Source of the DNA: Clostridiaceae bacterium
Lineage (GTDB): Bacteria; Bacillota; Clostridia; Saccharofermentanales; Saccharofermentanaceae
Length of the DNA: 64,000 nt
Direction of reading: 5' to 3'
Assembly (NCBI GenBank): GCA_012729635.1
Contig: JAAYCT010000005.1
Location: 1 to 64,000, forward strand
A model generated the notes under the pieces. That model had not been told where the DNA came from. It saw only the letters and a list, made by a program, of their open reading frames with translations, and ran no database searches. Positions 1 through 64,000 of the stretch are shown piece after piece. How positions within the stretch are numbered: position 1 is the stretch's first letter; every line of letters starts with the position of its first letter. The position numbers and the translations under genes were made by a program.

Positions 1-4
1 TGTT

Positions 5-96
5 TGGCGGAGAGAGAGGGATTCGAACCCTCGGAACGGTATTAGCGTTCACACGATTTCCAGTCGTGCGCCTTAGACCAGCTCAGCCATCTCTCC
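5..96 (-). tRNA. tRNA-Ser (anticodon GGA)
   Basis: Read on the minus strand, the 7-bp acceptor stem GGAGAGA/TCTCTCC closes a class II cloverleaf with a long variable arm, as expected for serine. The anticodon stem CACGA/TCGTG holds the loop CTGGAAA, giving anticodon GGA (codons UCC/UCU). The T loop GGTTCGAATCC is canonical, the discriminator base is G and the CCA end is encoded (positions 7-5). A good promoter lies upstream at 162-190. Confidence 0.96.
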
Positions 97-161
97 ATTA
101 GTTCTTGAGGCTTTTGGGAGGTCGTCCCTCAGGTTGGCGGCGCTTTTCAACCTGCCATGAA

Positions 162-190
162 ATTTTAACGATTACGGTCGGCGTTGTCAA
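162..190 (-). promoter_or_regulatory. Promoter of tRNA-Ser(GGA)
   Basis: On the minus strand TTGACA (190-185) and TAAAAT (167-162) are separated by exactly 17 bp. This is a near-consensus sigma-A promoter about 65 bp upstream of the tRNA 5' end. Confidence 0.65.
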
Positions 191-298
191 TGGAGAATTG
201 CGAATTGTGGGGATTTTGGGCATTTTTGAGGGGTCTTTGGGGTGCGTTTCTTTTCGGGAGGGCCGCGGCGGCTCGGGAGGGGGAGCGGCGGCGTGATG

Positions 299-316
299 AC
301 GTAACATATGTTACGT
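299..316. promoter_or_regulatory. Perfect 18-bp palindrome upstream of copA, candidate metal-repressor operator
   Basis: ACGTAACATATGTTACGT is a perfect inverted repeat centred about 93 bp before the copA start. Its core ACA-TA-TGT matches the centre of the CopY/BlaI-type box (TACAnnTGTA), but the flanking bases are A and T swapped. No regulator gene of that family lies in the window, so the assignment as an operator is inference. The rest of 97-400 holds the tRNA promoter and G-rich sequence without a convincing gene. Confidence 0.45.
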
Positions 317-400
317 TAAGTGGGGTGCTTTTCGAGCACAATGAGTGTGGATGTTTGTTTGCGGGTATTTCCGCTTTTCGATAGAGATGAGGTGTTTGAT

Positions 401-2689
401 ATGACGGAGAAGGTTTTTAAGGTAACGGGGATGACGTGCGCGGGGTGCGCGGCGTTTGTCGAAAAGACGTGCCGCTCGACCGAGGGCGTGGTGACCTGTG
501 ATGTGAATTTGCCGATGGAGCGGATGCGCGTCGCGTTCGACGAGAATGTGATCCGGCCGGATGCGATTGTGCGGGCGGTCGAAAATATCGGCTACGGGCT
601 GGTTGATGAAGAGGCTTCGAGTGCCGGGGAGGTGCTCGGCGGGCAGAGGGCGGACGCGCGGAAGGTGAGGATCCGTTTGATCGTCGCGGCGGCTTTTTCC
701 GTGCCGATCTTCTATCTGGCGATGTCTCATATGATCCCGGGCGGCGTGTTGCCGGTCCCGGAGTTTCTGAATATGCACATGCATCCGCTTACGTTTGCGT
801 TGGTGCAGATGATCCTGACGATCCCGGTGTTGGTTGCGGGTTATACCTTCTACACCAAGGGGTTTCGGCTTCTGGCGAAGCGGGCTCCGAATATGGACTC
901 GCTGATCGCGGTCGGGACTTCCGCGGCGTTCCTTTACGGGGTGTACGCGGTCATCCGGATCGCGGGCGGGCAGACGGAGATGGTGGAACATTTGTACTTT
1001 GAGTCAGCCGCGGTGGTCGTGACGCTCGTCATGCTCGGGAAATTTCTGGAGGCAAGAAGCAAGGGGCGGACGACGGAAGCGATCCAAAAGCTTTTTGATC
1101 TGACGCCGAAGACGGCGACGGTGCGGGTTAAAGGGGAAGAGTTCACGGTTTTCGCGGAGAATCTGAAGGTCGGTGATCAGGTGGTCGTGAAGCCCGGCGG
1201 GTCGTTTCCCGCGGACGGGCGCGTCGTGTCGGGCGGTTCGTCCGTCGACGAGGCAATGATCACGGGCGAGAGCATCCCGGTCTATAAGGATGTCGGAAGC
1301 GAGGTCATCGGCGGCAGTATCAATTTGGACGGGCGCGTGGTCGCGGAGGTGACGCGGGTCGGTCCGGACACGACGATCTCTCGGATCATCCGGCTGGTGA
1401 CCGACGCGCAGGACAAGAAAGCGCCGATCTCAAGGATGGCGGATCAGGTGTCGCTTTATTTCGTGCCGGCCGTCATCGGGATCGCGATCCTTTCGGCAGC
1501 CGCATGGGCGATCGCCGGGAAGGACTTCCCGTTTATCATAAATGTGTTTGTCGGCGTTCTGGTGATCTCCTGTCCGTGTGCGCTAGGGCTCGCGACGCCG
1601 ACCGCAGTGATGGTCGCGTCCGGAAAGGGCGCGGAATTGGGGCTGTTGTTCAAGGGCGGCGAAGCGCTCGAGACGATCGGACGCGTGTCGACGGTCGTTT
1701 TCGATAAGACCGGGACGGTGACCGAGGGAAGGCCGGCGATGACGGATTTTGAAATGATCGGGGACTTTTTCGAAAAGCTTGATCGTTCGCGAACCGGCAA
1801 AGAAACGGGCGGCTCGCTCGAAAAGGACCGCGCTCTTGCGTGGATCGCTTCCGCCGAAAAGGGCTCGGAGCATCCGGTTTCCGGCGCGGTCATCTCCGCG
1901 GCGGTACGGAAGGGCTTGACGCTTTTCGAGCCGGATGAGTTTGAGGCGGTACCGGGGCGCGGGATTCGCGCGACGGTCGAAGGAAGAACGGTCGTCGTCG
2001 GGAACGCGGCGTGGCTTTCATGGAACGGGATCGAACCGAAGGCGGCGGAAGAGATGTCGATGCGCTTTTCGGAAGAAGGGAAAACCGTGCTCCTGGGTGC
2101 CGTCGACGGAACGCTCGCCGTGGTCATCGCGGTCGCGGATCCGGTCAAAGAGGGAAGCGCGGAGACGCTGACTGCGCTTCAAAAGCTCGGGATCCGGACG
2201 GTCCTTCTTACCGGGGACACGCAAAGAACAGCGCGGGCGATCGCCGATAAGATCCATCCGGACGAGGTGCTCGCCGAAGTCCTTCCGCAGGATAAAGCCG
2301 AGAAGATCCGGGTCCTGCGTGAAGCGGGCGGCAAGGTCGCGATGGTCGGCGACGGCATTAACGACGCCCCGGCTCTGGCGCTTGCCGATGTCGGCATAGC
2401 GATCGGAACCGGCACGGATATCGCGGTCGAATCCGCGGACGTCGTCCTGATGAAGGGCGATCCGAGAAAGGTCGTTACGGCGGTTCGACTCGGGAAAGCG
2501 ACGCTTCGAAATATCCGGCAGAATTTGTTCTGGGCGTTCATCTTTAACACGATCGGTATCCCGATCGCGGCCGGCGTGCTCTTCCTTTTCGGAGGGCCGC
2601 TATTAAATCCGATGTTTGCCGGCGCGGCGATGGCGATGAGCTCGGTCCTGGTCGTCAGTAACGCATTGAGACTTCGGCGGTTTCGCTGA
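401..2689 (+). CDS. copA: Copper-translocating P1B-type ATPase
   Basis: This is a 762-residue heavy-metal P-type ATPase that would export Cu(I) across the cytoplasmic membrane. One N-terminal HMA domain carries the metal motif GMTCAGC (Cys13, Cys16). The membrane CPC motif is at residues 391-393 (SCPCALGLATP), the phosphorylated aspartate is in DKTGT at 435, the HP motif is at 491-492 and the hinge GDGINDAP is at 650. CPC with a single HMA domain fits Cu(I) ATPases better than Zn/Cd ATPases. The ATG at 401 is preferred because GATGAGGTG lies just upstream and the HMA fold starts a few residues in; in-frame starts further upstream add a tail with no homology signal. No chaperone copZ or regulator is adjacent; the palindrome at 299-316 is the only visible control element. 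Confidence 0.95.
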   Translation: MTEKVFKVTGMTCAGCAAFVEKTCRSTEGVVTCDVNLPMERMRVAFDENVIRPDAIVRAVENIGYGLVDEEASSAGEVLGGQRADARKVRIRLIVAAAFSVPIFYLAMSHMIPGGVLPVPEFLNMHMHPLTFALVQMILTIPVLVAGYTFYTKGFRLLAKRAPNMDSLIAVGTSAAFLYGVYAVIRIAGGQTEMVEHLYFESAAVVVTLVMLGKFLEARSKGRTTEAIQKLFDLTPKTATVRVKGEEFTVFAENLKVGDQVVVKPGGSFPADGRVVSGGSSVDEAMITGESIPVYKDVGSEVIGGSINLDGRVVAEVTRVGPDTTISRIIRLVTDAQDKKAPISRMADQVSLYFVPAVIGIAILSAAAWAIAGKDFPFIINVFVGVLVISCPCALGLATPTAVMVASGKGAELGLLFKGGEALETIGRVSTVVFDKTGTVTEGRPAMTDFEMIGDFFEKLDRSRTGKETGGSLEKDRALAWIASAEKGSEHPVSGAVISAAVRKGLTLFEPDEFEAVPGRGIRATVEGRTVVVGNAAWLSWNGIEPKAAEEMSMRFSEEGKTVLLGAVDGTLAVVIAVADPVKEGSAETLTALQKLGIRTVLLTGDTQRTARAIADKIHPDEVLAEVLPQDKAEKIRVLREAGGKVAMVGDGINDAPALALADVGIAIGTGTDIAVESADVVLMKGDPRKVVTAVRLGKATLRNIRQNLFWAFIFNTIGIPIAAGVLFLFGGPLLNPMFAGAAMAMSSVLVVSNALRLRRFR

Positions 2690-2742
2690 GTAAGCCTTTG
2701 CGGTCACGGAAAGCGTACAAGACCTGCTGTTTCGAATTATTA

Positions 2743-2771
2743 GGACAGACGGTTCACTTCCGTTACTGTCC
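2743..2771. other. Stem-loop after copA without a T tract
   Basis: GGACAGACGG pairs with CCGT-(ta)-CTGTCC around a 7-nt loop. It lies 55 bp past the copA stop, but no run of T follows, so it is a weak terminator candidate in either direction. Confidence 0.3.
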
Positions 2772-2806
2772 GGACTCTCATGACGGCGGGAGGGTATAAA
2801 ATTCCA

Positions 2807-2835
2807 TTGACCGCATCGGCGGGTCGCTCTAGAAT
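2807..2835 (+). promoter_or_regulatory. Promoter of the DUF4153 gene
   Basis: TTGACC (2807-2812) and TAGAAT (2830-2835) are separated by 17 bp and sit about 70 bp upstream of the start at 2904. Confidence 0.6.
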
Positions 2836-2903
2836 GAAGGTGTAGCGGTTCGAATCGATTGGTATCGGCCGACGTGCATCCGCGAGAGCGGGGAGGGGAT
2901 AAG

Positions 2904-4709
2904 ATGAAACTGATCGCTTACTTTAAGGAAAGATCCAAGGCCTTGTTGTACGCCCTGGCGCGCTTCCCGGCGGTCGTCGCCGCGTTGATCGCGCTGGCGG
3001 TCGTGATGACCGTGGAGGTCGCCGCGCAGGAATCGTATCCGAGGCTTACGATGGCGCTGACGGTGACGGTTTTCCTGGCGCTTTTCGCGCATATCCTTCT
3101 CGAAAAGGCCGGCTCGATGCTCTTTCGGCTCCTTCCGATCGCGGTGGCCGGCGCGGGCTTTGTCCTATACTATTTTCTCGGCCTGCTTGAATTTGAGGCC
3201 GACAATCTGTACTACGGTGCCGGGCGGTACCCGCTTCAGACTGTCGTCGTGTGCGTGATCTTCCTTTTACTGTTCCTGGCGATCCAGAGCCTGAGGCACG
3301 GCGTGGTTTTCGGATCGGTGTTTATGAGTGTTTTCAAGGCGTTTTTCACGACGCTTTTATTTTCCGCAGTGATCTGGGGCGGACTGTCGTTGATCATTGC
3401 GGCGATTGATGAATTGCTCTTCCGATTGAATCCGGATATCTTTCCGTATATCGCGATTTGGGTGTGGATCCTGGTCGCGCCCGTGATTTTCATGTCCTTA
3501 CTGCTGACGTTCCGCACGGATGAGGAGGGAAAAGCGGCAGACGGGAAAAGGATCTCGATCCCGGCTTTTTTCCGCGTATTGCTTTTGTATGTCATCGTTC
3601 CGCTCTTAGCGGTCTATACATTGGTCTTGGTCATTTACCTGATGAAGACCGTTCTTACCGGCGAGGATCGGGAACTTCTGGAGCCGCTGATCTTGTCGTA
3701 CTCGATCGCCGTGATTGTGGTCTTTTTTTTGATCAGCGAGATCGAAGGCAAATATCCGGCGGTATGTCGCTTCATCTTTCCGAAGATCATGGGTGTGATT
3801 GCGCTTTATCAGCTGATTGTTTCTTTGATCAAGGCGGGGAATGAGGGCGTCTTATTTTCCGACTATTTCCTCATCCTGTTCTCGGCGTTTGCGGTCGTCG
3901 CCGCAGTGACGATGAGCATTCTGAAGAAAGAAAAAAACCACATCCACATCCTGATCCTTGCCGCGTTTGCGCTCTTTTCGATCCTGCCGCTCGTCAATTT
4001 CTACGGCGTCAGTGTCCGAAGCCAGCAACAGGTGCTCGTCGATACGCTCGAAAAGAACGGCATGCTTCGGGGGGATGAGGTGATTTCCAATGAATCCGTT
4101 CCGAAAGAAGAACAGGTCGTCATCACGCAGGCCGCGGAATTTTTGAATCGACAGGGTGAGCTCGGCGAGATTGTCCATTTGAATACACAGGGTGATTTTT
4201 ACAAAAATTTTCGGGCGATATTCGGGTTTGAGCCGAATCACGGTTATGAGCAGTATTACGGGGATCCCAAACTGCGTGGTATATATATCGACAGAAGTCA
4301 GGCGATTCCTTTAGGGGATGCCGATTATGTCGTATGGAGCGGGATCTTTGTTTCTGACGCTGGAAACACGGTCACGGAGCTCGGTACATTCACACATGAG
4401 GGAACCGATTATACGGTGCAAGCCGAGATCGTCAATGGGGATTGTAATATCGTCCTTATTGATTCGACGGGGATGAAGCTTATTACCGCTGAGGTTACCG
4501 GGGATATCGAGAAGATCATTCCTTCGGAGTCGGACGGGAAGCCCGAAACGGTCGCACCCGAACAGATGAGTCTGGTGTTTAAAGGAGACGGCGTTCTGAT
4601 GAAGGTTTACCTGATGAGCGTCAACCTATATGACCGCGAGGACTATAATGTTCGTTTCGAGATCGACCCGATGGTCCTCATTACTTTTACGGACACGGAG
4701 GCCGAATAG
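2904..4709 (+). CDS. DUF4153-like polytopic membrane protein
   Basis: This 601-residue protein has roughly ten hydrophobic segments in residues 15-385, followed by a soluble C-terminal part of about 210 residues. The layout (paired short TM helices, then a DUF4173/4153-like region and an extracytoplasmic beta-rich tail) resembles DUF4153 membrane proteins, whose function is unknown. The ATG at 2904 follows GGGAGGGG at 7 nt, which decides this start over upstream in-frame codons. It has its own good promoter and may be cotranscribed with tcdA, which begins 18 bp after its stop. The family call is from overall topology and residue pattern, so it is moderate; the protein could be another polytopic family. 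Confidence 0.65.
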   Translation: MKLIAYFKERSKALLYALARFPAVVAALIALAVVMTVEVAAQESYPRLTMALTVTVFLALFAHILLEKAGSMLFRLLPIAVAGAGFVLYYFLGLLEFEADNLYYGAGRYPLQTVVVCVIFLLLFLAIQSLRHGVVFGSVFMSVFKAFFTTLLFSAVIWGGLSLIIAAIDELLFRLNPDIFPYIAIWVWILVAPVIFMSLLLTFRTDEEGKAADGKRISIPAFFRVLLLYVIVPLLAVYTLVLVIYLMKTVLTGEDRELLEPLILSYSIAVIVVFFLISEIEGKYPAVCRFIFPKIMGVIALYQLIVSLIKAGNEGVLFSDYFLILFSAFAVVAAVTMSILKKEKNHIHILILAAFALFSILPLVNFYGVSVRSQQQVLVDTLEKNGMLRGDEVISNESVPKEEQVVITQAAEFLNRQGELGEIVHLNTQGDFYKNFRAIFGFEPNHGYEQYYGDPKLRGIYIDRSQAIPLGDADYVVWSGIFVSDAGNTVTELGTFTHEGTDYTVQAEIVNGDCNIVLIDSTGMKLITAEVTGDIEKIIPSESDGKPETVAPEQMSLVFKGDGVLMKVYLMSVNLYDREDYNVRFEIDPMVLITFTDTEAE

Positions 4710-4727
4710 GCCGAAAGGAGTGTCGCG

Positions 4728-5426
4728 ATGGATTGGCTGAATCGAACCCGGAGCCTGATCGGAGAGGATAACCTGCAGACCTTGAAGGCGTCCTCGGTCG
4801 TTGTCGTCGGCTTAGGCGGCGTCGGCTCCTTTGCGGCCGAAGCGATCGCCCGTTGCGGCGTCGGCCGGATGATCCTGATCGACAAGGATCGCGTGGACAT
4901 CACGAACGTCAACCGTCAGTTGATCGCACTGCGATCAACGGTCGGATCGATGAAAACCGATGTGATGAAGGCCCGTATTCTGGATATCAATCCCGCGGCG
5001 GTCGTCGAGGCGTATACCGTCGCGTATTCGGAAGAGACCACGGACACCTTTAATTTCTCCGGGGTCGACGTGATCGTGGACGCGATCGATTCGATCGACG
5101 ACAAAGTCGCGTTGATCCGTCGCTCCTTTTCCGAGGGGATCCCCGTCCTGAGCAGTATGGGCGCGGGGAATAAATTGGATCCCGGAGCGTTCGAGGTCGC
5201 CGATCTGGCTCAAACCTCCGTCTGTCCTCTGGCGCGTATCATGCGGAAGCGTCTTCGCGACGTCGGGATCGAGCATGTCCGTGTCGTCTATTCAAAGGAA
5301 ATGCCTGTCCGCGGAGAGGGCGTCGGCAGTATTTCATTTGTCCCCTCGACCGCGGGATTGCTCCTGGCTTCAGAGGCGATCCGCATGATCATAGACCATA
5401 AAACGAACGGAGGAACCGACACATGA
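4728..5426 (+). CDS. tcdA: tRNA threonylcarbamoyladenosine dehydratase (TcdA/CsdL family)
   Basis: The 232-residue protein is a ThiF/MoeB/E1-like adenylating enzyme. It has the nucleotide-binding loop GLGGVGSFAAEAIARCGVG near residues 29-47, then the family block DxDxVxxxNxNRQ as DKDRVDITNVNRQ. Proteins of this length and pattern are TcdA, which cyclises t6A37 to ct6A in ANN-decoding tRNAs. It lacks the C-terminal rhodanese-type or zinc-finger extension of MoeB. AAAGGAG lies 9 nt before the ATG. The stop overlaps the cysK start by 4 bases, so the two are translationally coupled. HesA/ThiF-type sulfur-carrier activation is a less likely alternative, as no sulfur carrier is nearby. Confidence 0.85.
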   Translation: MDWLNRTRSLIGEDNLQTLKASSVVVVGLGGVGSFAAEAIARCGVGRMILIDKDRVDITNVNRQLIALRSTVGSMKTDVMKARILDINPAAVVEAYTVAYSEETTDTFNFSGVDVIVDAIDSIDDKVALIRRSFSEGIPVLSSMGAGNKLDPGAFEVADLAQTSVCPLARIMRKRLRDVGIEHVRVVYSKEMPVRGEGVGSISFVPSTAGLLLASEAIRMIIDHKTNGGTDT

Positions 5427-6352
5427 CTCTGGTTAATAAACTCTCGCAAATGATCGGGAATACCCCGCTTCTGGAACTCCGTAAGTATTCGGCGGCACAG
5501 AACTGTCTTTCGACGATTTGGGGAAAAGCGGAGTGCTTCAACCCGCTTTCGTCGGTCAAGGACCGGCTCGGGTTGGCACTGATCGAGGACGGCGAACGCC
5601 GCGGGAAAATCACAAAGGACACCACGATCATCGAACCGACGAGCGGAAATACCGGGATTGCCCTGGCTTTTATCTGCGCCGAACGCGGATATCGACTGAT
5701 CCTCACGATGCCGGAAACGATGAGCATCGAACGGCGCCAGCTTCTGTCGGTTTTCGGCGCCGAGCTGGTCCTGACGCCGGGATCCGAAGGTATTTCCGGC
5801 GCGATCCGAAAAGCGAACGAGCTTTTTAAGTCCATCCCGAACTCTTGCATGCCCGGACAGTTTACCAATCCGGCAAACCCGCAGGTCCATCGCGAGACGA
5901 CCGGTCCGGAGATCCTTGCGGATACGGGCGGACAGATCGATTATTTTGTCGCCGGTGTCGGCACCGGCGGGACGATCACCGGAGCGGGGGAATACCTGAA
6001 GGAGCATTGCCCGGATGTTAAGATCATCGCTGTCGAGCCCAAGACCTCTCCGGTCCTGTCGGGCGGTCTTCCCGGACCGCACCGGATCCAGGGGATCGGC
6101 GCCGGTTTTGTCCCCGCGGTGCTGAACACGAATATCATTGATGAGGTGATCTGTATTTCGGACGACGAAGCGGTCCAAACCGCCAGAAAGCTGGCGCGGA
6201 CCGAGGGGCTCCTAGTCGGGATCTCATCCGGTGCGGCGCTTTTCGCGGCGACAAAATTGGCGGTACGGGAGCATTGCCGTGACAAAAAGATCGTCGTCAT
6301 CCTGCCGGACGGCGGAGAAAGGTATCTCTCGACCGGGCTTTGCGATGTATAA
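5423..6352 (+). CDS. cysK: Cysteine synthase A (O-acetylserine sulfhydrylase)
   Basis: This 309-residue PLP enzyme of fold type II would make cysteine from O-acetylserine and sulfide. The Schiff-base lysine is Lys46 in NPLSSVKDRLG, the substrate loop is EPTSGNTGIALAF and the phosphate-binding glycine loop is GVGTGGTITGAGEYL. The length is normal for CysK. It starts inside the tcdA stop (ATGA) and is followed after 43 bp by the MetH-activation gene, so the group handles sulfur amino acids. CysM is possible, but the sequence around the substrate loop looks like CysK. Confidence 0.95.
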   Translation: MTLVNKLSQMIGNTPLLELRKYSAAQNCLSTIWGKAECFNPLSSVKDRLGLALIEDGERRGKITKDTTIIEPTSGNTGIALAFICAERGYRLILTMPETMSIERRQLLSVFGAELVLTPGSEGISGAIRKANELFKSIPNSCMPGQFTNPANPQVHRETTGPEILADTGGQIDYFVAGVGTGGTITGAGEYLKEHCPDVKIIAVEPKTSPVLSGGLPGPHRIQGIGAGFVPAVLNTNIIDEVICISDDEAVQTARKLARTEGLLVGISSGAALFAATKLAVREHCRDKKIVVILPDGGERYLSTGLCDV

Positions 6353-6395
6353 TAGATAACATTAAAGATCGAAAAGCGCCGGAGGGAGAGCCGAA

Positions 6396-7052
6396 TTGGA
6401 TATTAAGAACGAGACGTTACATTATCTCGGCTATACCGGCCAGAGCCTCACCGCAGAAGAGGACCGGCAAATCGACGACGCGATCGCGGAGGTCATCGAG
6501 GTTGCGCGTCCGAAGACGGTCCACCGCGTGTTTCCGCTGTCGCGCGAAGAAGAAAAATTGTCCGTTCCCGCGGACCTGGATCTCAATTACTCGAGTTTGC
6601 ATGAGCTCCTTGCCGATGTCGGGGAGGTATTAATTCTCGCGGCGACGCTCGGACTGGAACTCGACCGCCGTTTGCGCTATTATGCTAGAACCGACGCGTC
6701 GCGACTGGTCATTATGGACGCGGCGGCAAGTGCGTGGGTCGAACGGGTCTGCGACGAGCTTCAGGAAGCGCTTCCGTTTGATCCATACACCTTTCGCTTC
6801 AGCCCCGGATATGGTGACGTGCCGCTTCTTTTGCAAAAGCAGATCGTCCGGGTCCTGGAAACGCAGAAGCGCATCGGCATGACCCTGACTCAATCACTTC
6901 TTATGATCCCGCAGAAGTCGATTACCGGGATTGTCGGGATCGGCGGTGTTTCTAAAAAGAGAAGTTGTGCGGGATGCGCGCTTTTCGATCATTGTGAATT
7001 CCGAAAGAGGGGGACGACATGTTACGCGACGAAGGAACAAATGCCCGAATAA
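6396..7052 (+). CDS. Stand-alone MetH activation (reactivation) domain protein
   Basis: The 218-residue protein matches the vitamin B12-dependent methionine synthase activation domain, which normally forms the C-terminus of MetH and binds S-adenosylmethionine for reductive reactivation of cobalamin. The block RFSPGYGDVPL (near 137-147) corresponds to the AdoMet-binding region of that domain. A C-terminal cysteine group (CAGC, then C, then C at about 190-212) is typical of the free-standing clostridial form and suggests a metal or iron-sulfur site. The start is TTG at 6396, 7 nt after GGAGGGAG; no ATG or GTG fits. It overlaps metH by 34 bp in another frame, which supports coupled expression with MetH, whose own product lacks this domain. 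Confidence 0.85.
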   Translation: MDIKNETLHYLGYTGQSLTAEEDRQIDDAIAEVIEVARPKTVHRVFPLSREEEKLSVPADLDLNYSSLHELLADVGEVLILAATLGLELDRRLRYYARTDASRLVIMDAAASAWVERVCDELQEALPFDPYTFRFSPGYGDVPLLLQKQIVRVLETQKRIGMTLTQSLLMIPQKSITGIVGIGGVSKKRSCAGCALFDHCEFRKRGTTCYATKEQMPE

Positions 7053-9508
7053 TCCTCCGCGAAAAGCTCGGTAAGGAGCTCCTGGTATTTGACGGTGCCA
7101 TGGGGTCTCAGCTTCACGCGCGCGGAAGTCTGCCCGGCGAACTGCCGGAGGCGTGTAATATCGATCACCCGGATTGGATCGTCGATATTCATTCCGGTTA
7201 CCTCGAGAGCGGAGCTTCCTGCATTCTGACCAATACGCTCGGAAGTAACCGTTTTCACCTGGAGGACAGTAAATATTCCGTTCGCGAAGTGATCGAAGCC
7301 GCGGTCCGGAACGGACGTGCGGCGATCGAGCGGGAACGAGCCCGCTGTGAGCGCGAGGGAATCGACAAGGAGAGCTTCCTGTTTTTTAATATCGGACCGC
7401 TCGGGCAACTCTTGGCACCGATCGGGACCCTTTCGTTTGAAGACGCGTACGACGCATTTGCGGAGCAGATCGACCTCGTGAAGGATTCGGTCGACGGCGT
7501 GCTGATCGAGACGATGAGCGACCCCTACGAAATCAAAGCGGCGGTCCTCGCGGTGAAGGAACACTCGGATCTTCCGGTCCTCGCCTGTATGACGTATGAC
7601 GTGAACGGAAGGACTCTGGTAGGCACCACGCCGGAAGCGGCGGTCACACTCCTGGAAGGACTCGGGGTCGACGGATTGGGCGTCAATTGTTCGCTCGGTC
7701 CCAAGGAGCTTGTTCCGGTCGTCGAAAAGATCCTTTCCGTCGCGCGTAAGCCCGTTATTGTCGAGCCCAACGCCGGCCTCCCGATATATAAAGACGGAAA
7801 AACCAGTTATAACGTTACCGTCGATGAATTTGCGACATATATCCGGGGCTTCGTCGAGTCGGGAATCAGCGCCTTCGGCGGCTGCTGCGGAACGACGCCC
7901 GAATATATCCGCGCCTGTCTTCAAGAAATCGGCGATACGCCGTTTGCGCCCCGGGTGAATTCCCCGGAGACGCGCGTCTGCGGTCCGACGGATTGCGTCC
8001 GCATCGGCGGCCGGACGGTCGTCTGCGGAGAGCGCCTGAATCCGACCGGCAAGAAGAAACTCAAAGAAGCGCTTACCCATCATCGCCTTGACGAGGTTTT
8101 TTCCGAGGCCGTCGCTCAGGAGAAAGCCGGAGCGCACGTCCTCGATGTCAATGTCGGCGTACCCGGTATCGACGAAGCCCAAACGATGACTGAGGTGATC
8201 CGCGGACTTCAGGAGATCATCCGCCTTCCGCTTCAGATCGACAGCTCCGACCCGGAGGTGCTCGAGAGGGCCTGTCGCGTATATAACGGAAAGCCGCTCA
8301 TTAATTCCGTCAACGGGAAGCAAAGTGTCATGGACGCGATCTTTCCGATCGCCCGAAAATACGGCGGCGTCGTTATCGCACTGACGATCGACGAAAACGG
8401 TGTGCCGGATTCGGCGGACGGCCGCGTTGCGATCGCCGAAAAGATCATCAAGACCGCCGCTTCCTACGGGATCGACAAGTCCGATATCATCGTTGACTGC
8501 CTGGTGCTGACCGCGTCGGCTCAACAGGAGGGCGCGCTTCAGACCCTTGAGGCGGTCCGGCGCGTTCGAGAGGAGCTCGGAGTCTATACGATCCTCGGCG
8601 TCAGTAATATCTCCTTCGGACTTCCGAATCGGCCGCTGATCAACAAGACCTTTTTGAGTATGGCGCTCTACGCCGGACTGGATGTTCCGATCATCAATCC
8701 TCTGGACCGTGAACTCATGGGAGTGATCGACGCCTTTGAAGTGCTGTCCGGACAGGATGCCGGAAGTGCGGATTATGTCGCGAGGCACGCCCATGATATA
8801 ACCCATGCCGTTTTATCCGCTCAATCGTCCGTAACGACTTTGACGGAAGGGAATGCAGGCTCGTCGAATTTAACGGATGTTTCTCTTTTTGCGTTGGTTC
8901 GTTCCGGGCGAAAAGACATCATCCCGGACGCCGTCGAACGAGAGCTTTCGCTACATGAGCCGATCTTTGTTATCAATCATGTCCTGATTCCCGCGCTTCG
9001 GGAAGTCGGTGATGCTTACGAAACGGGTAGAATATTTCTCCCGCAGCTGATTGCCGCAGCGGAAGCGGCGAAAGCGGCCTTCGCGATACTGAATGTGCGA
9101 ATTGCCGCCGGAGGAAGTGCGGAGGGGAAGGGGCCGGTGCTTCTGGCCACGGTGGAGGGAGATATTCATGATATCGGGAAAAATATAGTAAAGGTGGTCT
9201 TGGAAAGCTACGGTTTTTCAGTGATTGATTTAGGAAAGGACGTGCCGCCCGAACGGGTCATTTCCGCCGTGCGCGAGTACACCCCGAAGCTGATCGGCCT
9301 TTCTGCGCTGATGACAACGACGGTTGCCTCGATGAAGCGAACCATCGAAGCGTTGAAGGAACTGCCGGGGATCTGTCCGATTATCGTCGGAGGTGCGGTT
9401 CTGACTTCGGACGTCGCTCTTTCGATCGGCGCGGATTTTTACGCGAAGGACGCAATGGAGACGGTAAGTATCGCGGAGTCCGTAGTAAAGAAATCGGGTA
9501 ACGGGTAA
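7019..9508 (+). CDS. metH: Cobalamin-dependent methionine synthase, short form lacking the activation domain
   Basis: This 829-residue enzyme transfers methyl from methyltetrahydrofolate to homocysteine through cobalamin. The homocysteine-binding barrel is at about 1-310, with zinc-binding cysteines in GVNCS and FGGCCGT. The pterin-binding barrel is at about 320-590. The cobalamin cap and Rossmann domains are at about 600-829, with GDIHDIGKN carrying the cofactor ligand His717. Full-length E. coli MetH is about 1,230 residues; the missing part is the reactivation domain encoded just upstream as a separate protein. The start ATG at 7019 is preceded by AAAGAGGGGG. The tail of the gene is more AT-rich than its front, where the base composition of the window changes. 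Confidence 0.95.
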   Translation: MLRDEGTNARIILREKLGKELLVFDGAMGSQLHARGSLPGELPEACNIDHPDWIVDIHSGYLESGASCILTNTLGSNRFHLEDSKYSVREVIEAAVRNGRAAIERERARCEREGIDKESFLFFNIGPLGQLLAPIGTLSFEDAYDAFAEQIDLVKDSVDGVLIETMSDPYEIKAAVLAVKEHSDLPVLACMTYDVNGRTLVGTTPEAAVTLLEGLGVDGLGVNCSLGPKELVPVVEKILSVARKPVIVEPNAGLPIYKDGKTSYNVTVDEFATYIRGFVESGISAFGGCCGTTPEYIRACLQEIGDTPFAPRVNSPETRVCGPTDCVRIGGRTVVCGERLNPTGKKKLKEALTHHRLDEVFSEAVAQEKAGAHVLDVNVGVPGIDEAQTMTEVIRGLQEIIRLPLQIDSSDPEVLERACRVYNGKPLINSVNGKQSVMDAIFPIARKYGGVVIALTIDENGVPDSADGRVAIAEKIIKTAASYGIDKSDIIVDCLVLTASAQQEGALQTLEAVRRVREELGVYTILGVSNISFGLPNRPLINKTFLSMALYAGLDVPIINPLDRELMGVIDAFEVLSGQDAGSADYVARHAHDITHAVLSAQSSVTTLTEGNAGSSNLTDVSLFALVRSGRKDIIPDAVERELSLHEPIFVINHVLIPALREVGDAYETGRIFLPQLIAAAEAAKAAFAILNVRIAAGGSAEGKGPVLLATVEGDIHDIGKNIVKVVLESYGFSVIDLGKDVPPERVISAVREYTPKLIGLSALMTTTVASMKRTIEALKELPGICPIIVGGAVLTSDVALSIGADFYAKDAMETVSIAESVVKKSGNG

Positions 9509-9517
9509 ATACGGACC

Positions 9518-10180
9518 ATGGAAACACAAATATTTCGCACACCGAGAATAAATATGGTGAATCCGAATATACAGAATTACGGAATCGTTGCAATCTTCTT
9601 TTCCTTGCTCGGCGGAATAATTTTGTTTTCTCTTCATGCCTTGATCAGTCCGACGATCCGATGGTTGCTGATCGTTCTTTTTCCGCTGATTATCATATTC
9701 GGAATCGTCATGATTATTGTCGCTCGTTCGGAGGATCCGAAATTCATCCACTCGTTCGCGCGCCGCGGAGAGGATGAGTTATATCACGTTTTAACATGGA
9801 TTCCCGTCGGAGAGGTTGAGTTTCTTCCCTTTCCGGATAATTACAGTCCTTCTAAAATTCTGGAAAATCGAAAAATAATATTCAAAGACATCGCTGATTT
9901 CATCCGCTCGGATCGGTTTCTCCGATGCGTGGAATCGAAAATCGACGGAGAAACGTCCATGGATCCTTTTTCGAGGCATATTATCGTTCGCCGTATGCTT
10001 GATCCCGAGATTATTCTTGAAAAGCGCGGGTATGAAATGATATCCTATCGTTCCGAGACAGACGGTCCGTTACACATGGCTCGCCTCAGTCGAAAAAACG
10101 AGGCATTTATCAGGTTGTCACGCATTGTGGCCGAACAATCACAACAAAATTCCAGGGAACAAAGGAATCGAAAAAAGTGA
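9518..10180 (+). CDS. Unknown protein with two N-terminal membrane helices
   Basis: I do not recognise this 220-residue protein. Two hydrophobic stretches (about residues 20-45 and 48-70) form a hairpin anchor, followed by about 145 soluble, charged residues that are probably cytoplasmic. The gene lies 9 bp after metH and overlaps trmB by 4 bases (GTGA), so it is likely cotranscribed and coupled with trmB. No strong ribosome site precedes the ATG at 9518; the ATG at 9554 is equally possible and would remove a 12-residue leader. Nothing suggests catalytic residues. Confidence 0.7.
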   Translation: METQIFRTPRINMVNPNIQNYGIVAIFFSLLGGIILFSLHALISPTIRWLLIVLFPLIIIFGIVMIIVARSEDPKFIHSFARRGEDELYHVLTWIPVGEVEFLPFPDNYSPSKILENRKIIFKDIADFIRSDRFLRCVESKIDGETSMDPFSRHIIVRRMLDPEIILEKRGYEMISYRSETDGPLHMARLSRKNEAFIRLSRIVAEQSQQNSREQRNRKK

Positions 10181-10830
10181 CTCGCCTTCGCAGAAAAAAG
10201 AATATATACGCGCGTCTTTCGGCCTGTGCGTCCTACTGGTTTGAAGTACCCGTCGCGAACCGCGGATGCTGGCGCCAAGCTTGCGGGATGCCGCCCGATT
10301 GTCCGTTGTATTTGGAGCTCGGATGCGGAAAAGGACGTTTTGCGATTGAAACTGCCCGGAAAAATCCCGGTGTATGCGTGATTGCGCTTGAAAAAGAGCA
10401 GTCCGTGATTCTCTCCGCGATCGAATCTGCTTGTGAAGAAGGGATGACCAACCTGTTTTTTCTTTGTGCCGACGTCCTTCTGCTCCGGAATTATTTCACA
10501 CCCGGAGAGGTCGACCGAATCTATATCAATTTCTGTGATCCTTGGTCGCGAAAAAATAAACCCAAACGACGACTTACTTATCGCGAGTATCTGGAAACCT
10601 ACAAAACACTGTTGCGTCCGTGCGGGGACATTCATTTCAAGACCGATGATTCCCGCCTTTTTGAGTTTTCGATGGGCGAATTTGAAGTCGCCGGGCTCGG
10701 CATACGTAAAATAACGAGGGACCTTCATAACAGTCCGTGGAATGCGGAAAACATCCGAACGGAATTTGAAGAAAAATTTGCCGAACAGGGTGTATTAATC
10801 AAGCGTGCGGAAGCATTTAAACCCGATTGA
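10177..10830 (+). CDS. trmB: tRNA (guanine-N7-)-methyltransferase
   Basis: The 217-residue class I methyltransferase would make m7G46 in tRNA variable loops. The AdoMet loop is LELGCGKGRFAIE (about 47-59) and the diagnostic TrmB motif is NFCDPWSRKNKPKRRL (about 117-132), followed by FKTDD. The start is GTG at 10177, overlapping the previous stop as GTGA, with AAAGGAA upstream. Length is usual for the bacterial family. About 210 bp separate it from gap, which has its own promoter. Confidence 0.95.
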   Translation: MTRLRRKKNIYARLSACASYWFEVPVANRGCWRQACGMPPDCPLYLELGCGKGRFAIETARKNPGVCVIALEKEQSVILSAIESACEEGMTNLFFLCADVLLLRNYFTPGEVDRIYINFCDPWSRKNKPKRRLTYREYLETYKTLLRPCGDIHFKTDDSRLFEFSMGEFEVAGLGIRKITRDLHNSPWNAENIRTEFEEKFAEQGVLIKRAEAFKPD

Positions 10831-10948
10831 ATGGTCTTGGCGAACGCAAGGATCCGTTTTTCACTTCCGCAAAACATCGCTATCGTCAAAAAGTAGAGAA
10901 ACACCGAAAAACAGACGATAAATTTGTTCTGAGACGCTCGGATTTCGG

Positions 10949-12057
<1,109 letters not shown>

Positions 12058-12086
12058 TGGATTCGAATCAATAGAAAAGATCCGAT

Positions 12087-12120
12087 AGCTTCCCGCGATT
12101 TTATCGCGGGAAGCTTTATC
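12087..12120 (+). terminator. Intrinsic terminator of gap
   Basis: A perfect 12-bp stem AGCTTCCCGCGA/TCGCGGGAAGCT (12087-12098 with 12104-12115) closes a 5-nt loop and is followed by TTATCATTTATT. Confidence 0.85.
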
Positions 12121-12223
12121 ATTTATTAATAAGAAGAAGACACCCCGCCTTTATGTTTCCTTCCTTTGGATGTATAATAAAAATAGATAACTTTTACCGT
12201 CCCACGAATAGGAGGAATGAATT

Positions 12224-12610
12224 ATGGCACTTTTTGATCCCAAGGCAAAGGCGATTTCTCAGCTTCAGAAATCAATCGATGAGAAAAATGCCGGCATTGA
12301 AAAATACTTCGACGAAATCGGAAGACTTTATTACGGCCAATACAAGGATCCCTCCTCGGATGTATCAAAGGACATTAACTCGCGATGTGACGCAATAACC
12401 AATCTCTTTATGGATATTGAGGCGCACAAGTTGAAAATTCTTTTCGAAAAGGGACTTAAGATCTGCTCGAACTGCAAGAAAGAGAATCCTTTGGATCACG
12501 CTTTCTGTGCGGGATGCGGCAGCAAGTTCCCGGAAGGATCCGACAAGCAAGTCGAGCTTCCGGCGGCGGAGTGCACCGAAGAGGTCGCGGCAGAGGGAGA
12601 GACCAAGTAA
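12224..12610 (+). CDS. Small zinc-ribbon protein with N-terminal helical region
   Basis: The 128-residue protein has a predicted coiled-coil or helical hairpin at residues 1-85, rich in Lys, Glu and Asp. A zinc ribbon follows: two CxxC pairs in CSNCKK and CAGCGSKF (about 85-106). The last 20 residues are acidic. AGGAGGAAT precedes the ATG. TATAAT at 12173-12178 gives a plausible promoter with a weak -35, and a strong terminator follows at 12641, so this is an isolated transcript. Similar zinc-ribbon proteins are common in Clostridia with no known role; no function is claimed. Confidence 0.8.
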   Translation: MALFDPKAKAISQLQKSIDEKNAGIEKYFDEIGRLYYGQYKDPSSDVSKDINSRCDAITNLFMDIEAHKLKILFEKGLKICSNCKKENPLDHAFCAGCGSKFPEGSDKQVELPAAECTEEVAAEGETK

Positions 12611-12640
12611 TTTTCCGTTTCCCAATTGGTTTTTCGAACA

Positions 12641-12685
12641 AAAGATTGTGTCGGGTGGATTTCCACCCGACACAATCTTTATTTT
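12641..12685 (+). terminator. Intrinsic terminator after the zinc-ribbon gene
   Basis: An 18-bp perfect stem (12641-12658 with 12663-12680) around loop ATTT is followed by a T-rich ATTTTAG. The arms start and end in A3 and T3, so it could work in both directions. Confidence 0.88.
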
Positions 12686-12809
12686 AGCACAAATACTTTA
12701 TCGATGTATGATCGTTTGTTACAAGAAATTTCACATCCTTTCGATATAATCGGAATATGAGCAGGCGATTGCCGGTTCGTAAGAACAAAAGCCGGAAGGA
12801 TGTGATTCA

Positions 12810-13349
12810 ATGAAGGTCACTACACAAGGAAACGGAATCCATATCGGACAGAGACTAGAGGAAAAAATCGCTTCAAAGCTTTCAAAGTTTGAGAAGCATT
12901 TCGGGGAGGAAGGATCGTTTAACATCAAGATCATCCCGGAGCGGGAGATCAAGAAGGTCGAACTGACACTGAAACTCCAAAACAAGATTTTCCGGGCAGA
13001 GGCTCGTGACGAGGAAATCCTCACGGCAGTCGACAGAACCATCGACAAGCTGGAGTCTCAGATCAGAAGACAGAAGACCAGGATCGAGAAGCAGATTCGT
13101 GATTATTCATACCTGAAGGAATACCTGAAGGAAGTTCAGGTTGACGAAGAGGAATTTACAGAGGAAGAGAAGAGGATCATCAAGCGCAAATCTTTCGAAT
13201 TGGTTCCGATGACGCCGGACGATGCGGTACTGCAGATGGAAATGCTCGGACACAGCTTTCTGGTTTATCTGGATGCCGATACCGGAAATGTCTGTGTTGT
13301 GTATAAGCGCAAAGACGGTCACTACGGTCTGATTGAGCCAACCTACTGA
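12810..13349 (+). CDS. hpf: Ribosome hibernation promoting factor, long form
   Basis: This 179-residue protein is a long HPF (YvyD/HPF-long), which inactivates and dimerises 70S ribosomes in stationary phase. The N-terminal RaiA/HPF domain covers about 1-100. The C-terminal dimerisation domain (about 125-179) carries the conserved MTPDDAVLQMEMLGHSFLVY and GLIEP blocks. GGAAGGATG lies upstream of the ATG. TATAAT at 12745-12750 lies 60 bp upstream without a good -35, which may mean an alternative sigma factor or an activator. A hairpin follows at 13390. Confidence 0.95.
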   Translation: MKVTTQGNGIHIGQRLEEKIASKLSKFEKHFGEEGSFNIKIIPEREIKKVELTLKLQNKIFRAEARDEEILTAVDRTIDKLESQIRRQKTRIEKQIRDYSYLKEYLKEVQVDEEEFTEEEKRIIKRKSFELVPMTPDDAVLQMEMLGHSFLVYLDADTGNVCVVYKRKDGHYGLIEPTY

Positions 13350-13389
13350 TTCTATCCTTTTGACTTTATTTTTCCGTCTGATGCGCACC

Positions 13390-13418
13390 GAGACCGCCCC
13401 TTCGGGGGCGGTCTCTTC
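13390..13418 (+). terminator. Intrinsic terminator after hpf
   Basis: An 11-bp GC-rich stem GAGACCGCCCC/GGGGCGGTCTC closes a stable TTCG tetraloop (13390-13415). Only two T follow directly, so efficiency is uncertain, but its place between hpf and the pcrA promoter fits a terminator. Confidence 0.7.
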
Positions 13419-13500
13419 CGTCTGCGGTCTATGCCCGGACCTATCGTCGATTTCGCGTCGAGAAAGCTCGAGCGAAGAATACCAAAAGGTCTGTAATTGC

Positions 13501-13529
13501 TTGTCGCCTTTCGGGACGATTGTTATAAT
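13501..13529 (+). promoter_or_regulatory. Promoter of pcrA
   Basis: TTGTCG (13501-13506) and a consensus TATAAT (13524-13529) are 17 bp apart. They lie 38 bp upstream of the TTG start at 13567, which shows that the longer reading frame reaching back into hpf is not the gene. Confidence 0.68.
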
Positions 13530-13566
13530 AATCTACGCGCATAAGCACGGATCGGAAGGTGAATCA

Positions 13567-15975
13567 TTGAACAATACGGAATACGGGAAAATACAAGACA
13601 TCGAATCGGAGTTATGCCGGGGATTAAACCCGGAACAAGCCGCGGCGGTGAGGCATGATGAGGGGCCTCTCCTGATATTGGCCGGTGCGGGATCCGGCAA
13701 AACCCGGGTAATCACATACCGGATTGCCTACCTGATTCGGGTTCGAAATGTGAGACCTTCATCGATTCTGGCGATCACATTTACCAACAAGGCCGCGAAC
13801 GAGATGAAGGAAAGAGTATATTCCTTGGTCGGGGATACCGCTTCGTATATGTGGATCGGTACCTTTCATTCGATGTTTGCCCGGATACTGCGCCGTCATG
13901 CCGAGCTGATCGGGTTTACAAACCGTTTCTCGATCCTGGATACCGATGATCAGCTAAAGATCGTCAAGGAGTGTATCAAAGAAAATGATCTGAATGAAAA
14001 GGTTTTTCTTCCCCGTGCCGTTCTTTCCGAAATCAGTCGCGCGAAGAATGAAATGATCGATGCCGATGAATATCTGAAAACATCCGGATTTGAGTATCGA
14101 AAAAGAAAAATCGGAGAGGTATATATCCGTTATCGCGACAAACTGCTTCGCAACAACGCGATGGATTTTGACGATATTCTTTTCTTTGCCGCCCGCCTTC
14201 TCGGCGATCATGCGGATGTGCTCACTTATTATCAGGAGCAGTTCCGGTATATTCTTGTTGACGAGTATCAGGATACCAACTTCGCTCAATATCAAATTAT
14301 TCGCTTGCTTTCGGGGAAAACCAAAAATCTTTGCGTTGTCGGGGATGACGATCAGTCGATCTATTCTTTTCGCGGCGCAAATATCCGGAATATCCTTGAT
14401 TTTGAAAAGGATTTCAAAAAAACCATGATTGTTAAGCTGGAGCGGAACTACCGATCGACCGAGGCAATCCTAAACGCGGCCAACAGCGTAATTGCGCACA
14501 ACAGTAAACGAAAAGATAAATCACTTACGACCGAAAAGGGCGGCGGCGAAAAGCCGATTCATTATCGTGCCGACCACCACGGAGAAGAAGCGTATTATGT
14601 GGCGGAGCAGATTCGCGCGCTCGTTGCGAGGGGTGAGTTTCAATTCGGAGATATTGCGGTTTTATACCGTATGAATGCACTTTCGAGAACCGTAGAATCC
14701 GCATTGCGAGAGCAAAGAATTCCTTATCGCGTGCTCGGCGGTCAAAGATTCTATGATCGCAAGGAAATCCGTGATGTGATGGCATACCTTCGGTTGATTG
14801 TATCTTCTAAGGACGAATATGCGTTTATTCGAATTGTGAATGTTCCGAGGCGAGGGATCGGGGATGTGACCGTTGAAAAAATTCGCTCTATCGCTTTGGA
14901 AGAAGCGACCGATTGTCTGAGTGTTTGTGCACGTGCGGACTCCTATCCGGAGTTATCCCGGGCATCCGGTCGACTGACGGCTTTTGTAGAACGGATTGAA
15001 GATTTTCGTGAAAAGCTCGCGGAGGACCGGATGAACTTTTCGGACTACATTGAGTACGTTCAGGATCAATCCGGTCTTGTTCAGGAGATTTTGGAACAGC
15101 GCGAGCAAAAGGGGGAAACGGTCGACCGCCTTGAAAACCTTCGTGAATTGCTTTCCGAGGCGGTCGAATTTGAAAACAGAAGGAAAAACCCTGCCGATAT
15201 TGACTTTGCCGCGGACAGACCGGCGATTACATCCGAAGATGAAATGGCCGCACTGGATCCTTTGTTCACCGATGATTTGTCCGGACTTCTTCAGGCTTAC
15301 CTCGAAAACGCGGCGCTTTATTCCGAAATAGATGATGACGATTCATCGGAAGACTATGTACGTCTTCTGACAATCCACAGCGCCAAAGGCCTTGAATTCG
15401 GAGCGGTGTTTCTCATCGGCGTGGAGGAGGGTATATTTCCGGGGGTTCGCTCATTGGATCGGGAGGAGGATATCGAGGAGGAGCGCCGATTGATGTATGT
15501 CGCAATCACGCGCGCCAAAAAAAAGCTCTTTATGCTCACGGCAAGAAGCCGAATCCTTTTCGGTCAGACACAGGAGCTGATGCCGTCCCGGTTTATTCGG
15601 GAAATCAACTCCGGTTTTCTGGAACAAATCGGAACGGAGCTTCGATCATATGAGACGTCATCGGGCGGTTTTTCGCGTTCAAACAGAGACAGATCCGGGT
15701 ATCTTTCGGGGGGTACGAGCCGGGCGTCTGCGTCTTTTTCTGTGAGAGGTACTTTCGGGGCGTGCGGTTCTTCCAATGATTCCGGGGCCTCCGCGGAAGG
15801 ACTTCTCGGACCGGATGATGTGCATAAGGAGCTGGCCGTCATTCATCCGCGCTTCGGTCGGGGAACGGTAAGGTCGGTTGAGAAAATCGCGGGTGACGCA
15901 CTAATCAGCGTCCTTTTCGAAAACGGATCATCCAAAAACATGCTCCTGAAGCAATCAAAGCTCAAAAAGGCATGA
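13567..15975 (+). CDS. pcrA: ATP-dependent DNA helicase, UvrD/PcrA family
   Basis: This 802-residue SF1A helicase acts in repair and in clearing replication conflicts. Walker A is AGAGSGKT (39-46), followed by the motifs ILAITFTNKAANEMKER, VDEYQDTN (motif II), GDDDQSIYSFRGA (III), RNYRS (IV), LTIHSAKGLEFGAVFLIGVEEG (V) and RRLMYVAITRAKK (VI). A short C-terminal domain after a Ser/Gly-rich linker ends in HPRFGRGTV, typical of PcrA. The start is TTG at 13567, 5 nt after GGAAGGTG and just downstream of the promoter. In-frame ATG codons upstream would overlap hpf and the terminator and are rejected. An embedded promoter at its 3' end drives the next gene. Confidence 0.93.
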   Translation: MNNTEYGKIQDIESELCRGLNPEQAAAVRHDEGPLLILAGAGSGKTRVITYRIAYLIRVRNVRPSSILAITFTNKAANEMKERVYSLVGDTASYMWIGTFHSMFARILRRHAELIGFTNRFSILDTDDQLKIVKECIKENDLNEKVFLPRAVLSEISRAKNEMIDADEYLKTSGFEYRKRKIGEVYIRYRDKLLRNNAMDFDDILFFAARLLGDHADVLTYYQEQFRYILVDEYQDTNFAQYQIIRLLSGKTKNLCVVGDDDQSIYSFRGANIRNILDFEKDFKKTMIVKLERNYRSTEAILNAANSVIAHNSKRKDKSLTTEKGGGEKPIHYRADHHGEEAYYVAEQIRALVARGEFQFGDIAVLYRMNALSRTVESALREQRIPYRVLGGQRFYDRKEIRDVMAYLRLIVSSKDEYAFIRIVNVPRRGIGDVTVEKIRSIALEEATDCLSVCARADSYPELSRASGRLTAFVERIEDFREKLAEDRMNFSDYIEYVQDQSGLVQEILEQREQKGETVDRLENLRELLSEAVEFENRRKNPADIDFAADRPAITSEDEMAALDPLFTDDLSGLLQAYLENAALYSEIDDDDSSEDYVRLLTIHSAKGLEFGAVFLIGVEEGIFPGVRSLDREEDIEEERRLMYVAITRAKKKLFMLTARSRILFGQTQELMPSRFIREINSGFLEQIGTELRSYETSSGGFSRSNRDRSGYLSGGTSRASASFSVRGTFGACGSSNDSGASAEGLLGPDDVHKELAVIHPRFGRGTVRSVEKIAGDALISVLFENGSSKNMLLKQSKLKKA

Positions 15976-15984
15976 CCCGGCGTA

Positions 15985-16012
15985 TTTTCACCGAGCTGTC
16001 AAATGGTATAAT
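15985..16012 (+). promoter_or_regulatory. Promoter of the dGTPase gene
   Basis: A consensus extended -10, TGG-TATAAT (16004-16012), has TTTTCA at 15985-15990 with a 16-bp spacer. It lies just beyond the pcrA stop and 25 bp before the start at 16038. Confidence 0.55.
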
Positions 16013-16037
16013 CAGAACAAGGATCGGAGGTACGGTG

Positions 16038-17270
16038 ATGTCTTTTAATGAGGACGATAATCTCTTAACCAGACAATACGCCCGGTCGTCTGTGACCGAC
16101 TCAGATCATATCGATCCGATTGACAATCCCAGGGATCGCGAGTTGTTGACCCTGCTTCGGAATGATCGCGAATCCAAAATGTCGCCGTATGCCTTCAAGA
16201 GCAAGGACAGTCGCGGACGAATCGAGGCGGAATCTCCCTGTATGATCCGATCTCCATTCGAAAGAGATACGGGCCGGATTATTTATTCTCAGGCGTTCAG
16301 AAGACTGCGGCACAAGACTCAGGTTTTTTTCAATCCTCAAAACGATCATATTTGTTCTCGTATCGAGCATGTTATTTACGTGAATTATATCGCCACCACC
16401 ATCGCTCGTGCGTTGAATCTGAACCTGGACCTGGTGCAGGCCATTGCGCTCGGGCACGATATCGGACATGCTCCCTTCGGTCATTCCGGCGAACGGGTGT
16501 TGGATGAGTGCATCCGCAAACATCGTCCGGATCGATCGTTCGGGCACGAATCCCACGGACTTCGGGTTGTGGATTCTCTGTCCGGGTTAAGTGCGGATAA
16601 AAAGGGGGGGTTAAATCTGAGCTTCGAGGTGAGGGACGGTATTGTTTCTCATTGCGGAGAAGCGTACGGAGAGAATGCTCTCACGCCCGACCGGTCAAAA
16701 TCTACGGAAAGTATAACCGCTTCGGAGGATGCCGGGAGAAGGAGTCCCGCGACGCTTGAGGGATGTGTCGTTCGGATGGCGGATAAAATCGCCTATGTCG
16801 GTCGGGATATCGAAGACGCGGTGCGCGCCGGAATCCTTGAATTTGAAGATATCCCTCCCGAGATTACAACAAGGCTCGGCGACAGCAACAAGAGAATCAT
16901 TAACACTTTAGTTGCCGATATCATTCATAACAGCCTGAACCGGGATGAGATTCGACTGTCGGAGGACGCAGGCTCGGCGATGGAACTTCTTTTGCGTGAA
17001 AACGTGAGAAGAATCTACAGCTCTGACAAAATCAAGAGATACGAGCATACTGTCCGAAATACGCTCGAGGCACTTTTCGACGTGTTACTCTCTGTGATCA
17101 CCGATCCGGAGCGGCTTTCATCGTCGACCCATCCGGCTTATTCCGGGCTAAGGGAATATGCCAAGGGATATCCGGGCGATGAGGATCCGGTCCAAATCGT
17201 AACTGATTATATCGCAGGCATGACGGACTCGTTCGCGAACCGCTGCTTCGAACAGATTTTTTGGCTGTGA
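16038..17270 (+). CDS. dgt: dGTP triphosphohydrolase (dGTPase), HD superfamily
   Basis: The 410-residue protein would cut dGTP (or dNTPs) to the nucleoside and triphosphate. The HD metal site is assembled from RIEHVIYVN (His), GHDIGHAPFGHSGE (His-Asp) and the downstream ADKIAYVGRDIEDA (Asp), which is the dGTPase signature set. The N-terminus has the family block RRLRHKTQVF. The ATG at 16038 is chosen because CGGAGG lies 7 nt upstream and the promoter ends just before it; an ATG overlapping the pcrA stop at 15972 lies before the -10 element. The next gene is also an HD nucleotidase, 7 bp downstream. Confidence 0.9.
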   Translation: MSFNEDDNLLTRQYARSSVTDSDHIDPIDNPRDRELLTLLRNDRESKMSPYAFKSKDSRGRIEAESPCMIRSPFERDTGRIIYSQAFRRLRHKTQVFFNPQNDHICSRIEHVIYVNYIATTIARALNLNLDLVQAIALGHDIGHAPFGHSGERVLDECIRKHRPDRSFGHESHGLRVVDSLSGLSADKKGGLNLSFEVRDGIVSHCGEAYGENALTPDRSKSTESITASEDAGRRSPATLEGCVVRMADKIAYVGRDIEDAVRAGILEFEDIPPEITTRLGDSNKRIINTLVADIIHNSLNRDEIRLSEDAGSAMELLLRENVRRIYSSDKIKRYEHTVRNTLEALFDVLLSVITDPERLSSSTHPAYSGLREYAKGYPGDEDPVQIVTDYIAGMTDSFANRCFEQIFWL

Positions 17271-17277
17271 GGTATAT

Positions 17278-17919
17278 ATGACAGAACGAGGAAACCAAAG
17301 TGAGATCAAGAAGAAGGGCACCTCTCCCTTTTTCGCGATGCTGGACCGCATGCAGTATATCAACCGTTGGGGTCTTATGCGAAACAACCGGACCGAGAAC
17401 ATAAAAGAACACTCCATGGACGTTGCTGTCGTAGCACACGCACTCGCGACCATTCGAAATACGGTACTGGCATCAAATAATCGGCGGGTAGATCCGCTTC
17501 TTGTGATCGGTATTGCGCTTTATCACGATGCCTCGGAAATCGTAACCGGTGATCTTCCGACTCCGATTAAATACGGGAACCCCGAGATTCTGAATGCATA
17601 CAAGAAGCTCGAGGACGAAGCGACCGAGCAATTGATTCGGCTTCTTCCGGAAGAGATGAAGGACGAGTACCGGAAACTGATGAACCCGGATCTTTCGAAC
17701 GACCGGCAGAACGAAGCATACCGCCTCGTCAAGGCGGCGGATCGTATATGTGCATATATTAAATGTGTATCGGAAGAAAAATCCGGTAATACCGAGTTTG
17801 ATTCCGCAAAAAAATCAATCGAGAAAACAATCAAAGATTTGCGACTGCCCGAAGTCGACTATTTTATGGAACAATTTATGCCGGCCTACGGAATGACGCT
17901 GGACCAGATCAGTGAGTGA
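17278..17919 (+). CDS. YfbR-like 5'-deoxynucleotidase, HD superfamily
   Basis: The 213-residue protein is an HD phosphohydrolase of the YfbR type, which dephosphorylates deoxynucleoside monophosphates. The sequence RWGLMRNNRTENIKEHSMDVAVVAHAL is the YfbR substrate-binding plus first His region. LYHDASEIVTGDLPTPIKY supplies the HD pair and the loop that selects 2'-deoxy sugars, and AADRICAYIKC gives the distal Asp. It follows dgt by 7 bp and overlaps the next start, so it belongs to the same transcript. Together the pair could set dNTP pools. Confidence 0.88.
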   Translation: MTERGNQSEIKKKGTSPFFAMLDRMQYINRWGLMRNNRTENIKEHSMDVAVVAHALATIRNTVLASNNRRVDPLLVIGIALYHDASEIVTGDLPTPIKYGNPEILNAYKKLEDEATEQLIRLLPEEMKDEYRKLMNPDLSNDRQNEAYRLVKAADRICAYIKCVSEEKSGNTEFDSAKKSIEKTIKDLRLPEVDYFMEQFMPAYGMTLDQISE

Positions 17920-20504
17920 TGATCATGATGGATAATCAAATGAGAAAAGGATATTTATGGGTTGCGTTTTTTTCGATCGGCGCGAGTCTTGTCGCGTTAA
18001 TCGTTATCGGGGCGAATCTCCTGATTCCCGGGGTCGGAAGGCGAATCTCTTCACAAGAAGAAGAAATCATCACCCGAACCGGGATTCTAGTCGGAACCGA
18101 GAACACGAAAGGGATATGGACGGAGGAGCTTGAATCAAATCTCCTTACTCTTTCCGATTATGTGCGAATCAGCCTTACGGGATCGGAGTACCTTTTGAAA
18201 AACCCGAGTGACGAAACGTTCGCACGCGATTTGGCCTTCATTGTTTTTGGGTCGCCCGCCGAATCCGAAGAGATTCTCCGGATGCTGGACGGGCGTTCGA
18301 GAAAGTATGTTATCGAAAAAGTATTGTCCGACATGAATCGAAAATATGCGCCGTCACAGGGATTTTCGCCTGAAATCGGAACGCAACTGGTCTCTTTTCA
18401 CGCGGACAATCCGATTCAGGACGAGAACGGATACGCGTTCGGGCTTCGAAAAATCTCCGGGTCAATAGACATGGAAGGCACCGAGGCGCGTACGGATTTT
18501 TTCGTTGATGATACACTTCGTCCCGGCAATTTAATCCTCGAAACGGATGATTCCGGAGGACAAATTTTCTCTATGATATGGGATGCTCGAGGGGAATCCC
18601 CCGGGATGAGGAATGTAAAGGTCCTTTTGAGAACTTCGGACGGCCGGGGAGAGGTGATTACCGGAGGACAGGTGATTATTCCTCCGTTTACCGTCGTTGA
18701 GAATGACGGTGTGTTAAAAAGTAAAGTAGCCGAGAGAGAGAACCTTGCATGGTATACGCTGGATGCGGGAGATCGGGATGCCTATATCAATTTCATCAAC
18801 ATAACGGGTGATGTTCGTGTCATCTTATATAATTTGTACGGCGATATAATCGGTGCAAATGACTTGCACGGTTATCCGCATGAAACGCTCCGCGGCGTCC
18901 GGCAGCCCAAATTGTTATCCGAAATGATTTCTTCCGGCCCGCTCGGAACGCAGAATGTTTTTTATGCCTGTGTCGAACGAAGTCCCGAAGCATCACCGAG
19001 TGTGATTGATATCGATTACACCGTCGTGTGTTCGAAGAATGTCGCGATCCATCGGGACGGACGTGTGCTTTCGGTGATTGACGAAATCGGCAATGTGCCT
19101 ACTCCGATCCCATTCCGTCCGGCTTCCGATGAGGGAGATGAAGAGCCGATCCTCTGTGCGAATGAGAACGGGGAGAAGATCGCGTTTGCGAGAGAGGATT
19201 TGAGTTTTGTACCGCTGAACGGTGTTCTGACAGCCATATCGCTACGTTCCGGAGAGGGAGGAAAAACGTACCGGGCATATCCGGATCATGATGTGCTGAA
19301 CCGTGATTATGCCTATGTTTTCGACGAAGAAACAGACGAGATTTCCTTACGAATCGTTCCTGCCGAGGGATATGCAGCAAAAATAAGCGTCTCCAATCTG
19401 AGCAAGGCCAATGCCTTGATGACACCGCAAAGCGACGGACCGATCCGGCTGGTAAGCGGTGAAAACACGATTTCCATTCGGGTTGTTTCCTTTGACGGAA
19501 CCGAGTCCGAATACAGAATGTTTATTTTAAACAAAGTGGATGAGACGGAATTCGGAGAAAGCGTCCTGACACAATTTCCTTCCGGGTATCGAAGCGGGCT
19601 ATGGCTCTTGCATAACCTGTTTCCCGATTATCGTTTTCTTCCGTATCAAACGGGGATCGATTGGGAGGAACTCGTATCGAACCAGGACTATAAGGGAACG
19701 AGTCTGGCGAACGCGATATCCCATCCCCATTGGGTAAAGCCCGACAGCATCGTCTACGACGGATCGGGATGGAAGGCCGCCAAACGGCAGGTTGTCGAGT
19801 ATTTTTTGGACCCGCGTAATTTTCTCACTCCGGTCTATGTTTTCCAGTTTGAAAAATTATCCTTCGACGCAACGGTCCACTCTGCCGAGGGAATTCGACA
19901 CATGGTGAGCGATTCCTTTTTGGATGAAAACGATATCGGTTATCCGAGAATTCTTTTTGAGGCGGGAAGTGAGGCGGGAATTTCCCCTTATTTTCTGACC
20001 AGCCGAATCCTCCAGGAAATGGGCAGACAGGGCAATTCAAAGCTTGCTTCCGGCACACTGGAGGGTTATGAGGGGTATTATAACTTCTATAATATCGGAT
20101 CAACACCGAATCCGCAGGTAATAGACGGGGCTTTAATCAACGGTGCACGTTTTTCGCAATGGGGTCGGAACCCGGACGAGCGTGAACTGACGGAAGATGA
20201 GCTCGCGATTCTCCTGCCCTGGACAACTCCCGAGAAGGCAATCAAGGGAGGTGCGTTGTGGATCGCATCGAGCTATATCGACATCGGACAGAACACGCTG
20301 TATTTCCAGAAATTCGACGTGATTGACAATGAGGACGGGCTGTATCGGCATCAATACGCACAAAATATATCGATGGCATATTCGGAAAGCTCCCGATACT
20401 TTCATACCTATTTATCCCAGGATATGCTGGGGTCACCGTTTCTTTTCATCATCCCTGTCTACGATAAAATGCCGGTTCATTACGGCGTTTTCCCCGAGAA
20501 GTAG
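17919..20504 (+). CDS. Membrane-anchored beta-N-acetylglucosaminidase with cadherin-like domain
   Basis: This 861-residue protein has one N-terminal membrane helix (about residues 12-35) and would act outside the cell on peptidoglycan. Residues about 430-545 resemble a cadherin-like beta-sandwich domain (pattern LSGENTISIRVVSFDGTESEYRMFI). Residues about 650-861 match clostridial LytD-type glucosaminidases: FEAGSEAGISPYFLTSRILQEMG contains the likely catalytic Glu near 700, followed by GYYNFYNIGS and IKGGALWIASSYIDIGQNTLYFQKF. The middle section (about 60-420) is unrecognised. The start is uncertain: ATG at 17919 overlaps the previous stop, and ATGs at 17925, 17928 and 17940 are possible, none with a strong ribosome site. 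It probably remodels the wall. Confidence 0.83.
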   Translation: MIMMDNQMRKGYLWVAFFSIGASLVALIVIGANLLIPGVGRRISSQEEEIITRTGILVGTENTKGIWTEELESNLLTLSDYVRISLTGSEYLLKNPSDETFARDLAFIVFGSPAESEEILRMLDGRSRKYVIEKVLSDMNRKYAPSQGFSPEIGTQLVSFHADNPIQDENGYAFGLRKISGSIDMEGTEARTDFFVDDTLRPGNLILETDDSGGQIFSMIWDARGESPGMRNVKVLLRTSDGRGEVITGGQVIIPPFTVVENDGVLKSKVAERENLAWYTLDAGDRDAYINFINITGDVRVILYNLYGDIIGANDLHGYPHETLRGVRQPKLLSEMISSGPLGTQNVFYACVERSPEASPSVIDIDYTVVCSKNVAIHRDGRVLSVIDEIGNVPTPIPFRPASDEGDEEPILCANENGEKIAFAREDLSFVPLNGVLTAISLRSGEGGKTYRAYPDHDVLNRDYAYVFDEETDEISLRIVPAEGYAAKISVSNLSKANALMTPQSDGPIRLVSGENTISIRVVSFDGTESEYRMFILNKVDETEFGESVLTQFPSGYRSGLWLLHNLFPDYRFLPYQTGIDWEELVSNQDYKGTSLANAISHPHWVKPDSIVYDGSGWKAAKRQVVEYFLDPRNFLTPVYVFQFEKLSFDATVHSAEGIRHMVSDSFLDENDIGYPRILFEAGSEAGISPYFLTSRILQEMGRQGNSKLASGTLEGYEGYYNFYNIGSTPNPQVIDGALINGARFSQWGRNPDERELTEDELAILLPWTTPEKAIKGGALWIASSYIDIGQNTLYFQKFDVIDNEDGLYRHQYAQNISMAYSESSRYFHTYLSQDMLGSPFLFIIPVYDKMPVHYGVFPEK

Positions 20505-20571
20505 GCTGCGGGAGAGAAAACATGTATAATAATTCCGATTCGCTGACCGATTCTTCGAAAGGAAACAAGAC

Positions 20572-22065
20572 ATGAAAGGAAAGAGCAAACAATCACTGAT
20601 CATCATATTGTTGATTGCGTTGATTTGCCCGATGGTTTTGTTCGGTGTCTTTTCTCGTGTGAACGCCGCAACGGCGGTTACGATCGGATTGAATGCGGAT
20701 ACGGACATTGTAGAGGCCGGAGACACGATTTCGGTGGATGTCGTCGTGGATACCTTCCCCCGTTTGATTCGTTTCGGACCGATTGAAATGCAATTTGATT
20801 CCTCAAGCGTCTCTTTTGCCGGTATGGATCGCGGCGAGGATATGCCTTCCACATTTTCTATCGATCACTCGGCGAGCACCGGAGTGATTGCGATTACCGG
20901 CGTTGACTCAACGGTTGAGAATCAGATTCTTTCCAACCAGACGGCCCCGACAGCGGATGCCGAAGGGAATCCGATCAGTCCTCCCGAAGATCCGTCGATG
21001 AATCGGACAGAGAGTACCGTGTTGTGTCGTCTGTATTTTGTTGTGCTGGAGTCTTCGAAAGCCGAACTGAGATTTTGGATCAGCAACGCAGCCGGGTTTA
21101 TTAACAGTTCCTTTGAGACACTGTCGATTCATACGGAATCGCCGATTTCGATTCCCGTTCAGACCGTGGTTTCCACGGACGCTTATTTATCGATGCTTGA
21201 AATCGACGGAGCCACCTTGAGCCCTGATTTTAATCCGATGATTTTTGAATACAGCGCTTCGGTTCCCCGATCGGTTACCGATCTTGTCATTAACGCGGTT
21301 CCGAGCAGTTTATCGTCTCAGGTCTACATCACCGGGAATACGGCGCTGACCTTGGGAGAAAATCGAATACGGATCAGTGTTTTGGCTCAGGATATGAAAA
21401 CCACTTTGGAATATGTTGTCTTATTGACGCGCGAAAGCAGTTTTGTTCCCCCCGGAGCAAAGATAACCGATCCGAACGGAGAAACTTTTTTGTTTGCGGA
21501 TTTTCCTGAGAATTTGGCACTTCCCTCTGATTTCTATCAGAGCGAAATTCTGCTGAACGGACTCAAAGTGCCTGCATTTCGCATGGATGGGATGCGTGAT
21601 GTTCTTTTATATCTGACATCCGCGTCCGGTGAAACGGGTTTGTATGTTTATTCGCCGATTTCCGGTGCGGTTCTGAAGTTTAACTCCGACGATGTTTTTT
21701 TTCGATTGTCGCAATTGCTGACGGTTGTTCCGATCCCGGACGGGATCATTCCGCCCGAGGGATTCGAACCGGACACCGTTTTATTCCGGGGACAATCCGT
21801 TCCGGGATATACTTCCGCGGACGGAAGGACACGCATTCTTTATATGCAGGATGATACCGGTAAGGCCCGTTTCTACGTCGTCGACACGAAAAATAATGAT
21901 CTGTACCCGTTCACGGCGCAAAAAAAGGAAGATACGTCCCTGTTCCAGGTTTTGTTTATTACATTCCTTGTTTTATCCGTTGCGGAGGCGGCGATGCTGG
22001 CAATCGTCATTTTTCAGGTTCGAAAAAGAAAACCGCGCGTCCTGAATGTCAGGAGAGTGCAGTGA
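20572..22065 (+). CDS. Secreted/anchored cohesin-like protein with cadherin-like domain and C-terminal helix
   Basis: The 497-residue protein starts with a signal peptide (about 1-33, ending VNA). Residues about 36-200 look like a cohesin-type beta sandwich (VEAGDTISVDVVVDTFPRLI pattern). Residues about 208-290 resemble the cadherin-like domain also seen in the preceding protein. Two tandem modules of about 54 residues follow (about 316-370 and 390-445), each with a pattern of V-L-x-G-x-x-V-P followed by D-G-x-x-x-x-L-Y and an F/L-Y-V segment. A C-terminal TM helix (about 460-483) with the basic tail RKRKPR anchors it. TATAAT at 20525-20530 has no clear -35. The role is likely at the cell surface; dockerin binding is not implied. 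Confidence 0.75.
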   Translation: MKGKSKQSLIIILLIALICPMVLFGVFSRVNAATAVTIGLNADTDIVEAGDTISVDVVVDTFPRLIRFGPIEMQFDSSSVSFAGMDRGEDMPSTFSIDHSASTGVIAITGVDSTVENQILSNQTAPTADAEGNPISPPEDPSMNRTESTVLCRLYFVVLESSKAELRFWISNAAGFINSSFETLSIHTESPISIPVQTVVSTDAYLSMLEIDGATLSPDFNPMIFEYSASVPRSVTDLVINAVPSSLSSQVYITGNTALTLGENRIRISVLAQDMKTTLEYVVLLTRESSFVPPGAKITDPNGETFLFADFPENLALPSDFYQSEILLNGLKVPAFRMDGMRDVLLYLTSASGETGLYVYSPISGAVLKFNSDDVFFRLSQLLTVVPIPDGIIPPEGFEPDTVLFRGQSVPGYTSADGRTRILYMQDDTGKARFYVVDTKNNDLYPFTAQKKEDTSLFQVLFITFLVLSVAEAAMLAIVIFQVRKRKPRVLNVRRVQ

Positions 22066-24095
22066 TGACCGTGTCTGAATTCCTGCGCGGCGGCGATTCG
22101 TTGACCGCAAAACAAAAAAAACAAAGGGAAATCCTGCTTTATCTTATATTCGGCGGACTGACGACGTTGGTCAACCTGATCGTTTTCTGGCTCTTGCAAA
22201 AGGCGTTTGCAGGTCACACGTGGAAAATTCAAATCTTTGAATACTCGCCGGACTTCTTGTTCGTCATTCAAAATATCGTTGCCTGGGTTGCCGCGGTTAC
22301 GTTTGCATTTGTAACCAATCGAGCGTGGGTATTTGTATCCAAGGGCCCCTTTTTTCGGGAGATGCTCCATTTTTTCGGTGCCCGGGTCGGTTCACTTGTG
22401 CTTTTCGAGGTGTTACTGCTCTCTCTTATGGTGTTTGTTTTCGAAGCATCAACCGGAATTCCCAAGGAAGAGATATGCGTTACCCTTATGACCATCTCTT
22501 TCAACTGGGCGTTCGCAATCAAGCTGATTGTTTCCGTATTTGTTGTGGTTCCGGCGAATTATATTTTCAGCCGCTGGTTTGTTTTCGGGAAACAACCTGT
22601 AAAAAATTCGTCGGATAAAATATCGTTCGGGCATGCCGGGGGATGTGCACAAAAAGAAGACACGCTCGTTCCCGACATTTTTTTATCCGCCAATCGTTTT
22701 GGTATCAAACTTGGCCTGGAGCGTATGCTTGCTCTTTCCGAAAAACTGGGAAATCCTCATGAGGATCTGTCCTGCATTCACGTTGCGGGAACGAACGGAA
22801 AAGGATCGGTCGTATCCTATATCGCATCGATTCTGGCCGCGAGCGACCGACGTGTCGGCATTTACACTTCTCCGTATCTGGAGCGATTTTCGGAAAGAAT
22901 TCGCATATTGGACGGATCGACTTCAATGGATGCCATACAAAAAAACGACGCGCACGGCGAAATATCCGCAGATGCTTTGAGGAAACTGGGAAAACGGGTG
23001 GAAGAAGCCGTTCGGGGGATGTTGGAAGAAGGATTCGAACATCCTACGGAATTTGAATTGGTTACCGGTGCCGCCTTCCTGTACTTTAAAGAAAGCAAAT
23101 GCGATTACGTGGTATTGGAAACCGGTCTCGGCGGGAGATTGGATTCAACCAATATCATCCGTGCGCCGATCGCGTCAATCATCACGGCGATCGGTTATGA
23201 TCATACGGATCGATTGGGCAGGACAATCGGAGAAATCGCGGGCGAAAAGGCAGGCATCATTAAGCACGGATGCCCCGTATTTTTGCTTTCTCCTCATGAC
23301 ACACCCCTGACGAAAACCGAGGCGGATGAAGTAGAGCGAGTGATCAAGGAGCGATGTGAACAATCGGATTCTTCCTTACGGATTGTCTCCGCCGAAGATA
23401 TTAAGGAAAGAACGTTTCTTTCACGGAAGCAGTTCATCCGCCTGCGTGATTTTTCCGATCCGGTATCCATCGGCCATATCGGACTTCACCAGGCGTTTAA
23501 TGCTGCACTGGCCGCCGTATCGGTCCGATCGATGGTTACGGAGGAAATCACTCGAAAAGGTCTTTCCAAAGCGGTTTGGAAGGGAAGAAATGAAGTCATC
23601 TCTTTGAATCCTCCGATTATTCTGGACGGAGCGCATAACCCACAGGGGATTATGGCTTTATGCAGTGCCCTGAACGAATCATTCGGAGAGGAGTTCCGAA
23701 TCCGTGCGCCGCGTCTCATTTTCGGGGTGATGAGCGATAAGGATTACGATGAAATGATACGCGTACTGTTTCGTTCCGCCTCCTTTTCGTTTCGGGAAGT
23801 CATCTGCGTAAGCGTGAAACAGGAAAGAAGTCTGTCGGCGCAGAAACTGGCCGATTCGTTTCGCAGAATACTTTCCGAAGAGGCTGAGTTTTACAACCGT
23901 CCTTCCGGTATGTATAATATTCAGGGCGAGATCCATGCCTTCGATGACGCCGAAACCACCGTAAGAGAGGTGCTTTCTCAGACGAGCGAAGACGGGGTTC
24001 CGATAGTATGTGCCGGGTCGCTTTACCTGATCGGACAGGTTCGGAGCATCTTTATCAATTATTCGGGAGGAACGGAATCGGATGGATTGGGTTGA
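22065..24095 (+). CDS. folC: GtrA-like membrane domain fused to folylpolyglutamate synthase (FolC)
   Basis: This is one uninterrupted frame of 676 residues. Residues about 20-185 form a GtrA-type domain with four hydrophobic helices, containing FGGLTTLVNLIVFW, FVTNRAWVFVSKG and NYIFSRWFVFG; such domains are linked to polyprenyl-linked sugar transfer. After a polar linker of about 25 residues, the region about 210-676 is a complete FolC: RFGIKLGLERM, the P-loop HVAGTNGKGSVVSY (242-248), TSPYLERFSERI, ETGLGGRLDSTN, GYDHTDRLG and DGAHNPQGI. FolC adds glutamate to folates. The ATG at 22065 overlaps the previous stop and lies 7 nt after AGGAGAG. No internal ribosome site with a start codon is evident at the junction, so I read it as a true fusion. 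Confidence 0.85.
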   Translation: MTVSEFLRGGDSLTAKQKKQREILLYLIFGGLTTLVNLIVFWLLQKAFAGHTWKIQIFEYSPDFLFVIQNIVAWVAAVTFAFVTNRAWVFVSKGPFFREMLHFFGARVGSLVLFEVLLLSLMVFVFEASTGIPKEEICVTLMTISFNWAFAIKLIVSVFVVVPANYIFSRWFVFGKQPVKNSSDKISFGHAGGCAQKEDTLVPDIFLSANRFGIKLGLERMLALSEKLGNPHEDLSCIHVAGTNGKGSVVSYIASILAASDRRVGIYTSPYLERFSERIRILDGSTSMDAIQKNDAHGEISADALRKLGKRVEEAVRGMLEEGFEHPTEFELVTGAAFLYFKESKCDYVVLETGLGGRLDSTNIIRAPIASIITAIGYDHTDRLGRTIGEIAGEKAGIIKHGCPVFLLSPHDTPLTKTEADEVERVIKERCEQSDSSLRIVSAEDIKERTFLSRKQFIRLRDFSDPVSIGHIGLHQAFNAALAAVSVRSMVTEEITRKGLSKAVWKGRNEVISLNPPIILDGAHNPQGIMALCSALNESFGEEFRIRAPRLIFGVMSDKDYDEMIRVLFRSASFSFREVICVSVKQERSLSAQKLADSFRRILSEEAEFYNRPSGMYNIQGEIHAFDDAETTVREVLSQTSEDGVPIVCAGSLYLIGQVRSIFINYSGGTESDGLG

Positions 24096-24969
24096 AGCCG
24101 CAAAATCAATTCCGCCGCTTGAAAGTCGTGATTTGTTGCGTTTCGGACTTGCTTCGGACGAACAAAACATCGTGATGACGCAGTTCAATAAAGCGCTTAA
24201 AAACGCACAATCCGATAGTGCGGATATCGCAGCAATCACTTTAAAAAAACTTCTGACTCGATTTCCCGAATGGGGAGAAGCCGCCGTTCTCTATGGTATC
24301 TGCCTTGCAATGGACGGAAAACTCACGCGCGCGCAAGCGGTTTTTCGACACGCTTTGGAGATCGGAATTCGTTCGGAAAAGATCACTTATCTTGCTCAGG
24401 TCCTAAACCGCGATGCGGCAAACGAACGATCCGCCAGACAAAAGCCGCCGGAAGAAATCAATCCGGCGAAAGTTCTGATCGGAAGCGTCATACCGAAACC
24501 GAACCCGATGGTCCAGGAAGAGAACCAAATTCGTCCGAGAACCCATATGCAGGCTCCGATATTGATGAAAGCGTCACGTCACTCATCCAGAGCCAAGCTT
24601 GCGACGGATCGGGAGAGACGGGAACTTCTGATGCAGTCTACTTCATCAAACGGAGAGTTGCCGGACGATGAAATTGATGTTTCCATTCCCAAGACCCCTG
24701 CGGAAAAATTACGCATTACGTTAGTGATTCTCGGAATCGCGGCGTTGTTAACCGGCATTTATTTTTTAACCACATTATGGATATTACCCGCAATCGAAAA
24801 GGTTAGAGATCGAAATCGAGCGGAGGAAAAGCTGGAGTATTTGACCCGTGCGCTGTACGAAAAAGAGAATAACCCCGAAATTGCCGGAATCATTTCCGAT
24901 TACGAAGCTTCTTTTTCCGAAACGCATAAAGCCGAGTCTGTTGAACCGTCCGGTCAGAATCCGTCCTGA
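24082..24969 (+). CDS. TPR-like protein with one membrane helix
   Basis: The 295-residue protein has an N-terminal helical part (about 25-110) with a tetratricopeptide-like pattern (AAVLYGICLAMDGKLTRAQAVFRHALEIG). A Pro/Arg-rich linker follows to about 210, then a single TM helix (about 214-236) and a short coiled-coil tail. With the TPR side on the N-terminus and a positive-inside pattern, the repeats would lie in the cytoplasm. It overlaps the folC fusion by 14 bp, with GGGAGGA upstream, so it is coupled to that gene. I cannot assign a function; TPR domains suggest protein binding. Confidence 0.7.
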   Translation: MDWVEAAKSIPPLESRDLLRFGLASDEQNIVMTQFNKALKNAQSDSADIAAITLKKLLTRFPEWGEAAVLYGICLAMDGKLTRAQAVFRHALEIGIRSEKITYLAQVLNRDAANERSARQKPPEEINPAKVLIGSVIPKPNPMVQEENQIRPRTHMQAPILMKASRHSSRAKLATDRERRELLMQSTSSNGELPDDEIDVSIPKTPAEKLRITLVILGIAALLTGIYFLTTLWILPAIEKVRDRNRAEEKLEYLTRALYEKENNPEIAGIISDYEASFSETHKAESVEPSGQNPS

Positions 24970-24992
24970 GCATGACATAAACGGAGGAAAGC

Positions 24993-26501
24993 ATGAAATA
25001 CATAAGCACCCGAGGATACCCTGATTCATTTTCGTCCGCAGAAGTGATTAAAATGGGAATCGCGCCGGACGGCGGTCTGTTCGTTCCCGAAACAATCCCG
25101 CAGATTACAAGGGATGAGCTCCGGGAATGGAAGGATTTGCCGTACGCGAATGTTGCGACGGAGGTTCTTTCGCGATTTCTTACCGATTACGATCGATCGG
25201 AGCTTTTGGAGTATTGCGAGATTGCGTATTCCGAAGAAAAATTCGGGGAAACACCGATTCCGCTGGTCCAACTCAATCAATATAATCCGAGAGAATTTAT
25301 TCTGGAGTTGTGGCACGGACCGACCTGTGCATTCAAGGATGTAGCGCTTCAATTGCTACCCTACCTGATGACTGCCGCGGCACGTAAAACTGAGGATAAC
25401 CGAAAAATCCTGATTCTGACCGCGACTTCCGGAGATACCGGCAAGGCGGCACTCGAAGGGTTTAAGGATGTTCCCGGCACCGAGGTGATGGTATTCTATC
25501 CGTCCGAGGGCGTTTCGGAGACACAACGACTCCACATGGCGACGACCGAGGGTGAGAATACTCATGTAATCGCGGTCCGGGGTTGCTTTGACGATACACA
25601 GACCGGTGTGAAACGCATATTTTCGGACGAGGCTCTTCGTGATGAGCTCCTGCGAAAAAACATGTTCCTTTCCTCCGCAAACTCGATTAACTGGGGCCGC
25701 TTGGTCCCGCAGATTGCATATTATGTTTATTCGTACGTATCCTTGCTGTCTTCCGAGCGGATTGATGAGGGAGAAAAGATCAATATTGTTGTTCCGACCG
25801 GTAATTTCGGAAACATAATGGCTGCGTGGTATGCCAAAATGATGGGCATCCCGATTCATCGATTGATCTGCGCTTCCAATCGAAACAAGGTATTATCGGA
25901 TTTCTTCCGGACCGGAGTATATGATCGGCAAAGAGAGTTTTTTAAAACCAACTCGCCCTCCATGGATATTCTGATCTCATCCAACTTGGAGCGATTGCTT
26001 TTTGAAATTTCCGATAAAGACAGTCAAAAGGTAAAAGGATGGATGAAAAATCTGTTTGAGGAGGGAAAATACAGCGTTGACCCGGTTACGCTTCGGGCGC
26101 TTCAAACCGGTTTTGTAGGCGGATTCGCGGACGAGACCGGAATCGCAAAATCGATTCGGGATACATACGATCGCTGTGATCATGTTATCGATACCCATAC
26201 GGCTGTCGGATTTAACGTTTACGGAAGGTATTTCCAGCGTTCCGGAGACCAGACAAAGACTATTTTCGTCTCCACCGCAAGTCCGTTCAAATTTGTTGAG
26301 TCGGTTATGGACGCACTTATGGGCAGCGGCTATTCAAGCGGAAGATCCCAGGAGGTTCTGATTCGAGAACTCAGCGAAGAAAGCGGCCTTATGGTGCCGT
26401 TTACGCTGGCGGGTCTTTCTGACAAACCGATCCGACACGATTCGGTGATCGAAAAAGAAGAGATGATGGAGGAGGTTCGGAAAAGAATTCCCTCCGATTA
26501 G
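24993..26501 (+). CDS. thrC: Threonine synthase
   Basis: The 502-residue PLP enzyme converts O-phosphohomoserine to threonine. The N-terminal motif YISTRGYPDSFSSAEVIKMGIAPDGGLFVP is typical of the longer ThrC class. The Schiff-base lysine is Lys115 in GPTCAFKDVALQLLPYL, and TATSGDTGKAALEGF and VPTGNFGNIMAAWYAK bind the cofactor. CGGAGGAAA lies 5 nt before the ATG. Its TAG stop shares bases with the stop of the convergent padR gene, and no terminator separates them. No other threonine-pathway genes are near. Confidence 0.95.
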   Translation: MKYISTRGYPDSFSSAEVIKMGIAPDGGLFVPETIPQITRDELREWKDLPYANVATEVLSRFLTDYDRSELLEYCEIAYSEEKFGETPIPLVQLNQYNPREFILELWHGPTCAFKDVALQLLPYLMTAAARKTEDNRKILILTATSGDTGKAALEGFKDVPGTEVMVFYPSEGVSETQRLHMATTEGENTHVIAVRGCFDDTQTGVKRIFSDEALRDELLRKNMFLSSANSINWGRLVPQIAYYVYSYVSLLSSERIDEGEKINIVVPTGNFGNIMAAWYAKMMGIPIHRLICASNRNKVLSDFFRTGVYDRQREFFKTNSPSMDILISSNLERLLFEISDKDSQKVKGWMKNLFEEGKYSVDPVTLRALQTGFVGGFADETGIAKSIRDTYDRCDHVIDTHTAVGFNVYGRYFQRSGDQTKTIFVSTASPFKFVESVMDALMGSGYSSGRSQEVLIRELSEESGLMVPFTLAGLSDKPIRHDSVIEKEEMMEEVRKRIPSD

Positions 26502-26854
26502 CTCCCGAGGATCATCTGAACGCCCTCGCTTAAACGATAATAATCGGATTCAAGGCTTTTCAGATACATTTTCCCTTGCTCGGTTACCGAGTAAAATCGT
26601 CTCAGGCGATTGTCCTGCGAGACTTTTTTTCCGTACTCCCGAATGTATCCGAATTTCATCAGACGATAGATCGCCGGATAAAGAGTCGTGACGCGATATT
26701 GTCCCGAACTTCGGGACTCCAGCGCCTGAATCATTTCGTAAACATACATCGGTTTTAAGGAAATGAGATGCAAAATCAGCATCTCGACCGTGGCCTTCTT
26801 GAAATTATCTCGCATTCCGGCTGCCGTACCGCTTTTGGTTGATGGAGTATCCAT
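26498..26854 (-). CDS. PadR family transcriptional regulator
   Basis: The 118-residue protein has the PadR winged-helix core: a helical N-terminus (FKKATVEMLILHLISLKPMYVYEMIQAL), the wing with TTLYPAIYRLMKFGYIREY and R-x-R-R-F-Y-S-V-T-E-Q-G, then a short dimerisation helix. The ATG at 26854 lies 8 nt after GAGG, which rules out upstream in-frame codons. It stands between thrC (convergent) and the transglutaminase operon (tail end, 63 bp away), so its target may be itself or a distant gene. Ligand unknown. Confidence 0.88.
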   Translation of the reverse strand: MDTPSTKSGTAAGMRDNFKKATVEMLILHLISLKPMYVYEMIQALESRSSGQYRVTTLYPAIYRLMKFGYIREYGKKVSQDNRLRRFYSVTEQGKMYLKSLESDYYRLSEGVQMILGS

Positions 26855-26917
26855 TTTTATTACCTCAAAATATAATACACCGCTCCACCCTAATTGTAAC
26901 AAAAAAAGTGCTCGTGT

Positions 26918-29203
26918 CTATATCGAACCGAAAAACAATCTGCGGAGCAGATATCGCAGGAGTCCCCGGGATCGTATCAGTTTTCGCTCAAGGGATGCGG
27001 AAAAATCACAAATCAGAGCCAGGTCCTTTTCGGTGGGGTCCAGATCCGCAAAACGAAGACGAGTGATCATATCGAAAATGTTTACCGACGAAACGTCGAA
27101 CCAAACCGAATCGATTCTTTTTGAAAACGAGCGGATTGTTTCGCCCGGCAAAACCACATAACCGAGATACATAAACTGCTTCAGGGTTCTCCGATAGCAT
27201 GCATCGGTCGCACCGGAGATGTCGATGTGTCGGGAAATAAGCCACTTTTGCAGGGTCTTTGAAGGCATGAACAGGAAGAAGACCCGAATCGATACATAGA
27301 TCAGGAAGGCAATGACGGCAACCGATATGATCGATAAATAAAGGGATGAATGAATCGCCCCGTATCCCTTAGCGTCATCCGGCCCGGGCGTGATTTCAGT
27401 CGGGGTCGGCGATGCTTGACGGGTTATATCCGGAGTGTTTTGTATCGGCTCCGGAAGGTTTACTTCTCCGATCATCGTCGAATCGTAACCCAAAGCGTCA
27501 AAAGGCACCCAGCCGATTCCGTTCAGGTAAATTTCGGTCCAGGCATGCGCGGTCGCGTTCGTGGCGATATAATGATTGCCGCTTCGAAAAGGACTGCGAT
27601 TCAGAACAAAACCGTTTACGTATCGGGCCGGAATATCAACGCAACGCGCAAGCACGGTCATCGCACTTGCGTAATAGACACAGTAACCCTCTCGGGTATT
27701 CAGGAAATGCTCGACGAAGTCCCCTTCCTGAGGCGGATTTCCGGGCGTCAATGTATAGACACAGGTTTCGGAAAGCCATGTTTCAATCGCGAGCGCTTTC
27801 TGATATGGCGATTCCAACCCTTCGGTTATCCTAACGGCATAATCCCGAACGCTCTGCGGTAATGCATCGGGAAGTTGCAGGTATCTCGACGCTTCGTTTC
27901 GAAAATAGATATCCTGAGTATCCCGGGTCAGCTCTTCGAGACGAAGCATATTTTTATCAAAATCGGGTGTGTCTCTAATAAAATAGAGCGATTCAAAGTC
28001 GTAAGAAATGTGGAATCTCGGATTTTCCGTAATAAACAACTCTCCGTTTTCGTTAAAAAAAGCCGAGGAGGCGTCCAAGCCCGTATGATTTGAAAAAGCA
28101 GTGATTTTTCCGGACGCAAACATGGATCTGCCGTAGACGCTGGACGTTACGTTGGCTTGTACCTCGGTGATCAATTCCTTTCTTAATTGACGGATTTCTC
28201 CTCCCCCTTCGGGCAGATCCGTCCCGAAAACGTACTCCCGTTTGGAGGCGGTCAATAAAGCATTGAATCGATATTTGGAAAGAGGTTGAGAATTATACCA
28301 GTGATAGCCGCTGTATGTGTCAAAGTATACGCCCCCCAACGGGATCGGCGTCTCGGTTTGCACCTGAAGCGTTTGAAGGTGGTTTGATACAACGTCACCG
28401 CCGAGACGATTCCCCAAAGGAGAAAAACCGGAGAAAGATAGATTGAAGATTCCTCCCGGCATTGTGTCATTTCCGTGCATATGCGTTATATCGACGATAT
28501 CCTCCACCCAGTTGTTCACGGATTGACTTTGCCAGTCGCCGTCCGCTTTCGGGCTGGAAAAAAAAGCGATCGGAACCACAAAAATCAAAATGACACCGGC
28601 TGAGATAACATGGAAAAAAGCAGTGCCTTTGTTCTGATCCGGATCGATTCGGGCGGAGCGCTTTCCCTGCAATTTGGATAGTGAAACGAAAAAGACAAAC
28701 AGAACAAGGGGAACCACGTTGATTGCCGTGTCCGGATCGGTGACGATTAGAAAAGTTATAATGCCGATGACAAGGGGGGGGAGAAGTAAAAACAAAAACA
28801 TTTTTCTGAAATAGAGAAATAGCATCGAAGCGGTACCGAAAGACAAAAACCATCGTGGAATAAAAGAGCCGAAAAAGGATGATGCGGATGCGTCGTCGGA
28901 GAGGGTCACGGCCATCGGATCTATGTTCTGTATGTTTTGAAAAAATGTTCTTTCGGGATCTAAGAATATAAGTGTAATGATAACCGTCGGTACCAATACG
29001 CAAAGTGTAATCGGAAATATCCACCATTTTCGGGAGAAAAGGAGAATCAAGAGTGTGGAGACCAGGGAGAGGAGCAAGGTGAAACCGAAGGACTGAACCG
29101 GAAACGTATAAGGAAGAACGACATTCAAAGCCGCAGCCGTAAGAGCGAACGTACATACGGAATCGACCAGCAATGCCCCTGTTTTTAGATTGAAAAGTTT
29201 CAC
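26918..29203 (-). CDS. Membrane transglutaminase-like protein (TgpA type)
   Basis: The 761-residue protein has about seven TM helices in residues 10-215, an extracytoplasmic transglutaminase-like core and one further TM helix (about 620-642) before a cytoplasmic tail. The cysteine-protease triad is visible: Cys508 in GYCVYYASAMTVLARC, His553 in HAWTEIY and an Asp in WVPFDALG. This family is usually next to DUF58 and MoxR, as here. Substrate unknown; peptide or peptidoglycan crosslinks are possible. The start is GTG at 29203, overlapping the DUF58 stop, with G6 just before it. It ends the operon. Confidence 0.88.
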   Translation of the reverse strand: MKLFNLKTGALLVDSVCTFALTAAALNVVLPYTFPVQSFGFTLLLSLVSTLLILLFSRKWWIFPITLCVLVPTVIITLIFLDPERTFFQNIQNIDPMAVTLSDDASASSFFGSFIPRWFLSFGTASMLFLYFRKMFLFLLLPPLVIGIITFLIVTDPDTAINVVPLVLFVFFVSLSKLQGKRSARIDPDQNKGTAFFHVISAGVILIFVVPIAFFSSPKADGDWQSQSVNNWVEDIVDITHMHGNDTMPGGIFNLSFSGFSPLGNRLGGDVVSNHLQTLQVQTETPIPLGGVYFDTYSGYHWYNSQPLSKYRFNALLTASKREYVFGTDLPEGGGEIRQLRKELITEVQANVTSSVYGRSMFASGKITAFSNHTGLDASSAFFNENGELFITENPRFHISYDFESLYFIRDTPDFDKNMLRLEELTRDTQDIYFRNEASRYLQLPDALPQSVRDYAVRITEGLESPYQKALAIETWLSETCVYTLTPGNPPQEGDFVEHFLNTREGYCVYYASAMTVLARCVDIPARYVNGFVLNRSPFRSGNHYIATNATAHAWTEIYLNGIGWVPFDALGYDSTMIGEVNLPEPIQNTPDITRQASPTPTEITPGPDDAKGYGAIHSSLYLSIISVAVIAFLIYVSIRVFFLFMPSKTLQKWLISRHIDISGATDACYRRTLKQFMYLGYVVLPGETIRSFSKRIDSVWFDVSSVNIFDMITRLRFADLDPTEKDLALICDFSASLERKLIRSRGLLRYLLRRLFFGSI

Positions 29204-30372
29204 GTTATGCCCCCCCTGTCGTCAAACAAGTGAGAAATATCGTCACCCTCGTTAATCTTAATCGTATTCATTCTTCCGGAATAGTCGTCTCCTCCGATCA
29301 GGACCAGCGTTACATTTTTACCCGACAAGAATTCGTCCTCAAGGGCGGAAATGATTTCGGTATCGGGATCTCGAGTGATTATTATTACGTCAGTGAATAT
29401 AATCGCCTCGATTCTCAATATTTCAATGATTTCGGAGGTTTGTGAGGGAAGGGAAAAGGAAAGATACGCAAGCTTTTCGCGAAAATATTCAAAAGAAGAG
29501 TGTTTTTCACAGATGATTCCGTCCTCCGGAAATTCCGCGAAAGAGAACTGTGCCGCTTTTCCGTAAAGGATCGTATTAAAGCACAAAGTTGCGGCATATT
29601 CGCGAACGGTATCCGCATACTTGAGCAAAGCTTCTCCCGAAAGGCCGTGAGTGGCGTTGTCGATAATCGTAAACACCGTTTCTCGTGCGGGAACGTCGTA
29701 CTGACGTACGTAGAAAGTACGGTGCTGTAAGGATTTTTTCCACATGATTCTTCGATTGGAGTCACCCGGTCGGTAGAGCCTCGAATCCGAATAGTATTCG
29801 GGGTTTTCTTCATTGCGATGGCTGGAGGCGCCGGCAGCTTTGGCGTCGAATTGTTCGATTCGCATGGACTCCGTCAGATCGACCTTGGGAAGAATCAGAA
29901 GCTCTTTCATGCGGTAGTAGGATAGTTTTCGCATATCGAATCGAAGAGTCACAAGACCGAATATATCATTGATTCGAATACGCGTCATCCCGATATTATA
30001 ATGGCCGCTGTACGGCAAATTCAGGGAAAGATTGAAGTTCTCACCGGAAAAGGGAGACAGATTCAGGGATAGGTCCACTTTGTCGGACGGAGAGGCAACA
30101 TCTACGTGGATATTCATCATCGAAAGCGGGAGCACGGTCTCGTTCCTGAGATCCAGCTTAAGTACGGGCTGCTCACCCTTAACGCATTTGGATTGCCCCA
30201 GCTCTTGGAGAAAGCGAAAGGAATAGAAGGTGAAGATATTGAGTGCGATCGTTGAAATGACCAGAAAAACGCCGCACAGGAAAATGATATAGAAAATCCG
30301 CAACCCGGTATAAAGTCCGAGCATGAGACACAGAATCATCAAAAAATAGAAGAAGACGCGAATTGCTTTCAT
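29200..30372 (-). CDS. DUF58 (VWA-like) protein
   Basis: The 390-residue protein has two N-terminal TM helices (about 5-45) and the DUF58 core with YRPGDSNRRIMWKKSLQHRTFYVRQYD (about 203-229), the family hallmark, followed by a von Willebrand A-like fold. DUF58 proteins work with MoxR ATPases and a transglutaminase partner. It overlaps both neighbours by 4 bases, showing a tight three-gene operon. Its molecular role is not established. Confidence 0.9.
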   Translation of the reverse strand: MKAIRVFFYFLMILCLMLGLYTGLRIFYIIFLCGVFLVISTIALNIFTFYSFRFLQELGQSKCVKGEQPVLKLDLRNETVLPLSMMNIHVDVASPSDKVDLSLNLSPFSGENFNLSLNLPYSGHYNIGMTRIRINDIFGLVTLRFDMRKLSYYRMKELLILPKVDLTESMRIEQFDAKAAGASSHRNEENPEYYSDSRLYRPGDSNRRIMWKKSLQHRTFYVRQYDVPARETVFTIIDNATHGLSGEALLKYADTVREYAATLCFNTILYGKAAQFSFAEFPEDGIICEKHSSFEYFREKLAYLSFSLPSQTSEIIEILRIEAIIFTDVIIITRDPDTEIISALEDEFLSGKNVTLVLIGGDDYSGRMNTIKINEGDDISHLFDDRGGIT

Positions 30373-31319
30373 GAGACACCGGGTACTTTGATCGATCGAA
30401 TAGTCGCACCGATAATGGATTCGGCCGTTTCCTTTCCTTGAAATTGCTTTCGATTGAGCATGATACGGTGAGCCAGCACCGGTTCCGCCATTCCCTGCAC
30501 ATCATCCGGAAGGACGTAATCTCTTCCGTTCAGCATGGCGCAGGCCATGGATGCGTTCATCAAAGCCAGGGATCCCCGAGGGCTTACTCCGAGCGATATT
30601 TTCTCGTTCGATCGGGTAGAGGACGTTATGGAAATAATGTAATCGATAATATGTTGAGAGCAGGTAATCGTTGTCCTTGCTTCGCGCAGAGAAAGGATGT
30701 CGTCCGCGGTTGCGACAGGACGAAGCGATTTGAGCGGATCGTTGGCTTTCCGCGAAATTAAAACGTTTTTCTCCGCATCCGAGGACGGGTAACCGAGTGA
30801 GATTTTCATCAGAAAACGGTCCAATTGTGATTCGGGAAGGGGATAGGTTCCGATCTGCCCCGAGGGGTTCTGGGTGGCAATCACGAAAAAAGGCTGGGGA
30901 ACCGGATAGGTCTCGCCGTCAATCGTTACATTTCCCTCCTGCATCGCCTCAAGGAGGCTGGACTGTGTTTTCGGTCCGGTGCGGTTGATTTCATCCGCGA
31001 GTACGATTTGAGCCATTACGCTTCCGAAGTGAACTTCCCGCTCACCGGTGCTCATGTTATAACTGATAAATCCGGTAATATCTGTCGGGAGCACATCCGG
31101 CGTAAACTGAATGCGACGAAAGCTGCAATCGAGAGATTTTGCCAAAGCGGATGCCAGGGTTGTTTTTCCGAGCCCCGGAACATCTTCGATCAAAACATGT
31201 CCGCCGCAAATCAGAGCGATAAGGAGCATATCAATTGCATGATTATTCCCGGTAAAGGCAACGGACACATTATTTCGGATCATTTCGATCGTGGAGAGGG
31301 CTTTTGAGTCCTTGGACAT
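30369..31319 (-). CDS. MoxR family AAA+ ATPase
   Basis: The 316-residue AAA+ protein has Walker A GLGKTTLASALAKSL (about 44-58), Walker B VLADEINR, sensor 1 IATQNPSGQIGTYPLPESQLDRF and the C-terminal lid domain with SPRGSLALMNASMACA. MoxR ATPases act as chaperones that help mature or assemble partner VWA/DUF58 proteins. CGGAGG precedes the ATG at 31319. It is the first gene of the moxR-DUF58-transglutaminase operon; an inverted repeat lies upstream at 31358. Confidence 0.92.
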   Translation of the reverse strand: MSKDSKALSTIEMIRNNVSVAFTGNNHAIDMLLIALICGGHVLIEDVPGLGKTTLASALAKSLDCSFRRIQFTPDVLPTDITGFISYNMSTGEREVHFGSVMAQIVLADEINRTGPKTQSSLLEAMQEGNVTIDGETYPVPQPFFVIATQNPSGQIGTYPLPESQLDRFLMKISLGYPSSDAEKNVLISRKANDPLKSLRPVATADDILSLREARTTITCSQHIIDYIISITSSTRSNEKISLGVSPRGSLALMNASMACAMLNGRDYVLPDDVQGMAEPVLAHRIMLNRKQFQGKETAESIIGATIRSIKVPGVS

Positions 31320-31357
31320 AATAACCTCCGAGTGTCAGCAATTCAGAATATGAAAAC

Positions 31358-31378
31358 GTGCTAAACACATATTAGCAC
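31358..31378. promoter_or_regulatory. Inverted repeat upstream of moxR, possible operator
   Basis: GTGCTAA (31358-31364) and TTAGCAC (31372-31378) form a 7-bp inverted repeat with a 7-bp spacer, 39 bp before the moxR start. It could be an operator or a small hairpin in the leader; no T tract follows. Confidence 0.35.
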
Positions 31379-31450
31379 ATTTACTGACGAATCCGGATGA
31401 ATCACTTTTGACCGGAGGGGATGAAATTCGGTTTGGGGTGTCCGTGAAAG

Positions 31451-33061
31451 TCATCGGTCATGAATTTCTTCAAAACGAAGACCGGGATTTCTATCAAGCG
31501 CCCATCCGATTGCCCAATCGGACTCGAAGAGCACGACCGGTTCCTCATCCCGGTCCAATACGAGCATGGAAGTGGACGTTAGAGTAAGGGATTTCGGATC
31601 AAACGGTCCTTCTATCGATTCCATGACCGGCCAACGCGCATGACGGTAATTCAGGTTTTGTCGGTTGAGCTCGACTCCGTATTCGTTCAAAAGCCGGTAT
31701 TCAAGGACTTCAAACTGCAGGTTTCCGACCACCCCGACGATGTAGGTTTCTGTTCCGATTCCGGGTTGTTTGTAAAGCTGAACTGCACCTTCCTCGGATA
31801 ACTGATCAAGACCTTTAACGAATTGTTTTCTTTTCATCGAGTCTTTTGGCATGACCCGGGCAAAATTCTCGGGTGGGAAGACCGGGATGTTTTCAAAACG
31901 GAACGTATCGGAAGGATCCGTCAAAGAATCTCCGATACGAAAGTGACCCGGATCGAAAAGTCCGATGATATCTCCCGCGTAAGCGGTTTCAACGATATTT
32001 CGATCCTGAGCCATGAATTGCTGCGGCATGGACATCGAAATTTTCTTATTCAGCCGGGCATGTCGGACCGTCATTCCTTTTTCGAAGCGACCGGAACAGA
32101 TGCGTAAGAAAGCCATGCGATCCCGGTGATTCGGATCCATATTTGCCTGAATTTTGAAAATAAACCCCGAAAAACGATCTCGTAAAGGATCAATCGGCCC
32201 GAGGTCGGTATTTCGCTTTGTCGGTGACGGGGCGATCTTAAGAAAACGCCGAAGAAAAACCTCGACCCCGAAGTTGGTTATTGCTGATCCGAAAAAAACC
32301 GGGGTCAACTCACCGCGTAACACCTTTTCTTCATCAAAAGGATCGCCGGCCATATCCAAAAGCTCAATATCATTTTTAAGGGTGTTAAAATAGGATTGAC
32401 CCAAAATACCGGCCAGCCCGGGATCCCCCGCAGACGATTCGACGGTGCGGACCTTGCTGGCTCCGTGATCCTGAATCGTCGTGTCGAACATCAAAATCTG
32501 CTCGTTCTCCCGAAGGTATACACCCTTGAAATCGCCGTCGGTCCCGATCGGCCAGTTCATGGGAGTGGAACGAATGCCAAGCACCTTTTCGAGCTCGTCC
32601 AAAAGATCAAACGGATTTTTGGATGCCCGGTCCATTTTATTGATAAAAGTGAATATCGGAATTCCGCGCAACCGACAGACCGTGAATAATTTAATGGTTT
32701 GCGCCTCGACTCCCTTGGCTCCGTCCAAAAGCATTACGGCGGCGTCAGCCGCACAGAGCGTGCGGTATGTGTCTTCGGAAAAATCCTGGTGTCCGGGGGT
32801 ATCCAAAATATTGATACAATAATCATCATATTCGAATTGCATAACGGAAGAAGTGACAGAGATGCCGCGTTGTTTTTCTATCTCCATCCAGTCGGAGGTC
32901 GCGTGACGGGCGGCCTTGCGGGCTTTTACGGAGCCGGCCATGTGTATGGCGCCGCCGTACAAAAGAAGCTTTTCCGTCATCGTCGTTTTCCCCGCATCGG
33001 GATGCGAGATAATCGCGAAGGTTCTTCTTCGTTTGATTTCATGGTCGATTGATTGGCTCAT
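31451..33061 (-). CDS. prfC: Peptide chain release factor 3
   Basis: The 536-residue translational GTPase recycles RF1/RF2 after termination. The G1 motif is SHPDAGKTTMTEKLL, with G2/G3 in RGISVTSSVMQF and DTPGHQDFSEDTY, and G4 is FINKMDR. Family-specific EF-Tu-like domains 2 and 3 follow, ending normally. The ATG at 33061 is preceded by AAAGGAG, so longer in-frame versions starting at 33163 are rejected. It is transcribed alone, divergent from the NYN gene. Confidence 0.96.
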   Translation of the reverse strand: MSQSIDHEIKRRRTFAIISHPDAGKTTMTEKLLLYGGAIHMAGSVKARKAARHATSDWMEIEKQRGISVTSSVMQFEYDDYCINILDTPGHQDFSEDTYRTLCAADAAVMLLDGAKGVEAQTIKLFTVCRLRGIPIFTFINKMDRASKNPFDLLDELEKVLGIRSTPMNWPIGTDGDFKGVYLRENEQILMFDTTIQDHGASKVRTVESSAGDPGLAGILGQSYFNTLKNDIELLDMAGDPFDEEKVLRGELTPVFFGSAITNFGVEVFLRRFLKIAPSPTKRNTDLGPIDPLRDRFSGFIFKIQANMDPNHRDRMAFLRICSGRFEKGMTVRHARLNKKISMSMPQQFMAQDRNIVETAYAGDIIGLFDPGHFRIGDSLTDPSDTFRFENIPVFPPENFARVMPKDSMKRKQFVKGLDQLSEEGAVQLYKQPGIGTETYIVGVVGNLQFEVLEYRLLNEYGVELNRQNLNYRHARWPVMESIEGPFDPKSLTLTSTSMLVLDRDEEPVVLFESDWAIGWALDRNPGLRFEEIHDR

Positions 33062-33271
33062 TCGGATTGGATCTCCTTTGCGACAAGCGGTGTATGAAGA
33101 ACAATTCCGTGTCGCACGTAAATAAAATGGGTTATAATTGATGTACGGTCGGTTCCGGTCCAAAGACGCATTCGGTACATTATATCAGTATCGCAGCGCA
33201 AGAGGCAAGCAATATTATATCCCGAAATAAGCGGTAAAGGCGGTCTTTTCCGCCAGACTGGAGAAGAAAAC

Positions 33272-34075
33272 ATGTCGGAAACTACGGATACCCGTTTGGC
33301 GGTTCTGATCGACGCGGATAACATATCTGCGGGCTTTATTCGCCCGATGATCGAAGAAATCGCGCGCTACGGAAACCCGACGATCAAGAGAATATACGGC
33401 GACTGGACCAAACCTCAACTCGGCAGTTGGAAAAATGTTCTTTTGGACTTTGCATTTCAACCCGTCCAGCAGTTCGGGTATACAATCGGGAAGAATGCGA
33501 CGGATTCCGCGATGATTATCGACGCGATGGATATTTTGTATTCGGAAAAGGTGGACGGGTTCTGCATCGTTTCCAGCGACAGCGATTTTACCCGGTTGGC
33601 GACCCGTCTTCGTGAGGCGGGGAAAATCGTTTACGGAATCGGTGAGAAGAAAACACCGACTCCATTTATAGCGGCTTGTGATCGTTTCATATATTTGGAA
33701 ATTCTCGGTTCCCACATTACCGAGGACAAGGTGAAGGCCGGAAAGGGGATCCATCCTGCCGGTACAGGAAAGGATCATCGCGAAGATAGGAATATGGATG
33801 ACGGAACAAGATCCATTCTTCCGATTGATCGGGAAACCATTGATTTGATTTCTTCTTCCATTTCGGATTTGGCAGACGATAAGGGATGGGCGTTTCTTGG
33901 GGCGGTCGGGAGTCTGATCATCAAAAAAAGACCCTCTTTTGACTCCAGAAACTATGGCTTTTCCAAATTGTCGCAGTTGATCCGCGAGATCGATGCCATT
34001 GAAAGCGAAGAACGGATTAATGAAAAGAATCCGCAGGTTACGCTCGTTTATATCCGTAACATCGAGGAATTTTAA
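33272..34075 (+). CDS. NYN-domain (LabA/DUF88) protein with C-terminal OST-HTH/LOTUS domain
   Basis: The 267-residue protein begins with a NYN/PIN-like nuclease fold. The acidic residues expected at the metal site are visible: Asp in VLIDADNIS (about 10), Asp in GKNATDSAMIIDAMD (about 83) and Asp in CIVSSDSDF (about 105-109). A linker leads to a C-terminal domain (about 187-255) with the pattern LISSSISDLADDKGWAFLGAVGSLIIKKRPSFDSRNYGFSKL of OST-HTH (LOTUS). This combination is known in bacteria and suggests RNA binding plus RNA cleavage, but the target is unknown. CTGGAGAAG precedes the ATG. malQ starts 2 bp after its stop. Confidence 0.85.
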   Translation: MSETTDTRLAVLIDADNISAGFIRPMIEEIARYGNPTIKRIYGDWTKPQLGSWKNVLLDFAFQPVQQFGYTIGKNATDSAMIIDAMDILYSEKVDGFCIVSSDSDFTRLATRLREAGKIVYGIGEKKTPTPFIAACDRFIYLEILGSHITEDKVKAGKGIHPAGTGKDHREDRNMDDGTRSILPIDRETIDLISSSISDLADDKGWAFLGAVGSLIIKKRPSFDSRNYGFSKLSQLIREIDAIESEERINEKNPQVTLVYIRNIEEF

Positions 34076-34077
34076 CG

Positions 34078-35577
34078 ATGAAGCGCGGCAGTGGCGTTCT
34101 TCTTCACATATCCTCGCTACCCGGGCCTTACGGTCTCGGCTGTTTCGGGGAGGAGGCGCTTACATTCGCGCACTCTCTGAAAAAGGCCGGAATGACCTAT
34201 TGGCAAGTTCTTCCCTTTTCGGTTCCCGGAAGCGGAAACTCCCCGTATATGAGTCTTTCCGCTTTTGCGGGGAACCCGATGCTGATCGATCCGGATTCGC
34301 TTTTTCGACAGGGGTTGATCACGGAAGAGGAGCGGGCCGGCTCAGAGATCCCGGGCGATCCTTATGTAGCGAATTTTAGCGATTGCAAGAAGAAGCGCTC
34401 TATTGTTCTTCGTAAAGCTTACTCTCGGATAACCGGGAGAATTCGGGAAGAAGTAGAGTCCTTTATTCGGGAGCAGGATTGGGTCGACGACCTTGCGCTG
34501 TTTCTACTGATTCGAAACCAAAATGACGGAAAGTATTGGTGGGAATGGACGGATGAAGATTTACGAAGACATGATTCATACTCACTGGCTGCCCATCGGG
34601 ATCGTTTCCGAAATGAATATCTGTACTATTGCTTCGTTCAATATCTTTTCTTTTCACAATGGAGTGATCTGAAAAAAGAGATCAACCGGCTCGGAATTCA
34701 AATCATCGGCGACATACCGATTTATGTTTCCCGCGACAGTGTCGATGTTTGGGCGCATCGAAAGCTTTTTCGAATCGACGACCGATTGGTTTTCCCCAAG
34801 GTTGCCGGTGTTCCGCCGGATTATTTCACGAGCAAGGGTCAGCTTTGGGGGAATCCTTTGTACGATTGGAAAAAACACGCCGACGAGGATTATCGATGGT
34901 GGCGCAGTCGGCTTTCCAATAATTTCGAGATCTACGATTTGTTGCGGATCGACCACTTTCGCGGGTTCAGTTCGTACTGGAGCGTATCCTCCGATCGGGA
35001 GGATGCGGTAATCGGAGAATGGGAGAGTGGGCCGGGGTTTTCTTTTTTTGACAGACTCCGACTGGATTTTCCCGAGCCGGCCATTTTTGCGGAAGATTTG
35101 GGCGAACCGACCGAGGATCTAACGGATTTTCTCGATAAAGTAGGATTCCCGGGAATGCGCGTTTTTCAGTTCGGTTTTGAAGGGGAGGCGGACAATAAAC
35201 ATCGTCCTCACGATTACCCCAAAGCTTGTGTAGCATACTCGGGCACTCACGATAACGATACGTTAATCGGGTGGTATCGGTCTCTGCCGGAGAAAAACGC
35301 GGAAGTGGTTCTGGATTATCTGGGGCTGAGTTTGTTCCCGTCCTCTGAAATTACCGAAGAAAATATTAGCAAGAGTTCGATCCGAGCAATAATCGGATCT
35401 CCCGCGGATTTGGTTATCTTCCCGTTCCAGGATCTTTTGCACATGAATTCGTCCCGTCGAATGAACATACCGGGAACAAGGAGCGGAAACTGGGCGGTCC
35501 GTTTTTCCCGCGAGGAACTGGATCGAATCGATGCGCGATGGATTTTTCGAATGAACCGGCTTTGCGGCAGAATTTAG
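34078..35577 (+). CDS. malQ: 4-alpha-glucanotransferase (amylomaltase)
   Basis: The 499-residue GH77 enzyme transfers glucan segments in maltodextrin and glycogen metabolism. The N-terminal signature RGSGVLLHISSLPGPYGLG, the nucleophile region LLRIDHFRGFSSYW (Asp about 300), the acid/base region IFAEDLGEPT (Glu about 340) and YSGTHDNDTLIGWY are all present. Length is normal. It starts 2 bp after the NYN stop with GAGG about 10 nt before the ATG, and glpK follows after 9 bp, so the three may share a transcript. Confidence 0.95.
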   Translation: MKRGSGVLLHISSLPGPYGLGCFGEEALTFAHSLKKAGMTYWQVLPFSVPGSGNSPYMSLSAFAGNPMLIDPDSLFRQGLITEEERAGSEIPGDPYVANFSDCKKKRSIVLRKAYSRITGRIREEVESFIREQDWVDDLALFLLIRNQNDGKYWWEWTDEDLRRHDSYSLAAHRDRFRNEYLYYCFVQYLFFSQWSDLKKEINRLGIQIIGDIPIYVSRDSVDVWAHRKLFRIDDRLVFPKVAGVPPDYFTSKGQLWGNPLYDWKKHADEDYRWWRSRLSNNFEIYDLLRIDHFRGFSSYWSVSSDREDAVIGEWESGPGFSFFDRLRLDFPEPAIFAEDLGEPTEDLTDFLDKVGFPGMRVFQFGFEGEADNKHRPHDYPKACVAYSGTHDNDTLIGWYRSLPEKNAEVVLDYLGLSLFPSSEITEENISKSSIRAIIGSPADLVIFPFQDLLHMNSSRRMNIPGTRSGNWAVRFSREELDRIDARWIFRMNRLCGRI

Positions 35578-35586
35578 GAGGATACG

Positions 35587-37101
35587 ATGAGCGGCTGTAT
35601 TCTTGCGATTGATCAGGGGACGACAAGCTCGAGATGCATGATTTTTGATCGTGACGGACGGGCGATCGGTACCGGGAATGCCGCATTTCGTCAGTTTTAT
35701 CCGAAGCCCGGATGGGTCGAGCATGATCCGGAGGAGATTTTCGCATCGGTTGTTTCATCCATCGGTCAGGCGTTCGAACGAAGCGGGTCAGCGGTTTCGT
35801 CCGTCGATGCAATCGGGATAACGAATCAGCGGGAAACCACTGTAATCTGGGATCGAGTGACGGGGGAACCGATTCATAAAGCGATCGTGTGGCAGTGTCG
35901 TCGAACCGCTCCGATTTGTGAGCAATGGAAGCAAAACGGATGGGAGAGTGAAGTACTTTCCCGAACGGGTCTTGTAATCGACGCATATTTTTCCGCAACC
36001 AAAATTCAATGGATTTTATCCGAGGTTCCCGGAGCCCGGAAGAAGGCTACGGAAGGGGACCTGCTATTCGGAACGATCGATTCATGGCTGGTATATAAAC
36101 TGACCGGCGGCAAATCGCATGTGACAGACTATTCGAATGCCTCACGAACGATGGTTTTTAACACCCGGACACTTTCCTGGGACGAGACGCTGTGTGAAAA
36201 GTTTGGAATTCCGAGCCGGATGCTTCCGAGCGCGCTTCCCTCCTGTTCACGGTTCGGTACGATTGCCGCCGGAATAAAGGGCTTGGAACGGCTGGTCGGC
36301 GTTCCCGTGACCGGGATTGCCGGAGATCAGCCCGCCGCGCTGTTCGGACAGATGTGTCTGAAAGAAGGAGATATTAAAAACACCTACGGAACCGGATGTT
36401 TTACTTTGATGAATACGGGTGAGAAACGGATTATCTCCTCCGGTGGACTATTGTCATCCGCTGCGTGGTCCTATCGGGGGAAGACGGTTTATGCGCTCGA
36501 GGGAAGTGTTTTTCATGCGGGATCGATCATTTCCTGGCTCAAAGATGAAATGAAGCTGATTTCTACGCCCGGGGAGTGCGATGATTTGGCCGAGAGCGTT
36601 GAAAACAGTGGCGGAGTATTCCTGGTTCCCGCTTTTTCGGGTCTCGGAGCACCCTATTGGGATATGTACGCCAGAGGCTGTCTGATTGGGCTGACGCGCG
36701 GAAGTAAAAGAGAGCATGTCGCTCGTGCGGCAATCGAATCGATAGCGTATCAGGTGTACGATCTGATTGAGTCCATGAAAAGAGAATCGGGTTACGAAAT
36801 CCGTTCGATCAAGGCAGACGGCGGAGTCAGCGTCAGCTCCCTGTTGATGCAGCTTCAGGCGGATTTGCTCGGCGTGCCGGTTGACCGGTCGCGTGAAAAG
36901 GAAACAACGGCGCAGGGCGCTGCTTTTCTGGCCGGACTCTCTGCCGGAATATGGAACGGGTTGGATGAAGTTGAGAAACTTAGAGAGAGCGATCGAATAT
37001 TTTTGCCCAAGGAAGATCCTTCATTCGGAGAAAGCCGGATTAAGCTTTGGAGGAAAGCAGTCGAGAGGTCTTCCCGTTGGGAGGAGCCGCCGGAAGTCTA
37101 G
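35587..37101 (+). CDS. glpK: Glycerol kinase
   Basis: The 504-residue FGGY kinase phosphorylates glycerol to glycerol-3-phosphate. The N-terminal phosphate loop DQGTTSSR (8-15), NQRETTVIWDR, GTIDSWLVYKLTGGK and the C-terminal GLGAPYWDMYARG and KADGGVSVSSLLMQLQADLL mark GlpK. AGGAGGA lies 6 nt before the ATG. No glpF or glpD is near. Its stop overlaps the convergent DUF3267 stop by 4 bases (CTAG). Confidence 0.95.
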   Translation: MSGCILAIDQGTTSSRCMIFDRDGRAIGTGNAAFRQFYPKPGWVEHDPEEIFASVVSSIGQAFERSGSAVSSVDAIGITNQRETTVIWDRVTGEPIHKAIVWQCRRTAPICEQWKQNGWESEVLSRTGLVIDAYFSATKIQWILSEVPGARKKATEGDLLFGTIDSWLVYKLTGGKSHVTDYSNASRTMVFNTRTLSWDETLCEKFGIPSRMLPSALPSCSRFGTIAAGIKGLERLVGVPVTGIAGDQPAALFGQMCLKEGDIKNTYGTGCFTLMNTGEKRIISSGGLLSSAAWSYRGKTVYALEGSVFHAGSIISWLKDEMKLISTPGECDDLAESVENSGGVFLVPAFSGLGAPYWDMYARGCLIGLTRGSKREHVARAAIESIAYQVYDLIESMKRESGYEIRSIKADGGVSVSSLLMQLQADLLGVPVDRSREKETTAQGAAFLAGLSAGIWNGLDEVEKLRESDRIFLPKEDPSFGESRIKLWRKAVERSSRWEEPPEV

Positions 37102-37715
37102 TTCTGAATCCTCATGGAGTTCTTTTTGGGAATATAGACCGAATAGGAAGTACTGTCCGGCTCATCCAGAATAAATGTGCCTCTGACGCGATGACGCAGG
37201 GTAAGAATGAGTGCGACAAAATCCCCTCCGGAAGAAAAAATGATAATCAGCGTAATCAGAAATGAAAACGGACTTCCCCATACAACCGAAAGAATGGATA
37301 TGGGAAGCGACAAAAATAGAGCCGGAGCGATCATTGCGAATTGAAAAGCACGAATCGGGATGGCCTCGGTGCAATGTGCGTAAGGTGTCAGCAAACGAAA
37401 CCGGAAGAGGATTCCCCGCCATTTTTTTATACAAAAGGGTACGAAAATAATCGCGTGAATTACTTCGTGTGCCGTAACCAATGTGAATAAAACCAAGAAA
37501 AACATGATAAAGAAAAACGGGATAAAGTAGGCCGACTCCGAAAGCGATGAAAAGAAAGTAAAATGTGAAATTCGCGGATACGCATAGGCATAGACAGCGA
37601 TATAGACGACCGCAAAAGGAAGGGACACAATAAAGGCGAGCAGATTCACGCGTAGCGCACCGATCGTATGGCGGGCAAACGTGTATTTTTTTTGTGAAAA
37701 TGCTTCCGTAACCAT
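37098..37715 (-). CDS. DUF3267 membrane protein with HExxH motif
   Basis: The 205-residue protein has about five hydrophobic helices and the zincin-like motif HEVIH (about residues 88-92), within TLVTAHEVIHAIIFVPF. This is the DUF3267 family, putative membrane metallopeptidases with no proven substrate. AAAGGAGGAA precedes the ATG. It is divergent from the PadR-HAAS-DUF4097 operon across about 115 bp with a nearly shared promoter region. Confidence 0.85.
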   Translation of the reverse strand: MVTEAFSQKKYTFARHTIGALRVNLLAFIVSLPFAVVYIAVYAYAYPRISHFTFFSSLSESAYFIPFFFIMFFLVLFTLVTAHEVIHAIIFVPFCIKKWRGILFRFRLLTPYAHCTEAIPIRAFQFAMIAPALFLSLPISILSVVWGSPFSFLITLIIIFSSGGDFVALILTLRHRVRGTFILDEPDSTSYSVYIPKKNSMRIQN

Positions 37716-37734
37716 GTTTTTCCTCCTTTTTATG

Positions 37735-37763
37735 ATTATAGCGGAAAATTTTTTTCACAAGTA
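37735..37763 (-). promoter_or_regulatory. Candidate promoter of the DUF3267 gene
   Basis: On the minus strand TATAAT (740-735) has TACTTG 17 bp upstream. The -35 is weak. It lies two bases from the -35 of the divergent padR promoter. Confidence 0.4.
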
Positions 37764-37765
37764 CC

Positions 37766-37794
37766 TTGACAGACATAGTATAACGAATTAGAAT
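37766..37794 (+). promoter_or_regulatory. Promoter of the padR-HAAS-DUF4097 operon
   Basis: A consensus TTGACA (37766-37771) and TAGAAT (37789-37794) are 17 bp apart, about 40 bp before the start. This is one of the best promoters in the window. Confidence 0.72.
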
Positions 37795-37833
37795 CTACAT
37801 CAAGAAACAATTTACTCGGAAGGAGGATATACT

Positions 37834-38169
37834 ATGTCAATTACTTCTGACCTACTGCGCGGGCATACCGATACGATTATCCTGAAGCAGCTTCTGAAAA
37901 GCGATAGTTACGGATACGAGATCAATAAGTCGATACAGGAGAGAACGCGCGGTCGATACGAATTGAAGGAAGCAACCTTATATTCAGCATTCAGAAGACT
38001 TGAGGAAACCGGCTTGATATCATCGTATTGGGGGGATGAGACGACCGGAGCGAGGAGACGATACTATACGATTACCGGGTCCGGGAAAAAAATGTATGCA
38101 AAAAATCTGGACGATTGGAACGAAGCGAAGGAAATTATTGACGAGTTGATCAAGGAGGAAGGAAAATGA
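37834..38169 (+). CDS. PadR family transcriptional regulator
   Basis: The 111-residue winged-helix protein has the PadR core: LLRGHTDTIILKQLLKSDSYGYEINKSI, EATLYSAFRRLEETGLISSYW and GARRRYYTITGSGKKM. AAGGAGGA lies 7 nt before the ATG. It overlaps the HAAS gene by 4 bases. In this common cassette PadR represses its own operon, so the divergent promoter region is its likely target. Confidence 0.93.
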   Translation: MSITSDLLRGHTDTIILKQLLKSDSYGYEINKSIQERTRGRYELKEATLYSAFRRLEETGLISSYWGDETTGARRRYYTITGSGKKMYAKNLDDWNEAKEIIDELIKEEGK

Positions 38170-38831
38170 ACGAGAGGATTCGCGCCCATATTGAGGGATT
38201 ATTTGAAAATGCCCCGAAGAGTAACAAGTTCACGGAATTGAAAGAGGAACTGCTGTCAAACTGCAATTGCAAGTATGACGATCTGGTCGCCGGGGGAACG
38301 CCTCCGGACGATGCATATAAGCAAGTAATTGCGGGAATCGGTGACGTGTCGGAGTTAATCTCTCAGCTTCAAACCGGTCAGTCCGCGGATGCAGAGTTGA
38401 TAGAGAAGGGAAGAGTCCGAAGTGCTTTGCTCGTTTCGGTTTCGGTCGGTCTGTTTATTCTTTCACCTGCCGTTTATATGTTTATTTCGTACTTACTGCA
38501 TCGGGATGAATTTGCCATTCTTGCGATGTTCGGCTGTATTGCGGCGGGTGTCGGACTTTTAATTTACAATTCGATGACCAAGGTTCGCTATCAAAAGACG
38601 GACGATACGATGATCGAAGAATTCAGGGAGTGGAAGGTACAAAACGAGCAGTCGAAGAATTTTCGGGGGTTGATTTCCTCTGTTCTGTGGCCGCTGATTT
38701 TGATTACCTATTTCCTTATCAGTTTTTTTTCCGGCGCATGGCATATTACATGGGTTTTGTTTATTGTCGGAGTTTTGATTGAAGGAATTATCGGGATTAT
38801 CTTCGAACTGAGAAAGGGTAAGGATAAATGA
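38166..38831 (+). CDS. HAAS/DUF1700-type membrane protein
   Basis: The 221-residue protein has an N-terminal HAAS-like helical domain (about 1-75, with ELKEELLSNCNCKYDDLVAGGTPPDDAYKQVIAGIGD) and four TM helices in two pairs (about 85-130 and 170-215). HAAS proteins are coded with PadR regulators and DUF4097 proteins and are thought to act in envelope sensing. It overlaps both neighbours by 4 bases. Confidence 0.85.
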   Translation: MNERIRAHIEGLFENAPKSNKFTELKEELLSNCNCKYDDLVAGGTPPDDAYKQVIAGIGDVSELISQLQTGQSADAELIEKGRVRSALLVSVSVGLFILSPAVYMFISYLLHRDEFAILAMFGCIAAGVGLLIYNSMTKVRYQKTDDTMIEEFREWKVQNEQSKNFRGLISSVLWPLILITYFLISFFSGAWHITWVLFIVGVLIEGIIGIIFELRKGKDK

Positions 38832-39805
38832 AGACGCTACGAATTATATCGCTAATATTGATGTCTCTTATGGCGATGGTTTTGATCGGAACGTTGGTGT
38901 TTGCGCTGACGGGAAATTTATCAGAACTGTCCTTTGTGAATGACTTTCGCTTTTCGATCGGAGGAAAGCATGAGCTGATATCGGATGAGTCGATAGATTC
39001 CGACGGGATTTCTCTGATCGATATGGATCTGAGTTCCGCTGATGTTGAGCTTTTCTTGTCGGATGACTCACAATTTCATGTTGTCTATTACGGACCGACC
39101 GAAGAAAAGAGTGATCCGGATATCACGGCGCATACCGATACGGACAGCCTCATTATCAAACAAAGAAATCGGGTCGTTCCGTTTCGGTTGAATACAAACC
39201 GTCTGGTGAAAGTGTATGTTCCTTCCGACTTTAGCGGATCTTTCGAGCTTCGATGCGCGTCCGGAGATTTGCGGATTAAGGATGATTTGCAATTCGAATT
39301 GTTCTTGTATAAGGTTGCTTCCGGAGATTTATATGCGGAAAATCTTCATACCGAAGAAACGGAGATCAATACGACCTCCGGAGACATATCTGTCGCAAAG
39401 CTTGAGACGGATGAGTATGTATTGAAAACCTCTTCCGGTGATATTAGAATCGAGAATATCCGCGGATCCGGATCGATATCCGTTATCTCGGGCGATGTTC
39501 GCATCGACGAGTATTCCGGCAGTGGTTCCATCAGTGCATCATCGGGAAGGATTAGTGTTCAGACGACAGAAATCACGGGAGATTTGGACATAAAAGTAGT
39601 TTCGGGAGACGTGGAGGTGTGTTTTGCCGAAGATCAGGCGCTGATTCTGGATGCGTCGGTTACAAGCGGAGATATTGATACAAGATTATCCCTGGACAAT
39701 GCAAAAATGGCCAAACGCTCTCTTTCCGGAACCATCGGGGACAGCCCGATGCACAAACTCACAATTCGGACGACATCCGGAGATATTCGTATCGATTGCA
39801 AATAG
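38828..39805 (+). CDS. DUF4097 beta-strand repeat protein
   Basis: The 325-residue protein starts with a signal anchor or TM helix (about 4-30). The rest is DUF4097, a beta-helix-like array with about ten SGD-type turns (ASGDLRIK, ASGDLYAE, TSGDISVA, SSGDIRIE, ISGDVRID, VSGDVEVC, TSGDIRID). Such proteins lie outside the membrane or at the wall. It closes the PadR cassette; a composite terminator follows at 39822. Confidence 0.9.
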   Translation: MKTLRIISLILMSLMAMVLIGTLVFALTGNLSELSFVNDFRFSIGGKHELISDESIDSDGISLIDMDLSSADVELFLSDDSQFHVVYYGPTEEKSDPDITAHTDTDSLIIKQRNRVVPFRLNTNRLVKVYVPSDFSGSFELRCASGDLRIKDDLQFELFLYKVASGDLYAENLHTEETEINTTSGDISVAKLETDEYVLKTSSGDIRIENIRGSGSISVISGDVRIDEYSGSGSISASSGRISVQTTEITGDLDIKVVSGDVEVCFAEDQALILDASVTSGDIDTRLSLDNAKMAKRSLSGTIGDSPMHKLTIRTTSGDIRIDCK

Positions 39806-39821
39806 AAACCTTACAGAAAAA

Positions 39822-39899
39822 CCGCTCCCGACCTGTTTTTCGTTTCTTGCTCGGCGTGTCGCATGAGCAAGATGAAGATCAGGTTCGGGGCGGCTTTTT
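39822..39899 (+). terminator. Composite terminator after the DUF4097 gene
   Basis: An outer stem pairs 39822-39835 with 39880-39893 (two single-base bulges). Inside it lies a 7-bp hairpin CTTGCTC/GAGCAAG (39846-39852 with 39865-39871). TTTTT (39895-39899) follows. It lies between two convergent genes. Confidence 0.55.
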
Positions 39900-39913
39900 A
39901 CGTAAGCCGACAA

Positions 39914-41197
39914 TCAGTTTTGATCCTTCGGAAAGAATCGGGAGGCAATCGGCATGACCAGTTTTACTTTTCGCAAAGCCTTAGAGACCGGAATGTGAAG
40001 AGGGACCGGTCTTTGCGACTCGCGGTAAAGTCTCTTGCGATCAATCGTTGCTGAATAGGCATTAAGCACCCGTTCCGCGAAAATCGTAGCGGAGTATTCC
40101 TGAACGGATTTTTGTGCGTTGGCTGAAAAAAGACGGAGCGTATCGGTGTTTCCGATCAGGCTTTCCAATATTTCGGGGAGCTCCTTCTCATCGCGGAAAA
40201 GGCGGGCATTACTGCCGTCCATCAGGAGACTGCTGACGCTTTCGTCGATTCGCGCAACGACGGGGAGACCCGATGCCATCGCTTCATAATAGGTCAGGCC
40301 CTGGGTTTCGGTTACGGAGCAGGAGACAAAGATGTCCCCGAGCCGATAGTACTTCGCGATCTCGTTGTACGGGGCGGAACCGGCAAAAATAACCTTGTCG
40401 GAAACGCGATATTTCTCCGCGCATTCTTTCAGTGCCGTAAGGGCGGGACCGGTGCCGACGATCAGCATCCGTACATCCCCGTTTGCGGCGGATATTGTCG
40501 GCATTGCCCGGATGATCATATCAATGCTTTTTTCCTTTGCCACGCGCCCCAGACAGAGAATTACTTTGTGATTCGGATGAATCCCCAAGCTTTTTTTCAG
40601 CTCGAGAATTTCTTCTTCGGAGTACCTTGACGCCCGAAACGGTTCCAAGTCAATGCCGGTCGGAATCACAAAAATCGGTCGGTCTACTCCGTATGAAACC
40701 AAGGATTTTTCAACTTTTGCGGTCGGAACAATCACCGAGTCCGCCAGATTACAAAAAAAACGGCTGAACGCTTTTGCCATTCGGGGCGTCGCCAGATATC
40801 CCCTGGCAATATAATGTGTGTAATCTTCGAGCATGGTGTGATACGTATGAATGATGGGAAGCCGAAGATAATGACCAGCGTTCATTCCGACAAACCCCAT
40901 GAAAAACTCGGTCTGTGTGTGAATAATATCGATCTTGAGTTTTCTCATTAATCGAATCAGCTTTGTGGAAAAGGGTGCCGCTGCCCGATGTGGCTTTATG
41001 AAAAAAATCGGTATGCTGGGGAAACGGTATATCGTCGGGTCTTTCTTTAATCTCGAAAGCATTTGATGCGGCTCCGAGACCGTAAAAATATACACGTTGT
41101 GCCCGAATTCGCGAAGTGACTCGGACAGAGTGTATATCGATGACGTAACCCCGTTGATATCCGGGAAATAGGTATCCGTTATCACCGCGATGTTCAT
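39914..41197 (-). CDS. GT4 family glycosyltransferase
   Basis: The 427-residue GT-B protein has the N-terminal MNIAVITDTYFPDINGVTSSI and the C-terminal donor site VTETQGLTYYEAMASGLPVVAR with the EX7E pattern. The N-terminal motif is typical of diacylglycerol glucosyltransferases and mannosyltransferases that make glycolipids for membrane or lipoteichoic acid. The ATG at 41197 follows GGAGTC at 8 nt and begins exactly at the conserved MNIAVITDT, so upstream in-frame starts are rejected. Acceptor and sugar cannot be fixed from sequence. Confidence 0.9.
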   Translation of the reverse strand: MNIAVITDTYFPDINGVTSSIYTLSESLREFGHNVYIFTVSEPHQMLSRLKKDPTIYRFPSIPIFFIKPHRAAAPFSTKLIRLMRKLKIDIIHTQTEFFMGFVGMNAGHYLRLPIIHTYHTMLEDYTHYIARGYLATPRMAKAFSRFFCNLADSVIVPTAKVEKSLVSYGVDRPIFVIPTGIDLEPFRASRYSEEEILELKKSLGIHPNHKVILCLGRVAKEKSIDMIIRAMPTISAANGDVRMLIVGTGPALTALKECAEKYRVSDKVIFAGSAPYNEIAKYYRLGDIFVSCSVTETQGLTYYEAMASGLPVVARIDESVSSLLMDGSNARLFRDEKELPEILESLIGNTDTLRLFSANAQKSVQEYSATIFAERVLNAYSATIDRKRLYRESQRPVPLHIPVSKALRKVKLVMPIASRFFPKDQN

Positions 41198-41285
41198 CCG
41201 GAAAGACTCCTTACAAAGTATTGCCATCCCAGTATAATACGAAAAGGAAAAAAAGTCGCGAACCGTCGGCTTTGCCGTCACCCAA

Positions 41286-41909
41286 TCAAGAATTCTTCAG
41301 AAAAAAAACGGCCAGTTGTGTCCGACTCTTCAGGGTTAGCTTATCAAGCATCACGCTGATTGAGTTTCGAACCGTTCCCTCACCGATGAAAAGCTTTTCG
41401 GATATTTCCCGGTTGCTCATTCCTTCACCTAAAAGCCGGAGAATATCGAGTTCTTTTTCGGTCAGACCGGAGAACGAATCGGAAGCGGGCTCCGGTGGGG
41501 AGGAGGTCATCAGCGGAAGCTTGGAAACAATTTCTTCTCCGAAAACGCTTTGGCCGGTCATGACCGCTTTTAGAGCGGGTGCGATGGATTCGAAGTCTTG
41601 TTTCAACAAGTACCCGCGAGCGCCCATACGGAGGGCGTGGATAATATATTCATCGTCCGAAAAGGTGGTCAGAAAAAGAATTCTGGCGTCCGGGAATTCG
41701 CCGATAACCGCCTCTGCCGCCGCAAGTCCGGATACGTTTTTCATTCGGATATCAAGAAGAAGGATGTCGGGACGGTGCGCGCGATAAAGCGTCAAAGCTT
41801 CGGTTCCGTCCTGTCCGACGGCCGTGACGGTAATATCAGGATCCGATTCGAGGATGGTTCGTAATGCGGATGCAACGAGCGGATCGTCGTCAATAATAAT
41901 GATTCTCAT
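41286..41909 (-). CDS. NarL/LuxR-type response regulator
   Basis: The 207-residue protein has a receiver domain with the acidic pocket IIDDDP and phosphoacceptor Asp53 (LLLDIRM), the conserved Thr and Lys in FLTTFSD and YLLKQD, and a C-terminal LuxR HTH (LTEKELDILRLLGEGMSNREISEKLFIGEGTVRNSISVMLDKL). It overlaps the histidine kinase by 4 bases. The divergent ABC operon is the expected target. Confidence 0.95.
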   Translation of the reverse strand: MRIIIIDDDPLVASALRTILESDPDITVTAVGQDGTEALTLYRAHRPDILLLDIRMKNVSGLAAAEAVIGEFPDARILFLTTFSDDEYIIHALRMGARGYLLKQDFESIAPALKAVMTGQSVFGEEIVSKLPLMTSSPPEPASDSFSGLTEKELDILRLLGEGMSNREISEKLFIGEGTVRNSISVMLDKLTLKSRTQLAVFFLKNS

Positions 41910-42985
41910 GCTTGCTCCTTCGGTACGGACAGGAAAACTTCAAAACCGTTCTGTTTTCGAAAAACGACGTTTCCCTTTATCATTTCCACTCTCTTTTCGA
42001 TTCCGATGAGCCCCATACCCCGGCTCTTTTCCAATTCCCCAACGCTCCCATTGGTGACATTTCCGTTGTCCCGAACGGATAATTGAAAAAGAGCGGGGTG
42101 CTCCCGGATCGAAACAGTGACCTCCGTTGCGTCGGAATGATGTGCAATATTGGAAAGACTTTCCTTAATAACGGCGATAAATGTATTGCGGATCAATCGG
42201 TCGGGAGTCGTATCCAAGTTGTAGAGAAGCTTCACGGGACAGAAAGAGAAAGTCCGGACAATCGAGCGAACCGATGAATACAGGTCTTCAGATTCCTCAT
42301 GAAGGTCATGAATGCTTGAGCGAATCTGATTCATGCCATCGGTAAGAGAGTCTTTTAAATCGGAGAGCGGTTGCTTCATTTTCTCGTCGGTACAGGTTGT
42401 GATGAGAGCTCCGGTTTGAAGCAAGGTGCTGGTCAGGACGTGTCCGATACTGTCATGAAGTTCGCGGGCGATGCGGTTGCGCTCCTCTAAGGTTGCGGCG
42501 TGTACCTCAAAGTCCTTGCGTTCCAAAAGCTCGTGATTGGCCTGTTCCAAAGCGAGCTGCTTCTCGGCATTCAAATCACGTAAAGCATTATTGTCCCGGA
42601 TCCTTTTATCTGCGGCCGAGGTGGCAATACTGAGATATAAAGACAAGAGAAAGAGAGCCGGCATTCCGATGGCCCATGTCGGAGACGGTGAAAAATGAAC
42701 GATAAACGGAATCAAAGCAAGAGATGAAAACCATCGGAAACGCACCTCAAACAAACCGTAAGCGATAAGAGGCAAACAAAAAAATGCGTCGGGAAGAAAG
42801 ATACTGACAATCACGAACAGGATAAGAAGGATCAGAGAGGCCCGCTCCGATTCAAGATAATAGTCGATTGCGGCAAAGGTTACCGCCACAAGGATATAGA
42901 CCGGCGAATACTCGTCCGAATGATTCATCATCAAAAGTATGGTGCAGAATAATAAAAGAAGCAGACGGTCAATCAGTTTGTTCAT
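41906..42985 (-). CDS. Sensor histidine kinase, HisKA_3 (NarL/DesK) type
   Basis: The 359-residue kinase has about five or six hydrophobic helices in residues 5-120 with little extracytoplasmic sequence, so it probably senses a signal in the membrane. A coiled coil leads to the H-box RELHDSIGHVLTSTLLQTGALI with phosphoacceptor His177. The C-terminal HATPase domain has SLSNIAHHSDATEV (N box) and GMGLIGIEKRVE (G box). GAGGTG is upstream of the ATG. The architecture resembles LiaS/VraS/DesK kinases for envelope or antibiotic stress. Confidence 0.93.
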   Translation of the reverse strand: MNKLIDRLLLLLFCTILLMMNHSDEYSPVYILVAVTFAAIDYYLESERASLILLILFVIVSIFLPDAFFCLPLIAYGLFEVRFRWFSSLALIPFIVHFSPSPTWAIGMPALFLLSLYLSIATSAADKRIRDNNALRDLNAEKQLALEQANHELLERKDFEVHAATLEERNRIARELHDSIGHVLTSTLLQTGALITTCTDEKMKQPLSDLKDSLTDGMNQIRSSIHDLHEESEDLYSSVRSIVRTFSFCPVKLLYNLDTTPDRLIRNTFIAVIKESLSNIAHHSDATEVTVSIREHPALFQLSVRDNGNVTNGSVGELEKSRGMGLIGIEKRVEMIKGNVVFRKQNGFEVFLSVPKEQA

Positions 42986-43056
42986 CTTCGCGAAAGCACC
43001 TCAGGGAAACAATTAACATAGCTCGTTATTATTTTATCACGCGATCGTTAAAAAAA

Positions 43057-43121
43057 TGACATTTGTCACGGGTATAAACGGACGGATGTCACTTCTGCCG
43101 AAAATTAAGATCTTCTATAAT
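43057..43121 (+). promoter_or_regulatory. Candidate response-regulator sites and promoter of the ABC operon
   Basis: TGTCAC occurs twice as a direct repeat (43064-43069, 43087-43092; 23-bp period). The first copy is part of an inverted repeat TGACA-TT-TGTCA (43057-43068). A consensus TATAAT (43116-43121) follows with only a poor -35 (TTCTGC, 43093-43098) immediately next to the second repeat. A weak -35 with adjacent repeats is what an activator-dependent promoter looks like. Confidence 0.45.
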
Positions 43122-43173
43122 GTCGTCAAGATGAACGATAAAGGCGGGATGAGGGCTCGCCGAAGGAGGAAAA

Positions 43174-44112
43174 ATGGTCGTTAAAGTATCCAATCTTGTG
43201 AAACGGTATGGGGATCTGATCGCACTGGACCATCTGGATCTGGAGGTGCGTGATGGCGAGATTTTCGGACTGCTCGGTCCGAACGGCTCGGGTAAAACCA
43301 CGGCAATCAATTGCATTCTTTCTCTTCTTTCCATTGACAAGGGAGATATCGAGGTTTTCGGAGAAAAGATGACGCCTTCCTCGTATCACCTGAAAAGAGA
43401 TATCGGAATCGTGATGCAAAACGTGGCGGTGGTCGAGGAGCTGAACGTCCTTGAGAATATCGATTTTTTCTGTGGCTTATATGTGAATGACAGGGAAGAA
43501 CGAAAAAAACTTGTCGATGAGGCCATCGAATTTGTCGGATTGACCGAGTTTAAAAAGTTCTACCCCAAAAAACTGAGCGGCGGACTTCTGAGAAGACTCA
43601 ATATTGCTTGCGGTATTGCCCATAAGCCGAAGCTGATTATTCTGGACGAGCCGACGGTCGCCGTTGATCCGCAAAGCCGCAACAATATTCTGGAGGGAAT
43701 CGTTCGTCTCAACCAGGCGGGAGCGACCGTAATCTATACTTCTCATTACATGGAGGAGGTTGAACAGATCTGCTCCCGAATTTGTATTCTTGACAAGGGA
43801 AAGATGATTGCTCAGGGAACCAAAGAAGAACTGAAAGGAATGATTCGAATCGGTGAAAAGATTACCGTGGAGTTTCTTTCGGGACGTCCGGAGGATGCTG
43901 TCGACTGGATGGGAGCCATGCCGCACGTCGCTTCGGTGGAGTGTAAAGAGAATCGATTGCTCATTAAGACCGAAGTCGGAAAAAACGGACTGGAAGGGAT
44001 CTTATCCGAGCTCAAAAAGAGAGATATTCAAACCGGTCTGATCTATTGCGAATTGCCGACGCTCAATGACGTATTTCTGGAGATTACCGGCAAAGAGCTC
44101 CGGGATGTATAG
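43174..44112 (+). CDS. ABC transporter ATP-binding protein (ABC-2 exporter, DrrA/YhfQ-like)
   Basis: The 312-residue ATPase has Walker A LGPNGSGKTTAIN (about 32-44), a Q-loop in VMQNVAVVEEL, signature LSGGLLRRLNIACG, Walker B KLIILDEPTVAVDP and the switch His in YTSHYMEEVE. The C-terminal extension of about 80 residues is usual for drug or antibiotic exporters. AAGGAGG lies before the ATG. It is the first gene of a three-gene operon with two permeases, divergent from the two-component system. Confidence 0.95.
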   Translation: MVVKVSNLVKRYGDLIALDHLDLEVRDGEIFGLLGPNGSGKTTAINCILSLLSIDKGDIEVFGEKMTPSSYHLKRDIGIVMQNVAVVEELNVLENIDFFCGLYVNDREERKKLVDEAIEFVGLTEFKKFYPKKLSGGLLRRLNIACGIAHKPKLIILDEPTVAVDPQSRNNILEGIVRLNQAGATVIYTSHYMEEVEQICSRICILDKGKMIAQGTKEELKGMIRIGEKITVEFLSGRPEDAVDWMGAMPHVASVECKENRLLIKTEVGKNGLEGILSELKKRDIQTGLIYCELPTLNDVFLEITGKELRDV

Positions 44113-44124
44113 GAGGAAGTGTAA

Positions 44125-45270
44125 ATGTTTTGGAGGATTTTCAGGTATCGCCTGATATCGAACATTCGGGACGTCGGGACCCTTTTTTGGACACTCGTTT
44201 TTCCGCTTTGCCTGGCGACGTTTTTCGGACTCGTTTTCCCGAATATCACCAGCAGTACGATAACGTTCGAGACTGTCAATATCGGTGTGTATGAGGCCGT
44301 GGATTACCCCGGAGATCCCTACCTTATCGAGAATTTGAAGGCAGCCAAGCAATCCGAAAACGTCGATCTGTTTCATGTGACTCAATATGAATCAATAGAT
44401 GAAGCCGAGGATGCGCTTCAGAACAAGGAGATCAGCGGTTACGCGGTTATTACCGACCAGGCCGTGCTTCATTTTTCGGGATCCGGATTCAATCAGACGA
44501 TTATAAAAAGCTTTTTTGATCAGTATACGCAAGTCCGTTCGGCCATCGTGGATATCGCAAGTGAGAACCCGGGGGCGATTAGCGAAGTAGCGTCACTTTT
44601 CGAAGAAGAAGTCGAATACACCAAGTCGACCTTTGCGGGTCGGGATAAGCCGGATTCGATTCTGATCTACTTTTACAGCCTGATCGCCATGACTTGCCTG
44701 TACGGAGGCTTTCAAGGTCAAAAAGAAATTATGCATATTCAGGCGAATCAGTCTTCGCTTGCCGCCCGACAGAATATTTCTCCGGTTCCGAAGCTGAAGC
44801 TTTTCGGCAGTTCCATCCTTTCGGTCACACTGGTTCAGTACCTGTCGATACTGATATTGATCGCGTATCTTGTATTTGTTTTACGAATCAATATCGGAGA
44901 TCGAATCGGTATGATTTTGGCCGCTGCATTTGCCGGCTGTTGCCTCGGAATATCCTTCGGAGCGTTGGTCGGTGCCGTTGTGAAGGGCGGAGAAGGGATT
45001 AAAGTAGCCATAATAATCAGCTTTAGCATGATTCTTTCTTTGATGTCCGGAATGATGCAGGCCTCCATAAAAATCGCTGTAGAAAAGGCTGTACCCGCTT
45101 TTAAATATGCACTTCCCGGCAACCTGATCGCGAATACCTTTTACGCGATATACTACTTCAATGATAACGAGCGCTTTTATTTCGGAATGGCTCTGATGAT
45201 TGGCATCAGCATCGTTTTGTACGCGATTTTGACCCTGATTCTTAGGAGGCAGAGATATGCAAGTATTTAA
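44125..45270 (+). CDS. ABC-2 type permease
   Basis: The 381-residue permease has one N-terminal TM helix (about 20-40), an extracytoplasmic domain of about 140 residues and five or six C-terminal TM helices. This is the ABC2_membrane_3 layout of exporters of antibiotics or lipids. AGGAGGAAG lies before the ATG, and it overlaps the next permease by 14 bp, so the two likely form a heterodimer. Confidence 0.9.
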   Translation: MFWRIFRYRLISNIRDVGTLFWTLVFPLCLATFFGLVFPNITSSTITFETVNIGVYEAVDYPGDPYLIENLKAAKQSENVDLFHVTQYESIDEAEDALQNKEISGYAVITDQAVLHFSGSGFNQTIIKSFFDQYTQVRSAIVDIASENPGAISEVASLFEEEVEYTKSTFAGRDKPDSILIYFYSLIAMTCLYGGFQGQKEIMHIQANQSSLAARQNISPVPKLKLFGSSILSVTLVQYLSILILIAYLVFVLRINIGDRIGMILAAAFAGCCLGISFGALVGAVVKGGEGIKVAIIISFSMILSLMSGMMQASIKIAVEKAVPAFKYALPGNLIANTFYAIYYFNDNERFYFGMALMIGISIVLYAILTLILRRQRYASI

Positions 45271-46441
45271 AGTAATTATCAAAACCATACGAAAGAACTT
45301 CCATGTGCTCAGCATATATCTTATCGTGTTTGTCGGCTTCATGGTGTTGATGTCGAGTGTGCAGTCTTCCGGCGGGAGTTCTATGTTCTCTGAGGTCAAG
45401 AGAACGGTGATGATTATCAACCACGACAGTGGCAACGTAATCGCGGATGAATTTGCCGACTTCATGAAGCGGGCAAGTATTCCGATTGATCCGGTCGAGA
45501 CCGAGGAGGAGATGCTTGACGCACTCTTTAATGAAGAAGCGGATTATATTCTCATTATTCCCGAGGGTTTTTCGGCGGACTTTCTTTCCGGCAGTTATTC
45601 GAACGCGCTTGAACAGCAATCGATTGCCGGTTCCAGAAGCGCGGTCTGGACCGATATGAAAATCCGGAAATACATGGATCTGCTTCGTCTTTATACCAAA
45701 CTTTCGGACGTCGACGTAAATGACAGCGAGGCAATCCGGGCATTGACCGAAAAGGTCGAAAAGCAGATGAATACGGAAACAGTAGTTATCTATCCCGTAG
45801 GAGTAAAAAAACAGGGAAACGAATTTACCGCGATGTATTTCAAATTTATGGGATACTCGTTAATGGCAGTGACCATTCTCGGGATCGGATTTATCCTGAA
45901 AATTTTTAACGGACGTGATTTCAGAAATCGTTTGCGGTGCTCGCCGGAAAAAACATCGAATGTCAACATCCAGCTTGTCATCGGGAGTTTATGTTTTGCT
46001 GCTGTGGCTTGGCTTGTTCTTATCCTGATCGCCATTACATTCAGCTACTTTGAAGGAATAAAACCTTGGATATGGCTTACGGTTGTAAATTCCTTTGTAT
46101 TTATGCTTTCAACCCTTTGCATGAGTGTCGTCCTCGGACTGGTCGTAAAAGGGGAGAACGCACGAAGCGCAGTTGCAAATGTCGTTGCTCTCGGGTCGAG
46201 TTTTTTAGGAGGAATATTTGTACCCCAGGAGTTTCAAAGCGAAATAGTCCGCAAAATCGCAGGATTCCTTCCGGCCTTCTGGTTTGTTAAGGCCATCGAC
46301 GAAATACAGGGGCTTTCGTCCTTCACTTGGAATAACATCCGCCCCATCATGATGTATATGTTGATACAACTTATCTTCGGGGTCGCGTTTATCTGTGTCG
46401 CGATGGCCGTTTCCAGGGAGAGGAGTCGGCGGACCGTTTGA
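45257..46441 (+). CDS. ABC-2 type permease
   Basis: The 394-residue permease has the same layout as its upstream neighbour: a first TM helix (about 15-35), a large outer domain (about 40-195) and a C-terminal bundle of about five TM helices. The two share overall form but little sequence, which fits a heterodimeric exporter. TAGGAGG precedes the ATG. A terminator follows at 46459. Confidence 0.9.
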   Translation: MQVFKVIIKTIRKNFHVLSIYLIVFVGFMVLMSSVQSSGGSSMFSEVKRTVMIINHDSGNVIADEFADFMKRASIPIDPVETEEEMLDALFNEEADYILIIPEGFSADFLSGSYSNALEQQSIAGSRSAVWTDMKIRKYMDLLRLYTKLSDVDVNDSEAIRALTEKVEKQMNTETVVIYPVGVKKQGNEFTAMYFKFMGYSLMAVTILGIGFILKIFNGRDFRNRLRCSPEKTSNVNIQLVIGSLCFAAVAWLVLILIAITFSYFEGIKPWIWLTVVNSFVFMLSTLCMSVVLGLVVKGENARSAVANVVALGSSFLGGIFVPQEFQSEIVRKIAGFLPAFWFVKAIDEIQGLSSFTWNNIRPIMMYMLIQLIFGVAFICVAMAVSRERSRRTV

Positions 46442-46458
46442 CTTCTTGAATGAATCAG

Positions 46459-46503
46459 AAAGGGGCTGTCTCTCAACTTCTGTTTTGAGACAGCCTCTTT
46501 TTT
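46459..46503. terminator. Terminator between the ABC operon and phoH
   Basis: AAAGGGGCTGTCTC pairs with GAGACAGCCTCTTT (one G-T pair), followed by TTTT. A-rich sequence lies on the other side, so it can serve both converging genes. Confidence 0.78.
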
Positions 46504-46517
46504 GAAGCGTGTGACCG

Positions 46518-48002
46518 CTAAAGACTTTTTTCCGCAATTCCGGCCAGAAGACTTCGTTCCACCTGACGAAGCGTGACATGTCCGGTAACGGCGTGATGGT
46601 TCATCCGTTCGATCACATAGACGAGTCCGTTTGACTTAGAATCGACAAGGACGTTATCAATCTGATTATCGGACGGATCACCCAAGAAGATGAATTTGGA
46701 GCGCTCGCCGGCCCGGGTCAGCATCAGCTTCGCCAGATGCGGAGTAATTTCTTGTGCCTCGTCTACGATGACAATCGCATCGGAAATGGTTCGGCCGCGC
46801 ATGTAGGTGAATGTTTTAATTTCAAAGATTCCCCGCTTGCGAAAATCCTCAATAAACTGTTCGATTTGAGAGCTCTCTTCGCCTTTTTTGCTTCTCTTGC
46901 CGCCGTAGCTTTCTTTATCGATGGTCATCAGGTTATCGATGGCATCATAGAAACTGCCCATCCACGGGCGAAGCTTCTCCTCCTCGGATCCGGGCAGGTA
47001 ACCGATATCATTACCGACCGGTACGGTGGGACGAACAAAGACGATTTTTCTGTACTCGCGTTGCTCGAGAACCTTTTCGAGCGCGACGGCCGTTGCCAGT
47101 ATGGTCTTGCCGCTTCCCGCACCGCCGGTCACGGTTACAAAGGGCACGGATGGATCCATGAGCAGTTCAAAAGCCATTTTCTGTTCGAGATTTTTAGGCA
47201 CCAAGCCCCATGCGGAATGATTGGTGTACTTCAGCGGAACCAGATGGCTTCCGTCATATTTGGCCAGAGCGATGTGCTTGTCGTTGTCGCGCGAGGAAAT
47301 AATCGCGAACTGGTTCGGAAGCATCTCGATGGACTTGGGCGGTTTGGCTCCGCCGTCAAATATTTTCGCGATCGATTTATCGGACATCGTCAGGTGACAA
47401 TAACCGGTATAGAGTTCATCGGTCTTAATCTTGTCCGTTTCGTAATCCTGAGAGGGGATATCGCAAACCTCGGCCTTGATGCGAAGACAAACATCCTTGG
47501 AAACCAGAAACGTTTCCGTACCGTGCGACTGCTCTTTGATCTTCATCGCACATGCCAAAATCTCGTTATCGTTTTTCTGCGCTTCGAGAAGCGGTAACGT
47601 TCGCATGGAGCCCTGCCCGTTTGAACGACCGGGAATGCTACGCACGGAAGCGTCGGGAAATGCCACATGCAAGATGACCTCGTTCGAAAGCTCGATCCCC
47701 TCGCTGACGCACTGACGTCCTCTTCCGTCGATTCGACGATGTAAAGTCCGAACCGCCTCGCGCGCCTGGTATCCGACCAGCCCTTCCTTGGATTTCAGGT
47801 GATCCAGTTCCTCCAGAACGGTAATCGGGATGTAGACGTGATTGCCTCTGAAATTCAGAAAGCATCCCGGGTCATGCAGGAGAACATTGGTGTCCAGCAC
47901 ATAATTCTTCTGCCGACTGTCCGCCACGACATTGATTTCTCTTTCCCCGGATTTTTCCGCATCGGGGCGATAATAGGGGCGGGGGGTTGTCATTATGCTC
48001 AT
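46518..48002 (-). CDS. PIN-PhoH family protein (PhoH2-like)
   Basis: The 494-residue protein has an N-terminal PIN ribonuclease domain (KNYVLDTNVLLHDPG, then VLEELDHLK, with further acidic residues in ENDNEILACAMKIKEQ) and a C-terminal PhoH ATPase (VTGGAGSGKTILATAVALEKV, FVRPTVPVGNDIGYLPGSEEEKLRPWM, VIVDEAQEITPHLAKLMLTRAGERSKFIFLGD). Such PIN-PhoH fusions unwind and cut RNA in vitro. GGAGGAAAG lies before the ATG at 48002. No partner gene is adjacent, so it is not part of a toxin-antitoxin pair here. Confidence 0.92.
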   Translation of the reverse strand: MSIMTTPRPYYRPDAEKSGEREINVVADSRQKNYVLDTNVLLHDPGCFLNFRGNHVYIPITVLEELDHLKSKEGLVGYQAREAVRTLHRRIDGRGRQCVSEGIELSNEVILHVAFPDASVRSIPGRSNGQGSMRTLPLLEAQKNDNEILACAMKIKEQSHGTETFLVSKDVCLRIKAEVCDIPSQDYETDKIKTDELYTGYCHLTMSDKSIAKIFDGGAKPPKSIEMLPNQFAIISSRDNDKHIALAKYDGSHLVPLKYTNHSAWGLVPKNLEQKMAFELLMDPSVPFVTVTGGAGSGKTILATAVALEKVLEQREYRKIVFVRPTVPVGNDIGYLPGSEEEKLRPWMGSFYDAIDNLMTIDKESYGGKRSKKGEESSQIEQFIEDFRKRGIFEIKTFTYMRGRTISDAIVIVDEAQEITPHLAKLMLTRAGERSKFIFLGDPSDNQIDNVLVDSKSNGLVYVIERMNHHAVTGHVTLRQVERSLLAGIAEKSL

Positions 48003-48291
48003 CCGCTTTCCTCCGATTGATAATAAAATCGTTTCCGTCAGAAGAAGGAAACGATACGCAGTAAAGCAACCGGCTCAAAGGCCATTCCGAGATTGAATTT
48101 CTTGTCAAGAGTGTCTCTGCGCAAAACGAGAACACCTCCGTACGCTCCTCACGCATTACCGAAAATCAGCGTGTGATGTCACTATCAGAATACCCTATTT
48201 TGGAAAAATCAACAATTATCCGATGGATTCATTGATAAAAAAGTACTATCATAGCAATAAGTAATATCCAACTCCATACCGGAGGAAAATC

Positions 48292-49488
48292 ATGAAACCA
48301 TATATTAACCGTCTTTTGTCCGAGAACCGCCTTGCCGAATTACGTCGGATCCTTTCGGGTGTTTATCCCGAATATGACACCGTCCTGATTATCGGGCGGG
48401 TTAATCAATATTACTATACCGGCACAATGCAGGACGGGATCCTTGTGCTTAGAAAAGACGGCTCGATGTTTTTCTTTGTTCGCAAGAGTTATGAGCGCGC
48501 GAAAATCGAATCTCCATTCGAACCGATTATTCGTATATCCACATACCGTGATATTCTCGCGTTTTTGCCCGAAGATCTCGGCAAGGTTTGCGTGGAGACC
48601 GAAGCGGTACCGGTTGCGATGCTGGACCGGATACGGAAATATTTCCGAATGGACGGGATTCTCCCGCTTGACCGCGTGATTGCCACACAAAGAGCGGTGA
48701 AAGGTTCCGAGGAGCTCGGAATGATTCATGAATCGGGGCGGAGGCACGCAGATATCATGGAGCATACAGTTCCCGCCATTCTTCGCGAAGGGATGAGTGA
48801 GACCGATTTTGCGGCGGAGCTTTATGCGGAGATGATCAAGAAAGGACATCACGGAGTTTCACGCTTTTCGATGTTCCAAATGGAGATTATTATCGGGCAA
48901 TTCGGGTTCGGTGAAACGTCCCTGTACCCGACCAATTTTGACGGTCCGGGCGGGATGAAGGGGATGTCTCCGGTCGTTCCGATCCTCGGTGACCGGGAGC
49001 GCATTCTGAAAAAGGGAGACATGGTCTTTGTCGACGTCGGTTTCGGTTATATGGGTTATCACAGCGACAAAACTCAGGTGTACTCTTTCGGAGCCGAGCC
49101 GAGCGATTTGGCCGTACGAACGCATCGAGCTTGTATCGACGTTATGAATCAAGTAGTTTCCGGTATCCGACCCGGAGCGATTCCGGCCGATATTTATATA
49201 TCTTCGACCGCGAATCTTCCCGAGGAGCTCAGTGAACACTTCATGGGCTATAATGGGGAGAAGGTGAAATTCTTGGGGCACGGCGTCGGTCTGTTTGTCG
49301 ACGAGCTTCCGATTATTGCCGGCGGATATAAAGAACCGTTGCGCGAAAACATGGTCATTGCGATTGAGCCGAAGTGCGGTATAGAGGGTGTAGGTACGGT
49401 CGGTGTGGAGGAGACCTATGTAGTCACGAAAAACGGAGCCGAATGCTTGACCGGAGGACCCAAAGATATCGTCACGGTATGGGCATGA
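48292..49488 (+). CDS. M24 family metallopeptidase (Xaa-Pro dipeptidase-like)
   Basis: The 398-residue pita-bread-fold enzyme has a creatinase-type N-domain and an M24 catalytic domain. Candidate metal ligands are Asp in DMVFVDVGFGYMGYHSDKTQ, His in LGHGVGLFVDELP and Glu in IAIEPKCG and GVEETYVVT. GGAGGAAAA precedes the ATG. A second M24 enzyme (59432) is of the PepP class, so the two differ. Its stop overlaps the EAL gene by 17 bp on the opposite strand. Confidence 0.9.
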   Translation: MKPYINRLLSENRLAELRRILSGVYPEYDTVLIIGRVNQYYYTGTMQDGILVLRKDGSMFFFVRKSYERAKIESPFEPIIRISTYRDILAFLPEDLGKVCVETEAVPVAMLDRIRKYFRMDGILPLDRVIATQRAVKGSEELGMIHESGRRHADIMEHTVPAILREGMSETDFAAELYAEMIKKGHHGVSRFSMFQMEIIIGQFGFGETSLYPTNFDGPGGMKGMSPVVPILGDRERILKKGDMVFVDVGFGYMGYHSDKTQVYSFGAEPSDLAVRTHRACIDVMNQVVSGIRPGAIPADIYISSTANLPEELSEHFMGYNGEKVKFLGHGVGLFVDELPIIAGGYKEPLRENMVIAIEPKCGIEGVGTVGVEETYVVTKNGAECLTGGPKDIVTVWA

Positions 49489-51064
49489 TCGGTAGAATCT
49501 CCGGAAGACTGTAAAAATATCCTTGTTGTTGGTCGATTCCGAGTTCGTCGCAGATATCCGCGTAATCTTTGTTTTCGATGCCCTCGGCGACGGTGACCAT
49601 ATCGAACTTTCCGCAGAAATCGACGATGCTGCGAACCAATCCGAACCCTTTCGGCGTGTTGGCTTTCATAATCAGAGAGCGGTCGATTTTTATAACGTCG
49701 ATCGGAAGATCCGAAACATAACCGTACGAGGAATAACCGGTTCCGAAATCATCAATCACGATAACAAATCCGTGATTATGGAGAAGATCGAGATGGGCGC
49801 GGATGTTGGCAACCGAAAGAAGGACGCGCTCCGTGATTTCAATGTGGATTCTTTCAGGATTGACACCTCGTTCCTTTGCCTTTCGCACCAAGGACAGGAT
49901 GGTTTGCTCATTGAAATCCGATGCCGAAAAGTTGATACCGATGTATTTCCCCCTGTATTCCGGGTTGACGGAAAGACTCAGTGCGCGTTCAAACATGAAA
50001 TCGGTAAGGTCGTGTATCAATTCCGTCTTTTCGAGTACCGGTACAAAGACATCGGGGGCGATTCGCGTGTCGTCATCCCGGATCCATCTTGCCAGAAGCT
50101 CAATGCCGACCGTTTCGCCGGACCCTGAATCGTGGATGGTTTGATATGCGGTTCGGATATTGCCCTTTTTTAGAGCGTCCCGGAAACCGCTTGCGATACT
50201 GACACTGCTTTTGAACAAGGCCTCCATCTCGCCGGTGAAACGCACCAAACGCGTATTGCTGCGTACTGCGTCGCGGAGGGCAACCAGAGATCTTCGAACG
50301 CCGTCGATCGGAACCTCCTCCGGAGAAAGTGTTGCGATTCCGATTCGAAATTCAATATAGACGGGAACGTGCATCACGGAAATCGTACGCTCGTTCAGGG
50401 TATATATAGCGGAAAGAATATTCTCGGTATTCGGCTCATCTTCCTCGTGGATAACCTTGACGGCAAACTCAAGTCCGTAGTAGCTGTATACCTCCGCATT
50501 CGGAAATGGCTTTAAAACCTCGGTCAGTTTATCCGAAAAAACGCGGACGATACGCTGAAAAAAGTCGTAACCGAAAAAGCCCAGGTACTCCTGATAATCG
50601 GTGACCGAAAGACTGATGAACGTAATCGGTTGCTCCGAAAGCATGTTTTCACTGCGAAGCGCCTCGTAATTTTTCAGGCCGGTGTCGGGATCATGGGAAA
50701 GCATAAATGATATTTTCAATTCCCGCTTGTGTGCGAGATCGGCGAACAGGCCGATGATAAAAGCGATTATCGCATAGGTCAGCACTCGAATAATCCAGTT
50801 GGGAAGAGATTGTGTGGTGCCGGTCAGGACATTTTGCGGCATGAACGGTCCCACGAGAAATCCGCTGATCGTCGCGTGAACCAGTCCCCATTTATACCCG
50901 TAAATGGAAGATACCAATGCAATGGGAATATACATCAGATTCGTGTATACATTTGTTGTCCCGCCTGTATAGTATACAAACAGGGCAGTCGCCAAGGACA
51001 ACATAAACCCGACAATCAAGGGAGAAAGGCGATCCCGGAATGATTTTATCCTGAATAGTTCCAT
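49472..51064 (-). CDS. Membrane EAL-domain phosphodiesterase with degenerate GGDEF domain
   Basis: The 530-residue protein has about four N-terminal TM helices (15-110), a GGDEF-like domain (about 125-280) and an EAL domain (about 290-525). The GGDEF signature is replaced by YYGLEF, so cyclase activity is unlikely. The EAL residues look intact: E in VGIELLARW, N in GINFSASDF, E in HIEITER, DD in IDDFGTGYSS, K in IKIDRSL, E in VAEGIEN and QGY at the end. The protein probably breaks down c-di-GMP in response to a membrane signal; the degenerate domain may bind GTP as a regulator. It is a single gene. Confidence 0.92.
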   Translation of the reverse strand: MELFRIKSFRDRLSPLIVGFMLSLATALFVYYTGGTTNVYTNLMYIPIALVSSIYGYKWGLVHATISGFLVGPFMPQNVLTGTTQSLPNWIIRVLTYAIIAFIIGLFADLAHKRELKISFMLSHDPDTGLKNYEALRSENMLSEQPITFISLSVTDYQEYLGFFGYDFFQRIVRVFSDKLTEVLKPFPNAEVYSYYGLEFAVKVIHEEDEPNTENILSAIYTLNERTISVMHVPVYIEFRIGIATLSPEEVPIDGVRRSLVALRDAVRSNTRLVRFTGEMEALFKSSVSIASGFRDALKKGNIRTAYQTIHDSGSGETVGIELLARWIRDDDTRIAPDVFVPVLEKTELIHDLTDFMFERALSLSVNPEYRGKYIGINFSASDFNEQTILSLVRKAKERGVNPERIHIEITERVLLSVANIRAHLDLLHNHGFVIVIDDFGTGYSSYGYVSDLPIDVIKIDRSLIMKANTPKGFGLVRSIVDFCGKFDMVTVAEGIENKDYADICDELGIDQQQGYFYSLPEILPIMPIP

Positions 51065-51269
51065 CTTATCCTCCGGCAGATCCGATCGATATCGAACCGT
51101 AAATAACGATAAAGCGCCTCCTATTATATTTACATATTACAACAAAATAGACGATTTCGGTTGGACGGAACCAAATAACGGATAGGAACCGTTGACTTCT
51201 TGTTGTATAATGGCCAAAAAGGCCGTTCGATATTCTAAAATTGATTCGGTCGCACAAGGGGGGATAATG

Positions 51270-51911
51270 ATGATTCCGAAAAAGGCATTGAACGCGGCCA
51301 ATTTGCTTTCCATTTCCCGTTTCGTATTTCTGCCTGTTCCGATTGTCTTTGCCGTGTTGGACATGAGGGTCGGTTTTTTGATTTCGTATATCTTGGTCGG
51401 AGCGACGGATTTTTTTGATGGCATCGTTGCGCGCCGATTCAATATGACCTCTGAGCTGGGCAAAAAGCTGGACTCGTTCTCCGACCTCTTTTTCTATCTG
51501 GCTTCCGCTTGGTTTCTCTATCGCCTGCACACGGAAGTGGTCACTTCCATGCCGAATCTCGCGTTAATCCTTTCTTTTCTGGCACTGCTCGTGATTTCTT
51601 TTATCGTTTCGGGAATCCGATGCAAAAAACCGGTTCTGATGCACACTATTATTCTGAAGCTCAATGCGGTCATTCTTTATCTGGTCGTTATATTCGCTGA
51701 ATTCTTCGATGTCACTCTTTTAGTCACTTGCCTGGCAATCCTGTATCTCATCGGAATTATCGAGGAGATGGCGATATTCATTACGTTCGGAGACATCGAC
51801 CCGGATTCGAAGTCGTTCTTTCACCTTGCCGCTCAGAGAAAAAGGGATAAGGAAAGTATCGGCAAGCTTCATACGATACCCGGCGAAAACGAAAAGTCCG
51901 GAGAGGCATAA
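51270..51911 (+). CDS. CDP-alcohol phosphatidyltransferase
   Basis: The 213-residue membrane enzyme has about five or six TM helices and the family motif D-G-x2-A-R-x8-G-x3-D-x3-D as FFDGIVARRFNMTSELGKKLDSFSD. It transfers a phosphatidyl group to an alcohol such as serine, glycerol-3-phosphate or inositol; the acceptor is not clear. AAGGGGGG lies 6 nt before the second of two adjacent ATGs (51267, 51270); the 51270 start fits the spacing best. TATAAT at 51206-51211 is a possible -10 with no good -35. A PssA-like role is plausible. Confidence 0.85.
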   Translation: MIPKKALNAANLLSISRFVFLPVPIVFAVLDMRVGFLISYILVGATDFFDGIVARRFNMTSELGKKLDSFSDLFFYLASAWFLYRLHTEVVTSMPNLALILSFLALLVISFIVSGIRCKKPVLMHTIILKLNAVILYLVVIFAEFFDVTLLVTCLAILYLIGIIEEMAIFITFGDIDPDSKSFFHLAAQRKRDKESIGKLHTIPGENEKSGEA

Positions 51912-51924
51912 ACGAGAAGAAGAA

Positions 51925-52641
51925 TCAGGCCAGAACCTTTCTTGAAAATTTTCTCAGAAATAACATAATCCACAGAAGAGCCGTTCCCATTGCGGGAAAG
52001 GTAAGAAGCCAGTTTTTATGAATGACCGCTTCGGTCATCCAGTATGTCGGGAGAATTCCCGACATATATTTTATGGGTGCGGGTACCAGAAGCGCTACCG
52101 GGATGCCGGCCATCAGGAGTCCGGAAAGCTTGGTCAGTGCGAGGCCTTCCACCTTATTACCCGCCAGCGAGGTAATCATCAACGATACGACGATTCCAAG
52201 CGCGCCCGCGCACAAGGAGAGTGAAAGAATCATCGGGATTTCAATTCCGGACAGCCCGAAAACCTTATAGATAAGAAAACAAAGGACGGTGGCGGTAATG
52301 GCGGGGACACCGACTCTTGACCCCAAATAGCCGATCCGCCCGACGGGAGTCACCGAGATCGCACGTGTAAGCCCCAAATCCGCTTCATCAAGCATGATCA
52401 TCGCTCCGGCAGAAGTGAAGAGTAACGGGGTCATAGTAATCAAGACCAGATCGAAGATCGGAAAGTAAGGTGCCAGTATTGCATCCCGAATAAAATAGCC
52501 GCAAAGAAACATTTCCAACGCCGGAATCGCGAATCGAAACACGGAGCCGATCAGCAGCGGAGCTACAAAAAGCGCGATCAACATCCAATCGGAGAATATT
52601 TGATTTATAAATTGAACGGTTACGCTCACAAACGCTTTCAT
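51925..52641 (-). CDS. ABC-2 type permease, small
   Basis: The 238-residue protein has six TM helices and no large outer domain. The ATG at 52641 follows GGGAGGA, so longer in-frame versions to 52728 are rejected. It overlaps the next gene by 4 bases. It is the last of a four-gene unit (TetR, ATPase, permease, permease) on the minus strand. Confidence 0.85.
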   Translation of the reverse strand: MKAFVSVTVQFINQIFSDWMLIALFVAPLLIGSVFRFAIPALEMFLCGYFIRDAILAPYFPIFDLVLITMTPLLFTSAGAMIMLDEADLGLTRAISVTPVGRIGYLGSRVGVPAITATVLCFLIYKVFGLSGIEIPMILSLSLCAGALGIVVSLMITSLAGNKVEGLALTKLSGLLMAGIPVALLVPAPIKYMSGILPTYWMTEAVIHKNWLLTFPAMGTALLWIMLFLRKFSRKVLA

Positions 52642-53321
52642 AGACGAATTCCTCCCGTAGAAAGAAAATTCTTCTTCACTGTGCGAACCGAAAGGAAGAC
52701 GGTTGCGAAAGTCCAAATGAGGAGACACAGAAGGAGAAGAAACGGATTCTCGGCGTCGCCGTACATCAGATAAATGGCAGCAACTCCCGGATGAATCGAC
52801 AGCAACGGGTGAGAAATGTCAAAAAGCAAAAGAAACGGCGGAATAAAAATCAACAACTCGAACGGAACAGCGGCCAAGATAAAGCGATTCAGCGAAGAGC
52901 TTTTCATCGCCGCCACCAAGCCCAAAGAAGAGCAGATGAACGAGCTTAGAATCAACGCAGCAAAACATAGAAGCAGATCGGGTGTCCCGCCCGCAACGGC
53001 AAGAACGGAACCCACAAAAAGTCCGACGAGCGCAATCGAGAACAGTTTTCCGAGACAGTACTCGAAAACGCGAACCGGGGAGACGGCGATCGCTCCGTTT
53101 ACACGCTGACTCTTCTCGAGAAGAACAATCGCCCCCATAAAGAAAAGTCCCATCGCCGCCGGATCGGAGAATATCATTACGGTGGCAACGATTCTTCGCG
53201 CACTATCCGGAACCACCGAAAGCACCATCAGGTATATCAAAGTAAATGCGGCGTACACATAGTAAAAACCGTATTTCCACTGGAAACGGATATCCCCCAA
53301 GGTCAGCGCCAGTGTTCTCAT
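52638..53321 (-). CDS. ABC-2 type permease, small
   Basis: The 227-residue membrane protein has six TM helices, with the fluoroquinolone-type exporter layout (AISPVRVFEYCLGKL motif between helices 2 and 3, also seen in its partner as ISVTPVGRIGYLGSR). The two small permeases are probably the halves of one channel. It overlaps both neighbours by 4 bases. Confidence 0.85.
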   Translation of the reverse strand: MRTLALTLGDIRFQWKYGFYYVYAAFTLIYLMVLSVVPDSARRIVATVMIFSDPAAMGLFFMGAIVLLEKSQRVNGAIAVSPVRVFEYCLGKLFSIALVGLFVGSVLAVAGGTPDLLLCFAALILSSFICSSLGLVAAMKSSSLNRFILAAVPFELLIFIPPFLLLFDISHPLLSIHPGVAAIYLMYGDAENPFLLLLCLLIWTFATVFLSVRTVKKNFLSTGGIRL

Positions 53322-54166
53322 ACCAAAGACCTCCCGGTGACTTCCATAAAAATGTCGCCGAGATTCGGTTCCGCGGAATGGATGGTAAGAAGTTTTCCGT
53401 CCCGAATCAATTGGGATAAACGCTCGTCCGTACCGGTCTCATGAAGCGAACACTCCTTTGCTTGCTCGAGTCCTTCCTCCAGAAAGGAGTAACGAAGTGA
53501 GGAGGCACCGCGTTTGAGTATCAGCGATCGGGGAGAATCAAGGGCAACAATCCGACCCGATACGATAAACGCGACACGGTCACACATTTCCTGCGCATCC
53601 TCCATGCGGTGTGTCGTAAGAATTATTGTTTTACCTTTGGCGCGCTCCTCCAAAATCATTTCCTTAACCAACCGGGCGTTGGTCGGATCCAACCCGCCGG
53701 TCGGTTCATCCAGGAAAAGAATATCGGGGTTATTGATCAGGGACCGGATGAAACACAGCCGGCTTTTCATGCCCTTCGAAAATTCAAAGACCTTCTTATC
53801 CGCGTCATTAAGCAGATCCACTCGTTTGAACAGCGCATCCATGTCCCGGACCGGATTCTTATAAAGGGAAGCGAAAAATCTCAGATTTTGCCGGGCGCTC
53901 AATTTGTCGTACAGGGTCGGAAACTCAAAGTCGATCCCGATCCGCTCGTAAAAATCGCGTCCGTGGTTTTTCACTTCTCCGCCGAAAACCCGGATGTTGC
54001 CCGAGTAACCGGGCAGAAGACCGATCAGAAGTTTCTGCAACGTGGATTTCCCCGCACCGGAGGGACCGAGAAAACCGAAAATCTCGCCCTTCTCAACCGA
54101 AAAACTCATGTCTTCGATAAAGGGCTTTTTGCCGTAACCAAAGCTTAGTTCGTTAATACGGATCAT
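53318..54166 (-). CDS. ABC transporter ATP-binding protein
   Basis: The 282-residue ATPase has Walker A GPSGAGKST (about 34-42), signature FSKGMKSRLCFIRSL, Walker B DILFLDEPTGGLDP and the switch His in LTTHRMEDAQ. It pairs with the two small permeases downstream and is preceded by a TetR regulator overlapping by 14 bp. An exporter for a small toxic or membrane-active compound is likely. Confidence 0.93.
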   Translation of the reverse strand: MIRINELSFGYGKKPFIEDMSFSVEKGEIFGFLGPSGAGKSTLQKLLIGLLPGYSGNIRVFGGEVKNHGRDFYERIGIDFEFPTLYDKLSARQNLRFFASLYKNPVRDMDALFKRVDLLNDADKKVFEFSKGMKSRLCFIRSLINNPDILFLDEPTGGLDPTNARLVKEMILEERAKGKTIILTTHRMEDAQEMCDRVAFIVSGRIVALDSPRSLILKRGASSLRYSFLEEGLEQAKECSLHETGTDERLSQLIRDGKLLTIHSAEPNLGDIFMEVTGRSLV

Positions 54167-54761
54167 GATTGCCTCCGATCATTTGTATGCATAAACCCTT
54201 TACCAATAGAGCCAGAGAATCATCGAAGATTTCCGCACCGATTTCTCTTTGATAGCACATTGAGAAAAAAAGCGCGGTGAAGGCCCCGGAATACATCATC
54301 CAATCGGCTTCCGACGCATCGGGCATCAACTGCCGCATTAAAAAAAGATCGCCCTCTGGATTGCTCTGATGCGCCTTTACCATTTCGTCGGGAAGCTTTC
54401 GCACCAGGGCATCGATCTCGCCGCTGACCATCAGACGATGAAGTCCGGTTTGGCGTGTTATCGCGAATCCTTCGAGGATCACATGTGCCAGATCATCGGC
54501 GGAAACGGGAGCATGAAGGCTTTGGATCATCTCGGCCATTTTTGAATGCACCTCGATATGAATATCCATGAGCACATCATAGATCAGTAGCTCCTTGGAT
54601 GCGTAAAACAAATAAAACGTTCCCTTGGGAATCCGCGCTCTTGTGACGAGATCGTCTACGGTCGTTTTTTTAATCCCGACGGTCGCGATCGATTCTGCGG
54701 CGGCGGATTTGAGCGCCTGCACGATTTCGCGGCGTTCCTTTTCGGAAAAAGCTTTTGGCAT
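54153..54761 (-). CDS. TetR family transcriptional regulator
   Basis: The 202-residue regulator has the TetR HTH at about 12-58 (SIATVGIKKTTVDDLVTRARIPKGTFYLFYASKELL) and a ligand domain behind it. GGGAGGA lies before the ATG at 54761; a start 15 bp upstream is rejected. It is the first gene of the exporter operon, so it probably represses its own transcript. Confidence 0.92.
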   Translation of the reverse strand: MPKAFSEKERREIVQALKSAAAESIATVGIKKTTVDDLVTRARIPKGTFYLFYASKELLIYDVLMDIHIEVHSKMAEMIQSLHAPVSADDLAHVILEGFAITRQTGLHRLMVSGEIDALVRKLPDEMVKAHQSNPEGDLFLMRQLMPDASEADWMMYSGAFTALFFSMCYQREIGAEIFDDSLALLVKGLCIQMIGGNHDPY

Positions 54762-54951
54762 GGATCCTCCCGGCACATGATTAGAACGGAATGACTAAAT
54801 TAGCATATATGGTCATTATACGTCATATTTGTTCTTTTTCAAGCCCTGGATCGCGGTCCTTGCTCCGGATTATGAAGTCAATTGCTAATGAGAATAGTAT
54901 TTTTGATAAAGAGACTAAAAAAATCATAAGATATTTAATTTATCAAACCGA

Positions 54952-54980
54952 TTGACTTTCGGATGATTCGATGGTACAAA
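54952..54980 (+). promoter_or_regulatory. Candidate promoter of the decarboxylase operon
   Basis: TTGACT (54952-54957) is followed after 17 bp by TACAAA (54975-54980), with an extended -10 TGG just before it. The predicted leader is about 125 nt long. Confidence 0.45.
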
Positions 54981-55052
54981 AATATAGATAATATGGTTAT
55001 CCGGTTGGACAAATATCCGTTTTTCCGGTATTTGTTTTCAAGATTGATGCTT

Positions 55053-55082
55053 AGGGTGGAGGCTTCAAAAGTTTTCCGCCCT
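55053..55082 (+). promoter_or_regulatory. Leader hairpin just before oadA
   Basis: AGGGTGGA pairs with TCCGCCCT (one T-G pair), with an inner CTT/AAG; CATTTTAT follows. It lies 15 nt before the ribosome site AAAGGAG. It could be an attenuator, a processing site or an upstream terminator. Confidence 0.4.
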
Positions 55083-55111
55083 CATTTTATGTAAAGGAGC
55101 AAACGAAACAT

Positions 55112-56506
55112 ATGAAAGTGAATTTTACGGAAACAGTCCTGCGTGACGCCAATCAGTCGCTGATTGCCACCCGAATGCCGTTTTCTGATTTTAGAGATAT
55201 TTTGGAAACGCTTGATCATGCGGGGTATTACTCGTTGGAGTGCTGGGGAGGAGCCACATTTGATTCATGTTTACGTTATCTCGGCGAAGACCCGTGGGAG
55301 CGACTTCAAAAAATTAAGAATGAAGTAAGGCATACAAAATTACAAATGCTTCTTCGCGGGCAGAATATTCTCGGATATAAGCACTATCCGGATGATGTTG
55401 TCCGCAAGTTTGTTGCGCACGCCGCTCAGCACGGAATCGATATCTTTCGGATTTTCGATGCGCTCAACGATTTTCGCAACATTGAGGTCGCTGTGGATGA
55501 GGCGCTCAAACAAGGGGTTCACGCCCAGGGTTGCATTTGCTATACGACCAGCCCCATCCACAGTATCGAAAAATACGGTGCGATGGGAAAACAGTTGGAA
55601 GCACTCGGTGTGCATTCCGTATGTATCAAGGATATGGCCGGAATTATGGGCCCGAAGGAAGCGTATGATTTGATCAAAGTCCTGAAGAAGAGCATAAAAA
55701 TTCCTGTTTTTCTCCATACGCACTCCACGACAGGTCTTGGACCGATGACATACCTGAAAGCGATCGAAGCGGGCTGTGACGGTATTGATACCGCGATTTC
55801 CTCTTTTTCCGGCGGGACGTCCCAGCCGGCGACGGAATCGTTACATTATGCTCTGAAGCAATCCGGCTATCAAACCGGTTTGGATGAAAAAATGATCAAG
55901 AAGGTCAATGATTATTTTAAACCGCTCAAAGCAAAGTACGCGAGCTCCGGTCTTCTGGATCCTTTTGTTATGGGAACGGAAACCGATGCTTTGGTATATC
56001 AAATCCCCGGCGGCATGCTTTCGAATCTGATCGCTCAACTGAAGGCTCAGAACGCGATTGAAAAATTGGATGAAGTTTTGTCCGAAACACCCAAAGTCCG
56101 CAAGGATTTGGGATATCCGCCGTTGGTTACGCCGATGAGCCAGATGGTTGGTGTTCAGGCGGCAATCAACGTGCTTTCCGGCGAACGCTACCGGAGTATT
56201 TCCAATGAAGTGAAGGCATATCTGAGAGGTGAATACGGTCAGGCTCCGGGAGAAGTCGATGCGGAGCTGATCGCCAAGGTTCTGGGGGAGGAAGCACCGA
56301 TTACAAGTCGATTTGCGGATACCTTGGAACCTGCTTTCGAAGCGGCAAAAGCGAAACTCGGCTCTCTTGCGCGAAGCGATGAGGATGTTCTTTCCTATAT
56401 TGCGTTCCCGCAGATTGCGGAAAAATTCTTTTCTGAAAGAGAGGAAAGAGAAAGCAAGAGGATCACTTATTCCATCGTCAGAGTTGAGGAGGAAATAGCC
56501 GTATGA
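55112..56506 (+). CDS. oadA: Oxaloacetate decarboxylase alpha subunit (carboxyltransferase, no biotin domain)
   Basis: The 464-residue protein has the HMGL-like carboxyltransferase barrel (FTETVLRDANQSLIATRM with the metal Asp, ECWGGATFDSCLRYLGEDPW, FLHTHSTTGLGPMTY with metal His residues) and a conserved C-terminal domain. It lacks the biotinyl domain of longer OadA proteins; that is supplied by a separate gene downstream. It takes a carboxyl group from oxaloacetate (or a related acid) and gives it to biotin. AAAGGAG lies 11 nt before the ATG. It overlaps the next gene by 4 bases. Pyruvate carboxylase subunit B is the other option, but the context with beta and gamma subunits argues for decarboxylase. 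Confidence 0.93.
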   Translation: MKVNFTETVLRDANQSLIATRMPFSDFRDILETLDHAGYYSLECWGGATFDSCLRYLGEDPWERLQKIKNEVRHTKLQMLLRGQNILGYKHYPDDVVRKFVAHAAQHGIDIFRIFDALNDFRNIEVAVDEALKQGVHAQGCICYTTSPIHSIEKYGAMGKQLEALGVHSVCIKDMAGIMGPKEAYDLIKVLKKSIKIPVFLHTHSTTGLGPMTYLKAIEAGCDGIDTAISSFSGGTSQPATESLHYALKQSGYQTGLDEKMIKKVNDYFKPLKAKYASSGLLDPFVMGTETDALVYQIPGGMLSNLIAQLKAQNAIEKLDEVLSETPKVRKDLGYPPLVTPMSQMVGVQAAINVLSGERYRSISNEVKAYLRGEYGQAPGEVDAELIAKVLGEEAPITSRFADTLEPAFEAAKAKLGSLARSDEDVLSYIAFPQIAEKFFSEREERESKRITYSIVRVEEEIAV

Positions 56507-56832
56507 CCCTACCGGAGAGCATTTGGGTTGCCCTGGTCGTTTTTGCGGGTGTTATCGTCGTTTTGATTTGCTTGTCCGTATTGATACGATTATTCTCTCT
56601 TTCCATCGGGCTATTCCATAGGAAGAAATCAACCGAACCGATCACCGAGCCGACTGTCGCTTCCGTACATAAGCCCTATAAAGAGGATGAATTTTCATCG
56701 GGCGATATGATTTTAAAGGATGTCGACGAGCCTTTGGCCGCGATGATTATTGCAATTGTCAGCGACGAATCCGGGATTCCGTTGTCTGAACTGCAGGTGA
56801 AATCAATAAAACTTCTTCGTCGGGATCAATAA
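56503..56832 (+). CDS. Sodium-pump decarboxylase gamma-like subunit
   Basis: The 109-residue protein has one N-terminal TM helix (about 8-36), then a polar Pro/Glu-rich region and a short helical end. Size, topology and place between alpha and biotin carrier are those of OadG/MmdD subunits, which hold the complex together at the membrane. Sequence in this family is poorly conserved, so the call rests on form and position. Confidence 0.8.
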   Translation: MTLPESIWVALVVFAGVIVVLICLSVLIRLFSLSIGLFHRKKSTEPITEPTVASVHKPYKEDEFSSGDMILKDVDEPLAAMIIAIVSDESGIPLSELQVKSIKLLRRDQ

Positions 56833-56852
56833 TTTAATCGGAGGAAAAATCC

Positions 56853-57245
56853 ATGAAATATATCGTCAGAATCAACGAAAAAGAATATGAGGTCGAAGTG
56901 GAGCGAGGAAAAGCGAACATTTTAAAGACGACGGAATTATCCTTCGCCCCGATTCAGGCGGCCGAACCGATCCGTCCGAAGAATGAGCCGATCACATCGC
57001 AAAAAACACCGGAGACAAAAACTGTTTCCGATGCCGACGCAATTACGGCACCCATGCCGGGAACGATTCTTGATGTCAAGGTTTCGGTGGGTCAATCCGT
57101 AAAAAAGGGAGAGGTGTTGATCGTTCTTGAGGCGATGAAGATGGAAAATGAAATTACGGCGCCTTCCGATGGTGTAATCCGACAGGTACATGTTGCAAAG
57201 GGCGCTTCGGTATCTACCGGTGAAGCGTTGATTTCATTTGAGTGA
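56853..57245 (+). CDS. Biotin carboxyl carrier subunit of the decarboxylase
   Basis: The 130-residue protein has an N-terminal beta-rich segment, a linker of about 25 residues rich in Pro, Lys and Thr and a C-terminal biotinyl domain with VLEAMKMENEI (biotin-accepting Lys96) preceded by APMPGTILDVKVSVGQSVKKGE. The carrier moves CO2 from the alpha to the beta subunit. CGGAGGAAA precedes the ATG. Confidence 0.95.
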   Translation: MKYIVRINEKEYEVEVERGKANILKTTELSFAPIQAAEPIRPKNEPITSQKTPETKTVSDADAITAPMPGTILDVKVSVGQSVKKGEVLIVLEAMKMENEITAPSDGVIRQVHVAKGASVSTGEALISFE

Positions 57246-57260
57246 GGAGACGAAACGAAT

Positions 57261-58397
57261 ATGTTTATTGAAGTCCTTGGGAAAATATGGGAAGCTTCGG
57301 GCTTTTCATCGCTGACATGGCAACATTTCGTGATGATCGCTGTTGCATTCGCGTTGATGTTCTTTGCGATTGCGAAAAAATTCGAGCCGCTGTTGTTGCT
57401 TCCGATTGCTTTCGGCATCCTGCTCGCAAATCTTCCGCTCACCGGATTAATGTCCGGGCCTTCGAGTGCTGGTGAAGTCGGAGGGCTGTTATATTATCTG
57501 TATTTGGGCGTCAAACTCGGCATTTACCCCTCGTTGATCTTTCTGGGTATCGGTGCCATGACCGATTTCGGGCCTCTGATTGCAAGACCGAGCAGTTTTA
57601 TTCTCGGAGCCGGCGCGCAATTCGGAATCAGCACCGCTTTTGTGATCGCGATTGCTTTGGGGTTCAATCCCGGAGAGGCCTCGTCGATCGGGATTATTGG
57701 CGGAGCGGACGGACCGACGGCGATTTTTCTGACGTCGAAACTTGCTCCGGAATTATTGCCGGCCATAGCCATTGCAGCATACTCGTATATGGCGCTGATT
57801 CCGATGATTCAGCCCCCGATTATGCGTGCGCTCACGACGAAAAAGGAGCGCGCGATTAAGATGACGCAAACGAGAGATGTGTCCCAAACGGAAAAGATAT
57901 GTTTCCCGATCGTCGTTACGGTGTTGTGCGTTCTTCTTCTTCCTTCCGTCGCTCCGTTAATCGGTATGCTGATGCTGGGTAATTTATTCCGTGAATCCGG
58001 TGTTGTCGAGCGTTTGTCGAGCACGGCGCAGAATGCGCTGATCAATATTGTCACGATCTTTCTCGGAGTTACGGTCGGCGCGACCGCAGTTGCGGAAAAC
58101 TTTCTTCGTCCGGAGACACTCAAAATCATCGGATTGGGATTACTGGCGTTTATGTTCAGTACCATAGGGGGCTTATTGTTGGGTAAGCTTATGTGTCTGA
58201 TTACCAAAGGGAAAATTAACCCTCTGATCGGTTCCGCGGGAGTATCGGCGGTACCGATGGCGGCTCGTGTTTCCAACAAGGAGGGGTTGCGGGCAAATCC
58301 GTCCAATTTCCTCTTGATGCACGCCATGGGCCCCAATGTTGCCGGCGTTATCGGATCGGCCGTGTCCGCGGGGATTTTGTTGGCGTTATTCGGATAA
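57261..58397 (+). CDS. oadB: Na+-translocating decarboxylase beta subunit
   Basis: The 378-residue membrane protein has about ten TM helices and the OadB/MmdB/GcdB hallmarks [19 protein letters not shown] and [18 protein letters not shown]. It releases CO2 from carboxybiotin and drives Na+ export. GTGAGGAGA precedes the ATG. It ends the operon; a strong bidirectional terminator follows at 58444. It shows that the cell can conserve energy as a sodium gradient. Confidence 0.96.
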
Positions 58398-58443
58398 ATG
58401 TCCCGAAGCGGGAATAAGAATCCGTCCCGCCTCGTCTGAATCG

Positions 58444-58480
58444 AAAAGCGCGATTCCTTCGGTGAAGGAATCGCGCTTTT
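58444..58480. terminator. Bidirectional terminator between oadB and tRNA-Ser
   Basis: A 17-bp perfect stem (58444-58460 with 58464-58480) with loop GGT, flanked by A4 and T4, terminates oadB rightward and the tRNA leftward. Its last base is also the A of the tRNA CCA end. Confidence 0.9.
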
Positions 58481-58570
58481 GGCGGAGGGCGTGGGATTCG
58501 AACCCACGTGACGTGTAACCGTCAACTCGATTTCGAGTCGAGCTCGTTATGACCTCTTCGATAGCCCTCC
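58480..58570 (-). tRNA. tRNA-Ser (anticodon CGA)
   Basis: On the minus strand the acceptor GGAGGGC/GCCCTCC encloses a class II tRNA with a long variable arm. The anticodon stem CTCGA/TCGAG holds loop CTCGAAA, anticodon CGA (codon UCG). Discriminator G and encoded CCA are present. It is the second serine tRNA in the window. Confidence 0.96.
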
Positions 58571-58632
58571 GAGCCCATGTATGAAGTGATGGAGAACGTA
58601 CATTTTCTTGCACAATTCCATTGCGCTACTCG

Positions 58633-58661
58633 ATTATAGTGGCAAGGAGCGTGCTCGTCAA
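58633..58661 (-). promoter_or_regulatory. Promoter of tRNA-Ser(CGA)
   Basis: On the minus strand TTGACG (58661-58656) and a consensus TATAAT (58638-58633) are 17 bp apart, about 60 bp upstream of the tRNA 5' end. Confidence 0.7.
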
Positions 58662-58778
58662 GGATGCAACCGGTAGCGGATCGGGAGCGTTTGTTCCCAA
58701 TCAGATTTATATTGCTCAATTACCTGAAAAGCGTTAAGATTAAATCAAAACAAGACCATTTTTTGCGGCGGGGATGGA

Positions 58779-59435
58779 ATGAACGACGAGCTGAAGGATA
58801 TCATTTACAGTGATCTTTACCGGTATACCGGAAATAAAAGAAGGCTTTCCAAGGTATACCTTACCTACCTTCAGGAATGTATGTCCAGCCCCGAGTTTCG
58901 ATATCTGAGCACACTTCGGAGAACGCAGTACTATTTTTATCGTTCACAGGCAGATGATAACCGCTTGCATGTGTTGTGGAATACGTTCATGTTTCGGTTT
59001 TGTGATATTCGACTGAACATGAAATCCAGAAAATACCATTTTCAGATTCCATATGAAACGAAAATCGGAAAAGGCTTTTATATTGCTCACTTCGGCAGAT
59101 TGATCATTCATCCTCAATCCGTGATCGGACACAACGTAAACATTTCGACCGGTGTTGTAATCGGAACTCAGTTCCGCGGGCCGCGAAAGGGAGCTCCGAC
59201 TATCGGGAACTATGTTTGGATCGGAGCCAACGCTTTGATTATCGGAAACATCCGGGTCGGAAACAATGTGCTGATCGCACCCGGTGCATACGTGAATTTT
59301 GATGTACCCGATAACTCCATCGTTATCGGAAATCCGGGCCTGATACGACGTTCGCCCGGTGCGACACTCGGATATATCAACAATACCATTCTTTTCGATG
59401 AATATAATGTGCGGTCCGGGGAGCCGACGAGATGA
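58779..59435 (+). CDS. Left-handed beta-helix acyltransferase (serine acetyltransferase-like)
   Basis: The 218-residue protein has an N-terminal helical part (about 1-85) and a C-terminal hexapeptide-repeat beta helix (about 90-200; GKGFYIAHFGRLIIHPQSVIGHNVNI, then GNYVWIGANALIIGNIRVGNNVLIAPGAYV and VIGNPG). The pattern resembles CysE-like or polysaccharide O-acetyltransferases. True CysE usually has a longer helical N-domain, so the substrate is open. GGGGATGG is before the ATG. It overlaps the peptidase gene by 4 bases. Confidence 0.8.
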   Translation: MNDELKDIIYSDLYRYTGNKRRLSKVYLTYLQECMSSPEFRYLSTLRRTQYYFYRSQADDNRLHVLWNTFMFRFCDIRLNMKSRKYHFQIPYETKIGKGFYIAHFGRLIIHPQSVIGHNVNISTGVVIGTQFRGPRKGAPTIGNYVWIGANALIIGNIRVGNNVLIAPGAYVNFDVPDNSIVIGNPGLIRRSPGATLGYINNTILFDEYNVRSGEPTR

Positions 59436-60721
59436 TTTCGGATGCAAGAAATTACCGATTGCCCGCGTCCTTCTTTGCGGGGAATCGCAAGCGACTCCTC
59501 GGAGAAATTCCGAAATATAGCTGCGTTATCCTTTTCGCGGGCGAAAAGGTTTGCATGTCCGCCGACTCCGATTACCGATTCCGGGTCGACAGTAATTTTT
59601 TCTATCTGTCCGGTATCGAACAGGAGGACTCCGTATTATTGATCCGTGCCGACGAAAAGGAAGCCGTAACCACACTTTTCGTTCACTCTAATGATCCATT
59701 GAAGGAGCGTTGGTCCGGCAAAAGGATGACGGTATCGGAGGTGATGGAGAAATCCGGGGTTGACGAGGTGTTTTTTTTAGAAACATTTGAGGATACAGCG
59801 GCAACGATCCTTGCGGATTCAGCATGCATCCTGGTCACGGATTCAGGGGTTCGCCCCGGACCTGCGAGCCGATTTCTCGAACGGGTGAAGAAAGATCGGG
59901 GAGAAGAGAAAATCCTCCCGATTGCTCCGATTCTGGCTCGTTTTCGCATGGTGAAACAACACTGTGAGATTGAAATGATTCGAAAGGCCATTGAACTGAC
60001 CGACCTGTCTTTGAGGGAGGCACTGATTCTTTTGCGTGAGGGAACCAGCGAAACCGGCCTATGTTCCGCAATCAATTACGCGATGAGCAGAAGAGGATGT
60101 CCGGAACCTGCGTTCCCGACCATCGTGGCCGCGGGATTGAATAATTTCTGCCTTCATCACGATGAACCGGAAGGAGATCCGATTCCACCCGGAGTGATGA
60201 TTCAGATTGACGCGGGGGCGACAGTCGGAGGTTTATGTGCCGATATTTCACGGGCCTACCCCTCGACCGGTATTTTTTCCGATAAGCAAAGTGCACTGTA
60301 TGAAGCGGTGTGTGCCTGTCTGAAGAAAATTATTACGATGATCCGTCCGGGGATAAGGATTTCGGATATCAACCGCACATTCCGAGACATCGCAGCCGAA
60401 AAGCTTATCGAGTTGAAAATCGTCGACCGCCAAGAGACCGGAGAAGCGAACGTCTACATTTGGCATAACGCAGCCCATCATCTCGGAATGGATGTTCACG
60501 ATGCGTGCATAAAGGATCGACCGATCGAAACAAATGCGGTTTTGGCCATTGAGCCGGGACTTTATGTGCGCGAGTGGGGAATGGGTTTCCGTCTGGAGGA
60601 AGATATTCGAGTCACCGAAAACGGTTGCGAGGTGCTTTCCTCTTTTATCGCCCGGGATCGCTTTGAAGTCGAAGATCTCCTCGGGATGTCGGGAGGGATG
60701 ATACCTTGCCGCCCGGATTAA
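59432..60721 (+). CDS. pepP: Xaa-Pro aminopeptidase, M24B
   Basis: The 429-residue enzyme has an aminopeptidase-P N-domain (FAGEKVCMSADSDYRFRVDSNFFYLSGIEQEDS) and an M24 catalytic domain. The metal ligands appear in IQIDAGATVGGLCADISRAYP (two Asp), HHLGMDVHD (His), AIEPGLYV (Glu) and RLEEDIRVTENG (Glu). It removes N-terminal residues before proline. It overlaps both neighbours and shares their transcript. Confidence 0.92.
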   Translation: MISDARNYRLPASFFAGNRKRLLGEIPKYSCVILFAGEKVCMSADSDYRFRVDSNFFYLSGIEQEDSVLLIRADEKEAVTTLFVHSNDPLKERWSGKRMTVSEVMEKSGVDEVFFLETFEDTAATILADSACILVTDSGVRPGPASRFLERVKKDRGEEKILPIAPILARFRMVKQHCEIEMIRKAIELTDLSLREALILLREGTSETGLCSAINYAMSRRGCPEPAFPTIVAAGLNNFCLHHDEPEGDPIPPGVMIQIDAGATVGGLCADISRAYPSTGIFSDKQSALYEAVCACLKKIITMIRPGIRISDINRTFRDIAAEKLIELKIVDRQETGEANVYIWHNAAHHLGMDVHDACIKDRPIETNAVLAIEPGLYVREWGMGFRLEEDIRVTENGCEVLSSFIARDRFEVEDLLGMSGGMIPCRPD

Positions 60722-61689
60722 GTCTTGCACTCTGGATCATTATTGCTGTCGCGGGAGTCTTGCTTTTTCTGGCCGGACTCGGTCTTATGATTTACATTTT
60801 TGCCCTAAAAACCTACCATCAAATATTTGATCGTCCTTACCCAAGGCCCCCGTACGACAAGTCACCGTTGAAGATAGAACAGAAAACAATGATCGGGAGA
60901 GGAAAAAATTGGTTTTATACCAATCGAATGGATTTCTCGGACATTCAGATTACCTCGTTCGATCGAATTAAGCTGGCCGCTTACTACCGTCCCCCGGAAA
61001 ATAAAAAAAACCGTGCTTTGATCGTCTTGATTCACGGCTGGAAGGACCATCCGTCGGACATGGGAGCATACGCTCAAATGATACTGAATCACACGGATTG
61101 CCATATCCTGATCCCGCATTTGCGGGCGCACGGCATGAGCAAAGGACGGTTTATCGGCTATGGCTTATATGACAGTCAGGATATCTTGTTCTGGATCCGA
61201 TTTATGGAAAAAAGACTCGAAGGCCCGCTGAAAATCATCCTGTACGGTCGATCCATGGGCGCAGTAACTGCCTTGCTTGCTGCGGCGAGCAATAAAACTC
61301 CTGCATCCGTATGCGGGGTGATTGCGGACAGCCCTTTTGACAGTCTGGAAAAACAAATTCAAAGCGTGGTGAAAAAGCGATTCCATTTTCGGGGACGGCT
61401 GTTGACAAACCTGGTAGGGAATATCGCGCGAAAACGAATCGGTTTCCCGATAAAAAAGGCAGTTGTTTCTCCTGTCGCCGGCCGAATAAAGATTCCGGTT
61501 CTTCTTTTGCACGGTGCCGAGGATCAGTTTGTTTCGCTTACGATGAGCGAGGGGATATATAACCGGTTGAACTGTCCGAAAAGAATGGTTATTTTTGACA
61601 ATGCGGGACATCTTAACGGCTTCGATGTCTCTCCCAGACAATACTCCGACGAGATCAAGAAGTTTCTCAGGGTATGTAAAGTCGGTTAA
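60706..61689 (+). CDS. Alpha/beta hydrolase with N-terminal membrane anchor
   Basis: The 327-residue protein has one TM helix (about 8-33) and an alpha/beta hydrolase fold (about 70-325). The motif VLIHGWKDHPSDM marks the oxyanion loop, the nucleophile elbow is YGRSMGAVTALLAA (Ser about 184) and the acid and His are in LHGAEDQFVS and NAGHLNGF. It resembles YqkD-like proteins; substrate unknown. The start is TTG at 60706, 9 nt after GGGAGGG, overlapping pepP by 16 bp. Confidence 0.85.
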   Translation: MPPGLSLALWIIIAVAGVLLFLAGLGLMIYIFALKTYHQIFDRPYPRPPYDKSPLKIEQKTMIGRGKNWFYTNRMDFSDIQITSFDRIKLAAYYRPPENKKNRALIVLIHGWKDHPSDMGAYAQMILNHTDCHILIPHLRAHGMSKGRFIGYGLYDSQDILFWIRFMEKRLEGPLKIILYGRSMGAVTALLAAASNKTPASVCGVIADSPFDSLEKQIQSVVKKRFHFRGRLLTNLVGNIARKRIGFPIKKAVVSPVAGRIKIPVLLLHGAEDQFVSLTMSEGIYNRLNCPKRMVIFDNAGHLNGFDVSPRQYSDEIKKFLRVCKVG

Positions 61690-61726
61690 TGAATTTTGCT
61701 TCTTTCACGACCGATCGGATGAACGT

Positions 61727-61755
61727 TTGCATTTTCTCGAAAAAAGGGATACTAT
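61727..61755 (+). promoter_or_regulatory. Promoter of the thiT riboswitch transcript
   Basis: TTGCAT (61727-61732) and TACTAT (61750-61755) are 17 bp apart, ending just upstream of the aptamer. Confidence 0.6.
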
Positions 61756-61762
61756 TTTCTTG

Positions 61763-61860
61763 CAAACGGGGAGCTGGCCCGGTAAGCCGGCTGAGAGGGC
61801 GCCGAAATGGGAGCGCCGACCCAGATAACCTGAACCGGATAATGCCGGCGGAGGGACCAT
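61763..61860 (+). promoter_or_regulatory. TPP riboswitch (THI-box)
   Basis: The conserved core is easily read: GGGGAGC, then CTGAGAG, a variable GC-rich arm at about 61797-61818, GACCC, then AACCTGA and GGATAATGCC with GGAGGGA closing the structure. Order and spacing match the thiamine pyrophosphate aptamer. It controls the thiT gene, 56 bp downstream. Confidence 0.95.
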
Positions 61861-61877
61861 AGGAAGACGTTTCGCTT

Positions 61878-61908
61878 CTCCTTGTCTATCTGTCGGACAC
61901 AAAGGAGG
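61878..61908 (+). promoter_or_regulatory. Predicted ribosome-site-sequestering hairpin after the TPP aptamer
   Basis: CTCCTTGTC (61878-61886) can pair with GAC-AAGGAG (61896-61898 and 61902-61907), which covers the thiT ribosome site AAGGAGG (61902-61908). No T tract follows, so control looks translational. An alternative pairing of GGA (61862-61864) with TCC (61879-61881) would compete. Confidence 0.5.
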
Positions 61909-61915
61909 AGTTTTT

Positions 61916-62530
61916 ATGTCGGATCATTCCGTTTCCGTCCTCGCTCGCCGTGAGCGAATTTTAGCCGTCGCGACCGGCGGCGTATGTGTATCGGTTGCGT
62001 TTGTCTTATCCCTCATTACCGTATACAAAATGCCCCAGGGCGGTTCGGTAACGCCGGCTTCCATGCTTCCGATTCTTTTTTTCGCGCTGAGCTTCGGACC
62101 GGGCTGGGGACTATGCGCCGCATTCATCTTCAGTTTGCTTCAATTGATCGGAGGTTATTTCCTGATGCCCGTTCAGGTTTTGTTCGACTATACGCTTGCA
62201 TTTACATCGCTGGGTGTCGCGGGATTTTTTGCCGCACCGCGAGAAAAGCGAGTGAGAAAGAGAGATATCATAGGTAAATTAATGCTGGTACCCCTTCATA
62301 AAGCGGTAATCGGCATCCTGACGGCGATCGGTCTTCGCATGTTTTTTTCGGTGCTCTCCGGCGTGCTCTTTTTCTCCGAGTATGCGGGTGGAGAAAATCC
62401 CCTTATTTACTCAATTTTCTACAATGGTTCCTATCTTTTCCCCGAAGCGGTCATCATAATTATAGTTCTTTTTGCGGTGATGATTTCTTTTCAGCTGATT
62501 CAGAACAAAACCTCGTCCGGATCGGTATGA
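61916..62530 (+). CDS. thiT: Thiamine ECF transporter substrate-binding protein ThiT
   Basis: The 204-residue protein has six TM helices and the ThiT pattern with GGVCVSVAFVLSLITVYKMPQGGSVTPASMLPILFFALSFGPGWGL near residues 22-65, where thiamine contacts are found in known ThiT proteins. The TPP riboswitch upstream confirms the ligand. It needs the shared EcfAA'T module, which is not in the window. AAGGAGG lies 7 nt before the ATG. Confidence 0.95.
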   Translation: MSDHSVSVLARRERILAVATGGVCVSVAFVLSLITVYKMPQGGSVTPASMLPILFFALSFGPGWGLCAAFIFSLLQLIGGYFLMPVQVLFDYTLAFTSLGVAGFFAAPREKRVRKRDIIGKLMLVPLHKAVIGILTAIGLRMFFSVLSGVLFFSEYAGGENPLIYSIFYNGSYLFPEAVIIIIVLFAVMISFQLIQNKTSSGSV

Positions 62531-62557
62531 GATTCGAAGCCGGAAAAGAAAATTACT

Positions 62558-62587
62558 TTGTACCTCTTGTCGTATTTATGCTATCAT
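62558..62587 (+). promoter_or_regulatory. Candidate promoter of guaB
   Basis: TTGTAC (62558-62563) and TATCAT (62582-62587) have an 18-bp spacer, with an extended -10 TGC directly before the -10. Confidence 0.45.
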
Positions 62588-62630
62588 ACTAGGAAACCCT
62601 TGAAGCATGCGGATTGTGGAGGTGCTGTGT

Positions 62631-64000
62631 ATGGCCAGGATTTTCGAAGAAGAGTCACGGACATTCAGTGAGTACTTGTTGATTCCCAATTTGACAACAG
62701 CAGACAATATGCCCGACAAGGTGGATCTCACTACTCCGATTTGTAAGTACAAGAAGGGAATCGAAGAACCAAAGATTCAGATCAATATCCCGATGGTTTC
62801 CGCCATCATGCAGTCCGTATCGGATTCGGGAATGGCAATTGCTTTAGCGAGAAGCGGCGGCTTGTCCTTTATTTTTCAATCCCAGTCCATCGAATCACAG
62901 ATCGACATGGTTCGGAAGGTCAAGAAATACAAAGCCGGAGTCGTAACATCGGATTCGAACCTTACGCCGGAGCATACCCTTGCCGACATACTTGAGTTGC
63001 GGGAAAGGATGGGTCATCGGACCGTCGCCATCACCCATGACGGATCGCCGAGCGGGAAATTACTCGGTTTGGTTACCTCGCGGGATTATCGGGTCAGCAG
63101 AATGGATCCGGGCACAAAAGTAGCGGAGTTTATGACACCCTTTGAAAACCTCGTTTATGCCAAAGAGGGGACCACGCTCAAAGAAGCAAATGACATCATA
63201 TGGGAACACAAGATCAATCAATTACCGATCGTCGACAACGAGGAATGTTTGGTCGGTCTGGTGTTTCGAAAAGACTACGAGTCGCACAAGGAAAATCCCC
63301 TGGAGCTGCTTGACAGTCAAAAGAGGCTCCTGGTCGGAGCGGGAATCAATACGAGAGATTATATGGAGCGCGTTCCCGCTTTAATCCATGCCGGAGCGGA
63401 TGTTCTTTGCATCGATTCTTCGGATGGCTTTTCTCAGTGGCAGGCCGAGACTCTTCATTGGGTGAAGAAGAATTATCCGGATATTCCCGTCGGTGCGGGA
63501 AATGTCGTGGACGCCGAAGGGTTCCGGTTTCTTGCCGATGCGGGAGCGGACTTTATCAAGGTTGGCATCGGCGGGGGCTCGATATGCATTACACGCGAGC
63601 AAAAAGGAATCGGTTGCGGGCAGGCCTCTGCCGTTCTCGCGGTATCCAAAGAAAGAAATAAGTATTTGGAACAAACCGGATGTTACATTCCGATTTGCTC
63701 GGACGGCGGGATTGTACACGATTACCATATGACCCTTGCGCTGGCAATGGGAGCGGATTTTTTAATGCTGGGTCGCTATTTCGCCCGATTTGACGAAAGC
63801 CCGACAAGGAAAATGCTTGTTGCCGGAAATTACGTCAAGGAATATTGGGGAGAAGGATCCAATCGCGCAAGGAACTGGCAGCGTTATGACGACGGAGGAG
63901 TCGGCGGGAAAATGTCCTTTGAAGAGGGCGTTGATTCCTATGTCCCTTATGCGGGTAATCTCAAGGATAATCTTGACGCCTCCATTGCGAAGATGAAATC
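62631..64000 (+). CDS. guaB: IMP dehydrogenase (partial at the right end)
   Basis: The frame opens at ATG 62631, 6 nt after GGAGGTG, and runs off the window with 456 codons read; about 45-50 residues are missing. It oxidises IMP to XMP in GMP synthesis. The CBS pair lies at about 97-220. The catalytic loop is [20 protein letters not shown], with the catalytic Cys in SICIT. The flap region ends in [15 protein letters not shown], replacing the usual bacterial arginine-tyrosine sequence. From the [12 protein letters not shown] loop through [14 protein letters not shown] and [10 protein letters not shown], the sequence resembles Tritrichomonas foetus IMPDH more than E. coli or Bacillus GuaB. Confidence 0.93.

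Follow-up and report, generated by a model that had tools for sequence, protein, structure and literature searches.

The locus described here raises the question of whether a single bacterial protein can join a GtrA-like membrane domain to folylpolyglutamate synthase (FolC), and what such a protein would do. The first-pass annotation of the window (the whole 64,000-nucleotide stretch of DNA analysed) had proposed an in-frame fusion of a GtrA domain with a complete FolC. This is confirmed: the frame at 22065-24095 translates as 676 codons without interruption, and both domains score over curated cut-offs. The GtrA-FolC fusion is real and uncommon. Its best explanation, in which we have fairly good confidence, is a lineage-specific gtrA-folC fusion encoding one protein, a normal FolC held at the membrane.

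The fused protein and its operon

Features of the fused gene and its neighbourhood are collected in Table 1. The ATG that opens the frame is preceded by AGGAG around 10 nt upstream; initiation at the in-frame GTG just before it (22062) is less likely.

Table 1. Coordinates (window numbering) of the fused gene, its parts and its neighbours, with the basis of each assignment
Feature	Position	Strand	Basis
SagB-like glucosaminidase with weak cadherin-like stretch, upstream	17916..20504	+	NF052642, 46 bits, below cut-off; syntenic in L034 and L041
Surface protein with cadherin-like domain, upstream	20572..22065	+	PF12733, 34 bits; syntenic in L034 and L041
Fused gtrA-folC open reading frame, 676 aa	22065..24095	+	ORF, translation, Pfam, NCBIfam
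GtrA/DPMS four-helix membrane domain, residues 26-174	22140..22586	+	Pfam PF04138, hydrophobic stretches, AlphaFold2 helices, eight near-invariant GtcA residues
Linker, residues 175-203; former gtrA stop / folC start site	22587..22673	+	Low AlphaFold2 confidence, congener alignment
FolC (dihydrofolate/folylpolyglutamate synthase) domain, residues 204-662	22674..24050	+	TIGR01499, PDB sequence and fold matches to FPGS
P-loop GTNGKGS, residues 242-248	22788..22808	+	Sequence; conserved across FolC rows of the order alignment
DGAHNP motif, residues 521-526	23625..23642	+	Sequence; D521, G522, H524 and N525 invariant across FolC rows
Membrane protein (TPR type per first-pass annotation), downstream, 14-nt overlap with fusion	24082..24969	+	Syntenic in L034 and L041
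Threonine synthase, end of syntenic block	24993..26501	+	TIGR00260, 215 bits; syntenic

The N-terminal half matches Pfam PF04138 (GtrA_DPMS_TM) at 43.2 bits, compared with a gathering score of 26.1, over profile positions 2-117 of 117. Hydropathy peaks in this half at residues 23-41, 65-83, 108-126 and 144-162, and four transmembrane helices fit the GtrA family. The AlphaFold2 model of the fusion contains four long helices (residues 15-47, 64-89, 96-130 and 148-173), a disordered, low-confidence segment at residues 177-197 and a high-confidence FolC fold. In GtcA homologues, eight residues are conserved in more than 99% of sequences (PMC7389260). Residues A81, N85, V89, F90, F103, R107, K153 and N165 are present in all 17 aligned GtrA sequences, fused and unfused alike; conservation was read from a separate GtrA alignment, GtrA-only rows having been misplaced by MAFFT in the mixed alignment A2 that served as AlphaFold2 input. 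Four helices and the eight near-invariant residues are therefore shared with the GtrA family, as represented by GtrA of Shigella phage SfX, GtcA of Listeria and Rv3789, the eight including the equivalents of R95, N132, F74 and K121. The fused protein differs from that family in its C-terminal extension by FolC and in the lack of an adjacent GT2 glycosyltransferase.

The C-terminal half yields a TIGR01499 (folC) match at residues 218-662, with a score of 313 bits (cut-off 163) and coverage of profile positions 1-399 of 400, while Pfam places Mur_ligase_M at residues 240-486 and Mur_ligase_C at 507-652. The EKAGIIK region lies at residues 394-400, and all FolC catalytic motifs checked are intact. 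When the AlphaFold2 model was compared with the PDB, FPGS/FolC entries occupied ranks 1-17, the best of them with a TM-score of about 0.83 over the target; by sequence and by fold, the nearest solved structures to this half are folate enzymes, with Mur ligases well behind. The whole catalytic domain, the P-loop, the DGAHNP and EKAGIIK motifs and the fold are thus held in common with bacterial FolC (TIGR01499; PDB codes 1o5z, 1jbw, 2vor, 1w78), from which the fusion is distinguished by a membrane domain preceding FolC and by the disappearance of FolC's own start codon. The FolC proteins known to us are soluble housekeeping enzymes that initiate at their own codon.

The fused gene is the only FolC of the genome, which encodes DHPS and DHFR as well. 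If the organism makes folate, then, the fused gene must supply its dihydrofolate synthase / folylpolyglutamate synthase. The DHPS gene (folP, G000:C43:82235-82996) shares a contig with the fusion, lying about 58 kb downstream.

These observations weigh on the suggestion of the first-pass annotation that the fusion might act on a different glutamate acceptor. Such a protein would be a membrane-bound ligase whose glutamate acceptor is not folate but a lipid-linked or surface molecule, a role that the association of GtrA with lipid-linked sugars and the presence of surface proteins in the operon might seem to favour. Nevertheless, the suggestion finds no support: the genome, which has DHPS and DHFR, contains no other FolC, every FolC motif examined is retained, the nearest structures are those of folate enzymes, and the same FolC adjoins the same GtrA in unfused relatives. 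We consider a new role of this kind very improbable.

The operon itself is largely as first described, with weaker labels for two of its members: the gene called a glucosaminidase has only a sub-cut-off SagB match, and the supposed cohesin-like protein only a cadherin-like one. The block of glucosaminidase-like, cadherin-like, GtrA, FolC, small membrane protein and threonine synthase genes is kept in L034, a congener locus, and in L041, which is more distant and in which gtrA and folC are two genes. The membrane protein at 24082-24969, which has no Pfam or NCBIfam match, is kept beside folC across the order, being found also in L033 and L041.

The junction and its origin

In two congeners gtrA and folC are separate genes in different frames, overlapping by 11 nt (TAA stop / ATG start), an arrangement in which loss of the stop and the start would fuse the two. 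Alignment of the window with these congeners reveals a net frame change, with the gtrA stop gone and the folC start gone (ATG replaced by AAA). We infer from this alignment that the fusion is a derived state, originating from two adjacent co-directional genes. The first-pass annotation had envisaged a lost stop codon between neighbours: the joining of neighbouring genes stands, stop loss by itself does not, since the frame change and the loss of the start were involved too. It had also held that separate genes in close relatives would count against the fusion. The congeners do carry two genes, from which a recent fusion in this lineage is read, and the fusion stands.

The frame has no ATG, GTG or TTG codon between residues 161 and 221, so that full-length FolC can be made only through the fused frame, barring a non-standard or truncating start. 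A truncating start has been weighed, in which an internal codon of a genuine fused frame (for example ATG 22725, encoding M221, or the rare ATT 22677) would yield free FolC as well, so that tethering would be partial. A GGAG lies a few bases upstream of ATG 22725 and the TIGR01499 match begins only at residue 218. However, in relatives with an upstream start of their own, GGAG...ATG belongs to the conserved stretch that encodes LGLERM, and its conservation as coding sequence means that it is no evidence of initiation at 22725; moreover, a start at M221 would lose the SANRFGIKLGLE stretch, which is nearly unchanged in the congeners. Internal initiation is accordingly judged improbable.

Since the congeners are unfused and only about 62-63% identical to the window in FolC, the junction is without confirmation from a close relative, and an assembly or sequencing artefact had to be weighed: one base missing near 22634-22690, with two overlapping genes in reality. 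A one-base insertion does give a folC ATG at 22633 and the frame relation of the congeners, and a few insertion positions also yield a tight stop/start overlap with a nearby gtrA stop. Most such insertions, on the other hand, lead to a gene overlap of 129 nt, unlike that in relatives, and among exhaustive single edits of 22570-22700 no substitution and no deletion restores two proper genes. The operon neighbours of the fusion are full length against L034. A coding-frame scan of the same assembly, taking in the window and a further 331 kb in stretches (395 kb altogether), flagged 17 gene pairs, which proved by eye to be ordinary neighbours or antisense shadows; no recognisably broken genes were encountered. 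In a control with planted frameshifts the strict scan detected 49 of 150, about a third, so the error bound that it sets is a loose one, at most a few per 100 kb. The chance of one error falling inside the 60-base junction is small. A true GtrA-FolC fusion is, furthermore, known elsewhere in the order (see below). An artefact is therefore regarded as unlikely.

The gene pair from which the fusion would derive is widespread: of 58 genomes sampled from the order, the organism's own among them, 56 have gtrA and folC next to each other and in the same direction, nearly always as two genes. The exceptions are G048, which has no FolC match, and G053, which has neither. About a third of the unfused pairs (L006, L009, L020 and L055, for example) lie in one frame with one or two stops between, where loss of the stop could fuse them. 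Stop read-through in these same-frame pairs was considered and dropped: the stop varies (TAA, TAG, TGA), some pairs have two, and a shared frame at 12 of 32 loci is the chance expectation.

Other fusions in the order

Matches were obtained in 179 of the 188 genomes of the order. The search for both domains in one frame elsewhere, which had been proposed with the first-pass annotation, found them in three genomes of genus g19 besides the window (G055, G072 and G073), Pfam recognising both domains in each. In a further genome of that clade, G074, the FolC frame is open to the contig edge and begins in sequence resembling a GtrA tail. A second fusion thus exists in another family of the order (f2), comprising three species and, with G074, probably a fourth.

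The g19 fusions (L049, L052 and L053) have the same domain order in one frame as the window, from which they differ in a shorter GtrA domain, a different linker and a separate origin on the FolC tree. There the window and the g19 clade stand far apart and fusion needs separate gains; the tree counted G074 as unfused, and a single gain is the best reading for the g19 set. The placement of the sequences argues that the window and g19 fusions arose independently.

Three further candidates were rejected. The open frame of 683 in G084 is not a fusion, its translation having two stops between the domains; in the long frame of G174 (near 970) FolC is not preceded by GtrA; and G112, also with an open frame near 970, has a FolC frame of 468 codons and no GtrA-FolC fusion. 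Outside the order, none of the matches listed from samples of the class (391 genomes) and of the phylum (150 genomes) has a GtrA part in one frame with FolC, although the listing may omit rare or divergent cases. Three genomes of family f135, genus g294 (G648, G684 and G610), have FolC within open frames of 734-793 codons, and these are candidates for further fusions of FolC.

In the literature searched, nothing relevant was found on GtrA joined with FolC. FolC is merged with another domain in haloarchaeal FolC-FolP fusions such as Nmag_2554 of Natrialba magadii (PMC3403918); there the partner is another folate enzyme, whereas in the window it is an unrelated membrane domain. Both families are well known; their combination in one protein is new, and it has formed at least twice from genes that were neighbours.

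A FolC probably held at the membrane

Membrane tethering, put forward as one possibility in the first-pass annotation, emerges as the most direct consequence of the fusion and is supported by the four helices, the flexible linker and the FolC fold of the AlphaFold2 model. The genome's only FolC is thus likely to be membrane-anchored. A cytoplasmic position of both termini is suggested by positive charge at the N-terminus and by the last helix, whose end is basic; it would place FolC where its substrates are. In such a protein the four-helix GtrA domain would sit in the membrane, beginning and ending on the cytoplasmic face, and a short flexible linker would connect it there to FolC. Its FolC half would have the usual acceptors of glutamate, dihydropteroate and tetrahydrofolates, but would work at the membrane, and no new chemistry would be called for: the protein may be bifunctional or simply tethered. 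As both halves keep their conserved residues, the simplest reading is an ordinary FolC tethered to the inner membrane face by a flippase-type GtrA. We infer co-transcription, membrane location, topology, retention of both activities and the absence of new chemistry.

The ancestral function of GtrA, the movement of a lipid-linked sugar or a helper role therein, is most likely retained in the GtrA half. GtrA domains are tied to such sugars, their flipping being only hypothesised even for characterised members. No GT2 polyprenyl-phosphate glycosyltransferase was seen by Pfam or NCBIfam among the adjacent operon genes examined, which fall into other families or are unassigned; a GT2 partner nearby is typical of the GtrA family, not obligatory. 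With no glycosyltransferase partner in the operon, a sugar-related role would be drawn solely from family resemblance. The genome has a second GtrA of 157 aa (G000:C38:79674-80021, locus L002), directly upstream of a family 2 glycosyltransferase gene, which is in turn followed by a gene reading like UDP-GlcNAc 2-epimerase. A GtrA gene directly before a family 2 glycosyltransferase gene is the usual GtrA-GtrB arrangement.

Conserved adjacency and repeated fusion are the grounds for a broader proposal, that the GtrA-FolC pairing is functional throughout the order: a GtrA-like protein would work with FolC at the membrane, and the two would have been fused at least twice because contact helps. Such a pairing might serve to retain folates or polyglutamates at the membrane, or to link folate state with envelope synthesis. 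Genes that overlap closely within an operon are easily fused whether or not their products cooperate, for which reason we hold this proposal to be unlikely.

A membrane-anchored FolC that arose twice from a gene pair conserved across the order would allow a functional link between folate and the envelope to be tested against a by-product of operon overlap, and the present work offers several natural, predicted membrane-tethered FolC sequences for assay.
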